In this document: positions 1 through 38,616 of the stretch, piece after piece | Layout of the letters: every line of letters starts with the position of its first letter | Numbering within the stretch: the stretch's first letter is position 1 | The notes under the pieces: generated by a model | What the model was told of the DNA's origin: nothing | Database searches by the model: none | What the model saw: the letters and a program-made list of their open reading frames with translations, nothing else | DNA from: Candidatus Parendomicrobium reticulitermitis | Lineage (GTDB): Bacteria > Elusimicrobiota > Endomicrobiia > Endomicrobiales > Endomicrobiaceae | Reading direction: 5' to 3' | Assembly (NCBI GenBank): GCA_031287095.1 | Contig: JAITTG010000027.1 | Span: forward strand, 1 to 38,616 | Length of the DNA: 38,616 bases | Program-made: the position numbers and the translations under genes

Positions 1-12
1 CCACCGCGCCGG

Positions 13-40
13 CCCCCCCCCCCCCCCCCCCCCCCCCCCC
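13..40. repeat. 28-nt poly-C run at window edge
   Basis: An uninterrupted run of 28 cytosines lies in an otherwise AT-rich sequence. No other homopolymer in the window approaches this length. It sits at the very start of the window, so a contig-end or polishing artefact is the simplest reading. A contingency tract is possible but unsupported. Confidence 0.6.
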
Positions 41-41
41 A

Positions 42-140
42 CCCAAAAATATTTTTAGACGCTCGACGGGTCTGGAAACAGCCTTAAAACGCATTGTAGA
101 AGAGGTCAATATCGCTGAAAAATTACTGTTTGCCATTTGA
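42..140 (+). CDS. possible 3' end of an unidentified gene
   Basis: One plus-strand frame is open from the poly-C run to a TGA at 138-140. It encodes about 32 residues of normal, amphipathic composition ending in EKLLFAI. The end looks more protein-like than the surrounding intergenic DNA, so this may be the tail of a gene whose 5' part is lost behind the poly-C artefact. I do not recognise the family, and chance is a real alternative. Confidence 0.25.
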   Translation, partial: PKNIFRRSTGLETALKRIVEEVNIAEKLLFAI

Positions 141-302
141 GGATTTCCTTTGTTTTTTTGTTTGTTACGGCGATTAAAACTATTAGACTCTAAAGATTAT
201 CGGTTGTTGCTTCCATTGCCGTTTTGGACAAACGGGATAATAACAAAATTCTTTGAAAAAATAAAATCAATCAATTGAAACAACAACAAAGGCAACAACA
301 AC

Positions 303-371
303 GGCTTATCGCAAGTTTCGCAAAGAAAGTTTAACGGACAATGATCACGCAAGGAACGCAAAACGGCAAAA
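303..371 (+). repeat. dispersed repeat, GCAAGTTTCGCAAA / ACGCAAAACGGCAAA family
   Basis: This segment closely matches 31457-31528 on the same strand. The reverse complement of its 3' half recurs at 22981-23028 and 31562-31624. Shared words include GCAAGTTTCGCAAA, CAATGATC and GAACGCAAAACGGCAAA. All copies are intergenic. Confidence 0.7.
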
Positions 372-550
372 AATAAAGCCCCAAATCTTGTGGGTGGGCA
401 AACGCGCCCTTACAATGTTCGTATATTTTTTTGTCGTTTACCAAGTCGCTTGGGGTATTGATGACATTAAACCCTTTTAGGGTTTAGATACAGCAATTGA
501 CCTTATCATCCCCGCATAGTCTGTGGCAATACGGGGTTATTAAAAACATT

Positions 551-571
551 AAATCCCTTCGGGATTTTTAT
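551..571. terminator. rho-independent terminator-like hairpin
   Basis: The stem AAATCCC / GGGATTT with a TTC loop (551-567) is followed by TTTA on the plus strand. On the minus strand the T-rich stretch comes a few bases later. It lies just beyond the end of gpmA and could end that transcript or one arriving from the left. Confidence 0.45.
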
Positions 572-625
572 AGGAAATAAACATTTTGTCTTTGTCGTTT
601 GTCTGCCGTTGTCGTTTTGCGTTTT

Positions 626-1372
626 TTATTTTGCTTTGCCTTGATTTGCTACTGATTCCATCGCTTTTTTTACCGCTTCAGCGTCGCCTAAATAATAGCG
701 TTTAACGGCTTTTAAATTGTCGTCAAGTTCATATACAAGAGGCATCGCTGTGGGGATATTTAAAGATATGATATCGGTATCGCTGATATTGTCTAAATAC
801 TTTATTAAAGCCCTGAGGCTGTTTCCGTGAGCGGATACTATTATATTCCTGCCCTCTTTTATTTTTGGTGCGATTTCTTTTGTCCAAAAAGGAATTACTC
901 TTGCAACAGTGTCTTTTAAGCATTCTGCAAGCGGTAATTGTTCCTTTGATAATGATGCGTATCTCGGGTCTTTGCCGGAATATCTCTCGTCATTTTCGTC
1001 AAGCGGCATGGGGGGAATGTCATAACTTCTTCTCCAACTTTTCACTTTGTCCTCTCCATATTTTTTTGCAGTTTCGGCTTTGTTTAAGCCTTGCAATGCT
1101 CCGTAATGGCGCTCATTTAATTCCCATCTTTTTATTATGTCTATCCATTGCAAATCCATAATGTCAAGAATTTCCCACAGAGTTTTGATTGCTCTTTTAA
1201 GGACGGAAGTAAAGGCTAAATCAAAAACATAGCCCTCTTTTTTTAATAATTCTCCAGCCGCAATCGCTTCTTCTTTGCCTTTTGGCGTTAAATCAACATC
1301 CGTCCAGCCTGTAAATCTGTTTTCTTTATTCCATAGGCTTTCGCCGTGTCTGATTAACACTATCTTATACAT
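626..1372 (-). CDS. gpmA: 2,3-bisphosphoglycerate-dependent phosphoglycerate mutase
   Basis: This cytosolic glycolytic enzyme interconverts 3- and 2-phosphoglycerate through a phosphohistidine. The 248-residue product has the usual length of the dPGM family. The N-terminal RHGES motif supplies the phosphorylated histidine (His9), a second catalytic histidine lies in HGNSLR (His182), and the ELNERHYG block contains the acid/base glutamate (Glu87). The family signature TGWTDVDL is present near residue 21. The start is supported by GGAG about 7 nt upstream of ATG. It is the last gene of the minus-strand housekeeping block, 21 bp after rny. Nothing unusual was seen. Confidence 0.95.
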
Positions 1373-1393
1373 TTTTTCTCCTTTGAGATGAGA

Positions 1394-2947
1394 TTATTTT
1401 GCAATATCCTGCGCTCTTGTTTCTCTTATTACGGTCACTTTGATTTGCCCGGGATATTCCAAAGTCTGTTCTACTTTCTTTGCTATATCGTGAGCTAAAA
1501 CTTGCATTTGACCGTCGTTTATATTGTCTGGTTCAACCAAAATTCTTACTTCCCTGCCTGCTTGTATGGCATAAGCCATTGAAACGCCTTTAAAGTCTGT
1601 CGCAACTTTTTCAAGTTTTTCAAGTCTTTGCATATAATGCTCTACCGACTCTCTTCTTGCGCCCGGTCTTGCCGCTGATATTGCGTCGGCGGCGGCTATT
1701 ACAAAAGCCTCCGCGCTTTTTGGAGTATCAAAACCTTCGTGATGAGAAAGAATTGCATTTATCATCTTAGGAGATTCTCCGAACTTTTTTGCGACTTCCG
1801 CAGAAATTTGATGATGAGTGCCTTCAACTTCATGGTCAACGGCTTTGCCTATATCATGGAGAAGCCCCGCTTTTTTACAAAACATCACATCTATGCCGAG
1901 TTCTCCCGCTATTGCGCCCGCAATCCAAGTGACTTCTAAAGTGTGCTGAAGTTGATTTTGCCCGTAAGAAGTTCTAAATTTCAATTTGCCAAGCAATTTG
2001 ATGATTTCTTGATTAAGACCGGGAACGCCCGCTTCAATAGCGGCTTGTTCTCCAATCTCTTTCAATCTGACATCCATTTCTTTTTTTACTTTATCAACAA
2101 CTTCCTCAATTCTTGCCGGATGTATTCTGCCGTCGGCAATCAATCTTTCAAGAGCGATTTTTGCAATTTCTCTTCTTACTCCGTCAAAAGCGGAAACAAC
2201 TATAGTTTCAGGGGTATCGTCAACAATCAAGTCAACCCCTGTGATTTGTTCAAAAGTCCTGATATTTCTGCCTTCTCTGCCGATTACCCGCCCTTTCATT
2301 TCGTCATTAGTTATTTGAACTGTTGAAGTGGTGATATCTACCGTATAATCTGCGGCAATTCTTTGTATAGCCACAGATAAAATCTCTTTGGATTTTTTGT
2401 CCGCATTATCTCTTGTCTCTTGCTCAATCTTTTGCAATATGATTGCGGCGTCTTGCTTTGCCTCATCCTCCATCGCCTTAATAAGAGAATTTTTAGCGTC
2501 TTCTTTTGTCATCTGGGCGATTCTTTCCAAAGATTTTCTCTGCTCCTCTTTGATTTTGTCAATTTCGGCGTATTTATAACTTAGGTTTTGCGACTTTTGA
2601 GAAAGTTCTTTTTCTCTGTTTGACAATTCTCTTTCTCTTCTTTCAGCGCCGTCTATTCTCTTATCAAGATTTTCCTCGCGCTGATTAAGCCTGCTTTCCA
2701 TAGATTGAGCCGCTAATTTTCTATCTTTAATTTCTTGTTCAAACTCTTTCCTTTCTTTATCTACAATCAATTTTGCTTCAAGCAATGATTCTTTAGACTT
2801 TGTCTCCGCTTTCAATTTGGCTTCGTTTATAATTCTTTCGGAAACTTGTTCGGCTGATTTTACATTGGTCTTTGCATAAGCAAATCTCAAAATATAACCT
2901 AAAGCCAAAGCGACTAAAGCGATGATTACTGTTGTTAAAATGCTCAT
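1394..2947 (-). CDS. rny: ribonuclease Y
   Basis: This membrane-anchored endoribonuclease initiates mRNA decay. The order is a single N-terminal transmembrane helix (about residues 2-22), a long charged coiled coil (about 30-200), a KH RNA-binding domain with [12 protein letters not shown] (from about residue 220), and an HD metal-dependent phosphohydrolase domain with HD at 364-365 plus later histidines in HEVEGTHH and SHHEG. The frame continues nine codons upstream, but that ATG (2974) has no ribosome site. The chosen ATG at 2947 has GGAG seven bases upstream and gives the classic membrane-anchor start MSILTTV (517 aa). It lies between fau and gpmA in the same orientation. Confidence 0.95.
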
Positions 2948-2990
2948 ACGCCCGCTCCTTTTTGAAATTTTCAAACTTCATTTTCAATTT

Positions 2991-3587
2991 TTAATTTTTT
3001 TGTTTCACAATTCTCTTGCCGCTGATAATCATTCCTAAAGGTTCGTCAAATTCCTCGCGCGCAACTTTATTTACAATCTGAAAATCATAAGCAAGTCCTA
3101 CAATTTTTTCTTTTGCTATCCCTTTAAGCCATCTGTCAAAATAACCCCGCCCATATCCTACTCTATAACAATCTTCGTCAAAAACAATGCCCGGAACTAC
3201 AATCAATCCAATTTCATCTTTACTGATTTCATTTTCAATTTTTGGTTGTTTTATCCCCATCACGGTATCGCAAGCGCTAAAATCGCAAAAAGCAAATGCT
3301 CCCATTATTCTTTTGTTTTTATCAATAATCGCAGGCAGAGCGGCTTTTTTGCCGTTTTTAAGCGCGCGGCTTATCATCTCTTGCGTATTTACTTCTCCTC
3401 TTACAGACTGATAAAACATAATAGTTTTTGCTTTTTGATATATAGGCAAATTTTCAAGTTTACCTAAAATCTTTTTGCTTTCGGACGCAGCCAAATCAGG
3501 CGCAATAGTTTCTCTCATTTTTAGAAATCTATTTCTTAACTCTTTTTTGTCTAAGTCCATACAAGCGTTCGCTAATTCTTGCTTCAT
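2991..3587 (-). CDS. fau: 5-formyltetrahydrofolate cyclo-ligase
   Basis: This enzyme uses ATP to convert 5-formyl-THF to 5,10-methenyl-THF, recycling a storage folate into one-carbon metabolism. The 198-residue product carries the diagnostic GYGRGYFDR loop at 144-152, VPGIVFDEDCYR before it, and the N-terminal basic region LRNRFLKMRETI. The start overlaps the end of rarA by 59 bp. An AAGGA-type site precedes the chosen ATG, while the internal Met10 lacks one. In many bacteria this gene follows zapA and the 6S RNA gene; here rarA has been placed between them. Confidence 0.93.
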   Translation of the reverse strand: MKQELANACMDLDKKELRNRFLKMRETIAPDLAASESKKILGKLENLPIYQKAKTIMFYQSVRGEVNTQEMISRALKNGKKAALPAIIDKNKRIMGAFAFCDFSACDTVMGIKQPKIENEISKDEIGLIVVPGIVFDEDCYRVGYGRGYFDRWLKGIAKEKIVGLAYDFQIVNKVAREEFDEPLGMIISGKRIVKQKN

Positions 3588-4848
3588 AGCCTTCCTTTGT
3601 CGGTTTATAGAGTTTTACCGGGTCGTCCCAATAATCCTGCTCTACAAAATGCCCTTCAAAATCATGCGGATATTTATATCCTTGTCCATGTCCCAAATGT
3701 TTTCCATCTAAATTCGCATCTTTTAAATGATTGGGAACGCTTCTCGCTTTGCCGTTTTTCACTTCGGCAAGAGCCGCCTCTATAGCCAAATAAGCTGAGT
3801 TTGATTTCGGCGCGCTTGCCACATATACTACCGCTTGGGATAAAATAATTCTCGCTTCAGGCATTCCGATAAATTCCACCGCTCTTAAAGCCGACTCCGC
3901 AAACATCAAAGCCCGAGGGTCAGCCATTCCTACATCTTCTGACGCCGCTATTATTATTCTTCGGGCTATAAAGCGCGGATCTTCTCCCGCAGATAACATT
4001 TTTGCCATCCAATATAGCGCCGCGTCGGGGTCGCTTCCTCTCATTGATTTTATAAATGCCGAGATATGGTCATAATGAGCGTCTCCGGAACGGTCGTATA
4101 AAACCGCTCTTTTTTGCATAGACTCTTGCGCTGTGGAAATGTCAAAAATCCTTACCCCTTTTTCATCTACTTTTGTAGAAAGAACTCCTATTTCAAGAGC
4201 GTTGAGAAGTTTTCTCGCATCTCCATCGGCATTAAAAATCAAATGTTTTCTCGCGTCGTCGGACATTTGGACTGTATAATTTCCAAGTCCATTTTCTTTG
4301 TCTTTTAAAGCATTGTCTAAAATTGTTGAAAGAGCATCTTTTGGGAGAGATTTAAACTCAAAAACAATACTTCTTGATATTATAGCCGCATTTATGTAAA
4401 AAAACGGATTTTCCGTCGTGATGCCTATTAAGGTGATTATGCCTCTTTCAACATCTGGAAGCAGCGCGTCTTGCTGCGAACGGTTAAAATGATGAATTTC
4501 ATCAAGCATAAGAATTGTTTTTTTTCCGTAAAGTTCAGTTCTTGATTTAGCCGCTTCAATAACTTTTCTAATTTCCGCAATGCCTATTGTAACCGCATTT
4601 GCTTCTTCAAAATAGGATTTTGTTTTTAAGGCTATAATCCTCGCCAAAGCACTTTTACCAGTTCCCGGAGGACCAAAAAAAATCATAGAGCCGAGATTAT
4701 CCGCTTCGATAGAGCGGCGCAAAAGTTTGTCATTTCCCGCTATATTTTCCTGTCCTAAAAAATCCTCAAAAGATTTTGGCGACATTCTTGCCGCTAACGG
4801 TTTATTTTTTTGTTTAGCGGAGTTTGTCATAAAATCAGTCTGCTGCAT
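3529..4848 (-). CDS. rarA: replication-associated recombination protein A (MgsA/RarA AAA+ ATPase)
   Basis: This clamp-loader-like AAA+ ATPase acts at stalled replication forks. Walker A is GPPGTGKS (about residues 59-66) and Walker B is LDEIH (about 115-119), followed by FNRSQQDALLPDVE, a RarA/Mgs1/WRNIP1 hallmark. ITTENPFF (sensor 1) and the C-terminal tetramerisation region, with EDVGMADP and PKSNSAYLA, follow. The frame opens at 4881, but the ATG at 4848 has a strong AGGAGG just upstream, giving 439 residues, normal for the family. It lies directly downstream of the 6S RNA terminator and overlaps fau. Confidence 0.95.
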   Translation of the reverse strand: MQQTDFMTNSAKQKNKPLAARMSPKSFEDFLGQENIAGNDKLLRRSIEADNLGSMIFFGPPGTGKSALARIIALKTKSYFEEANAVTIGIAEIRKVIEAAKSRTELYGKKTILMLDEIHHFNRSQQDALLPDVERGIITLIGITTENPFFYINAAIISRSIVFEFKSLPKDALSTILDNALKDKENGLGNYTVQMSDDARKHLIFNADGDARKLLNALEIGVLSTKVDEKGVRIFDISTAQESMQKRAVLYDRSGDAHYDHISAFIKSMRGSDPDAALYWMAKMLSAGEDPRFIARRIIIAASEDVGMADPRALMFAESALRAVEFIGMPEARIILSQAVVYVASAPKSNSAYLAIEAALAEVKNGKARSVPNHLKDANLDGKHLGHGQGYKYPHDFEGHFVEQDYWDDPVKLYKPTKEGYEARISERLYGLRQKRVKK

Positions 4849-4898
4849 AAACCCTCCTAAACGCGCGCGGCGCTGTGTCAACTTAATCGGCTATTCAT

Positions 4899-5060
4899 AA
4901 AAAAACCCCGCGATGCCGTGCATTCTAAAAGATTTAAAGCCCTTTTATCAGGTGAGAATCAGAGGCATAAGCCCTCGAGCAAACGCTCGTCTTGGATTCT
5001 CCTGTTTAGACTTGTAGGAATAAATACATTTAGAATGTCACCAACACCGCAGGGAAAACA
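4899..5060 (-). ncRNA. ssrS: 6S RNA
   Basis: Read on the minus strand this is a long imperfect hairpin. The 5' strand begins CCCTGCGGTGTTGGTGACATTCT and the 3' strand is AGAATGCACGGCATCGCGGGG, which pair to form the closing stem. The large internal bubble is followed by an apical arm with GGAGAATCC / GATTCTC and a GAGCG/CGAGC-type tip. The 3' end runs into seven Ts (4899-4905), as expected for intrinsic termination. 6S RNA sequesters the housekeeping RNA polymerase holoenzyme in stationary phase. Its position immediately downstream of zapA matches the arrangement in many bacteria and supports the call. The exact ends are estimates. Confidence 0.85.
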
Positions 5061-5070
5061 TTAAAATATT

Positions 5071-5361
5071 TCAATTTAACACATTTGTTTCATCAATTTG
5101 TTTAATCAATTTGTTAATTTTTCTTGTATAAGTCTCCGAAATATTTTCTTGCAAACCTTTAAGTTCAAGCAACTCTTTGGCAATATAAAAAGTCGTTAAA
5201 GCCGCTATTTTTTGAGTGTCAACCACATCCCGTCTTTGCTTTTGCACATTTTCCCATTTTTCATTTATTAACTCGGTAATCGCCGCTATGTCTAATTGTC
5301 CGATTCCATCCAAATCAACTACTATTTCTTTATTCATTACATTCAAGAGGTGTTTTGCCAT
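5071..5361 (-). CDS. zapA: cell division protein ZapA
   Basis: This small cytosolic FtsZ-ring stabiliser is 96 residues, the usual ZapA size. It has a short N-terminal globular part (VMNKEIVVDLDG), a central helix containing ALTTFYIAKELLELK, and a C-terminal coiled coil that would drive dimerisation. The ATG follows the TAA of the upstream coiled-coil gene by one base, so translation is probably coupled. Only a weak ribosome site is visible. The 6S RNA gene follows directly, the most widespread zapA neighbourhood. Sequence similarity in this family is low, so context contributes to the call. Confidence 0.82.
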   Translation of the reverse strand: MAKHLLNVMNKEIVVDLDGIGQLDIAAITELINEKWENVQKQRRDVVDTQKIAALTTFYIAKELLELKGLQENISETYTRKINKLIKQIDETNVLN

Positions 5362-5362
5362 T

Positions 5363-5596
5363 TTATTTCTTAAAAGTCTCTATTTTTCTTAGTATTCTTT
5401 CAACTTTTACTATTGAATTTTCAACATTTTTTTTCAAAAGGACATATTCGGCGGCTTTTGTTGCATTTGTTTTGTTTTCCAACCTTAAAAAATCAATTTC
5501 GACATTCAATTTGACATTTTTATCGCTAATTTCTTTACATTTTGCCGTCAATTTCTGAACTTTTGCCGATAAAACATTTAAAACTCTATCATCCAT
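5363..5596 (-). CDS. small coiled-coil protein, ZapB-like, probably leaderless
   Basis: The product is 77 residues, almost entirely heptad-like helix (VLSAKVQKL, then LNVEIDFLRLENK, then VENSIVKVERILRKIE), with no membrane segment. It is the first gene of a coupled pair with zapA, which suggests a divisome coiled-coil role like ZapB. The frame is open from 5650, but a near-consensus promoter (TTGACA, 17 bp, TACAAT) lies inside that extension. It predicts transcription starting within about one base of the ATG at 5596, so I chose that start. The alternative ATG at 5605 overlaps the -10 element. Family assignment rests on shape and context only. Confidence 0.6.
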   Translation of the reverse strand: MDDRVLNVLSAKVQKLTAKCKEISDKNVKLNVEIDFLRLENKTNATKAAEYVLLKKNVENSIVKVERILRKIETFKK

Positions 5597-5603
5597 GCCC
5601 GGC

Positions 5604-5632
5604 ATTGTATAAATTGCCCCCTCTTTTGTCAA
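5604..5632 (-). promoter_or_regulatory. sigma-70-type promoter of the zapB-like/zapA/6S block
   Basis: On the minus strand TTGACA (5632-5627) and TACAAT (5609-5604) are separated by exactly 17 bp. The expected transcription start, about 7 nt downstream, coincides with the ATG at 5596. Confidence 0.7.
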
Positions 5633-5650
5633 CTTATGAGTAATATACAT

Positions 5651-6158
5651 ATATCTTTATGGCAAAACGCATTGATTTTTCAATAAAAAATAATAAACTT
5701 CTTGCACAACCGACATATAAAAATAGATTGACAATTTATGTATTTGTTTTTTGTCGTTGTAGGGGCAAATCATTATTTGCATGTTGTTTGTATTTTGTTT
5801 TTTATCGGTTATCGTTTTTCGTGCGGAGGGGCGTGTTTGCCCCACGCCCGCCAGCACAAATTGAGTTAACATTTATTCTTATCATATTATATGTGCGCCT
5901 AAAATCAATATATTGGACTTCGAAAGGATATTGAACAGCCAAAATCAAATCAATATAAACAATTAGATGTTCATGGCGGCGAATAGTTATTTATCTTTTT
6001 TAAGAATTAATAACTTGTTTGTGATTTCCCCATCTCGTAAAATTTAATGATATGAGGATAATAATGCTCCCAATGAACGCAATTCTTAACAATATCAAAA
6101 CAAAACAAATCAAATCATAACACTAATCTCAAAATTACTAATCAATATCTCCACAACT
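5651..6158. other. left flank of the prophage remnant, no gene
   Basis: I see no credible coding sequence. The stretch has a solo inverted-repeat end resembling the MITE at 34446 (near 5697-5725), and a GC-rich hairpin GGGCGTG/CACGCCC around 5827-5852. The rest is AT-rich sequence leading into the truncated terminase. No duplicated attachment site matching the tRNA-Phe end was found here. Confidence 0.55.
5697..5725 (+). repeat. solo terminal inverted repeat of the MITE family
   Basis: CTTCTTGCACAACCGACATATAAAA resembles the left end of the MITE at 34446 (GACCTCTTGCGCAACCGATA...), with a few substitutions. No matching right end was found nearby. It may be a decayed copy at the chromosome/prophage border. 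Confidence 0.55.
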
Positions 6159-7010
6159 TTGTCATTCTATAGTTTTTGGTTTGTAATTGCAGGTAAGATC
6201 TGCAATCTCTGTTGTTTCCTTTCTTCGTTATTGCCAAGCATCCCCTCAACTCCGTCAAAAATGATAGAGGCTTTTATTGAGACAATGCAAGAGGACGAGA
6301 AAGAGGCGAGGCTTCATGGTAAGTTTAAACATTTGGTGGGGCTTGTTTATAAAGAGTTTAGCGAGATACATAGGGTTGATAGTTTTGAGATACCAGAGAA
6401 TTGGACAAAGGTTTGCGCTTGCGATTTTCATCAGAGAAAGGCTTGTTATTTTGTTTGGGTTGCGATTGACGAAAACGATATTGCTTATGTTTATGACGAG
6501 TTGAACACACAAGGGACAATAAGACAAATATGTGAAAAAGTAATAGCCAAAGAAAAAGAGCATAAAGGCAGGGTTAAATACAGGTTCATAGACAGCATTT
6601 CGTCAACTCCCGACAGAATTACGGGAAAATGCCCGCAAAGAGAGATTGCTATTACGGGCAATGAAATGGGACACCCTTTAAATTTCAGAGCCTCTACAAA
6701 GAATTGGGCAATGGGCAAAGACGCGGTAATGGAGTATTTGCAAGTCAAGAACGGCAAGCCCGGAATTTATTTTTTTAAAGACAGGTGCCGAATGCTCATT
6801 GAAAGCATGACGCGATACACTTGGGCAAACGCTAATACAAAAGAGGGAGAGGCTGAAAAGCCGCGCAAAATGTATGACGACGCGCCAGACGCTTTAAGAT
6901 ACGCGCTTGTTTTAAGGATTAAGTATCAACATCAACAAAGAATAAATTATGAGGCGGACAATGTTTATGATTACGAAAAATCAATAACAGGATATAGATT
7001 AGGGGGATAA
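6159..7010 (+). pseudogene. phage terminase large subunit, C-terminal nuclease remnant
   Basis: From about residue 34 the protein resembles the end of a terminase large subunit. RLHGKFKHLVGLVYKEF is the typical junction into the RNase H-like nuclease that cuts concatemeric phage DNA. VCACDFHQRKACYFVWVAID supplies the first acidic strand and DDAPDALRYAL the terminal Asp cluster. The N-terminal packaging ATPase with Walker A/B motifs (roughly 200-250 residues) is missing. The first 30 residues (Cys/Phe-rich) look like read-in from non-coding DNA. Without the motor domain it cannot package DNA. No portal, capsid or tail assembly genes follow, so the prophage has suffered large internal deletions. 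Confidence 0.75.
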
Positions 7011-7011
7011 A

Positions 7012-7299
7012 ATGTATTTAAAAATTGACGACGGGACGGGAATTGATAAGGAAGCGGCAAGTTGTAAGAGCGGAATTGTTAAACCTACAAAAGAATTGCA
7101 GATAGTAGGTTTATCAAGCGCAGGCGGAACAATAATATTTGAACAAGCGGCGGACGGAAAAAATTTTACCGTTTGCGAAATTGGCGGTTCTGCGGCTTTT
7201 ACATCAGACGATACATATCATATTTTGTATGGCGATTATTTTATACGGGCAAATTATGACGGAGCGCAACAAAGCGATATAAAAATAATTTTAAGATAA
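7012..7299 (+). CDS. hypothetical phage protein, beta-rich
   Basis: This 95-residue protein begins one base after the terminase stop, preceded by AGGGGGAT. It is predicted to be mostly beta strand (LQIVGLSSAGGTIIFEQ, TYHILYGDYFIRANYDG), with no signal peptide or membrane segment. Its position between the terminase remnant and the tail-fibre gene suggests a small virion or fibre-associated protein. I do not recognise the family. Confidence 0.6.
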   Translation: MYLKIDDGTGIDKEAASCKSGIVKPTKELQIVGLSSAGGTIIFEQAADGKNFTVCEIGGSAAFTSDDTYHILYGDYFIRANYDGAQQSDIKIILR

Positions 7300-7309
7300 G
7301 GAGCATATT

Positions 7310-8293
7310 ATGTCAGATATTGGGAAAAAAGATATAGGAATTGGCGGCGGTTCTACCGCTTGGGGCGGCATTACAGGCAACATAAACGCTCAAACAGATT
7401 TGAAAAATAAACTTGACGAAAAAGCAAATGCCGCAAACACTTACACAAAGACTGAAATTGATGGACAGATGGGCGGCAAAGCCGATAAATCAGATACATA
7501 TACGAAAACGGAAACAGATGAAGAAATAGCAAACGCTCAACTTGCAAACCAGCAATGGCTGTCTGCGGTTAATGCAAAATCTGATTTACCCACAGTGCCC
7601 AATCCCCTACAAAACTATTTATGCCGCGTTATGAATGATACCGCAACGCCCGCAAACAACGGCGTATGGCAATGGATAGGCGGCGGGACAGATTGGACTT
7701 ATTTTAGCGACAATCTTGACTTTATTGACGAAACAGAATTGGAAGAAGTAATAGCGATAAATCCACCCACGATAACAGAAAATGCCACAAAGTTTGTTGC
7801 CAATACCGCAATGACATTTGTTGAGTTTTGGCAGGCAGTTATCAATAAGATAAATGGTGTAATAGCGGCTATACCTGATGTTAGCAATTTTCTTAATAAG
7901 AATTTAAGCAACGGCGCAAAGGCAACGCAAGCCAATGTTAATACCATAATGCCTAACGCAATGGATTATGTTGTTGAAACAGAAGTTTCAACATCGTCAT
8001 ATGCTGGTTATCGGGTTTGGAAAAGCGGCTTTATTGAGCAGTGGGGGCAATACGCTCCCACCATAGCGGCAGGTAATGAATATGTTGAAGTTGCGATTAA
8101 CCTTACAAAAGTCATGAGAAGCGCGTATTATAATATCCAAATTACGCCGCAGTATAGCGGTAGCGGATATACATTGATTAAAACGGTCGGATATACAAAT
8201 AGATATACTGATAGGTTTGTTGCAAGATATGCGCTTACCGCCGCTCAAACATCAGCCATTGCATTTGGGGCGCAGTGGTATGTGGCTGGATAA
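7310..8293 (+). CDS. phage tail fibre protein
   Basis: This 327-residue protein has fibre hallmarks. Two YTKTE(I/T)D repeats (about residues 44-72), of the type seen in trimeric fibre shafts, are followed by a Trp/Gly-rich segment (NNGVWQWIGGGTDWTYF). The C-terminal domain (about 235-327) resembles gp53-like fibre tips: SGFIEQWGQ, a long beta-sandwich, and an ending similar to AIAFGAQWYVAG. It would form the host-recognition tip of a virion. The frame is intact and has a ribosome site (AAGGAGCATATT before ATG). It is the best-preserved structural gene of the remnant. Confidence 0.75.
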   Translation: MSDIGKKDIGIGGGSTAWGGITGNINAQTDLKNKLDEKANAANTYTKTEIDGQMGGKADKSDTYTKTETDEEIANAQLANQQWLSAVNAKSDLPTVPNPLQNYLCRVMNDTATPANNGVWQWIGGGTDWTYFSDNLDFIDETELEEVIAINPPTITENATKFVANTAMTFVEFWQAVINKINGVIAAIPDVSNFLNKNLSNGAKATQANVNTIMPNAMDYVVETEVSTSSYAGYRVWKSGFIEQWGQYAPTIAAGNEYVEVAINLTKVMRSAYYNIQITPQYSGSGYTLIKTVGYTNRYTDRFVARYALTAAQTSAIAFGAQWYVAG

Positions 8294-8323
8294 ATTAAAA
8301 ATAAGAGATTAAAGGGAAACAAA

Positions 8324-8590
8324 ATGATATACGCAATAATCGGAAGCGTCGTTGGAATTATTACATTACTGATAACTTTGGGCAAGATTATGTTTTCAAT
8401 GGGCAAACTCACGGGCAAGATAGACGAACTTGCTGGCGACATGAAAGAGGTCAAAGGCAAGGTTGATAATCATAATCACCTAATAGAGCGCATTGTAGCA
8501 TTAGAGCAAGCAAACAAAGACTTATTGGGGCGTGTGGACAAAGTTAGTTCAAGGCTGGATAACTTTATTATTAACGCAAAGGGGGACTAA
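8324..8590 (+). CDS. small membrane-anchored coiled-coil phage protein (lysis-associated?)
   Basis: The 88-residue product has one N-terminal transmembrane helix (IIGSVVGIITLLITLG) followed by a coiled coil (KVDNHNHLIERIVALEQANKDLLGRVDKVSSRLDN). The layout matches XhlA-type or other holin-accessory proteins. It is placed directly before the holin gene, whose ATG begins at the base after this stop, so the two are translationally coupled. The family is not certain. Confidence 0.6.
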   Translation: MIYAIIGSVVGIITLLITLGKIMFSMGKLTGKIDELAGDMKEVKGKVDNHNHLIERIVALEQANKDLLGRVDKVSSRLDNFIINAKGD

Positions 8591-9004
8591 ATGATTTTAG
8601 AAACATTGGTAGGCGCAGTAATTCCGCTGGCTTCCAACCTTGTTAAAAGCGCGTTTGACAGCAAAGACAAGAAAACGCAAGCAAGCGTTGACATAAGCAA
8701 TAATGCTGTAGAATTAGCGAAAGTTCAAGCGGATATACAAAAGTCAGACAACGAGTTTGAGATAGAACGATTAAAAGCGGTAGAACAAATAACAACTTCA
8801 AGCAGTGGATTTATGAGAAACTTAAACGACGGGATAAGAGTAGGGATAGGCGGGTGCGCTTTAATTTTAATTTTGACGAGCGTAATAGGATATTTTATAG
8901 GCAAACAAGGATTACTCAAAGCGGACACTTTGGAAAGCGTTGTGGGATTTACTCTTTCATATTATTTCGCTGAAAAGTCTTGCCGTAAAACTTGGGGGGC
9001 ATAA
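8591..9004 (+). CDS. phage holin-like membrane protein
   Basis: The 137-residue product has a polar helical N-terminal half, a strong transmembrane helix at about 91-110 (IGGCALILILTSVIGYFIG) and a second hydrophobic segment ending in GFTLSYYFAEKS, resembling the SYYFG-type endings of 3-TM phage holins. Holins permeabilise the inner membrane to release the endolysin. The stop overlaps the endolysin ATG by one base (TAATG), as in lysis cassettes. GGGGG lies 5 nt before the start. Confidence 0.65.
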   Translation: MILETLVGAVIPLASNLVKSAFDSKDKKTQASVDISNNAVELAKVQADIQKSDNEFEIERLKAVEQITTSSSGFMRNLNDGIRVGIGGCALILILTSVIGYFIGKQGLLKADTLESVVGFTLSYYFAEKSCRKTWGA

Positions 9005-9476
9005 TGCAAAAAACAAAATTAAACGCTCATTTTACTTTACAAGAACTAACCATCACATCTTATGTTAATTTGTTGACACAAAATACAAAAGAAGCGGATA
9101 GATTTATTGTATCGCTAAAAGATTTATGCAAAAAAATTTTAGAACCTATACGCGTTTTTTATGGAAAGCCTATGATAATAACAAGCGGGTTTAGGGGCGA
9201 AGCGTTAAACAAAGCGGTAGGCGGCAGTATTACGAGCCAGCATTGCAGAGGAGAGGCGGCAGACTTTATAATTCCGAGCATAAACAATATGCAAGTTATG
9301 AAAGATATTTATTCCAAAAAAAAATAAATGTTCCTTTTGGGCAATGTATTCACGAGATAATAGGCGGCAAAGATTGGATTCATATAAGTTTGGGCAATCC
9401 TTACCGAGTTGTTGAAAAGTGCGGACAAATGCTTGATACAAAAGACGGCAAGAAATACGAGGTTTATAATGGCTGA
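9004..9476 (+). pseudogene. M15-family peptidase (phage endolysin), frameshifted
   Basis: The first part (9004-9327) encodes an M15 D,D-carboxypeptidase-like endolysin: NAHFTLQELT, then ITSGFRGEALNKAVGG, then SQHCRGEAADF, the zinc-binding His/Asp region. It stops right after an A9 run at 9316-9324. The rest of the domain continues in the next frame: FGQCIHEIIGGKDWIHISL (containing the last zinc ligand motif WIHIS) to a TAA/TGA end at 9476. One additional A would restore a continuous protein of about 157 residues. This could be a true mutation, a homopolymer sequencing error, or -1 slippage on the A run. The GGGGGG before ATG 9004 supports that start over 8992. Confidence 0.8.
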
Positions 9477-9525
9477 AAAAGAGAAAGAAAACAAGAAACT
9501 ATCGCAAAAAGAAAAAATCGCCTAA
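9469..9525 (+). CDS. very short Lys/Glu-rich ORF after the endolysin
   Basis: An 18-codon ORF (MAEKEKENKK...) starts inside the last codons of the endolysin frame with a one-base-shifted ATG. The composition (Lys/Glu) is protein-like, and the position is typical for a small phage gene, but it is probably a truncated remnant. Nothing more can be said. Confidence 0.25.
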   Translation: MAEKEKENKKLSQKEKIA

Positions 9526-9618
9526 TATGAAAAATCGTGAAAATAGATTGTTTTTGCCTTAAAGTATTGACGCTTATTCCTATTTCCTATATAACCAAAA
9601 GAAAATAGGAATAAGAAA

Positions 9619-10655
9619 ATGCTCTCTAAACTTGAAAAACAAGGCGATAAGTGGACTTTCCGTTACTATGATGATGGAATTCAAAAACGCAAAACTATAG
9701 AGGCTAAAACCTTTAAGGACGCGCAACGGTTGCAAATGGAGTTTCTTATCTCTTTAAAAAATAAAACAAACCCTAAATTTCCCATTGCTGTCAAAGATTT
9801 TTTGGAAAAGTATTTAACTTATATAAAAATGGAATGCGCCCAGCGGACATACAAAAGTAATAAGCAAGCGGTTGAATACTTTTTCAAAGTAAATCCTCAC
9901 ATCAAAACCTTTCAAGGCATAACATTTCAAGATTTGCAAGACTTCAAAACGAAAGAAAAAGCGCGCGGGCAGTCAATCAATTCTATCAATACAAAAATAA
10001 TCAGACTTAAAAAAATGTTTTCAACCGCTAAAAATATCTTTAACATGATAGACCAAAACCCTGCGGTAAAAATATCTTACATAAAAACGGGCAAAAAAAT
10101 TCCAAGATTTTTAAGCGTGGACGAAATAGAAAAATATAAAATTGCTAAAACCAAAAGAGATATATACTATTTGGCTAATCTTGTTTCTTTGTATACAGGC
10201 TTTCGCTCAGAAGAAGTTTTGTTTTTGAATAAACAAACGGACATTGATTTGCCAAATCGCCGAATCTCCGTAAATTCAAAACAGGAATGGCAGCCAAAAG
10301 ATTATGAAGCGCGGACAAATCCCATTACAGACAATCTATATAATATATTGCAAGAACTTTATAAATTAGCGCCAAAATCCCCATGGCTGATAACAGACTA
10401 TACAGGCAATCGCCCAAGTTATGATAATTTTACTCAATGCACTGCCAAAGTATTTAGGCGCAATGAAATAAATATAAAAAATGCGACTATGTATTTATAC
10501 GCCACACATTTGCCAGCCACCTTTCAATGCAGGGCGTGTCGCTCAATGCGATAAAAGAACTTTTGGGACACAGCAATATAGAAACCACAATGATATACGC
10601 CCATGTATCTCAATCCTATCTTGACAAAAACACGGTATCTAAACTCCATTTTTAA
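9619..10655 (+). pseudogene. tyrosine-type site-specific integrase, C-terminal frameshift
   Basis: The first 290 codons encode an N-terminal SAM-like DNA-binding domain (ISLKNKTNPKFPIAVKDFLEKYLTY...) and the start of the catalytic domain, with the first active Arg in YTGFRSEEV. Near 10490-10500 the frame breaks. In another frame the normal catalytic ending follows immediately: RHTFASHLSMQGVSLNAI, then KELLGHSN, then the nucleophile Tyr in TTMIYAHVSQ, ending at TAA 10653-10655. The intact reading frame ends early at 10554 without the HxxR, His or Tyr residues, so the enzyme is inactive as sequenced. It is the last gene of the prophage remnant and points toward tRNA-Phe, a common integration target. 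Confidence 0.85.
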
Positions 10656-10777
10656 CAAAAAATCACTCTTTTTTATCCCATACGCCCGTATTGTTTATTA
10701 GTCTTATTTTAGTCTCATTGAACGCATTGCGATTGAATTTTTGAAAATTTGAAAAGATTTGAATGAATTTGAAAAAA

Positions 10778-10832
10778 TAAAAAACCCGACGAGAAATCAA
10801 TAATTTTGATTTTCCGTCGGGTTTTTTATTTT
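10778..10832. terminator. strong bidirectional terminator
   Basis: AAAACCCGACG pairs with CGTCGGGTTTT, extended by GAAATCAA / TTGATTTTC around a short loop, with A- and T-runs on both sides. It serves the tRNA-Phe transcript on the minus strand and anything from the integrase side on the plus strand. Confidence 0.85.
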
Positions 10833-10852
10833 TTGCCGTTTTATGCGTGAAG

Positions 10853-10925
10853 TGCTGGGGGACAGAATTGAACTGTCGACACCAGGTTTTTCAGACCTGT
10901 GCTCTACCAACTGAGCTACCCCAGC
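10853..10925 (-). tRNA. tRNA-Phe (anticodon GAA)
   Basis: On the minus strand the gene folds into a standard 73-nt cloverleaf. The acceptor GCTGGGG pairs with CCCCAGC plus discriminator A. The D arm is GCTCAGTTGGTAGAGC, and the anticodon stem CAGGT/ACCTG encloses the loop CTGAAAA with anticodon GAA. The T arm is GACAG-TTCAATT-CTGTC. The 3' CCA is not encoded. It faces the integrase end of the prophage remnant. Confidence 0.95.
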
Positions 10926-10929
10926 AGGG

Positions 10930-11075
10930 ACTTCCATATCGCTATCATTACGGCTTGCTGTTTCTGTTATTGCGAGATTACACCGCCTGCCATTACAAGA
11001 TTGAATTTCTATCATTGCAAGATTGCGGCTTCTGTAATTGCAGACTTAAACCGCAATCCCAGCGTTATAAAAGAA
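10930..11075. repeat. degenerate palindromic-repeat debris upstream of tRNA-Phe
   Basis: Multiple partial copies of an ATTGCGAGATTACA / ATTGCAAGATTGCGGC / ATTGCAGACTTAAACCGCAAT theme fill the space between tRNA-Phe and the ytxH-like gene. They resemble decayed units of the ATTGCGGG-CAAG-CCCGCAAT family found in the transketolase/uxaA region. Confidence 0.5.
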
Positions 11076-11363
11076 CTAATCTTCGTCTTGATATTTCTTA
11101 AACGCTCTTTTGCCTTCTTCAAAAACTTCCGTAATTTTATCCTTATGCTCTAATACTTTGTCAACGCCGTCATTGTAAATCCTGCGCCCTTTCTCTTTTA
11201 AATCTCCGCCCAAATCAGCCACAGTATCTGAAAAATCCTCGCTAAATCTTTTCAAATCAGACCTTGTCTCTTTTCCAGATTTAGGCGCGTATAAAATACC
11301 TGCCGCCGCTCCTATCAATGCTCCTAATGCAAATGCCAACAAAGAATTATTATTATTGTTCAT
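11076..11363 (-). CDS. YtxH-family envelope/stress protein
   Basis: The 95-residue product has a glycine/alanine-rich hydrophobic helix (LLAFALGALIGAAAGILYAP) followed by the KSGKETRSDLK signature of the YtxH family and a charged amphipathic tail. YtxH-like proteins are general-stress, membrane-associated proteins with poorly known biochemistry. The open frame begins at 11393, but ATG 11363 has a perfect GGAGG five bases upstream. Its start overlaps the end of the upstream membrane-protein gene by 11 bp, so the two are co-translated, like the ytxG-ytxH pair of Bacillus. Confidence 0.8.
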   Translation of the reverse strand: MNNNNNSLLAFALGALIGAAAGILYAPKSGKETRSDLKRFSEDFSDTVADLGGDLKEKGRRIYNDGVDKVLEHKDKITEVFEEGKRAFKKYQDED

Positions 11364-11607
11364 GGTTTCCTCCTTTTTTTTTTGATTTTGCAAATAAAAC
11401 GCTGCCTGCCGCCCTTATTATATTTACAAAACTGCTTGTTGTTTTGCTTGCCAAAAATACGCCTTTGACTGTTCTATTTACTATAAACCTTATTTCATTG
11501 CATAAAGCCGTTATTCTAAAAAAAATAACAATCATCCCTATCAAAATAATCAATAGGCTCGCAGAGATAAAAATCAAGCAAATTAAAGTCCAAATTTCTA
11601 TATTCAT
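11353..11607 (-). CDS. small membrane protein, DUF948/YtxG-like
   Basis: The 84-residue product has one long N-terminal transmembrane segment (IWTLICLIFISASLLIILIGMIVIFF) followed by a soluble helix (ALCNEIRFIVNRTVKGVFLASKTTSSFVNII). The layout matches DUF948 proteins, which are usually encoded next to YtxH. It overlaps the ytxH-like start, giving a two-gene unit. The family assignment relies mainly on that pairing. Confidence 0.6.
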   Translation of the reverse strand: MNIEIWTLICLIFISASLLIILIGMIVIFFRITALCNEIRFIVNRTVKGVFLASKTTSSFVNIIRAAGSVLFAKSKKKGGNHEQ

Positions 11608-11619
11608 AATGGAACGATT

Positions 11620-13077
11620 TTAACAAATTCTGTTTGAAATTTCAAAGAGAAATTTATGTATCTTAACCATAGCCATAGTGTCTTGAGCGCAATATTTGAG
11701 CAGATTCTCTTTGATTTCTTGACATTTTTGCTCATCGTATAAGCCTATAGCCATAAAAGCAAAAGCCGCCGCCGCATCGCCGCCTTCGGCTATTTCAAGA
11801 TTTTCATAATTCATATCAACTAATGCGGGCAAAACAACTTTTATAGAATTGCGCCCTTTAAAACGGACATTATAATAATTGAGCCTTATGAGCGCTTCAA
11901 AATCCACAATTCTGCTTGAAATTTCAAGCAGTTTTTGACTATATTGCGGATATATTTGCGCAAGTTTTTTTATAGATAAGTTTTCTGAATTGGAATATGT
12001 GATTATACTGCCTTCGTCTCCAAGATACTCTATAAGTTTTTGGACTATAATTTCTTGGCAGTTTATTTTTGGGTCTGCTATATATTCAAAGTGCTGCGCT
12101 ATTTTGTCTATCTCATTGCACTTATGTATGGAAAATTGAGTTATAACTTGGCTATGAGGCGCAAAATCGGGATATACAGGCAAGATATTGGATATAGACT
12201 CAAAATCAAGATAATAATAAGGCGCTTTAATCTCATTGACAAGAGTTTTTAAATTGGGAGATATATAAGTTGTATTGTTTTGAACGCAGTCTTTGATTCT
12301 TTTTTGCTGCTCATTTAATTCAAAATCTTCGGGGATATCTTTTATATAGACGACGCCGCTATTTATAAGTTCGTCCATATCGGGAGCGGAGATTTTGGGC
12401 ATATCAAAAATAGAATTTTCTAAATTTTTTCCTATGCACTCGTTAAAAGCAGGGCAGTTTTTGCATTTTCTTTTTATGACAGGCTGCGGCATATCAGGGC
12501 TGTTGACTATTTTTGAGATTTTTTCAAATTCATCAATATATAGCGGGATTTGCTCTCTTACTTTGTCTGTGCAATCTATAAAATAAAACATTTCAGATAG
12601 AGGCTTGCCTAATCTATAACCGCCTGCTATATGTATTGTGGACATTTTTGATATTTGAATGCCGGCTTTTTCAAGCAACATAACATTGAAAGCGATATCA
12701 TTTACATATTTGAGTTTAGATTTTCCGCCGGCGCGCGTTTCAAAAAGTTTCCAAGAACCTCCGCCGTCTCTTTGCAAAATCTCCACGCGGGCGGTAAAGT
12801 TGCTTATATTGAATTTTGCATTTTTTATTGTTTTTATTTGGGGGTCGTTTAAAATATCCGTAGCAAAAGGCGGCGCGTCAAAACTCAGATATTCTTTTGA
12901 GCAATCCAAAGCATTAGCGAACATTTTATGAGACAAATGCCGTATATTTCTACTTTCATAATTTAAAAAATCGCCGTTTAATCCCGATGTTTTTGGAATT
13001 TTCTTATTGTTTGACATCCACCCCAAAGTTGGACAAGCCATATAGTCCATAAAAGTTCTTTTGCCGATATATCCCAT
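11620..13077 (-). CDS. DUF2779-type protein: Fe-S PD-(D/E)XK-like plus exonuclease-like domains
   Basis: The 485-residue product starts with ...RTFMDYMACPTLGWM. It has four cysteines placed as in Cas4/AddB-type iron-sulfur nucleases (Cys15, then Cys205, Cys208 and Cys214 in CKNCPAFNEC). The second half has a DnaQ/RNase H-like entry strand YYYLDFESI (Asp291, Glu293) and a later VDFEALIRL and YCAQDTMAMVKI, suggesting a 3'-5' exonuclease fold. In the N-terminal nuclease core, the position where family members commonly have ExK reads ETR (113-115), so that site may be altered. Its ATG shares one base with the stop of the uxaA-type gene, indicating coupling. The biological role of DUF2779 is not known to me; DNA repair or defence is only a guess. 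Confidence 0.75.
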   Translation of the reverse strand: MGYIGKRTFMDYMACPTLGWMSNNKKIPKTSGLNGDFLNYESRNIRHLSHKMFANALDCSKEYLSFDAPPFATDILNDPQIKTIKNAKFNISNFTARVEILQRDGGGSWKLFETRAGGKSKLKYVNDIAFNVMLLEKAGIQISKMSTIHIAGGYRLGKPLSEMFYFIDCTDKVREQIPLYIDEFEKISKIVNSPDMPQPVIKRKCKNCPAFNECIGKNLENSIFDMPKISAPDMDELINSGVVYIKDIPEDFELNEQQKRIKDCVQNNTTYISPNLKTLVNEIKAPYYYLDFESISNILPVYPDFAPHSQVITQFSIHKCNEIDKIAQHFEYIADPKINCQEIIVQKLIEYLGDEGSIITYSNSENLSIKKLAQIYPQYSQKLLEISSRIVDFEALIRLNYYNVRFKGRNSIKVVLPALVDMNYENLEIAEGGDAAAAFAFMAIGLYDEQKCQEIKENLLKYCAQDTMAMVKIHKFLFEISNRIC

Positions 13078-14708
13078 TATAAAATCACCCCGTCCTTAAA
13101 AATTGCAATTTCTCTATAATTGCTGATTTCGTTTTTTGTTTTAATCTTTCCGCTTGCTGTGTTTAAAATGTATTCAAATAAATCTTGCGCCGCGCTGTCA
13201 AAAGTTTTTCCGTTTAAAATCTCCCCGGCATTAAAATCAATCCAATGTTTTTTTCTTTCATAAAGATTTGTATTGCTTGATATTTTAATGGTAGGAATAG
13301 GCGCGCCGAAAGGATTGCCTCTGCCTGTTGTAAATAAAATGATTTGCGCTCCGCTTGCCGTAAGATTTGTGCAAGAGACCATATCGTTGCCGGGACCATT
13401 TAATAAATACAGTCCGCTTTCATTAGGGCGTTCTCCATAATTTAAAACTCCGCTTACTTGCGTAGTTCCGCCTTTTTGTATGCAGCCCAGCGATTTTTCT
13501 TCAAGGGTAGTAATGCCGCCTTCTTTATTTCCGGGCGAAGGATTTTCATAAACTTCCTGCTTATATCTTAAAAAGTAATTTTTGAAATTATTTATAAGAT
13601 TTACTATGTCGTCAAAAACTGATTTATCTTTTGCTCTATTCATCAATAATCTTTCCGCTCCAAACATTTCGGGCGTTTCTGTAAGTATAGTTCTTGCGCC
13701 CAAAGATATTGCTGTATCGTTTATTTTGCCGCATAATGGATTTGCCGTAATGCCCGAGAAAGCGTCAGACCCGCCGCATTTAAACCCGATTACAAGTTCG
13801 CTTGCGGGAATTTCTTCTCTTTTAAATTCCGCCGCAAAATCTGCCAAACTCTTTAAAATATCTAATCCGTCCTTATATTCATCATCAATTTCTTGGGTAG
13901 TCAAAAATTTTATTCTATCATTATCAAAACTGTCCAAAGCGGGCAGAAAATTTTTAACATTATTATTCTCACATCCAAGCCCCAAAACCAAAACAGCGCC
14001 GGCATTGGGATTTTTTATTAGTCCGGCGAGGATTTTTTGAGTAAGTTTCATATCATCGCCAATCTGACTGCATCCCATAGAATGAGTATAAGCAAAAAAT
14101 CCGTCAATCTTTCCTTCCTTTATATATGAAGCAAATTCTCTATTTGCCTCTTGCGATAGAATTTTTGAAGTATTATTTACACAGCCGACAGTAGGTATAA
14201 TCCAAACCTCGTTTCTAATTCCCACAGAACCGTCTTTTCTTTTAAAACCTAAAAATTTCGCGCTGTCTTTTGCCGTCATTGCGGGATTAGACTCGCCGTC
14301 TATTTGCATTGAGGGAGATTGCGGGTCAAGCCCGCAATGACGACCATAGGGAGGTTGCGGGTCAAGCCCGCAATGACGACCATATGGAGATTGCGGGTCT
14401 TGCCTGCAATAATGGACGGGGGAATAAGAATAATCCTCAATGGACGATAAATTAGTCTTTAAATTATGCGTATGTATATGCTGTCCGCTTTTAATATCGC
14501 ATTTAGCCGCGCCGATAATCTGTCCATATTTGACGACATTTTGCTCCGCCTTAATACCTTTTAAAGCAATTTTATGTCCAAAAGGAATATCGTCAAGCAA
14601 AATAAGAGCCTTTCCATCCACGCTTAAAATAGCGCCTGAGTTCAAAAACTCAAGCGCTATAATAACATCGTCACTGGCATTGATTTTGATAAATTTTTTA
14701 TCGTTCAC
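13077..14708 (-). CDS. UxaA-family hydro-lyase (altronate dehydratase-like) with in-frame repeat insertion
   Basis: This is an SAF domain (about residues 5-85, containing PFGHKIALK and GQHIHTHNL) followed by the large UxaA domain: GFKRKDGSVGIRNEVWIIPTVGCV, FAYTHSMGCSQIGDD, ALVLGLGCENN, FKCGGSDAFSGITANP, and Cys-bearing motifs near the end (MVSCTNLTASGAQ, TGRGNPFGAP). Altronate dehydratase converts D-altronate to 2-keto-3-deoxygluconate, but the superfamily also contains galactarate dehydratase and sulfo-lyases, so the substrate is open. Between the two domains, residues about 94-149 are a repeat-derived insert with three QDPQSP/GLDPQ(S/P)P units. A GTG start at 14708 has a weak GAGAG site. 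The gene lies downstream of the TRAP genes, across a repeat array. Confidence 0.88.
   Translation of the reverse strand: MNDKKFIKINASDDVIIALEFLNSGAILSVDGKALILLDDIPFGHKIALKGIKAEQNVVKYGQIIGAAKCDIKSGQHIHTHNLKTNLSSIEDYSYSPVHYCRQDPQSPYGRHCGLDPQPPYGRHCGLDPQSPSMQIDGESNPAMTAKDSAKFLGFKRKDGSVGIRNEVWIIPTVGCVNNTSKILSQEANREFASYIKEGKIDGFFAYTHSMGCSQIGDDMKLTQKILAGLIKNPNAGAVLVLGLGCENNNVKNFLPALDSFDNDRIKFLTTQEIDDEYKDGLDILKSLADFAAEFKREEIPASELVIGFKCGGSDAFSGITANPLCGKINDTAISLGARTILTETPEMFGAERLLMNRAKDKSVFDDIVNLINNFKNYFLRYKQEVYENPSPGNKEGGITTLEEKSLGCIQKGGTTQVSGVLNYGERPNESGLYLLNGPGNDMVSCTNLTASGAQIILFTTGRGNPFGAPIPTIKISSNTNLYERKKHWIDFNAGEILNGKTFDSAAQDLFEYILNTASGKIKTKNEISNYREIAIFKDGVIL
14264..14423 (-). repeat. three tandem palindromic units inside the uxaA-type gene
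   Basis: Three 36-bp units each contain ATTGCGGG-TCAAG-CCCGCAAT or a close variant (14318-14338, 14354-14374, 14390-14410). A fourth partial relative is GCGGGATT at 14281. They are translated in frame as HCGLDPQSPYGR-type peptides. The same palindrome occurs in intergenic DNA at 17872-17891, 18881-18901, 19070-19091 and 20021-20041. Confidence 0.88.
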
Positions 14709-14723
14709 TTATTACTCTCTTAT

Positions 14724-14908
14724 CCGTCATTTCCGAATGTCTTTATCGGAAATCCAACATCCATCATTGTCGAGCGTCTTTGTCGGGAATCTAACATCCG
14801 TCATTGCCGAGTGTCTTTGTCGGGAATCTAACATCCGTCATTCCCGAGCGTCTTTGTCGGGAATCCAACATCCGTCATTGCCGAGTGTCTTTGTCGGGAA
14901 TCTATTTT
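14724..14908 (+). repeat. five tandem 37-bp hairpin repeats
   Basis: Units begin at 14724, 14761, 14798, 14835 and 14872, each of the form CCGTCATTCCCGAG-CGTCTTTG-TCGGGAATCCAACAT. The arms ATTCCCGA / TCGGGAAT form a hairpin. In unit 1 both arms changed together (ATTTCCGA / TCGGAAAT), keeping pairing. Single copies of the same element occur at 18951, 22917, 34493, 34547, 38421 and 38498. Confidence 0.92.
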
Positions 14909-14947
14909 TATTCTTTTACGCGCTTATCGCCGCTTTACAAATCTTGT

Positions 14948-16240
14948 CTATTGCGCTCCAAAAATCAAATTAGGCAGCCACAATACTATTTGAGGGAAAA
15001 ATACCAAAATAAGCAGTTCCGCTATAACAGCCGCTAAAAACGGCAAACTCGCCGCCGTATATTCTTCAGGCGGACAATCCAAAATGCCGCAAACAGTGTA
15101 TAGAGCCGAACCTATCGGAGGAGTCATAACTCCAAGCGTCACCATAGTCGCCATCAAAACTCCAAAATGCACAGGGTCCATCCCAACGCTTGTCACCATA
15201 GGCAAAAATATAGGCGTGAGCAAAAGGAAATTGACATTGCTGTCAACAAACATTCCCGATACAAAAAGGAAACAAAGCATTATGATAGTAAGAATTTGCG
15301 GATTGTCGCTTATGCCGAAAATGAAATTGCTAAGAACAATAGGCAATTCCACAAAAGTAATAGCGTAACTAAAAGGTCCCGACAAAGCGATAATCAACAA
15401 AATCGCGCCATTATCTCTAAAAGACATTTTCAGCGCATTCATAAAACTTTTCCAAGTGAGTTCTTTGTATATAAATTTGCCCACTATAATCGCATAAATC
15501 ACGGCAAAAGCGCCCGACTCCGATGGAGTAAAAACCCCCATTCTTATTCCTACAATAAGCAAAATAGGAAATAAAAGAGCCCAAATGGATTCTTTGAGAT
15601 TGTCTAAAAGTTCTTTAATGGTCACTCGGGGAATATCTTTTCTTGGCGGGTCGTATTTTTTTATGCGGGAAGTGATTGAAGTGGTAGTCATAAGAAAAAG
15701 CATCATCAAAACTCCGGGTATCATGCCTGCGGCAAAAAGCCGTCCGATAGAAACTTCGCCTATAAAACCGAAAATGATTAAACCAAGGCTTGGGGGGATA
15801 GTCGCCGTAATTAAAGCCGTGATACAATTGACTGCGCAAATATAACCTTTGGAATAACCTCTTTTGAGCATCTCCGGTCCCAAAATACGAGTTTCCATAG
15901 CCGCGTCTGCCGTTGCCGATCCGGAAACGCCTCCCATCAAAGTGCTCATTACAACGCTTATTTGAGCCGTTCCGCCATACATAGTGCGCGTCACAAGGCG
16001 GGCAAGACCGAGAAGTCTTTGCGTAATGCCAGATTCATTCATCAAATTTCCCGCAAAAATAAAGAAAGGCACCGCAAGAAAAGCGAAAGATTGGCTCTGA
16101 GCTATAATTCTATTTACAACTATTGAAGTCGGCAAAGCGCTTGTTGCAAGAAAAAATACAAGTCCCGACAATCCTATAACAAAAGCAATCGGCATTCTCA
16201 AAACAAGAAACAGAAAAAAACAAATCAATAATAGCGTCAT
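14948..16240 (-). CDS. dctM: TRAP transporter large permease subunit (DctM)
   Basis: The 430-residue, very hydrophobic protein has about 12 transmembrane segments and DctM signatures: FFIFAGNLMNESGITQRLL, GGVSGSATADAAMET (the conserved sodium/substrate loop), GYICAVNCITALITATIPPS and FVDSNVNFLLLTPIFLPMV. It forms the inner-membrane ion-coupled channel together with DctQ and receives substrate from DctP. AAAGGAG lies upstream of ATG. The length is normal. The downstream space contains the 37-bp repeat array and then the uxaA-type gene, suggesting that the imported compound is a sugar acid or related acid. Confidence 0.93.
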   Translation of the reverse strand: MTLLLICFFLFLVLRMPIAFVIGLSGLVFFLATSALPTSIVVNRIIAQSQSFAFLAVPFFIFAGNLMNESGITQRLLGLARLVTRTMYGGTAQISVVMSTLMGGVSGSATADAAMETRILGPEMLKRGYSKGYICAVNCITALITATIPPSLGLIIFGFIGEVSIGRLFAAGMIPGVLMMLFLMTTTSITSRIKKYDPPRKDIPRVTIKELLDNLKESIWALLFPILLIVGIRMGVFTPSESGAFAVIYAIIVGKFIYKELTWKSFMNALKMSFRDNGAILLIIALSGPFSYAITFVELPIVLSNFIFGISDNPQILTIIMLCFLFVSGMFVDSNVNFLLLTPIFLPMVTSVGMDPVHFGVLMATMVTLGVMTPPIGSALYTVCGILDCPPEEYTAASLPFLAAVIAELLILVFFPQIVLWLPNLIFGAQ

Positions 16241-16263
16241 ATAAATAACTCCTTTAATTTTTT

Positions 16264-16749
16264 TTAAACAGCCGCTTTTTTCAATTTTTTCAATTCGTCA
16301 ATGCGGCTTTTTATCTTTAAGATAGCGGATATGCTCATAGAAAAAGAGGCTACGGGCAAACTCAAAACTGCCCAAGAAAATGAAATCGGCAAAGCGCCGT
16401 ATTGGCGTCCCCAATCGTTTTGGACGAGTTTAATACCGTAAATAATAATGAAAGCAAGCAAAAATAAAATAGCCAGCAAAACAAAAATCTCCACTATATT
16501 TTGAGTTTTTGGTTCGAACTTGCGCGTCACAATATCAATACCTATCAATTGTCCTGCGCGAAAAGCGCAATCTGCTCCCAAAAAAGAAGTCCATGCAAGA
16601 AGCAATAAAGCCACATCTATATTCCAAGAAACCGACACTCCCAACCCTCTAAGAATCGCCGACAAAAAAACCGCCGCTACGAGCGCTATAAAAGTCACAG
16701 AGCATATCAATTCTTCAATTTTACAAAACGCATTATAAATTTTTTTCAT
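16264..16749 (-). CDS. dctQ: TRAP transporter small permease subunit (DctQ)
   Basis: The 161-residue protein has four predicted transmembrane helices. It includes the DctQ-type motif WTSFLGADCAFRAGQLIGIDIV in the middle and the WGRQYGALPISFSWAVLSLPV segment before the last helix. It bridges DctM and the membrane complex. GAGGT lies 5 nt upstream of ATG. It is separated from dctP by a perfect terminator-like hairpin, so it is probably transcribed at lower level than the binding protein. Confidence 0.92.
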   Translation of the reverse strand: MKKIYNAFCKIEELICSVTFIALVAAVFLSAILRGLGVSVSWNIDVALLLLAWTSFLGADCAFRAGQLIGIDIVTRKFEPKTQNIVEIFVLLAILFLLAFIIIYGIKLVQNDWGRQYGALPISFSWAVLSLPVASFSMSISAILKIKSRIDELKKLKKAAV

Positions 16750-16759
16750 GATTTACCTC

Positions 16760-16797
16760 AAAAAAAAGCGGAGAGTTTATTTAAACTCTCCGCTTTA
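16760..16797 (-). terminator. attenuating intrinsic terminator between dctP and dctQ
   Basis: On the minus strand AAAGCGGAGAGTTT pairs perfectly with AAACTCTCCGCTTT over a minimal loop, followed by about eight Ts. It lies between the dctP stop (16805) and the dctQ ATG. Partial read-through would give excess binding protein over permease, a common arrangement in transporter operons. Confidence 0.85.
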
Positions 16798-16804
16798 AAA
16801 TTAT

Positions 16805-17803
16805 TTACTTTATTCCCAACTGCTTAAACAACTCTGTCTTAAGAGCGGGTGAAAAGCCCATATCCTTATAATAAGGCGCTATAGCCTTTTCAAAAGGAGC
16901 GGTATCAACTTTATTGATTATCATTCCTTTGTCTTGCATCGCTTTAAGATTTTGTTCTTCTACTTGCGCGACTTTTGATTGGTATTCGCTTCCAACATCG
17001 CGGAAAGTTTTAACAAACAGCGCCTGCTGTTCAGGAGTCAAACTATTAAAAAATTTGAGACCTGTCACTATGCTGCTTGTGAGCATATAATGCGAAGTCA
17101 TAGTATTGTATTTTAAGACTTCGTATAAGCGGTTGGAAAATGTGAAAGGAACTTGTATTTCGCAGCCGTCAAGGCTCTTTGTCTGCACCGCTGGGAAAAT
17201 ATCTCCCGCAGGTATAGAAGTTTGGGCATAGCCGAGCGCTTTTGCCAAATTCATTCCGATAGTATTGCCGAAACCGCGTATTCTTAATCCTTTAAGATCT
17301 GCGGGTTTGTCAATTTTCTTGTTGGTTACGAAATGACGCATACCGTTATACCAATTGTTTGTGACCAATTTGAGACCGGATTTTTCAAAGTCTTTTTCCC
17401 ACTTCTTATACAAATCTGTGGTAAGAAGTTTGTCCAAAACTTTGTAATCTCTCAAAACATAAGGCGCCATCAAAATGCCGTATTCGGGCACTTTTTGATT
17501 TGCCGCAATGCGTCCCGGGTCTGAAGGCACTACAATATTTGCGCCTTGCAAAGCCTGCGTTACCAAATCATCGGTATCTCCGCTTAAAGAACCCGCTGTG
17601 AACACTTTCACATTAAATTGTCCCGACGCTCTCAATCTTTTAGCTACTTCATGCAAAGCCTGACTCTGAGGCGTTGTGTCCGCTTCAGTCCCCGCAAAAA
17701 TCACATCAACTTTTTTTGCCGCTTGCGCAGGCGCCGCCAAAAAACCAGCGAATGCCAAAGCAAGAACCGCTGCTGCTGCAACTGTCTTTTTCAAGATACT
17801 CAT
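16805..17803 (-). CDS. dctP: TRAP transporter periplasmic solute-binding protein (DctP)
   Basis: This is the periplasmic receptor. A signal peptide (MSILKKTVAAAAVLALAFAGFLA, cleavage after AQA at about residue 29) precedes a DctP/TAXI-like fold with YNGMRHFVTNKKIDKPADLKGLRIRG, a conserved TRAP signature whose Arg binds the ligand carboxylate, and then SIPAGDIFPAVQTKSLDGCE. The mature protein is about 303 residues, as expected. The frame extends to 17845 but ATG 17803 has GGAGG six bases upstream. The carboxylate-binding Arg (in LRIRG) indicates an organic or sugar acid substrate, consistent with the dehydratase-family gene in the same locus; the exact ligand cannot be read from sequence. Confidence 0.93.
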   Translation of the reverse strand: MSILKKTVAAAAVLALAFAGFLAAPAQAAKKVDVIFAGTEADTTPQSQALHEVAKRLRASGQFNVKVFTAGSLSGDTDDLVTQALQGANIVVPSDPGRIAANQKVPEYGILMAPYVLRDYKVLDKLLTTDLYKKWEKDFEKSGLKLVTNNWYNGMRHFVTNKKIDKPADLKGLRIRGFGNTIGMNLAKALGYAQTSIPAGDIFPAVQTKSLDGCEIQVPFTFSNRLYEVLKYNTMTSHYMLTSSIVTGLKFFNSLTPEQQALFVKTFRDVGSEYQSKVAQVEEQNLKAMQDKGMIINKVDTAPFEKAIAPYYKDMGFSPALKTELFKQLGIK

Positions 17804-17871
17804 ACTTGTCCTCCTTTTTTTATATTGAAGCGCTTTGCGCTTCATTTTTTGTTATTGCTTTAATACGCCGC

Positions 17872-17891
17872 CTGCGGGTTTGACTCGCAAT
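17872..17891 (+). repeat. single palindromic repeat (CTGCGGG..CTCGCAAT)
   Basis: One copy of the palindrome family also found inside the uxaA-type gene. It lies between the C-terminal transketolase gene and dctP. Confidence 0.55.
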
Positions 17892-17900
17892 CTCTATCGT

Positions 17901-18857
17901 TTAATTTTGCAATGACAGCGCAAAATCAACAACGACGGATTGCGTCAACCCAAACTCTTTCTGCAAAAAGTCCGCCGTTCCAACCTGTCCAAATCTATCA
18001 TTGACGCCGATTCTCTTTAAAGGAATTCCGCAAGCATTTTCCGCCAAGACTTCTGCAATTGCGCTTCCCAAACCGCCTATAATTGAATGATTTTCAAAAG
18101 AAATGATAGCCCTTTTATCTTTTATTTCTTTTAAAATCAAATCTTTATCTAACGGCTTTATGCAAAACATATCTATTACTTCTACCGATATGCCTTTTTT
18201 TTCAAGACTTTCGGCGGCATTTAAAGCGTCGGATACGAGTTGACCTGCGGCAATGAGCAAAATATCATGACCTTTTTTCAAAATATTGCCTTTGCCGAAT
18301 TCAAACTCGCTTCCTTCCTTATATATATTGGCAATGGGTTTGCGATTTGCTCTAACGAAATGAATCCCTTTCAAATCAGCAAAATTCTTAATAATCCATC
18401 TCATTTGGACAAAATCAGCCGCATCGCAAATCAAAGCGTCAGGTATAGTTCTATATAAAGCGATATCTTCAAAAGTCGTATGAGTTCCGCCATTTGCCGC
18501 CACTGTAAAACCCGGGTCGGAAGCGTATATATTTATAGTATTTTGAGAATAAGCTCCGGAAATAAAAATTTGGTCAAAAACCCGCCTCGAAACAAAAGGC
18601 GCAAAAGAATGAATAAAAGGTATAAACCCAATCAAACTCAAACCCGCCGCTACGCCGACCATATTGGCTTCGGCTATGCCTACATTTATAAATCTATCGG
18701 GATTGCTTTTTTTGATTTTTGCCCACCCGCTTGCCGAGCCCAAATCTGCTTCCAATGCTATAACTTTATCATTAATTTTCATCAAGTCCTGTATAGCGCT
18801 CACAACAGCCATTCTCATTTCAGAAGCATCTGTATTTTCCCTGTCCAATTCAAACAT
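17901..18857 (-). CDS. transketolase, C-terminal subunit
   Basis: The 318-residue product corresponds to the pyrimidine-binding and C-terminal domains of transketolase: VIALEADLGSASG, FINVGIAEANMVGVAAGLSLIGF (containing the conserved Glu that activates thiamine diphosphate), FAPFVSRRVFDQIF and HTTFEDIALYRTIP. The C-terminal domain includes SFENHSIIGGLGSAIAEV. It needs the separately encoded N-terminal half at 19115-19966. AAGGAGG precedes ATG. Split transketolases are common outside enterics and sometimes act on unusual ketose substrates. Its place next to a TRAP transporter and a sugar-acid lyase suggests a catabolic role, though it could simply be the housekeeping enzyme. Confidence 0.9.
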   Translation of the reverse strand: MFELDRENTDASEMRMAVVSAIQDLMKINDKVIALEADLGSASGWAKIKKSNPDRFINVGIAEANMVGVAAGLSLIGFIPFIHSFAPFVSRRVFDQIFISGAYSQNTINIYASDPGFTVAANGGTHTTFEDIALYRTIPDALICDAADFVQMRWIIKNFADLKGIHFVRANRKPIANIYKEGSEFEFGKGNILKKGHDILLIAAGQLVSDALNAAESLEKKGISVEVIDMFCIKPLDKDLILKEIKDKRAIISFENHSIIGGLGSAIAEVLAENACGIPLKRIGVNDRFGQVGTADFLQKEFGLTQSVVVDFALSLQN

Positions 18858-19114
18858 TTTATTTGCCTCCTTAATTTGTCATTGCGGGCTTGACCCGCAA
18901 TCTTCGTCGTTCTCTTTCGCTGTTACGCCCAATTGTCTCCCCAAGTCATCCGTCATTCACGAATGTCTCTATCGGGAATCCGCTTTCATCGCAAAGCGTT
19001 GCAATGCAAATCTGCAGTTATTCCCATTCAGCAGCTAACAGCAGTAACGCTGTCATATAGGCTTTGGATTTGCGGGTTTTAAGTCCGCAATGGCGCCGCT
19101 ATCCGCATAGACGG
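18858..19114. repeat. repeat-filled spacer between the two transketolase genes
   Basis: The 257-bp spacer consists largely of repeats: ATTGCGGGCTTGACCCGCAAT (18881-18901), a hairpin element at 18951-18981, and a TTGCGGG...CCGCAA unit at 19070-19091. No gene was recognised. The insertion separates two genes whose products must assemble together. Confidence 0.75.
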
Positions 19115-19966
19115 TTATTCCAACCTTGTAATGAGCGCGCTTAATTCCTCAATAGCGTCATCCGCCGCCTTAATATTTTCAGCCGTATTAAATTTCACAG
19201 AATGATTATCCATCATATCCTCAAAATACTTAATTCCCTGTCCTTTTATGGAATCAAGGATTATACAAACCGCGCTATCTTTTACGCTTTTACATTTTTC
19301 AATAGCCTCGTCAATAGCGCTTTCATCGTCCGCTTTAACTTTTTTAGTGAAAAATCCAAAAGCCTGCATTTTTTTCTCTATGTCATAAGGGTTTATCACA
19401 TCTTTTGTCCACCCGTCCAATTGTTTTTTATTTTCATCTATAAACGCTATGCAATTGTTGAGTTTATTATGGGCTATAAATTGAAAGGCTTCCCAACACT
19501 GCCCTTCATTTAATTCGCCGTCTCCTGCTATTAAATATACAAATTGAGCGTTTTTTTTGAGTTTAAAGCCTGCCGCAATACCTGCCGCAATGGAAGCCCC
19601 CTGCCCCAAAGAGCCTGCAGTCATATCTACGCCTGGCGTTTTTACTCTATCAAGATGAGACGGCAGTTTTGTTCCATTCTCGTTTAAAGTCAACAGCCAA
19701 TCCTTGCCAAAAAAACCAACATTAGCCAACGCGCTATAAAGCGCAGGACCGGCATGTCCTTTTGAAAGAATCACAAAATCCCGCTCTTTCCATTGCGGAT
19801 TTTTCGCATCATAGCGCAATTGTTTCCCATACAAGACGCTCAACAATTCCACTATGGATAAAGAGCCTCCAAGGTGTCCATACCCGCACTTTTTGATACA
19901 TTTTAAAACATCCAATCGGATCTTAGCGGACAATAATTTCAATTTTTTAATTTCTTTTTCATTCAT
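19115..19966 (-). CDS. transketolase, N-terminal subunit
   Basis: This is the 283-residue N-terminal thiamine-diphosphate-binding half. CGYGHLGGSLSIVELLSVLYG is the substrate/phosphate loop, HAGPALYSALA follows, and DMTAGSLGQGASIAAGIAAG is typical. VYLIAGDGELNEGQCWEAFQFIAHNKLNN is the GDG-(x)n-N thiamine diphosphate motif with the metal-binding Asp and Asn. The frame continues to 20050, but the extension is repeat-derived. The ATG at 19966 follows GAGGAGG (spacing about 11). It is the first gene of the catabolic locus and pairs with the C-terminal subunit gene downstream. Confidence 0.92.
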   Translation of the reverse strand: MNEKEIKKLKLLSAKIRLDVLKCIKKCGYGHLGGSLSIVELLSVLYGKQLRYDAKNPQWKERDFVILSKGHAGPALYSALANVGFFGKDWLLTLNENGTKLPSHLDRVKTPGVDMTAGSLGQGASIAAGIAAGFKLKKNAQFVYLIAGDGELNEGQCWEAFQFIAHNKLNNCIAFIDENKKQLDGWTKDVINPYDIEKKMQAFGFFTKKVKADDESAIDEAIEKCKSVKDSAVCIILDSIKGQGIKYFEDMMDNHSVKFNTAENIKAADDAIEELSALITRLE

Positions 19967-20020
19967 AATTATCTCATCCTCCTCATTTCCATTAGTCATC
20001 ATTACGGCATCTGCGCTGTT

Positions 20021-20041
20021 ATTGCGGGCAAGACCTGCAAT
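20021..20041 (+). repeat. single palindromic repeat ATTGCGGGCAAGACCTGCAAT
   Basis: A palindrome family member lies just upstream of the N-terminal transketolase gene. Confidence 0.55.
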
Positions 20042-20126
20042 ATCTGCCATTTTTAGTTGTCATTCTGACTTAGTTCATATATAAAAGTCTTATTTTGGTT
20101 TTGTTGTCTTAATTTTAGGTTATTTT

Positions 20127-20228
20127 ATGACGCTTTCTAAATTATTTATAAACCCCGAAAATAAGTTTATTTTTTTGCTGTTTGCTTTATCAAGTATTGC
20201 TCTCGCTTTTTTGCCGCGCTCTTTTTAA
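20127..20228 (+). CDS. possible small membrane protein or degraded membrane gene
   Basis: The 33-codon ORF MTLSKLFINPENKFIFLL... ends in SSIALAFLPRSF and has one strong transmembrane helix. An AGG lies seven bases before ATG. Beyond the stop, hydrophobic sequence continues in another frame for about 30 codons (ALFKDEDLSFIILYLIRALF...), so this may be the start of a frameshifted, decaying membrane-protein gene rather than a functional micro-protein. No family was recognised. Confidence 0.35.
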   Translation: MTLSKLFINPENKFIFLLFALSSIALAFLPRSF

Positions 20229-20342
20229 AGATGAGGACTTGTCTTTCATTATCTTATATCTTATCCGCGCTTTGTTTCGCTATTTTATCAGTTTCACGCG
20301 CGTCTCGCAATTAAACGGCAGAGAGAAAAGACGGCAAAGGCA

Positions 20343-20429
20343 GCGGCTTTTAGCAAGTTGCAGCCGCTGCGTGGTGAATAAAGAGCGCATGTCTGGCGGC
20401 GGGCGCGAGATGCGAGCGCCATTTCCTTA
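20343..20429 (+). repeat. dispersed repeat TGGCGGCGGGCGCGAGATG family
   Basis: This matches 32372-32452 (same strand) and the reverse complement of 31624-31706. Shared parts include GCAAGTTGC, a GAATAAAGAGCGC-like word, TGGCGGCGGGCGCGAGATG and GAGCGCCATTT. It is intergenic in all copies. Confidence 0.8.
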
Positions 20430-20532
20430 AATAACGACAAAGGCAAATACTACTGTTTCTGCCTTTGCTTTTTAATTGCCTTTGTCGTCTTTTCTCTCTG
20501 CCGTTTAACATCTTAATCGCCTATATAAATGC

Positions 20533-20580
20533 TATAATCCCGATAGTTTCGCAAGCGTTTGGCGCTTGCGAAACTATATT
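20533..20580 (+). promoter_or_regulatory. typA promoter -10 and perfect leader hairpin
   Basis: TATAAT (20533-20538) lacks a good -35 partner. The expected start is around 20545. Directly there lies a perfect 15-bp stem: ATAGTTTCGCAAGCG (20543-20557) and CGCTTGCGAAACTAT (20563-20577) with a 5-nt loop, followed by ATTTTTG. The transcript would begin inside or at the base of this hairpin, then reach the GGA ribosome site and the typA ATG about 25 nt later. It may act as an attenuator or an mRNA-stabilising 5' cap structure. Confidence 0.65.
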
Positions 20581-20602
20581 TTTGTAAAAGGAAAGTTAAA
20601 AA

Positions 20603-22426
20603 ATGAAAAGAGAAGACATCAGAAATGTAGCTATTATCGCCCATGTTGACCATGGAAAAACAACAGTAGTTGATTCATTGCTCAAATTTTCAGGACAGTT
20701 CGCCGTAAAAATTGACGCGGCTCAAGATACGGTTTTGGATTCAAATCCGCTTGAAAGAGAAAGGGGAATTACAATACTTGCCAAATGCACTTCTGTCCTT
20801 TATAAAGGCAATACTATAAATATAGTGGACACTCCCGGACACGCCGATTTCGGCAGCGAAGTCGAGAGAGTTTTAAAAATGGTTGACGGAGTTATTTTGA
20901 TGGTTGACGCAGTGGAAGGTCCTATGCCTCAGACGAGATTTGTTTTAAGAAAGGCGCTCGCTTTGGGTTTAAGACCGATAGTAATTATCAATAAAATGGA
21001 CAGACCAAATATCAGACCAAGCGCCGCCATTGACGAAGTTTTTGAACTTTTTATGAAACTCGGCGCAACCGACGCTCAACTGGATTTTCCTATATTATAC
21101 GCTTCTGGGCGCGACGGTTGGGCGAGCGATAAAATGGAAGAAAAAGGCAGAGATATAGAGCCTGTTTTTACCACTATTTTAAAACATATCCCGCCTCCTC
21201 AAGCGGATATAGAAAAACCTTTGCAAATGCAAATCACCATGCTTGATTACAGCAATTTTTTAGGTCAAATAGGCATAGGTAGAATTTTAAACGGAGTCAT
21301 AAAAAAAGGACAAAGTATTGTTCTTGCAAATACAAAAGCGGTCAAAAATGCGAAAGCCGTCAGAATTGACAAATTTGTGGGTCTTAGCAAAGCGGAAGTT
21401 GATGAGGCAAAAGCCGGCGACATAATATCAATATCGGGTCTTGAAGGCGTGGAAGTCGGCGATACGGTTTGCTGCGTGGAAAGTATTCTCCCATTGCCGC
21501 CTCTTTCTATTGACGAGCCTACTGTGTCTATGGATTTTTTGGTCAACGATTCGCCTTTTGCCGGCAGGGATGGAAAATTCCTCACGAGCCGCCATATCAA
21601 AGAGAGATTAGAAAAAGAGGCGAAAACAAATGTAGGTCTTAAAATGGAAACTCTTGACGGCGAAGGCAGATTTAAAGTGTCGGGCAGAGGCGAACTTCAT
21701 TTGACTATTTTGATTGAGACTATGCGTAGAGAAGGTTTTGAACTTGCCGTATCGTCGCCCGAAGTTATTTATAAAGAAAAAGACGGCGTTCTTTGCGAGC
21801 CTATGGAATATCTCACCCTTGATATAGAAACTCAATATCAAGGCGTGGTTTTTGAACTTGTAGGAAAGCGCGCCGCAAAACTTGAAAATATGATAATGGA
21901 AGGCACCGACAGAGTAAGGCTTGAATATATAATACCATCGCGCGCTTTGATAGGGTTTAAAAATGATTTTTTAACAAACACCCGCGGACAAGGAATAATG
22001 CATCATAGTTTTTACGATTATATGCCAAAAGAAAATGTCGCGCCTTTAAGAAATAGCGGCGTTTTTATAGCTAAAGAAGACGGCAAAACCACAGCCTATG
22101 CTCTTGATAATTTGCAAACCAGTGGAAAAATGTTTGTAAATCCGGGAGAAGAAGTGTATGCGGGCATGATAGTGGGTGAAAATTCAAGGGAAAAAGATTT
22201 GGTTGTAAATCCCTGTAAATTAAAGAAATTATCCAATATGAGAAGTAAATCCGCAGACGACGCTCCGATGCTTACTCCTCCTATAAAGATGAATTTGGAG
22301 CAATCCGTAGAATACATAGCGCCGGATGAACTTGTAGAAATTACTCCGACGGCGATAAGACTGCGTAAAAAAGTATTGAGCCATCTGGTCCGCAAAAGAA
22401 CGGCAAGAAACGAAAGCGATGAATAA
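20603..22426 (+). CDS. typA: ribosome-associated translational GTPase TypA/BipA
   Basis: The 607-residue product is full length for BipA. The G1 loop is AHVDHGKTT (13-21), G2 lies around RERGIT, G3 is DTPGH (76-80), and G4 is NKMD (130-133). Downstream are the EF-G-like domains II, III and V and the BipA-specific C-terminal domain with [19 protein letters not shown] and [19 protein letters not shown]. BipA binds the 70S ribosome and aids 50S assembly and stress or low-temperature growth. The start is set by AAAGGAAAG upstream. It is a single gene with its own promoter and leader hairpin; its stop abuts a long repeat directly. Confidence 0.97.
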
Positions 22427-22655
22427 GGTGCGGCGGAGCCGCGATTACACACGACTGTCTCTAAGTTAAGTGCGACTGGAAGGTCGCATTGCCTTTTGGC
22501 GTCTTTTGACACAATTTGTCTGCGTGGATAGCGCCGCTATACGCGTGCAGACAAATTCTGCCAAAATACGCTCAAAATGCTTCGCGGAGCGCGGCTCATA
22601 CATAAAGAGAAGAAACGACAAAAACCCAAAAACCTCGTTTGGAGCGGGTTTCAAC
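22427..22655 (+). repeat. large intergenic repeat, copy A (about 200 bp)
   Basis: It begins at the first base after the typA stop with GGTGCGGCGGAGCCGCGAT, a GCGGC-GCCGC hairpin, and continues through CTGTCTCTAAGTT, GGTCGCATTGCCTTTTGGCG, TCTTTTGACACAATTTGTCTG, GCTATACGCG and CAGACAAATTCTGCC. It aligns over nearly its full length with 25814-26030 and over the first 125 bp with 25688-25813. Overlapping open frames on both strands here are repeat artefacts, not genes. Confidence 0.88.
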
Positions 22656-22857
22656 CCCGCCCGCAACGCAAAGCGAGCCGTTGCTTTTGTCGTTTGGAGC
22701 GGGTTTCAACCCCGCCCGCCGCGCAAAGCGAGCCGTTGCTTTTGTCGTTCGGAGCGGTTTTTCAACCCGCCCGCAACGCAAAGCGAGCCGTTGCTTTTGT
22801 CGTTCGGAGCGGTTTTTCAACCCGCCCGCCGCGCAAAGCGTGTCATTTGTTTTTGTC
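22637..22857 (+). repeat. four tandem 55-bp repeats
   Basis: Units start at 22637, 22692, 22747 and 22802. Each carries GGAGCGG..TTTCAACCC.GCCCGC followed by GCAAAGCGAGCCGTTGCTTTTGTC. Units 1 and 2 share the version GGGTTTCAACCCC, while units 3 and 4 share GGTTTTTCAACCC. Units 1 and 3 share CCCGCAACGC, while 2 and 4 share CCCGCCGCGC. Confidence 0.92.
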
Positions 22858-23101
22858 ATTCCTCTCTCTCTTTGGAGAGGGGGGGTGCGGGTGGATGCGA
22901 AGCGCGCTGTTGCCTCCGTAATTCCCGAATGTCTTTATCGGGAATCCATTTTCAGCGCAGAGCGCGTCGTTTGTTTTTAATTGTCTTTGCCGTTTTGCGT
23001 TCCTTGCGTGGTCGTTGTTTTTGTCGTTATACTCATTTGCGCAACTTGCGAGATGCCTTTGCCGTAGTCGCTGCCTTTGTCGTTTTATTAAGGAAAATAG
23101 T
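22858..23101. repeat. further repeats upstream of the phosphatase gene
   Basis: The stretch has a CTCTCTTTGGAGAGGG hairpin near 22863, a 31-bp hairpin element (22917-22948) and an inverted-orientation copy of the ACGCAAAACGGCAAAG family (22981-23028). No gene, promoter match or TPP riboswitch (CTGAGA/ACCTGAT core) was found ahead of the thiamine genes. Confidence 0.65.
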
Positions 23102-23761
23102 ATGTTAAAAAATTTTATTTTTGATATGGACGGAACTTTGGTTGACTCCAAGTATGATATTAGAAGATATTTGCTTGACGGGTTTAGGCAAAACGGAGTT
23201 CATATTGACGATTCTACTTTTATTCAAATTGGTCCTCCTTTGGAGAGAATTATTAGAAATACCGCGCCGCATATTTCCGACGAATTGGCTGATAAAGTTT
23301 TAATTTCGTATAGACGGCTTTATATCAATGGAGATTTGTCAAAAACTATTCCTTTTGACGGAATCATTGACGCTCTAAAATATATTAAATCGCAAAATCT
23401 CAACGCTTTTATTGCTACTTTTAAACCTTTTACATCCGCTCAACAGATTTTAAACAATCATTTTATAGGATTGTATAAAGATATAATCACGCCGACAGAA
23501 ATAAAGAATTTTAATTTTAGAGCGAAAATTTCAAAAGCCGATATGCTCAATTTTTTTATTGATAAATGGCGTATCAAACCGCAAGAATCCGCTATGATAG
23601 GCGATGCAAAAAGCGATATAGACGGCGCAAAAGAAGCGGGAATGACGGCAATCGCGGCTTTATACGGATATGGTCAGCCCGATGAATTTGACAATGCTGA
23701 TTTTAAAGTTAAAACGGCAAGAGACTTATTTGAGATAATTAAAAAAATGAGCAAGGAGTAA
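23102..23761 (+). CDS. HAD-family phosphatase, phosphoglycolate phosphatase-like
   Basis: The 219-residue HAD subfamily IA hydrolase has motif [10 protein letters not shown] (nucleophile Asp8), an alpha-helical cap (about 15-80), motif II Thr in IATFKPF, motif III Lys in the following helix, and motif [18 protein letters not shown]. The likely substrate is a small phosphoester such as phosphoglycolate, but HAD substrates cannot be read reliably. The frame extends upstream to 23015 into repeat DNA. ATG 23102 with AAGGA seven bases before is preferred. It is immediately followed by thiG, whose ribosome site overlaps this gene's stop, so a role in thiamine-phosphate metabolism is conceivable. 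Confidence 0.85.
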
Positions 23762-23766
23762 CCATT

Positions 23767-24540
23767 ATGAGCAAAGACATTTTAAAAATTGCAGGTCTTG
23801 AACTTGAAAGCAGAATTTTAATAGGCAGCGGGAAATTTTCAAATAACGCTTTAATCCCAAAAATAATAGAAGCGTCTGGCGCGCAAACGATTACAGTCGC
23901 CGTGCGCCGTTTTGATTTTGATAATCCAAATGAAAACATACTCTCATATATAACAAAGGGAATAAATATCATGCCCAATACTTCCGGCGCAAGAAATTCC
24001 CAAGAGGCTGTTACAATCGCCCGCCTTGCAAGAGAGGCGCTAAAAACAGATTTAATAAAAATAGAAATTATCAATGACAACAAATATCTTCTTCCCGACA
24101 ATTATGAGACAGCCCGCGCCTGCGAAACTCTTGCAAAAGACGGTTTCAAAGTTTTTCCTTATATGAATGCTGATTTGCCTTCCGCCCGCGATATGCAAAA
24201 TGCCGGCGCCGCCGCTATTATGCCGCTTGGCGCGCCTATCGGGACAAATAAAGGGCTGCAAACGAAGGCTATGATAAAAATTTTAATAGAAGAAATAGAT
24301 TTGCCCATAATAGTTGACGCGGGTCTTGGCAAGCCAAGCGACGCTTGTCAAAGTATGGAAATGGGCTGCGCGGCTATTATGGCAAATACGGCGATTTCTT
24401 CAAGCGAGAATCCAATTTTAATGGCGGAAGCTTTTAAGGACGCGGTTAATGCCGGCAGAAAAGGTTTTCTTGCAAAACTTGGGACAATTTCCAATAAGGC
24501 TCAAGCCTCGTCGCCGCTTACAAACTTTTTGAGGAATTAA
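23767..24540 (+). CDS. thiG: thiazole synthase ThiG
   Basis: ThiG forms the thiazole phosphate moiety of thiamine from DXP, dehydroglycine and ThiS thiocarboxylate. The 257-residue TIM-barrel shows [11 protein letters not shown] at the N-terminus, [20 protein letters not shown], the Schiff-base Lys98 in [32 protein letters not shown], and the phosphate site [32 protein letters not shown] lies eight bases before ATG. thiH follows two bases after its stop. No thiS or thiF gene is in the window, so the sulfur carrier must be encoded elsewhere. Confidence 0.96.
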
Positions 24541-24542
24541 AA

Positions 24543-25655
24543 ATGTCTTTTTATGATTACAAACAACAATATAAAAATATAGATTTTGAAAAATTTGCCA
24601 AAACTGTTTGCGCCGAACAAATCAAAACTATTTTAAATAAAGACGAAATATCTGAATTTGATTTTCTCGCTTTACTTTCTCCCGCCGCTCTTGATTTTAT
24701 AGAGCCGATGGCGCAAAAAGCAGCCGATATAGCGCTAAAACATTTCGGCAAAGCAATCGTTTTATTTGCTCCTTTATATGCGTCTAATTTTTGTATAAAC
24801 AATTGCGCATATTGCGGATTTTCAACGCGAAACGATATAGAGAGGAAAATTTTAAATTTGGACGAAGTTGAAGAGAATGCAAAGATTGTGTCGGGGTTCG
24901 GCATCCGCCACATCTTGCTTTTAACGGGCGAGAGCGCGGTCAAAACAAGTATGGACTATTTAAAATCCTGCGTTAAAATTTTAAAGAGATATTTTGACGC
25001 TGTAGATATTGAAATCTATCCTCTTACAGAAGACGGATATAAAGAACTCGGGGAAGCGGGCGTTGAAGGGTTGACGGTTTTTCAGGAAACTTATAATGAA
25101 GATCTATATAAAATTTTGCACACCAAAGGCGCAAAAGCAAATTATAGATTCCGCCTTGAAACTTGCGAGCGGGCAGGCAGAGCGGGATATAGAAATCTAA
25201 ATATAGGCGCTTTGCTCGGTTTAGACGATTTTAGCCGAGAACTTTTTTTTACGGGCATTCACGCAAAATTTTTGCAAAAAAATTTTCCATCAAGCGATAT
25301 AGGCGTATCTTTTCCAAGAATTCGCAAGGCAGAAGGCGGGTATCAGCCAAGGACTGTAATTGCAGATTCTAACCTTGTCCAAGCAATCGCCGCAATCAGA
25401 CTTTTTGTTCATCGGATAGGGATAACAATCTCAACAAGAGAAAATAATGATTTAAGAAGAAATCTTATAGGGTTGGGCATAACAAAAATGTCTGCCGCTT
25501 CAAATACTCAAGTCGGCGGATATGCCAAGAAGGGCAATACAAAAGGACAATTTGAAATCAGCGACAGCGCGAGCGTCAAAGAAGTAAAAGACATGATATA
25601 TCAAAAAAACTATCAGCCTGTCCTAAAAGATTGGATGCAAATGAACGGCAGGTAG
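24543..25655 (+). CDS. thiH: 2-iminoacetate synthase ThiH (radical SAM)
   Basis: ThiH cleaves tyrosine with SAM to give dehydroglycine for ThiG. The 370-residue protein has the radical-SAM cluster motif CINNCAYC (Cys84, Cys88, Cys91, CX3CX2C) and NIGALLGLDDFSRELF. The C-terminal region contains ISTRENNDLRRNLIGLGITKMSAASNTQVGGY, typical of ThiH. Use of ThiH rather than the oxygen-dependent glycine oxidase ThiO points to an anaerobic thiazole route. It lies 2 bp after thiG. The thiE gene would be next but is displaced by nearly 500 bp of repeat DNA. Confidence 0.96.
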   Translation: MSFYDYKQQYKNIDFEKFAKTVCAEQIKTILNKDEISEFDFLALLSPAALDFIEPMAQKAADIALKHFGKAIVLFAPLYASNFCINNCAYCGFSTRNDIERKILNLDEVEENAKIVSGFGIRHILLLTGESAVKTSMDYLKSCVKILKRYFDAVDIEIYPLTEDGYKELGEAGVEGLTVFQETYNEDLYKILHTKGAKANYRFRLETCERAGRAGYRNLNIGALLGLDDFSRELFFTGIHAKFLQKNFPSSDIGVSFPRIRKAEGGYQPRTVIADSNLVQAIAAIRLFVHRIGITISTRENNDLRRNLIGLGITKMSAASNTQVGGYAKKGNTKGQFEISDSASVKEVKDMIYQKNYQPVLKDWMQMNGR

Positions 25656-25687
25656 TAGAGATGCGCTACGCGCGCGCAGACAAAAAT

Positions 25688-25813
25688 GTGCGGCGAAGCC
25701 GCGATACACACGACTGTCTCTAAGTTAAGCGCGATTGGAAAGTCGCATTGCCTTTTGGCGTCTTTTGACAAGTTTGTCCGTTTGGATAGCGCTGCTATAC
25801 GCACACAGACGAT
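25688..25813 (+). repeat. large intergenic repeat, copy B (truncated)
   Basis: It starts GTGCGGCGAAGCCGCGAT and runs through the GGAAAGTCGCATTGCCTTTTGG and GCTATACGC segments; the 3' part present in copies A and C is missing. It is in direct tandem with copy C. Confidence 0.88.
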
Positions 25814-26030
25814 AAGGTGCGGCGAAGCCGCGATACACACGGCTGTCTCTAAGTTTGGCGCAGGGCTGAATGGTCGCATTGCCTTTTGGCGTCTTTTGAC
25901 ACAATTTGTCTGTTTGGATAGCGCTGCTATACGCGCGCAGACAAATTCTGCCAAAATACGCTCAAAATGCTTTGCGGGGCGCGTCTCATAATAAAGAAAA
26001 AACCCCAAAACCTCGTATGGGCGGGTTTCA
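25814..26030 (+). repeat. large intergenic repeat, copy C
   Basis: The near full-length match to 22427-22655 includes CAGACAAATTCTGCC, AAAATACGCTCAAAATGCTT and the AAAACCTCGT...GCGGGTTTCAA end. Overlapping frames on both strands are artefacts. Copies B and C lie between thiH and thiE. Confidence 0.88.
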
Positions 26031-26040
26031 AAAGCACCAT

Positions 26041-26108
26041 CCCCGGACGCTAATGTCAATCGCTGTATCTAAACTCTGGAAAGATTTAATGCTGTTAAAA
26101 TCCCATAT
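26041..26108 (+). repeat. short repeat TCAATCGCT..GAAAGATTTAATG..GTTAA
   Basis: It resembles 26971-27037 (GATGCTAAAATCAATCGCT...GAAAGAATTTAATGTCGTTAA) and partly 26922-26945 (GTGATTTAATGTAGTTAAC). Each copy sits shortly upstream of a gene start (thiE, CsgG-like). Confidence 0.6.
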
Positions 26109-26142
26109 TGCCCGCAAATCTATGCGGGTAACAAGAGCAATT

Positions 26143-26778
26143 ATGAAAAAACAATTACCAAAAGGCTTATACGCAATTACGGCTCAAAATTTGTCAAACG
26201 GGCGTGACAATATAACTGTTGTCAAGGAAATGTTTGACAGCGGAATAAAAATCTTGCAATACCGCGAAAAGCAAAAAAGCAAATTAGAAAAATTCAAAGA
26301 ATGCGAGATCATAAAAAAATTATCGGATGAATACGGCGTTTTTTTCATAGTAAATGACGATATAGACATAGCCCTTGCCGTCAAAAGCGGCGGAGTCCAC
26401 ATAGGACAAGACGATTTACCAATAGAAAAAGCAAGAGAAATAGTAGGCGGCGATATGACGATAGGCTTATCAACGCACAATCCCGCTCAAGCCCAAGCGG
26501 CAGTCTCCAAAGGCGCGGACTATATAGGCGTAGGACCAATTTTTAAAACTTTTACTAAATCATCTGTAGAGCCGGTAGGTTTTCAATATTTAGACTATTG
26601 CGTTAAAAACATAAAAATCCCAAAAGTAGCAATAGGCGGCATAAAAATAAGCAATATAAAATCTATATCCAAATACAATCCAGAAAATATATGTATGGTA
26701 AGCGAAATCACATCTTCAAACAATATAAAAGAAACAATAAGCCAAGCGCAAGAACAAATGAATACGCAGAAAGAATAA
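26143..26778 (+). CDS. thiE: thiamine-phosphate synthase ThiE
   Basis: ThiE joins HMP-pyrophosphate and thiazole phosphate to thiamine phosphate. The 211-residue TIM barrel shows ILQYREKQKS (diphosphate contact), FIVNDDIDIALAVKSGGVHIGQDDLP, IGLSTHN, ADYIGVGPIFKTFTK and AIGGI. The open frame reaches 25906, but that extension is repeat DNA. ATG 26143, preceded by AAGAG, gives the normal length and the standard start KKQLPKGLYAIT. It shares the thiGH neighbourhood despite the inserted repeats. Confidence 0.95.
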   Translation: MKKQLPKGLYAITAQNLSNGRDNITVVKEMFDSGIKILQYREKQKSKLEKFKECEIIKKLSDEYGVFFIVNDDIDIALAVKSGGVHIGQDDLPIEKAREIVGGDMTIGLSTHNPAQAQAAVSKGADYIGVGPIFKTFTKSSVEPVGFQYLDYCVKNIKIPKVAIGGIKISNIKSISKYNPENICMVSEITSSNNIKETISQAQEQMNTQKE

Positions 26779-27091
26779 ATAATCAATACAATTTTTCAAT
26801 TTGTTTTTTGCGGCGCTTTTTTGCTATTATCCCGAACAGTTTAACCCAAGATATTGACTGTATGATAGTTAATTTTAAAAGCTCATATACAAAAGGTTGG
26901 CAGGATGTTATATAAAATCCCGAAGTGATTTAATGTAGTTAACAATCTTCCGTATCGCCGCAGGCTATGCGGGATGCTAAAATCAATCGCTAACCAAATC
27001 CTGAAAGAATTTAATGTCGTTAATAACTCCGCATTGCCTTGAAAAGAGGGCGAGAGGCGCAAAAGCGCGCGGGGGACAAATGGGGGATATT
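26779..27091. other. intergenic region before the CsgG/FlgO-like genes
   Basis: No gene is seen. The region contains the GATTTAATG/GTTAA repeats (26922-26945 and 26971-27037) and a CGCCGCAGGCTATGCGGG segment. The reading frame of the next gene runs into this region, but its start is downstream. Confidence 0.55.
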
Positions 27092-28129
27092 ATGAAAAAA
27101 GCGGTATTTATAATGTCATTTTTATTTTTGTTTGCCGTCATAGGCTACGGCGAACTTGTGATTAGAGGAAGTCTCGCTAACAAAGCCCATAAACAAATCA
27201 ATGTTTCTTACGGCAGTCAATCAAAAATTATCAATGTCAATTCCGACGGCTCTTTTGAAGTTAAACCAAGTTCTGCTTTTGAAGATTTTCAAGAAAATGG
27301 AACAATCATTTTAGAATTTGACGATATCAATCTTGCAAAAAAGAGATTTAATAGAGGCGAAAAAGTCAGTGTAAATAATCCTATAAAAGCCGCTTTACAA
27401 ATAGACAATGGCAGAATAATAGACAAAATGGACGAATATGCGGCAATAGACGCCTCTACAAACACCCTTGGTCTTTACAATGCGAAAGGAACTGATTTTT
27501 ATAATATCATTATTGGAATTTCATCATTTTATAAGCAAGATGATAAAGAAAAACGCAAGGCGGCAGAAATAAACAGAGTTCCTAAATCGGCGGGCAAACA
27601 AAAGAAACTTCCTGCCGTTGAATCTTCTCAAAGCGCCTCTAAAAAAATATCAAAAGCGTCGTCTCTTGATTTGAAATACTATTCTTTTCAGGCGGCTATG
27701 CTTGCAATTGCAAAATCCATTGCGCAAGACCCCAATATCCCCAAAAATGAGAATATTGCAGTTGTGGGTTTTCAAGAGACTATGACGAAAAAAAGATGGT
27801 TTATAAGTTCGGCTATAGAAAATGATTTAACCAATTTTTTAATAAATCAGATACCGCAAAAAGTTATAGTTAAAAACAGCATAGATATGGTTCTTAATGA
27901 ATTGCAAATATCGCGCGGAGAACTTTTTGATACTAAAAACAGAAAAGACTTCGGAAAACTTGCCGCGGCGGGTCTAATTGTCAGCGGGACATATTGGCTT
28001 GACGATAATGATTTGGCTATAAATATCATAGTTGTAGATATACAAAGCGGCATCGCTTACGCTTCATATAGGACGCGCATAGAAAAAATCATAATTGACA
28101 AAAAATATTTTGAAAATGAGGATATATAA
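27092..28129 (+). CDS. exported CsgG/FlgO-like protein 1
   Basis: The 345-residue protein has a cleavable signal (KKAVFIMSFLFLFAVIGYG), a beta-rich N-terminal region (about 20-110, LVIRGSLANKAHKQINVSYG), a linker and a C-terminal CsgG/FlgO-type domain from about residue 205. That domain has ENIAVVGFQETMTKK, ENDLTNFLINQIPQKVIVKNSIDMVL, GKLAAAGLIVSGTYWL and INIIVVDIQSG. These domains occur in curli secretion channels, LpoB-like activators and FlgO outer-membrane proteins, all in the periplasm or outer membrane. No lipobox Cys is seen. ATG 27092 is preceded by GGGGGAT. It is followed without a gap by a paralogue. Confidence 0.72.
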   Translation: MKKAVFIMSFLFLFAVIGYGELVIRGSLANKAHKQINVSYGSQSKIINVNSDGSFEVKPSSAFEDFQENGTIILEFDDINLAKKRFNRGEKVSVNNPIKAALQIDNGRIIDKMDEYAAIDASTNTLGLYNAKGTDFYNIIIGISSFYKQDDKEKRKAAEINRVPKSAGKQKKLPAVESSQSASKKISKASSLDLKYYSFQAAMLAIAKSIAQDPNIPKNENIAVVGFQETMTKKRWFISSAIENDLTNFLINQIPQKVIVKNSIDMVLNELQISRGELFDTKNRKDFGKLAAAGLIVSGTYWLDDNDLAINIIVVDIQSGIAYASYRTRIEKIIIDKKYFENEDI

Positions 28130-28849
28130 ATGAAATCATATAATAAAATTTTTGCGGCGGCGGTTTTTCTTTTTTTATCAAGTTTTCTTTTTGCAGATAT
28201 AGGTTTTGACAGCGCGTTTGATAGTCTTATACCGTATGTAAAAAACAGCGTCAAAGATAAGAAAATAGTTGTAGCAGGCTTTAAAAATTCTGACAACGGC
28301 GCTCATGATTCTTTTTCTGTTTTGTTAGAAGATGAGATAAGCAATGTTTTAATTAAATCTATGCCGTCCCAAGTGATAGTTAAAAGCCGGTTGGATATTA
28401 TATTGGGTGAAATTTCTTTAAGCGCGGACAATGTTTTTGACAATGCTTCCCGCAAACAAATAGGCAAATTATCTTCTGCGGATTTTATTCTCTCGGGAAA
28501 TTATCGTATAAATAACGGCGATATTATTGTCAATATACAAGCGGTTGATATAGAAAGCGGGACTGGTCTTATGTCAAAACAAATCATTATAAATAGAGAA
28601 TATGTCCCTCAATACATTTTGCAAAGCGAGCCGGTCAAAACTGAAGTCAAAAAAGAAGTCAAAGAGCCGATAAAAGAGCGGCAGCCGTTGATTGAAATTA
28701 CAGCGGAGGCTGTCAAATCGCCGGATTCCGCATCTAAAATCAGTTTTATAGACGGTTTTGTCAAAGGTTTTTCGGGGATTTCAAAATCTGTAATAGGAGT
28801 TTTAGATTCAATAGCGTCTGCTGTTTTCAAAGCGTTTTTAGACAGATAA
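28130..28849 (+). CDS. exported CsgG/FlgO-like protein 2
   Basis: The 239-residue paralogue of the preceding gene begins at the base after its stop. A signal peptide (NKIFAAAVFLFLSSFLFA) is followed by the same domain: KKIVVAGFKNSDNG, DEISNVLIKSMPSQVIVKSRLDIIL, GKLSSADFILSGNYRI and VNIQAVDIESG. Conserved blocks are alignable residue by residue with protein 1 (for example QKVIVKNSIDMVL versus SQVIVKSRLDIIL). The tail is Lys/Glu-rich with a terminal hydrophobic stretch. It probably forms a complex with protein 1 in the cell envelope; the function is not known. Confidence 0.72.
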   Translation: MKSYNKIFAAAVFLFLSSFLFADIGFDSAFDSLIPYVKNSVKDKKIVVAGFKNSDNGAHDSFSVLLEDEISNVLIKSMPSQVIVKSRLDIILGEISLSADNVFDNASRKQIGKLSSADFILSGNYRINNGDIIVNIQAVDIESGTGLMSKQIIINREYVPQYILQSEPVKTEVKKEVKEPIKERQPLIEITAEAVKSPDSASKISFIDGFVKGFSGISKSVIGVLDSIASAVFKAFLDR

Positions 28850-28871
28850 TAGTTTAATTAAGGAGGGCAAA

Positions 28872-29087
28872 ATGGATTTATTCGGAGTTTGTATCGGGGT
28901 TTTTTCATGGATTGTTTGGACGGTAATAGACGCGATGATAGCCCGTCAAAAAGGACGGAGCGTTTTCTTGACGCTTCTTGCCGCCCTATTTTTCACGCCT
29001 ATAGCTCCATATATATACCTAATAGCCGTTCCGTCCAAAATAAGATTTAGAAAATACAGCGGCGAATATTATTCCAATGAAGATTAA
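28872..29087 (+). CDS. small membrane protein with two TM helices
   Basis: The 71-residue product has hydrophobic helices at about 4-22 (FGVCIGVFSWIVWTVIDAM) and 32-52 (FLTLLAALFFTPIAPYIYLIAV), separated by the basic loop ARQKGRS. A strong AAGGAGG ribosome site is present. It follows the CsgG/FlgO-like pair by 22 bp and probably shares their transcript. The family is not recognised. Confidence 0.7.
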   Translation: MDLFGVCIGVFSWIVWTVIDAMIARQKGRSVFLTLLAALFFTPIAPYIYLIAVPSKIRFRKYSGEYYSNED

Positions 29088-29320
29088 GAATATGCGTCGG
29101 CGCGCAGGCTCAATTGCGCCGCAGAAATCTATAGAGACATATAAAAAACGAAAAATTGTTAAAATCAAAAACACATTGAAAAATCAATATGAAAAATAAA
29201 ATGAAATCAAAAACATAAAAATCCCCGAACCTTGTATAGGCGGGTTTCAACATCGCTTGCTTGCCTGAAATGAAATTAAAAAGACGCTTAAAGCCTTCCA
29301 CAAATAAGAGAGCATATAAA
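29088..29320. other. repeat-containing spacer before lplA
   Basis: No gene is seen. The region contains AT-rich sequence AACACATTGAAAAATCAATATGAAA, resembling the 3' end of the DUF4143 ATPase gene (33921-33961), and CTTGTATAGGCGGGTTTCAA, related to the 55-bp repeat core. Confidence 0.5.
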
Positions 29321-30310
29321 ATGATTTATTTAGAATCGCCGCAGACAGACCCGTATTTTAATTTATCTTTGGAACAATTTGTTTTTGACAATTTGGACAG
29401 GAAAGAAAATTATTTTATGCTTTGGCAAAATGATAATGCCGTAATTATAGGGAAAAATCAGAATACTATTGAGGAAATAAACGCCGCTTTTGTCAAAGAA
29501 AAAAATATCAAAGTCGTCCGCAGGTTGTCGGGCGGAGGGGCGGTCTATCACGATATGGGCAATCTCAATTTCACTTTCGTTATGGACGCTGTTGAATCGA
29601 ATAAATTGGATTTAAGTTTTTTCTGCCGTCCAATAGCAAAAGCGTTAAAAGATTTCGGTATTGACGCCCAAATAAGCGGACGCAACGATATTACTATTGA
29701 TGGCAAAAAGTTTTCTGGAAACGCCCAATATCTAAAAGAAGGGCGGGTTATGCATCACGGAACTATAATGTTTAACTCAAATCTTGAAAATGTCGAACAA
29801 TCTTTAAATGTTTCCAAAGATAAAATCGCGTCAAAAGGCGTCCGATCTATAAGAAGCGCAGTGACAAATGTCGGCTATTATTTAAAATCTCCTATCTCGC
29901 TCAAAGAGTTTAAAGACAAATTAGTTCAATCTGTGTTTGAGGGGCAAAATTTTACTCGATATCATTTTACTCAAAAAGATATAGACGCAGTCAATAAATT
30001 GAGAGATGAAAGATATGGGCAATGGGACTGGAATTACGGAAAATCGCCCGCCTATTCCATAGTAAAAAAGCGCAGGGTGGAAGGTTGCGGCTCTGTGGAA
30101 ATTTGTATGCAGGTTGACGAAGGCATAATTTCTTATATGAAATTTTACGGCGACTTTTTCGGCTTAAAAGATGCGGATGATTTGTCAAAACTTTTTGTTG
30201 GACGCAAGAACAATGCCGAAAGTTACGAAAAAATTCTTTCAAGTATCAATGTGGGCGATTATTTCAATAATCTAACAAAATCCGCATTGATGGACATTTT
30301 GGCGCAATAA
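29321..30310 (+). CDS. lplA: lipoate-protein ligase A
   Basis: This enzyme activates lipoate with ATP and attaches it to lysines of 2-oxoacid dehydrogenase or glycine-cleavage proteins, as expected for scavenging organisms. The 329-residue product has the usual LplA length. RRLSGGGAVYHDMGNLNFTF (67-86) forms the lipoate-binding loop, DGKKFSGNAQY contains the catalytic Lys near 130, and HHGTIMFNSNLENV follows. The C-terminal accessory domain starts near residue 250. ATG 29321 with AGAGAG eight bases upstream is favoured over the 5' extension. Confidence 0.95.
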   Translation: MIYLESPQTDPYFNLSLEQFVFDNLDRKENYFMLWQNDNAVIIGKNQNTIEEINAAFVKEKNIKVVRRLSGGGAVYHDMGNLNFTFVMDAVESNKLDLSFFCRPIAKALKDFGIDAQISGRNDITIDGKKFSGNAQYLKEGRVMHHGTIMFNSNLENVEQSLNVSKDKIASKGVRSIRSAVTNVGYYLKSPISLKEFKDKLVQSVFEGQNFTRYHFTQKDIDAVNKLRDERYGQWDWNYGKSPAYSIVKKRRVEGCGSVEICMQVDEGIISYMKFYGDFFGLKDADDLSKLFVGRKNNAESYEKILSSINVGDYFNNLTKSALMDILAQ

Positions 30311-30400
30311 GCGCTATATTGTCGCTATCGTAAGAGCGGGATTGAAACCCGCCAAAAAAGGTTGTCATGATGCAGTTTAATCAATTAAGGAGGTTTCAAA

Positions 30401-30868
30401 ATGCAAATTGCGCAAGGTAAAATGGGAAGAGTAGCGGCTTTTAGGTTGGCTCCAGGGGAAGACATTCTTGAAGGGATGGAAAAGGCTTGCGGCGAATTAA
30501 AAATCAACAATGGTTTAATTCTAAGCGGTATAGGCAGCCTTGACGGGGCGACATTTTTTGATCCCGTAATTCTCCCGGAAAAAAAGAGCAAATACGGATA
30601 CGGCAATCCTTTGGTTTTATATGGACCAATAGAGCTCGTTTCTATGAGCGGAATGATTTGCCAAAACGATGCGGACGGCAAAACTTTATTTCATATACAT
30701 TTTGCTTTGACAGACCAATACGGCAACGCTCACGGCGGACATTTGATGGAAGGCAATAAAGTTCTTCTCACTGTGGATTTAATGATAGCGGAAGTTGAGG
30801 GTATAAAGATGGGCAGAAGATTTGATAATGATTTGGGCGTCTTTCTGTTTAATCCATCTCAAAAATAA
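30401..30868 (+). CDS. PPC-domain (DUF296) protein
   Basis: The 155-residue product is nearly entirely a PPC/DUF296 domain. It has FRLAPGEDILEGMEKACGELKINNGLILSGIGSLDGA, the metal-binding histidines in LFHIHFALTDQYGNAHGGHL, and VDLMIAEV. In bacteria these are small trimeric proteins of uncertain function. AAGGAGG precedes ATG. Its stop is immediately followed by the ATG of an SGNH esterase gene, so they are expressed together. Confidence 0.87.
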   Translation: MQIAQGKMGRVAAFRLAPGEDILEGMEKACGELKINNGLILSGIGSLDGATFFDPVILPEKKSKYGYGNPLVLYGPIELVSMSGMICQNDADGKTLFHIHFALTDQYGNAHGGHLMEGNKVLLTVDLMIAEVEGIKMGRRFDNDLGVFLFNPSQK

Positions 30869-31450
30869 ATGAAAATAATTTGTCTCGGCGACAGTTTAAC
30901 TTATGGTTTCGGCATTTCAAGAAGCGGTATTTGGACGAATATCGCCTCTATTGCGTCGGGATTTGAACTCGTCAACAAAGGCATAAACGGCGACACCACA
31001 GGCGGAATGCTCGCCCGTTTTGACAGAGATGTTTTAAGAGAAAATCCGTCGGTTGTTCTTGCGATAGGCGGAGCAAATGATATTTTTACGGCGCAAAGCG
31101 ATGCTAATGCCCGCTCAAATATGTTTGCGATGTTCAATTTAGCGGCAAGCAAAGGGCTATTATTTATCACAGCCTCTCTTATCCCGCTCAACTTAAAAAA
31201 CATTCGTCCCGATTGGGCGGCTTTTACAGATATGCCCAAAGTTCAAGACCTATGCGAAAAATATAATGCTTGGCTAAAACTTTTTGCCAAAACTTTCGGC
31301 GCAGGCTTTATTGATTTAGAAAGCGCGTTTAAAAATGCCCTGCAATCCCAAAACTTATATTTAGAAGACGGCTTACATCCCAACAAAGAAGGACACAAAG
31401 CATTAGGCGCTTATATAAGCGAAAAACTTTCAATGATGTTAAAAAAATAA
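30869..31450 (+). CDS. SGNH/GDSL-family esterase, TesA-like
   Basis: The 193-residue serine hydrolase has block I GDSLTYGFG (Ser9 nucleophile), block II glycine in KGINGDTTGG, block III GGANDIF (Asn70), and block V DGLHPNKEGH with the catalytic Asp167 and His170. It has no signal peptide. It resembles TesA-type arylesterase/lysophospholipase enzymes; the substrate is unknown. It starts on the base after the PPC-domain gene stop. An inverted repeat pair follows the gene. Confidence 0.9.
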   Translation: MKIICLGDSLTYGFGISRSGIWTNIASIASGFELVNKGINGDTTGGMLARFDRDVLRENPSVVLAIGGANDIFTAQSDANARSNMFAMFNLAASKGLLFITASLIPLNLKNIRPDWAAFTDMPKVQDLCEKYNAWLKLFAKTFGAGFIDLESAFKNALQSQNLYLEDGLHPNKEGHKALGAYISEKLSMMLKK

Positions 31451-31456
31451 CAACAG

Positions 31457-31528
31457 CGGCTTCTCGCAAGTTTCGCAAAAGGTTTAACGACAAAGACAAT
31501 GATCGCGCAAAGAGCGCAAAACGGCAAA
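31457..31528 (+). repeat. GCAAGTTTCGCAAA / ACGCAAAACGGCAAAG repeat
   Basis: Close to 303-371 in sequence. With 31562-31624 it forms an inverted pair. Confidence 0.7.
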
Positions 31529-31623
31529 GACTTTCATTAAAAACAATCATAGTAACAATCTGTTGTCGTTGCCGTTGTCTTTCTTGCGTTCCTTGCGCGG
31601 TCGCGGCAGTTGTCTTTGTTTAA

Positions 31624-31706
31624 AGAAAGGGCGCTCACATCTCGCGCCCGCCGCCAGACGCGCGCTCTTTATTCATTGCGCGGCGGCTGCAACTTGCAAG
31701 AATCCG
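31624..31706 (-). repeat. TGGCGGCGGGCGCGAGATG repeat, left of lysE
   Basis: Inverted copy of the family at 20343-20429. The other flanking copy is at 32372-32452 in the opposite orientation. Confidence 0.8.
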
Positions 31707-31766
31707 TTGCCGTTAATCCCATAGCGTTTTTTGCGGGAAATCTGTTGTTTTTTAAAGGAGTTTAAA

Positions 31767-32345
31767 ATGTTTTTATGGCTTCCGTTTTTATCTTATGCAG
31801 TAGTGGTAACTTATACGCCCGGTCCCAACAATATAATGTCAATGAATAATGCCGCCGCAGTAGGCTTAAAAAAATCCATTCCCTTTAATCTCGGAATTTT
31901 TGCCGGCTTTGCCATTGTGATGAATTTATGTATGTTTTTTTCAACCGTAATGTTTGCTCTAATTCCAAAAATAGAATTGCCGATGAAAATCTGCGGCGCG
32001 GCGTATATGCTCTATTTAGCATACAATAGCGTCAAAAGGGCGAATAAAAAAAACATAGAAGCAAAAGGCGGAACTTTTTTAGAAGGCTTATTTTTACAAT
32101 TCCTAAACCCCAAAATTTTCATCTACGGCATCACAGCGATGTCTGCATACATACTTCCAGTTTTCAATTCGCTGCCAATACTAATAGCATTTTCTTGTCT
32201 ATTAGCCTTTATAGGCTGCACAGGCAATGTTTGCTGGGCGCTTTTTGGCGCGACATTTAGCAAAATTTTTGCCAATCACTCCAAACTAATAGGCATAGTA
32301 ATGGCAATACTACTAATATACTGCGCAGTATCTCTATTCATATAA
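31767..32345 (+). CDS. LysE/RhtB-family amino-acid exporter
   Basis: The 192-residue inner-membrane protein has about six transmembrane segments and the LysE signature TPGPNNIMSMNNAAAVGLKKSIPF near the N-terminus. It includes GAAYMLYLAYNSVKR and FLQFLNPKIFIYGITAMSAYI, the conserved LNPK segment. The family exports amino acids or their derivatives, but the substrate is not predictable. AAAGGAG lies six bases before ATG 31767; the short extension upstream is not used. It is flanked on both sides by inverted copies of the same intergenic repeat. Confidence 0.9.
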   Translation: MFLWLPFLSYAVVVTYTPGPNNIMSMNNAAAVGLKKSIPFNLGIFAGFAIVMNLCMFFSTVMFALIPKIELPMKICGAAYMLYLAYNSVKRANKKNIEAKGGTFLEGLFLQFLNPKIFIYGITAMSAYILPVFNSLPILIAFSCLLAFIGCTGNVCWALFGATFSKIFANHSKLIGIVMAILLIYCAVSLFI

Positions 32346-32596
32346 ACAGCAAGGCAAAATAATCCACAGTCTTCTCGCAAGTTGCCGCTGCCGCTCAATA
32401 AATAAAGAGTGAGAGTCTGGCGGCGGGCGCGAGATGTGAGCGCCATTTTCTTGTCCGCTTCGTCTCCATCCCCTCACTCGTGAAGGGGAATTAACTGCCG
32501 CTTTGCATTATGGGCAAATAATCATTCGCCTGCGCAAACGAATGACAGAATATATCAGTTATGCAAAAGATTTAATATAGGCTTTAAAAAAACATA
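32346..32596. other. intergenic region right of lysE
   Basis: The region contains a TGGCGGCGGGCGCGAGATG repeat copy (32372-32452), a GGGCAAATAATCATTCGCC hairpin-like unit near 32512, and a segment ATATATCAGTTATGCAAAAGAT (about 32552-32573) resembling the right end of the MITE at 34446-34650. No gene is seen. Confidence 0.6.
32372..32452 (+). repeat. TGGCGGCGGGCGCGAGATG repeat, right of lysE
   Basis: The same family as 20343-20429. With 31624-31706 it brackets lysE in inverted orientation. Confidence 0.8.
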
Positions 32597-32642
32597 AAAA
32601 GTCAATACTTTTGAAAGCGCGCTTTAAAAAGTGTTGACTTTT
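32597..32642. promoter_or_regulatory. 46-bp near-perfect palindrome
   Basis: The arms AAAAGTCAATACTTTT and AAAAGTGTTGACTTTT surround AAAGCGCGCTTT, so 21 of 23 position pairs match. The right arm includes the -35 hexamer of the promoter for the DUF4143 ATPase gene. It may be an operator or a cruciform; no protein partner is known. Confidence 0.7.
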
Positions 32643-32662
32643 GTTTTATGATATTTTATAAC
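32634..32662 (+). promoter_or_regulatory. promoter of the DUF4143 ATPase gene
   Basis: TTGACT (32634-32639), 17-bp spacer, TATAAC (32657-32662), about 35 bp upstream of the ATG. The -35 element lies in the right arm of the palindrome. Confidence 0.6.
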
Positions 32663-32696
32663 TTATTTAATGAAACGCTGATTTTAGGAGAATACT

Positions 32697-33938
32697 ATGA
32701 ATAAAAATAAATATGTAATCAGGCAAGAGTATTTAAACGCTCTCATTTCTTTCAAGGATAAAGATTTAATCAAAGCAATTACCGGCATTCGCCGCTGCGG
32801 TAAGTCCACATTGTTGTTTGAAATATATAAGGATTGGCTAATATCTAACGGCGTTGGAAAAGACAGAATTATTTCAGTTGATTTAGAATCAATAGATAAT
32901 AAGGATTTATACAATTACGAAAGTTTGTATAAATATATTTCAAGCAAAATGATTAAAGGAAAAATGAATTATATTTTTATAGACGAAGTTCAAAATTGTC
33001 AAGATTTTCAAAAAGCCGTTGATAGTTTATACATTAAAAATAATACCGACATTTATATTACAGGTTCAAATGCGGCAATGTTTTCTGGAGAACTTGCAAC
33101 TTTGCTTTCAGGCAGATATATTACCGTAGAAATGCTGCCTTTTTCATTTAAAGAGTATATTGAGGTTTGCGGCAATGGCAATGATTTAGAAAAGAAATAT
33201 AGAGACTATGTCCGCTATGGTTCGTTCCCATATATCATGGAATTTGACAATAATGAAAAACAGATAAATACCTATCTTGAAGGCGCGTATAATACCGTTT
33301 TAAAAAAAGATATTATAGCCCGTCGTAAAATTACGGACATTTCTATGCTTGAAGATACTATAAAGTTCATCTTTGATAATATCGGAAACATAGTTTCTCC
33401 TAAAAAAATCAGCGATACTTTAACTTCGCATAACAGAAAAATATCTCATCCTACAATAGAAAATTATCTATCTTATTTAACGGATAGTTATATGGCGTAT
33501 AAGGTCGGCAGATATGATATAAAAGGAAAAGAATACCTGAAATCTTTATCAAAATACTATTGCGTTGATATGGGTTTAAGAAATTATCTTTTGGGATATA
33601 GAGATATAGATATGGGGCATATTTTAGAAAATATTGTTTATCTTGAACTTTTACGCAAAGGATATAAAGTTTTTGTAGGTAAAATAGATAGCGCTGAAAT
33701 TGATTTTATAGCTCAAAATCAAAACGATACTATATATATTCAAGTAGCCGAAACTATTAAAGGCGGAAAAGATATTTTAAACAGAGAACTTGCCCCGCTA
33801 AAAGCGGTAAAAGATTTCAATCAAAGATTGTTGATAACAACAGATTATGACGCCAATGTTTCTTACTACGGTATAAAACATTTTAACGCTTATGAATGGC
33901 TGTTAGGAATTGAAACCAAAAACACATTAAAAAATTAA
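32697..33938 (+). CDS. AAA ATPase with DUF4143 domain
   Basis: The 413-residue product has Walker A GIRRCGKST (30-38), Walker B IFIDE (93-97), and sensor-like YITGSNAAMFSGELATLLSGRY. The C-terminal DUF4143 region (about 200-413) includes VYLELLRKGYKVFVGKIDSAEIDFIAQ, a PD-(D/E)XK-like stretch with EIDFIA at its core. Such ATPases are common, horizontally moving genes of unknown role in gut bacteria. AGGAG lies seven bases before ATG. It is followed by a HipB-like antitoxin, but no functional link is known. Confidence 0.9.
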   Translation: MNKNKYVIRQEYLNALISFKDKDLIKAITGIRRCGKSTLLFEIYKDWLISNGVGKDRIISVDLESIDNKDLYNYESLYKYISSKMIKGKMNYIFIDEVQNCQDFQKAVDSLYIKNNTDIYITGSNAAMFSGELATLLSGRYITVEMLPFSFKEYIEVCGNGNDLEKKYRDYVRYGSFPYIMEFDNNEKQINTYLEGAYNTVLKKDIIARRKITDISMLEDTIKFIFDNIGNIVSPKKISDTLTSHNRKISHPTIENYLSYLTDSYMAYKVGRYDIKGKEYLKSLSKYYCVDMGLRNYLLGYRDIDMGHILENIVYLELLRKGYKVFVGKIDSAEIDFIAQNQNDTIYIQVAETIKGGKDILNRELAPLKAVKDFNQRLLITTDYDANVSYYGIKHFNAYEWLLGIETKNTLKN

Positions 33939-34096
33939 TATGAAATATAAAATATAAAATATAAAAAGCCCCGCCCCTATAAATTTTGCCGTCTTTTCCC
34001 TCTGCTTTTGAATGAATTGTATTCGCTGATAAAATATACTTAAATATAGTAAATCAATTATAAATCATAGTTAAATATAGTATATAAGGAGTAAAA
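33939..34096. other. AT-rich spacer before the antitoxin gene
   Basis: Starts with four AAATAT-like tandem words (33940-33966). The rest lacks genes until the operator repeats of the antitoxin. Confidence 0.5.
34040..34082 (+). promoter_or_regulatory. direct repeats, likely antitoxin operators
   Basis: Two identical TTAAATATAGTA words at 34040-34051 and 34071-34082, 31 bp apart (about three helical turns), lie just upstream of the XRE-type antitoxin. They are placed to allow autorepression. Confidence 0.6.
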
Positions 34097-34411
34097 ATGA
34101 GTCAAAGAATTCACTTGCCATTACCCGCTATGAGCGCTTTGCGGAAATTGGGACAAGATATAAATGAGGCGCGCCGCCGCCGCCGTATTCCTATGGCTTT
34201 GATGGCTCAACGGGCTGGTATTACAGAAGTCACTTTGATAAAAATTGAAAAAGGAAATCCCAATACCGCTATGGCGGGATATGCTTCGGTTTTATTTGTT
34301 TTGGGTTTAATAGATAAATTAAAAGAGATTGCAGATATTGCTAATGACAAAACGGGACAAATCTTTGAAGCCCAAAATCTCCCAAAACGGATTAGAATTA
34401 GCAAGGAATAA
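34097..34411 (+). CDS. HipB-like XRE-family antitoxin
   Basis: The 104-residue DNA-binding protein has a helix-turn-helix LGQDINEARRRRRIPMALMAQRAGITEVTLIKIEKGNP (about residues 16-52). It matches antitoxins that precede HipA-type kinases. It would bind the two upstream TTAAATATAGTA repeats and repress its own operon. AAGGAG precedes ATG. The partner toxin gene downstream (34416) is broken, so the antitoxin is now unpaired. Confidence 0.82.
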   Translation: MSQRIHLPLPAMSALRKLGQDINEARRRRRIPMALMAQRAGITEVTLIKIEKGNPNTAMAGYASVLFVLGLIDKLKEIADIANDKTGQIFEAQNLPKRIRISKE

Positions 34412-34415
34412 TATT

Positions 34416-34841
34416 ATGAGCAATAAATCAATTTTTGTTTCAATAGACCTCTTGCGCAACCGATATATAAAATAAATGGACATTACGCGCCTCCGTCATT
34501 CCCGAGCGTCTTTGTCGGGAATCCACTTGCCGTTGTTTTTTAACTTGGATTTCCGATAACAACTTTCGGAAATGACGCATTGTGGGCGATTTTTGGCAAT
34601 GACAATAGATACATTCTTACATTCTTTATATATCAGTTATGCAAGAGGTCTATTAAACAATAAAACAATTCTTGTTGGCAGATTGCGGACTAATATCAGA
34701 AACGGCAAAGAAAACGCGGCAAGTTTTTGGCGTCAAAGCGCCAAACAATTAAAAATTTCAAATCAAGAAATAGATTATATGAGATCAGCCTTTGACAACA
34801 AACAAACAGAATTTGCAAAAAAATTAAAAAATGTTCGTTAA
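34416..34841 (+). pseudogene. HipA-type kinase toxin, deleted and MITE-interrupted
   Basis: The gene begins with ATG 34416 (AAGGA eight bases upstream) as MSNKSIFVSI, the start of a HipA N-terminal domain. It is then cut by the 205-bp MITE and resumes with LNNKTILVGRLRTNIRNGKENAASF. It then jumps to the C-terminal helices WRQSAKQLKISNQEIDYMRSAFDNK. The kinase core of about 300 residues is missing. Removing the MITE and one TA copy restores the reading frame between the two N-terminal pieces. The toxin is certainly non-functional. Confidence 0.8.
34446..34650. mobile_element. 205-bp MITE in the hipA remnant
   Basis: The terminal inverted repeats GACCTCTTGCGCAACCGATA and its near complement ending GCAAGAGGTC are flanked by TA on both sides (34444-34445 and 34651-34652), as expected for a TA target duplication. 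There is no transposase. It carries two hairpin elements in inverted orientation (34493-34523 and 34547-34577). The TA target fits IS630/Tc-type or some IS5-type transposases in trans. Partial ends of the same family are at 5697 and about 32552. Confidence 0.82.
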
Positions 34842-34906
34842 TCACGCCCCATATCAGATAAAAAACCGCCGCATTTTAGTCCTAAATCCCTCAGTTTTTC
34901 ATAAAT

Positions 34907-34935
34907 TTGACAAAACTATATGTATGTTATAATAT
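34907..34935 (+). promoter_or_regulatory. promoter block 1 upstream of nrdR
   Basis: TTGACA (34907-34912), with TATAAT at 34928-34933 or TAATAT at 34930-34935 after a 17-bp spacer, and an extended TG. The spacer contains CTATATGTATG, which weakly resembles an NrdR box. Confidence 0.55.
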
Positions 34936-34994
34936 CCGCCTCTCGCACAATAGGTTGATTTAACTTTTTAATCAAAAAAAGCGCCAAAACCGCA

Positions 34995-35023
34995 TTGACA
35001 AAACAACGGGTATGTTGTAATAT
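34995..35023 (+). promoter_or_regulatory. promoter block 2 upstream of nrdR
   Basis: TTGACA (34995-35000), 17-bp spacer, TAATAT (35018-35023). The block duplicates promoter block 1 with an 88-bp shift and is the nearer of the two to nrdR. Confidence 0.55.
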
Positions 35024-35083
35024 CCGCGCCCTTTCAACCTGTAGCGCCTTAATCGGCAAAATAAAAAGAAAGAGAATTCGCTT

Positions 35084-35560
35084 ATGAAATGCCCTTTTTG
35101 TTCAAGTTTCAACGGACAAGTGCTTGATTCTCGTCCAGTTGATAATTCTTCCGCCGTCAAAAGGCGTAGAGAATGTTTAGATTGTAAAAAGCGATATACG
35201 ACTTTTGAGAGATTAGAAGAATTTTCTATGTTGGTCGTAAAAAATGCTCAAAACAGAGAGCCTTATAACAGAAAAAAGATGTTGGAAGGCATATCTTTAG
35301 CATGTAGAAAACGACCAATATCAGCAGAAACTATAGACGCCGTAGCAAGCGAGGTGGAAAATGAGATTTTTAGCGAATATGTCCTTGAAATTCCGTCCCG
35401 CATAATAGGCGATAAAATCCTTGAAAGGCTTTATGATATAGACCCTGTGGCGTATATCAGATTCGCATCAGTATATAGGAATTTCTCGGATATAGACGCT
35501 TTTATGAGCGAAATTAAAAAACTAAAAAAAGCGCATAAAACCAAAAGAGGGGATTCTTGA
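35084..35560 (+). CDS. nrdR: transcriptional repressor NrdR
   Basis: NrdR represses ribonucleotide reductase genes when dATP is high. The 158-residue product shows the N-terminal zinc ribbon (Cys3, Cys6, Cys31, Cys34), the KRRRECLDCKKRYTTFER segment and an ATP-cone domain with NREPYNRKKMLEGISLACRKRPIS and VENEIFSEYVLEIPSRIIGD. It is upstream of nrdJ on the same strand, so the regulator and its target are linked. A modest GAGA site precedes ATG. Confidence 0.97.
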   Translation: MKCPFCSSFNGQVLDSRPVDNSSAVKRRRECLDCKKRYTTFERLEEFSMLVVKNAQNREPYNRKKMLEGISLACRKRPISAETIDAVASEVENEIFSEYVLEIPSRIIGDKILERLYDIDPVAYIRFASVYRNFSDIDAFMSEIKKLKKAHKTKRGDS

Positions 35561-35610
35561 TTGGACTAATGAAAACGGTATAGCGGTATTGAGATGTTAA
35601 AACAAAATGT

Positions 35611-35692
35611 ATAGACGCGCTCCGCGCGCGTCTCAAACCAACATATTAAATTTCAAAAAGAGGCAAAGATATAACGACTATAAAGAAATAAT
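35611..35692 (+). repeat. direct repeat flanking nrdJ, left copy
   Basis: ATAGACGCGCTCCGCGCGCGT (a GC hairpin) followed by ATATTAAATTTCAAAAAGA and ACTATAAAGAATAA-like sequence. A near copy lies at 38062-38137, directly after the nrdJ stop. Confidence 0.8.
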
Positions 35693-35714
35693 ACAACTGA
35701 ATTGGAGGCTGGAC

Positions 35715-38039
35715 ATGACGGACATCAACAAAGACGAGTTCATCTCGCAAAATGCAGTGGATTTTAAGAAAAACGCTTTAAAGGTTCTTGAGCAAAGATA
35801 CCTTAAAAAAGACGCTGACGGCAAGCCTTGTGAAAAGCCGGAGGATATGCTTTTTAGAGTGGCGCAAAATATTGCTCAAGCCGACGCTATATATGACAAA
35901 GACGCGGATTTAAGCGAAAGCGTCAAGGAGTTTTATTCGGCGATGGCAAATTTGGACTTTTTGCCCAATTCCCCGACCCTTATGAATGCAGGGCGGCAAT
36001 TACAGCAATTGTCGGCTTGTTTTGTTTTGCCCATAGAAGATTCTATGGACTCAATTTTTGAAACTTTAAAAAATACCGCTCTTATACATAAGTCAGGCGG
36101 CGGGACGGGTTTTTCTTTTTCAAGGCTTCGCCCCAGACAAGACAGCGTCCAAAGCACAAGCGGGGTGTCTTCCGGTCCTGTGTCTTTTATGCAAGTGTTT
36201 AATTCCGCCACAGAGGCTATAAAGCAAGGCGGCACAAGGCGCGGCGCCAATATGGGCATACTTAGAATTGACCATCCCGACATTTTGGACTTTATCGCTT
36301 GCAAAACAAGAGACGGCGCTCTTAGCAATTTCAATATATCGGTGGCGGTTACAGACGAATTTATGAATGCTTTAGAGAAAGAAGAAGACTACGCCTTATA
36401 CAATCCCAGAAATGGAGAGATTTGCGGAAAATTAAACGCCAAAGAAGTTTTTGACAAAATTGTGGACAATGCTTGGAATAATGGAGAGCCCGGGATAATC
36501 TTTATAGACAGGATAAATGATAAAAATCCTACGCCTGCCGTAGGTCTTATAGAATCCACCAATCCTTGCGGAGAGCAGCCGCTTTTGCCCTATGAGTCTT
36601 GCAACCTCGGCTCTATAAATCTCGGACATTTCATAAAAGATTCAAAAGTGGATTGGAAAAAACTTGAAAAAACCATAAAGACGGCGGTTCATTTTCTTGA
36701 TAATGTTATAGATATGAACAATTATCCGTTAAAAAAAATTAAAGAAGTCACCCGCTCAAATAGAAAAATCGGTCTTGGCATAATGGGTTGGGCTGATATG
36801 CTTTTATATCTCGGCATACCTTACGGTTCAAATGAATCTTTGGATTTGGCGGATAAAGTTATGGAATTTATACAAACTAAATCCCGCGAAGCCTCCTGCG
36901 AACTTGCTTTAAGGCGCGGGGCTTTCCCAAATTTCAGCAATAGTATTTTTTCAAACGATAAGCCTATAAGAAATGCTACGACTACCACAATAGCTCCTAC
37001 GGGAACAATAGGCATAATAGCCTCGGCGTCGGGCGGCATAGAGCCGATTTTCGGTTTGGTATATAAGAGAGAAAATTGTCTTGACAATGAAGAAATGTTT
37101 GAAGTAAATCCATATTTTGAGTCCATAGCCAAGAAACAGGGTTTTTATTCAAAAGAATTGATGGACAAAATTGCCAAACACGGCGGCGTTAAAGATTTAA
37201 AAGAAGTTCCAAAAGAAATAAGAAAAGTTTTTATCACAGCCCACGACATTACGCCTGACGAGCATATAAAAATGCAGGCGGCTTTCCAAAAATGGACTGA
37301 CAATGCGGTGTCAAAAACTGTAAATTTCCCATATTCCGCTACAAAAGAAGATGTCAAAAGCGTTTATCTTCTTTCATATAAAACGGGCTGCAAAGGAGTG
37401 ACAGTATATCGCGACGGCAGCCGCAAGTTGCAAGTTTTAAATATCGCAGATAAAAAGGATGAAAAACAAGATGAAGTCGTAAAAAATAAACATCCCAGAA
37501 AAAGACCTAATAAAACTACAGGCTCTACTTTCTTAATGAATACAGGCTGCGGCAGAATGTATGTGACTATAAATGAAGATGACAAAGGACCTTGCGAACT
37601 CTTTACGCAGCTTGGCAAATCCGGCGCTTGCACATCTTCTCAGGCTGAGGCTATAGGCAGATTGGTTTCTATTTCTTTGCGTTCAGGCGTTGACACTCAA
37701 TCCATAATCACTCAATTAAAAGGCATAAGATGCCCCAATCCCATCATAGCGGAAGGCGGCGCCATCCTTTCTTGCGCCGACGCCATAGCGAAAGCGCTTG
37801 AATCTTATGTGAGAGAAAAGAGTATGCCTGCGCTAGAATTGATAGTAGAAAAAGCGGTCAATGCAAATGAATTCATCCATTCTCAAAGCCCAACAAAAGA
37901 GTCCGAATCTGAAGACAAAGCAATCAAAAATTATTCAGGCGGAAACCCTCAATGCCCGGATTGCGGCGCAATGCTGACTTTTGCCGAAGGCTGCATGAAA
38001 TGCCCCGACCCCGCCTGCGGATATTCTAAATGCTGGTAA
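35715..38039 (+). CDS. nrdJ: adenosylcobalamin-dependent (class II) ribonucleotide reductase
   Basis: NrdJ reduces ribonucleotides using B12, without oxygen. The 774-residue product has the active-site Cys102 in QLSACFVLP, the radical site NPCGE (Asn283, Cys285, Glu287), ESCNLGSINL and the TIAPTGTIGIIASASGGIEP barrel loop. The C-terminal region GCKGVTVYRDGSR and a Zn-ribbon tail with CPDCGAML and CPDPACGYSKCW supply redox cysteines. The frame continues upstream into the flanking repeat, but ATG 35715 has GGAGG six bases before and gives a normal start. No B12 riboswitch was recognised. It is flanked by a direct repeat on both sides. Confidence 0.95.
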   Translation: MTDINKDEFISQNAVDFKKNALKVLEQRYLKKDADGKPCEKPEDMLFRVAQNIAQADAIYDKDADLSESVKEFYSAMANLDFLPNSPTLMNAGRQLQQLSACFVLPIEDSMDSIFETLKNTALIHKSGGGTGFSFSRLRPRQDSVQSTSGVSSGPVSFMQVFNSATEAIKQGGTRRGANMGILRIDHPDILDFIACKTRDGALSNFNISVAVTDEFMNALEKEEDYALYNPRNGEICGKLNAKEVFDKIVDNAWNNGEPGIIFIDRINDKNPTPAVGLIESTNPCGEQPLLPYESCNLGSINLGHFIKDSKVDWKKLEKTIKTAVHFLDNVIDMNNYPLKKIKEVTRSNRKIGLGIMGWADMLLYLGIPYGSNESLDLADKVMEFIQTKSREASCELALRRGAFPNFSNSIFSNDKPIRNATTTTIAPTGTIGIIASASGGIEPIFGLVYKRENCLDNEEMFEVNPYFESIAKKQGFYSKELMDKIAKHGGVKDLKEVPKEIRKVFITAHDITPDEHIKMQAAFQKWTDNAVSKTVNFPYSATKEDVKSVYLLSYKTGCKGVTVYRDGSRKLQVLNIADKKDEKQDEVVKNKHPRKRPNKTTGSTFLMNTGCGRMYVTINEDDKGPCELFTQLGKSGACTSSQAEAIGRLVSISLRSGVDTQSIITQLKGIRCPNPIIAEGGAILSCADAIAKALESYVREKSMPALELIVEKAVNANEFIHSQSPTKESESEDKAIKNYSGGNPQCPDCGAMLTFAEGCMKCPDPACGYSKCW

Positions 38040-38061
38040 GACAAAAACAAAAAACCAAATG

Positions 38062-38137
38062 ATAGACGCGCTCCGCGCGCGTTTAAAATCAATATATTAA
38101 ATTTCAAAAAGAAATTGGCAAATTATAAAGAATAATC
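38062..38137 (+). repeat. direct repeat flanking nrdJ, right copy
   Basis: Same as the copy at 35611-35692: ATAGACGCGCTCCGCGCGCGT, then ATATTAAATTTCAAAAAGA and TTATAAAGAATAATC. Confidence 0.8.
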
Positions 38138-38160
38138 AACCCCAAATAAATGCGAGAAAT

Positions 38161-38280
38161 TCAACATTCGTATGGGCAGACCCAAGCGTCTGCCTATTTT
38201 TCGTAAGTGCAAACAATCGTTCAGCATTCGTATGGGCAGACCCGCATGTCTGCCCGTTTTTTGCAAGCGCAAATAATCAT
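38161..38280 (+). terminator. two tandem 60-bp terminator-like repeats
   Basis: Each unit contains a GGCAGAC...GTCTGCC stem followed by T-rich sequence (TATTTTT or CGTTTTTT). Unit 1 is 38161-38220, unit 2 is 38221-38280, with the same length and few differences, mostly in loop and tail. They are well placed to end the nrdJ transcript. Confidence 0.7.
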
Positions 38281-38616
38281 TCATTCTTTTTGATGTCTGC
38301 CACCCCTCCATCCCTCCGCAATCTCCGCCGTTTTTCATTGCAAAGCTCAAATCAAATCGGCAATTAATCCTCTTTTTTTAACAAACAATTATTGTCGTTC
38401 AAACGCTCTGCGGTTAACTTGGATTCCCGACAAAGACGCTCGGGAATGACGGCAAAAGGCAAAGCCGCCGCGTCATTGCCGAGTGTTCCCCCAATTTCGT
38501 CATTCCCGAATGTCTTTGTCGGGAATCCACTTTTACCGCAAAGTGTGTCATTGTTTCCTCTCCCCTTGAGGGAGAGAGGTTAATCGCAAAGCGCAACGCA
38601 ATGCAAAGCGACAGTT

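Follow-up and report, generated by a model that had tools for sequence, protein, structure and literature searches.

A palindrome at the promoter of an AAA_14-DUF4143 ATPase gene, probably an operator read by the ATPase itself

The window, which is the whole stretch of 38,616 nucleotides analysed from Candidatus Parendomicrobium reticulitermitis, carries a gene for a 413-residue ATPase preceded by promoter boxes and a large palindrome (Table 1). A small XRE/HipB-like protein is encoded at 34097-34411, and its TIGR03070 match is weak and below the cut-off of that model. No partner toxin was recognised for this protein, and the ORF beside it (34572-34841) has no Pfam or NCBIfam family match. Six neighbouring proteins were scanned with Pfam and no recombinase family was found among them, two of the six being without any Pfam match.

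Table 1. Features of the ATPase gene and its upstream region in the window
Feature	Position	Strand	Basis
Extended self-complementary region, 77%	32572..32670	.	Matches its own reverse complement, E 8.5e-14
46-bp near-perfect palindrome, putative operator with the -35 box mirrored in its flanks	32597..32642	.	Arm pairing and shuffles
26-bp operator core ACTTTTGAAAGCGCGCTTTAAAAAGT	32607..32632	.	Palindromic weight matrix score 20.4 (18.2 when held out); single copy in genome
Putative specificity base, operator position 16, A, left half-site	32614	+	Covariation with residue 252
Putative specificity base, operator position 16, A on the - strand, right half-site	32625	-	Covariation with residue 252
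-35 box TTGACT	32634..32639	+	Read from sequence; start at dyad +14, the most frequent offset in the family
-10 box TATAAC	32657..32662	+	Read from sequence; spacer of 17 to the -35 box
Likely ribosome binding site AGGAG	32686..32690	+	Read from sequence
AAA_14-wHTH-DUF4143 ATPase gene, 413 aa	32697..33938	+	Pfam AAA_14 and DUF4143; PADLOC PDC-S01 match; AF2
Predicted winged helix-turn-helix domain, residues 212-292	33330..33572	+	AF2 models
Predicted recognition helix, residues 251-263	33447..33485	+	AF2 models and covariation
Codon of residue 252 (Pro)	33450-33452	+	Recognition helix, covariation
C-terminal domain (part of DUF4143 and beyond), PD-(D/E)XK-like, motif E311, D336, Q349	33612..33896	+	Motif, AF2, available part of PMC12988326

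The two arms of the palindrome (32597-32619 and 32620-32642, 23 nucleotides each) pair at 21 of 23 positions (91%) with no loop between them, which confirms the near-perfect 46-bp palindrome with two mismatched pairs described in the original prediction. It had also been considered that a palindrome of this size is rare by chance, and this proved right: it is the only centre with at least 21 of 23 pairs in the 38.6-kb window, and 200 dinucleotide shuffles of the window gave none. The 26-bp core is the counterpart of the family consensus AGTTTTTnnATTA-TAATnnAAAAACT and is a divergent version of it, with C for G at position 10 and a G/T mismatch at position 15. The possibility of further copies scattered over the genome had been raised as well; no second copy of the core with up to three mismatches was found in the 2.16-Mb genome, which is a draft (125 contigs, 90% complete) whose missing part could hold one. 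The 16-bp sub-palindrome is not enriched genome-wide over a reversed control pattern (89+101 vs 136+119), and the palindrome region has only one other BLAST match in the genome, of 31 bp (87%), at C66, where it overlaps the 3' end of an ORF. The reading as a dispersed repeat was thus rejected for this draft genome.

As the original prediction stated, the -35 box lies inside the palindrome, in the right arm, and is mirrored in the other one by AGTCAA at 32599-32604. The mirror-strand box is probably a by-product of the symmetry, since the six bases mirroring TATAAC do not resemble a -10 box and a leftward transcript would oppose lysE. The dyad of the operator lies near -50.

The ATPase matches the Pfam profiles AAA_14 (2e-34) and DUF4143 (6.4e-23). 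Among its 206 aligned homologues, the Walker A lysine (K36) is present in all and the Walker B pair D96-E97 in 204, and the window protein has both. In the AF2 model (pLDDT 90.6) an AAA+ part is followed by a winged helix-turn-helix and then by a C-terminal alpha/beta domain, and a separate AF2 model of residues 200-292 (pLDDT 80.3) agrees on the winged helix-turn-helix. In both models this domain is formed by helices 215-227, 235-244 and 251-263 and a two-strand wing. The best PADLOC model for the protein is PDLC04787 (PDC-S01; E 4e-152, residues 3-404), and five further homologues tested match PDC-S01 as well.

Inverted repeats of their own are frequent upstream of the 41 homologous genes found in 40 stretches of the same family. 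For a wider comparison, the best palindrome score within 160 bp upstream was taken at 80 loci from many phyla, two of 85 homologue genes being dropped because of their short upstream regions. A score of at least 8 was reached by 68 of 83 homologue genes, compared with 106/355 for the upstream regions that served as controls at these loci (Mann-Whitney p 8e-21), and a score of at least 12 by 28/83 and 14/355, respectively, in a comparison where the homologue upstream regions are more AT-rich than the controls (30.5 vs 35.8% GC). Because of this AT-richness, shuffles and AT-rich controls were added when a palindromic weight matrix was tested. This matrix was trained on 125 upstream regions (83 from the 80 loci, 41 from the family stretches and one from the window), some rows being duplicated (L104 and L137 are one gene), and converged on aaatTnaAaAGTTTTTnnAtTa followed by its reverse complement. 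In five-fold held-out scoring, 49/125 homologue upstream regions reached at least 16, compared with 1/355 controls and 0/625 dinucleotide shuffles; the lone control is also among the 201 AT-rich controls.

Furthermore, the motif is linked to the gene. With the model trained on all rows, 48 of the 55 sites scoring at least 16 in 1.16 Mb of flanking sequence lie just upstream of an ATPase gene, and a 49th site (L139) lies upstream of an ATPase gene that had earlier been dropped for its short upstream region. Operators at this threshold occur under ten phylum labels (Bacillota, Mycoplasmatota, Synergistota, Spirochaetota, Elusimicrobiota, Bacteroidota, Melainabacteria, Fibrobacterota, Pseudomonadota and Verrucomicrobiota) and in one record labelled Saccharibacteria; the labels come mostly from metagenome bins, rest on one locus in six of the ten cases and may be wrong in single assignments. 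The palindrome of the window is a diverged member of this promoter operator, which travels with the ATPase gene. The gene itself seems to be horizontally mobile, as hinted by its 59% identity to a homologue in an Izemoplasmatales bin and 55% to one in an Endomicrobium bin.

Outside the training rows, an operator scoring at least 12 was found in 15/22 genes at 45% identity or more, 4/9 at 40-45%, 7/34 at 35-40% and 1/25 below that, and in 5/355 controls. Of these 90 genes, at least seven (L124, L134, L078, L055, L146, L089 and L090) belong to training loci and differ in the choice of start. The operator motif therefore marks a clade, and beyond about 40% identity most genes have other operators or none.

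Some upstream regions show variants of the arrangement. The close homologue L107 has a perfect 66-bp palindrome (33/33 pairs) from -107 to -42 upstream of the gene. By eye, L097, L098 and L100 present a tandem pair of 16-bp inner palindromes (TGTCAN...TTGACA type) at a distance of 40 bp, the second of which contains a -35-like box. The inner 16-mers of the window palindrome are 30 bp apart.

The position of the operator relative to the promoter was examined in the homologue genes with an operator score of at least 10, which are 99 of the 173 at 35% identity or more to the window protein (206 homologues in all). The -35 box was allowed to start 10 to 17 bases from the dyad, and 93 of the 99 operators had room to be scored. 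In 72/93 cases the operator is followed by a sigma70-like promoter matching the consensus in at least 9 of 12 letters, vs 35/387 shifted windows, with operator learning and selection drawn from the same family and start codons assigned by rule. In 63 of these 72 promoters the -35 box starts at dyad +12 or +14, 58 have a spacer of 17, and 49/93 operators are followed by a promoter with at least 10 of 12 letters, mostly with a spacer of 17. Since the promoter follows the operator at a fixed phase, this is a promoter-associated DNA element, which precedes the transcript wherever the conserved layout holds.

This bears on the idea that the inverted repeat could act as a 5' leader RNA hairpin or terminator, or as a cruciform element. 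Some palindromes of more distant clades are near enough to the start codon to be transcribed, and an inverted repeat is what such a structure needs. In the window, on the other hand, the palindrome lies upstream of the predicted transcription start with the -35 box inside its right arm, and a hairpin does not predict the covariation between bases and residues described below, so this explanation is very improbable.

Covariation between protein and operator was measured in the 99 genes with operators scoring at least 10, comparing 395 protein columns with 18 operator positions by mutual information with average-product correction. The top pair is residue 252, the second residue of the recognition helix, with operator position 16 (z 19.3), followed by 252 with position 17 (z 9.3) and 250 with position 17 (z 8.0), all others being at 6.04 or below. 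When the register was set by symmetry alone (57 genes), residue 252 and position 16 were again the top pair (z 7.8, next 5.3). By half-sites, asparagine at residue 252 goes with T (36/38), lysine with G (36/40), histidine with G (20/20), arginine with G (11/16), aspartate with C (8/8), proline with A (15/16), leucine with A (10/14) and alanine with A (7/10). Glutamate is poorly predictive (C in 7/14 half-sites), and the bases paired with glutamine (A 3, T 3, C 2) follow no rule. The clear pairings are contacts expected from general protein-DNA chemistry. The window fits this table, with proline at residue 252 and A in both half-sites.

When homologues more than 70% identical were left out, residue 252 predicted 144/178 half-site bases (baseline 54), and with a cut at 55% identity it predicted 126/160 (baseline 46); the next best residue predicted 52% of half-site bases. 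A rule by chemical class, written after the residue-base table was known, was right in 157/184 half-sites, compared with a mean of 52 and a maximum of 86 in 2000 permutations. Moreover, when protein pairs of like overall identity are compared, those with the same residue 252 have the base in common much more frequently; at 50-60% identity, for example, the frequency is 0.85 if residue 252 is the same vs 0.21 if it is not. In 30 test genes, which may overlap partly with the training loci as in the 90-gene set, 42/56 half-sites were predicted correctly (baseline 18).

Shared ancestry was considered with a tree built without residues 240-262, on which residue 252 changes 38 times. Tree-corrected independent pairs for K/R/H with G went in the expected direction in a mean of 7.9 of 9 with none opposite (p 0.008), or in 5.7 of 9 when both half-sites were demanded (p 0.03). 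For hydrophobic residues with A, with both half-sites demanded, the values were 5.0 of 8 in the expected direction and 0.5 opposite (p 0.125). The pairs for N with T (2) and D/E with C (3) were too few after tree correction and were not significant. Taken over the related operators, the recognition base appears to track one amino acid of each protein.

Regarding these data, the ATPase most likely reads its own operator and so would control its own promoter, in either direction. The suggestion in the original prediction that the palindrome is an operator controlling the ATPase is strongly supported by the linkage of motif and gene and by the residue-base covariation. From the computed results, which are a family-wide operator, its link to the gene, its phase to the promoter and the covariation, we infer that the protein dimerises, binds the DNA, represses the gene and is controlled by ATP. 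As a dimer, the ATPase would bind the palindrome through its winged-helix domains with one recognition helix per half-site; the two position-16 bases of the window operator are 11 bp apart, which is one helical turn. Residue 252 would read position 16, and residue 250 would probably help in the reading of position 17. By occupying the DNA immediately before the -35 box of a good sigma70 promoter and the box itself, the dimer would most likely repress transcription, and the ATPase cycle could couple the release of the operator to a signal.

The ATPase could instead bind the operator and activate its own promoter, contacting sigma region 4 from a site near -50, which would be a sub-case of the same autoregulation. 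The core operator abuts the -35 box and leaves the -10 box uncovered, and its dyad is placed where an activator could also sit. However, an activator would not be needed at the many promoters near consensus, and the 46-bp form covers the -35 box. Activation is accordingly an unlikely variant, and repression is the more likely direction, given the number of near-consensus promoters and the way the site reaches the -35 box.

A different question is whether another protein reads the operator. Many bacterial genes have operators bound by regulators that are encoded elsewhere, and a host regulator other than the ATPase could bind this one too. Nevertheless, the motif is linked to the ATPase gene under ten phylum labels and the operator base varies with residue 252 of the ATPase itself. 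A conserved neighbour is also absent: among ORFs within 6 kb at 79 loci, the only families present in more than four loci were the same or related ATPases and ABC-type proteins, among the best 26 entries. Another host regulator is therefore improbable. The neighbouring XRE protein, which had been put forward as a possible binder, was rejected as an unlikely reader for want of a conserved association, since at the other 78 loci examined none of the ORFs up to 6 kb from the gene gave a blastp match to it. The alternatives of a cruciform or a recombination site, also offered in the original prediction, find no support in an element with a single genome copy, a conserved promoter phase and residue-base covariation. 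A recombination, transposon-end or integration site is the least probable of all, as the large palindrome and the seemingly mobile gene are outweighed by the single copy, the promoter phase and the absence of a recombinase among the six scanned neighbours (two without a Pfam match).

Autoregulation by the ATPase can be compared with known systems. Fur, PadR and MepR/MarR-type winged-helix repressors are autoregulatory, and they likewise have dimer-type palindromic operators at their own promoters. Fur, PadR and MepR/MarR repressors are the nearest Foldseek folds to the winged helix-turn-helix domain alone, with weak matches (best E 0.0066). In contrast to them, the window protein has this domain between an ATPase and a nuclease-like domain in a protein of 413 residues. 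For residues 1-300 the nearest solved folds are the archaeal Walker ATPases 2qen and 2fna (VIA-align Z 17.4 and 17.1). NLR and CED-4 chains follow with Z 14-16, a likeness in AAA+ and winged-helix fold to STAND proteins (NB-ARC, CED-4) that is drawn from structure alone. The winged helix of STAND proteins belongs to the nucleotide switch, whereas that of the window ATPase seems to read DNA bases.

PDC-S01 was described in 2026 as the fourth most common defence across prokaryotes, with 29,494 counts in bacteria and 9,986 in archaea, and validation is pending for most such candidates, according to the available part of PMC12988326. In rumen genomes it is the most frequent individual locus (available part of PMC13356809). 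Like the window protein, PDC-S01 is an ATPase fused to a PD-(D/E)XK-type domain in the accessible text of PMC12988326; unlike here, the available parts of both accounts (PMC12988326, PMC13356809) name no operator or DNA-binding role. A literature search, with preprints and most subscription journals outside its scope, found no report of an operator or of DNA binding for the DUF4143/AAA_14/COG1373/PDC-S01 family and, among sources some of which were available in part, no printed mechanism for PDC-S01.

Compared with the published PDC-S01 description, the catalytic lysine of PD-(D/E)XK nucleases is replaced in the window protein and its clade. Among the 146 proteins at least 38% identical to the window protein, 144 have A, S, T or C at position 351 (the other 2 being gaps); lysine was found there in none of 48 proteins at 30-38% identity and in 4 of 12 below 30%. 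Since this motif lysine is replaced, nuclease activity of the clade is doubtful. E311, D336 and Q349 are kept in spite of the lost lysine, which suggests that residues 311-351 may have retained a non-catalytic or altered role.

A very common and unexplained gene suspected of phage defence thus appears to encode a self-regulating DNA-binding protein. The conserved operator and the one-residue recognition code would make a directly testable DNA-binding system for PDC-S01: the code would predict part of the DNA target of a protein from its sequence, the promoter would report induction, and the circuit prompts a search for the releasing signal. More tentatively, and as a conjecture with some chance of being right, PDC-S01 proteins could be self-addressed DNA-binding ATPases, where each copy has a private operator with a matching recognition residue and several copies in a genome need not cross-talk. 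A response would be triggered once the operator is vacated, for instance by a phage that degrades, titrates or takes over the host DNA. In this clade the nuclease-like domain would probably be a dead scaffold, so that the ATPase and the induction of its gene would bring about the effect.

Paralogues in the same genome were considered with respect to such private addresses. In the 11 genomes or records with at least two scored operators, 12 of 13 within-genome pairs differ in residues 252/250, and since 93% of all pairs differ anyway, this is no evidence for private addresses: it fits non-overlapping addresses without supporting them. Three DUF4143 paralogues in the genome of the window (L278, L277 and L279) have large promoter palindromes of their own (60 bp, 64 bp and 33 bp, respectively), with unrelated sequences.

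The residue-base code was not extended to the whole DUF4143 family, as the far clades have a weaker enrichment and different palindromes or none. A palindrome score of at least 8 was found for 21/41 far DUF4143 genes vs 21/108 other ORFs of the same loci and 106/355 of the earlier controls, the 108 ORFs being unfiltered for real genes and the P-loop pattern that chose the 41 losing some genes. By eye, six of the far loci (L287, L314, L289, L290, L297 and L295) seem to share another type of palindrome, approximately CG(G/T/A)CTAATATAA...TTATATTAGNCG. Relative to the start codon it is placed at about -99 to -12, where it may cover the -10 region, and it perhaps represents a second operator clade.
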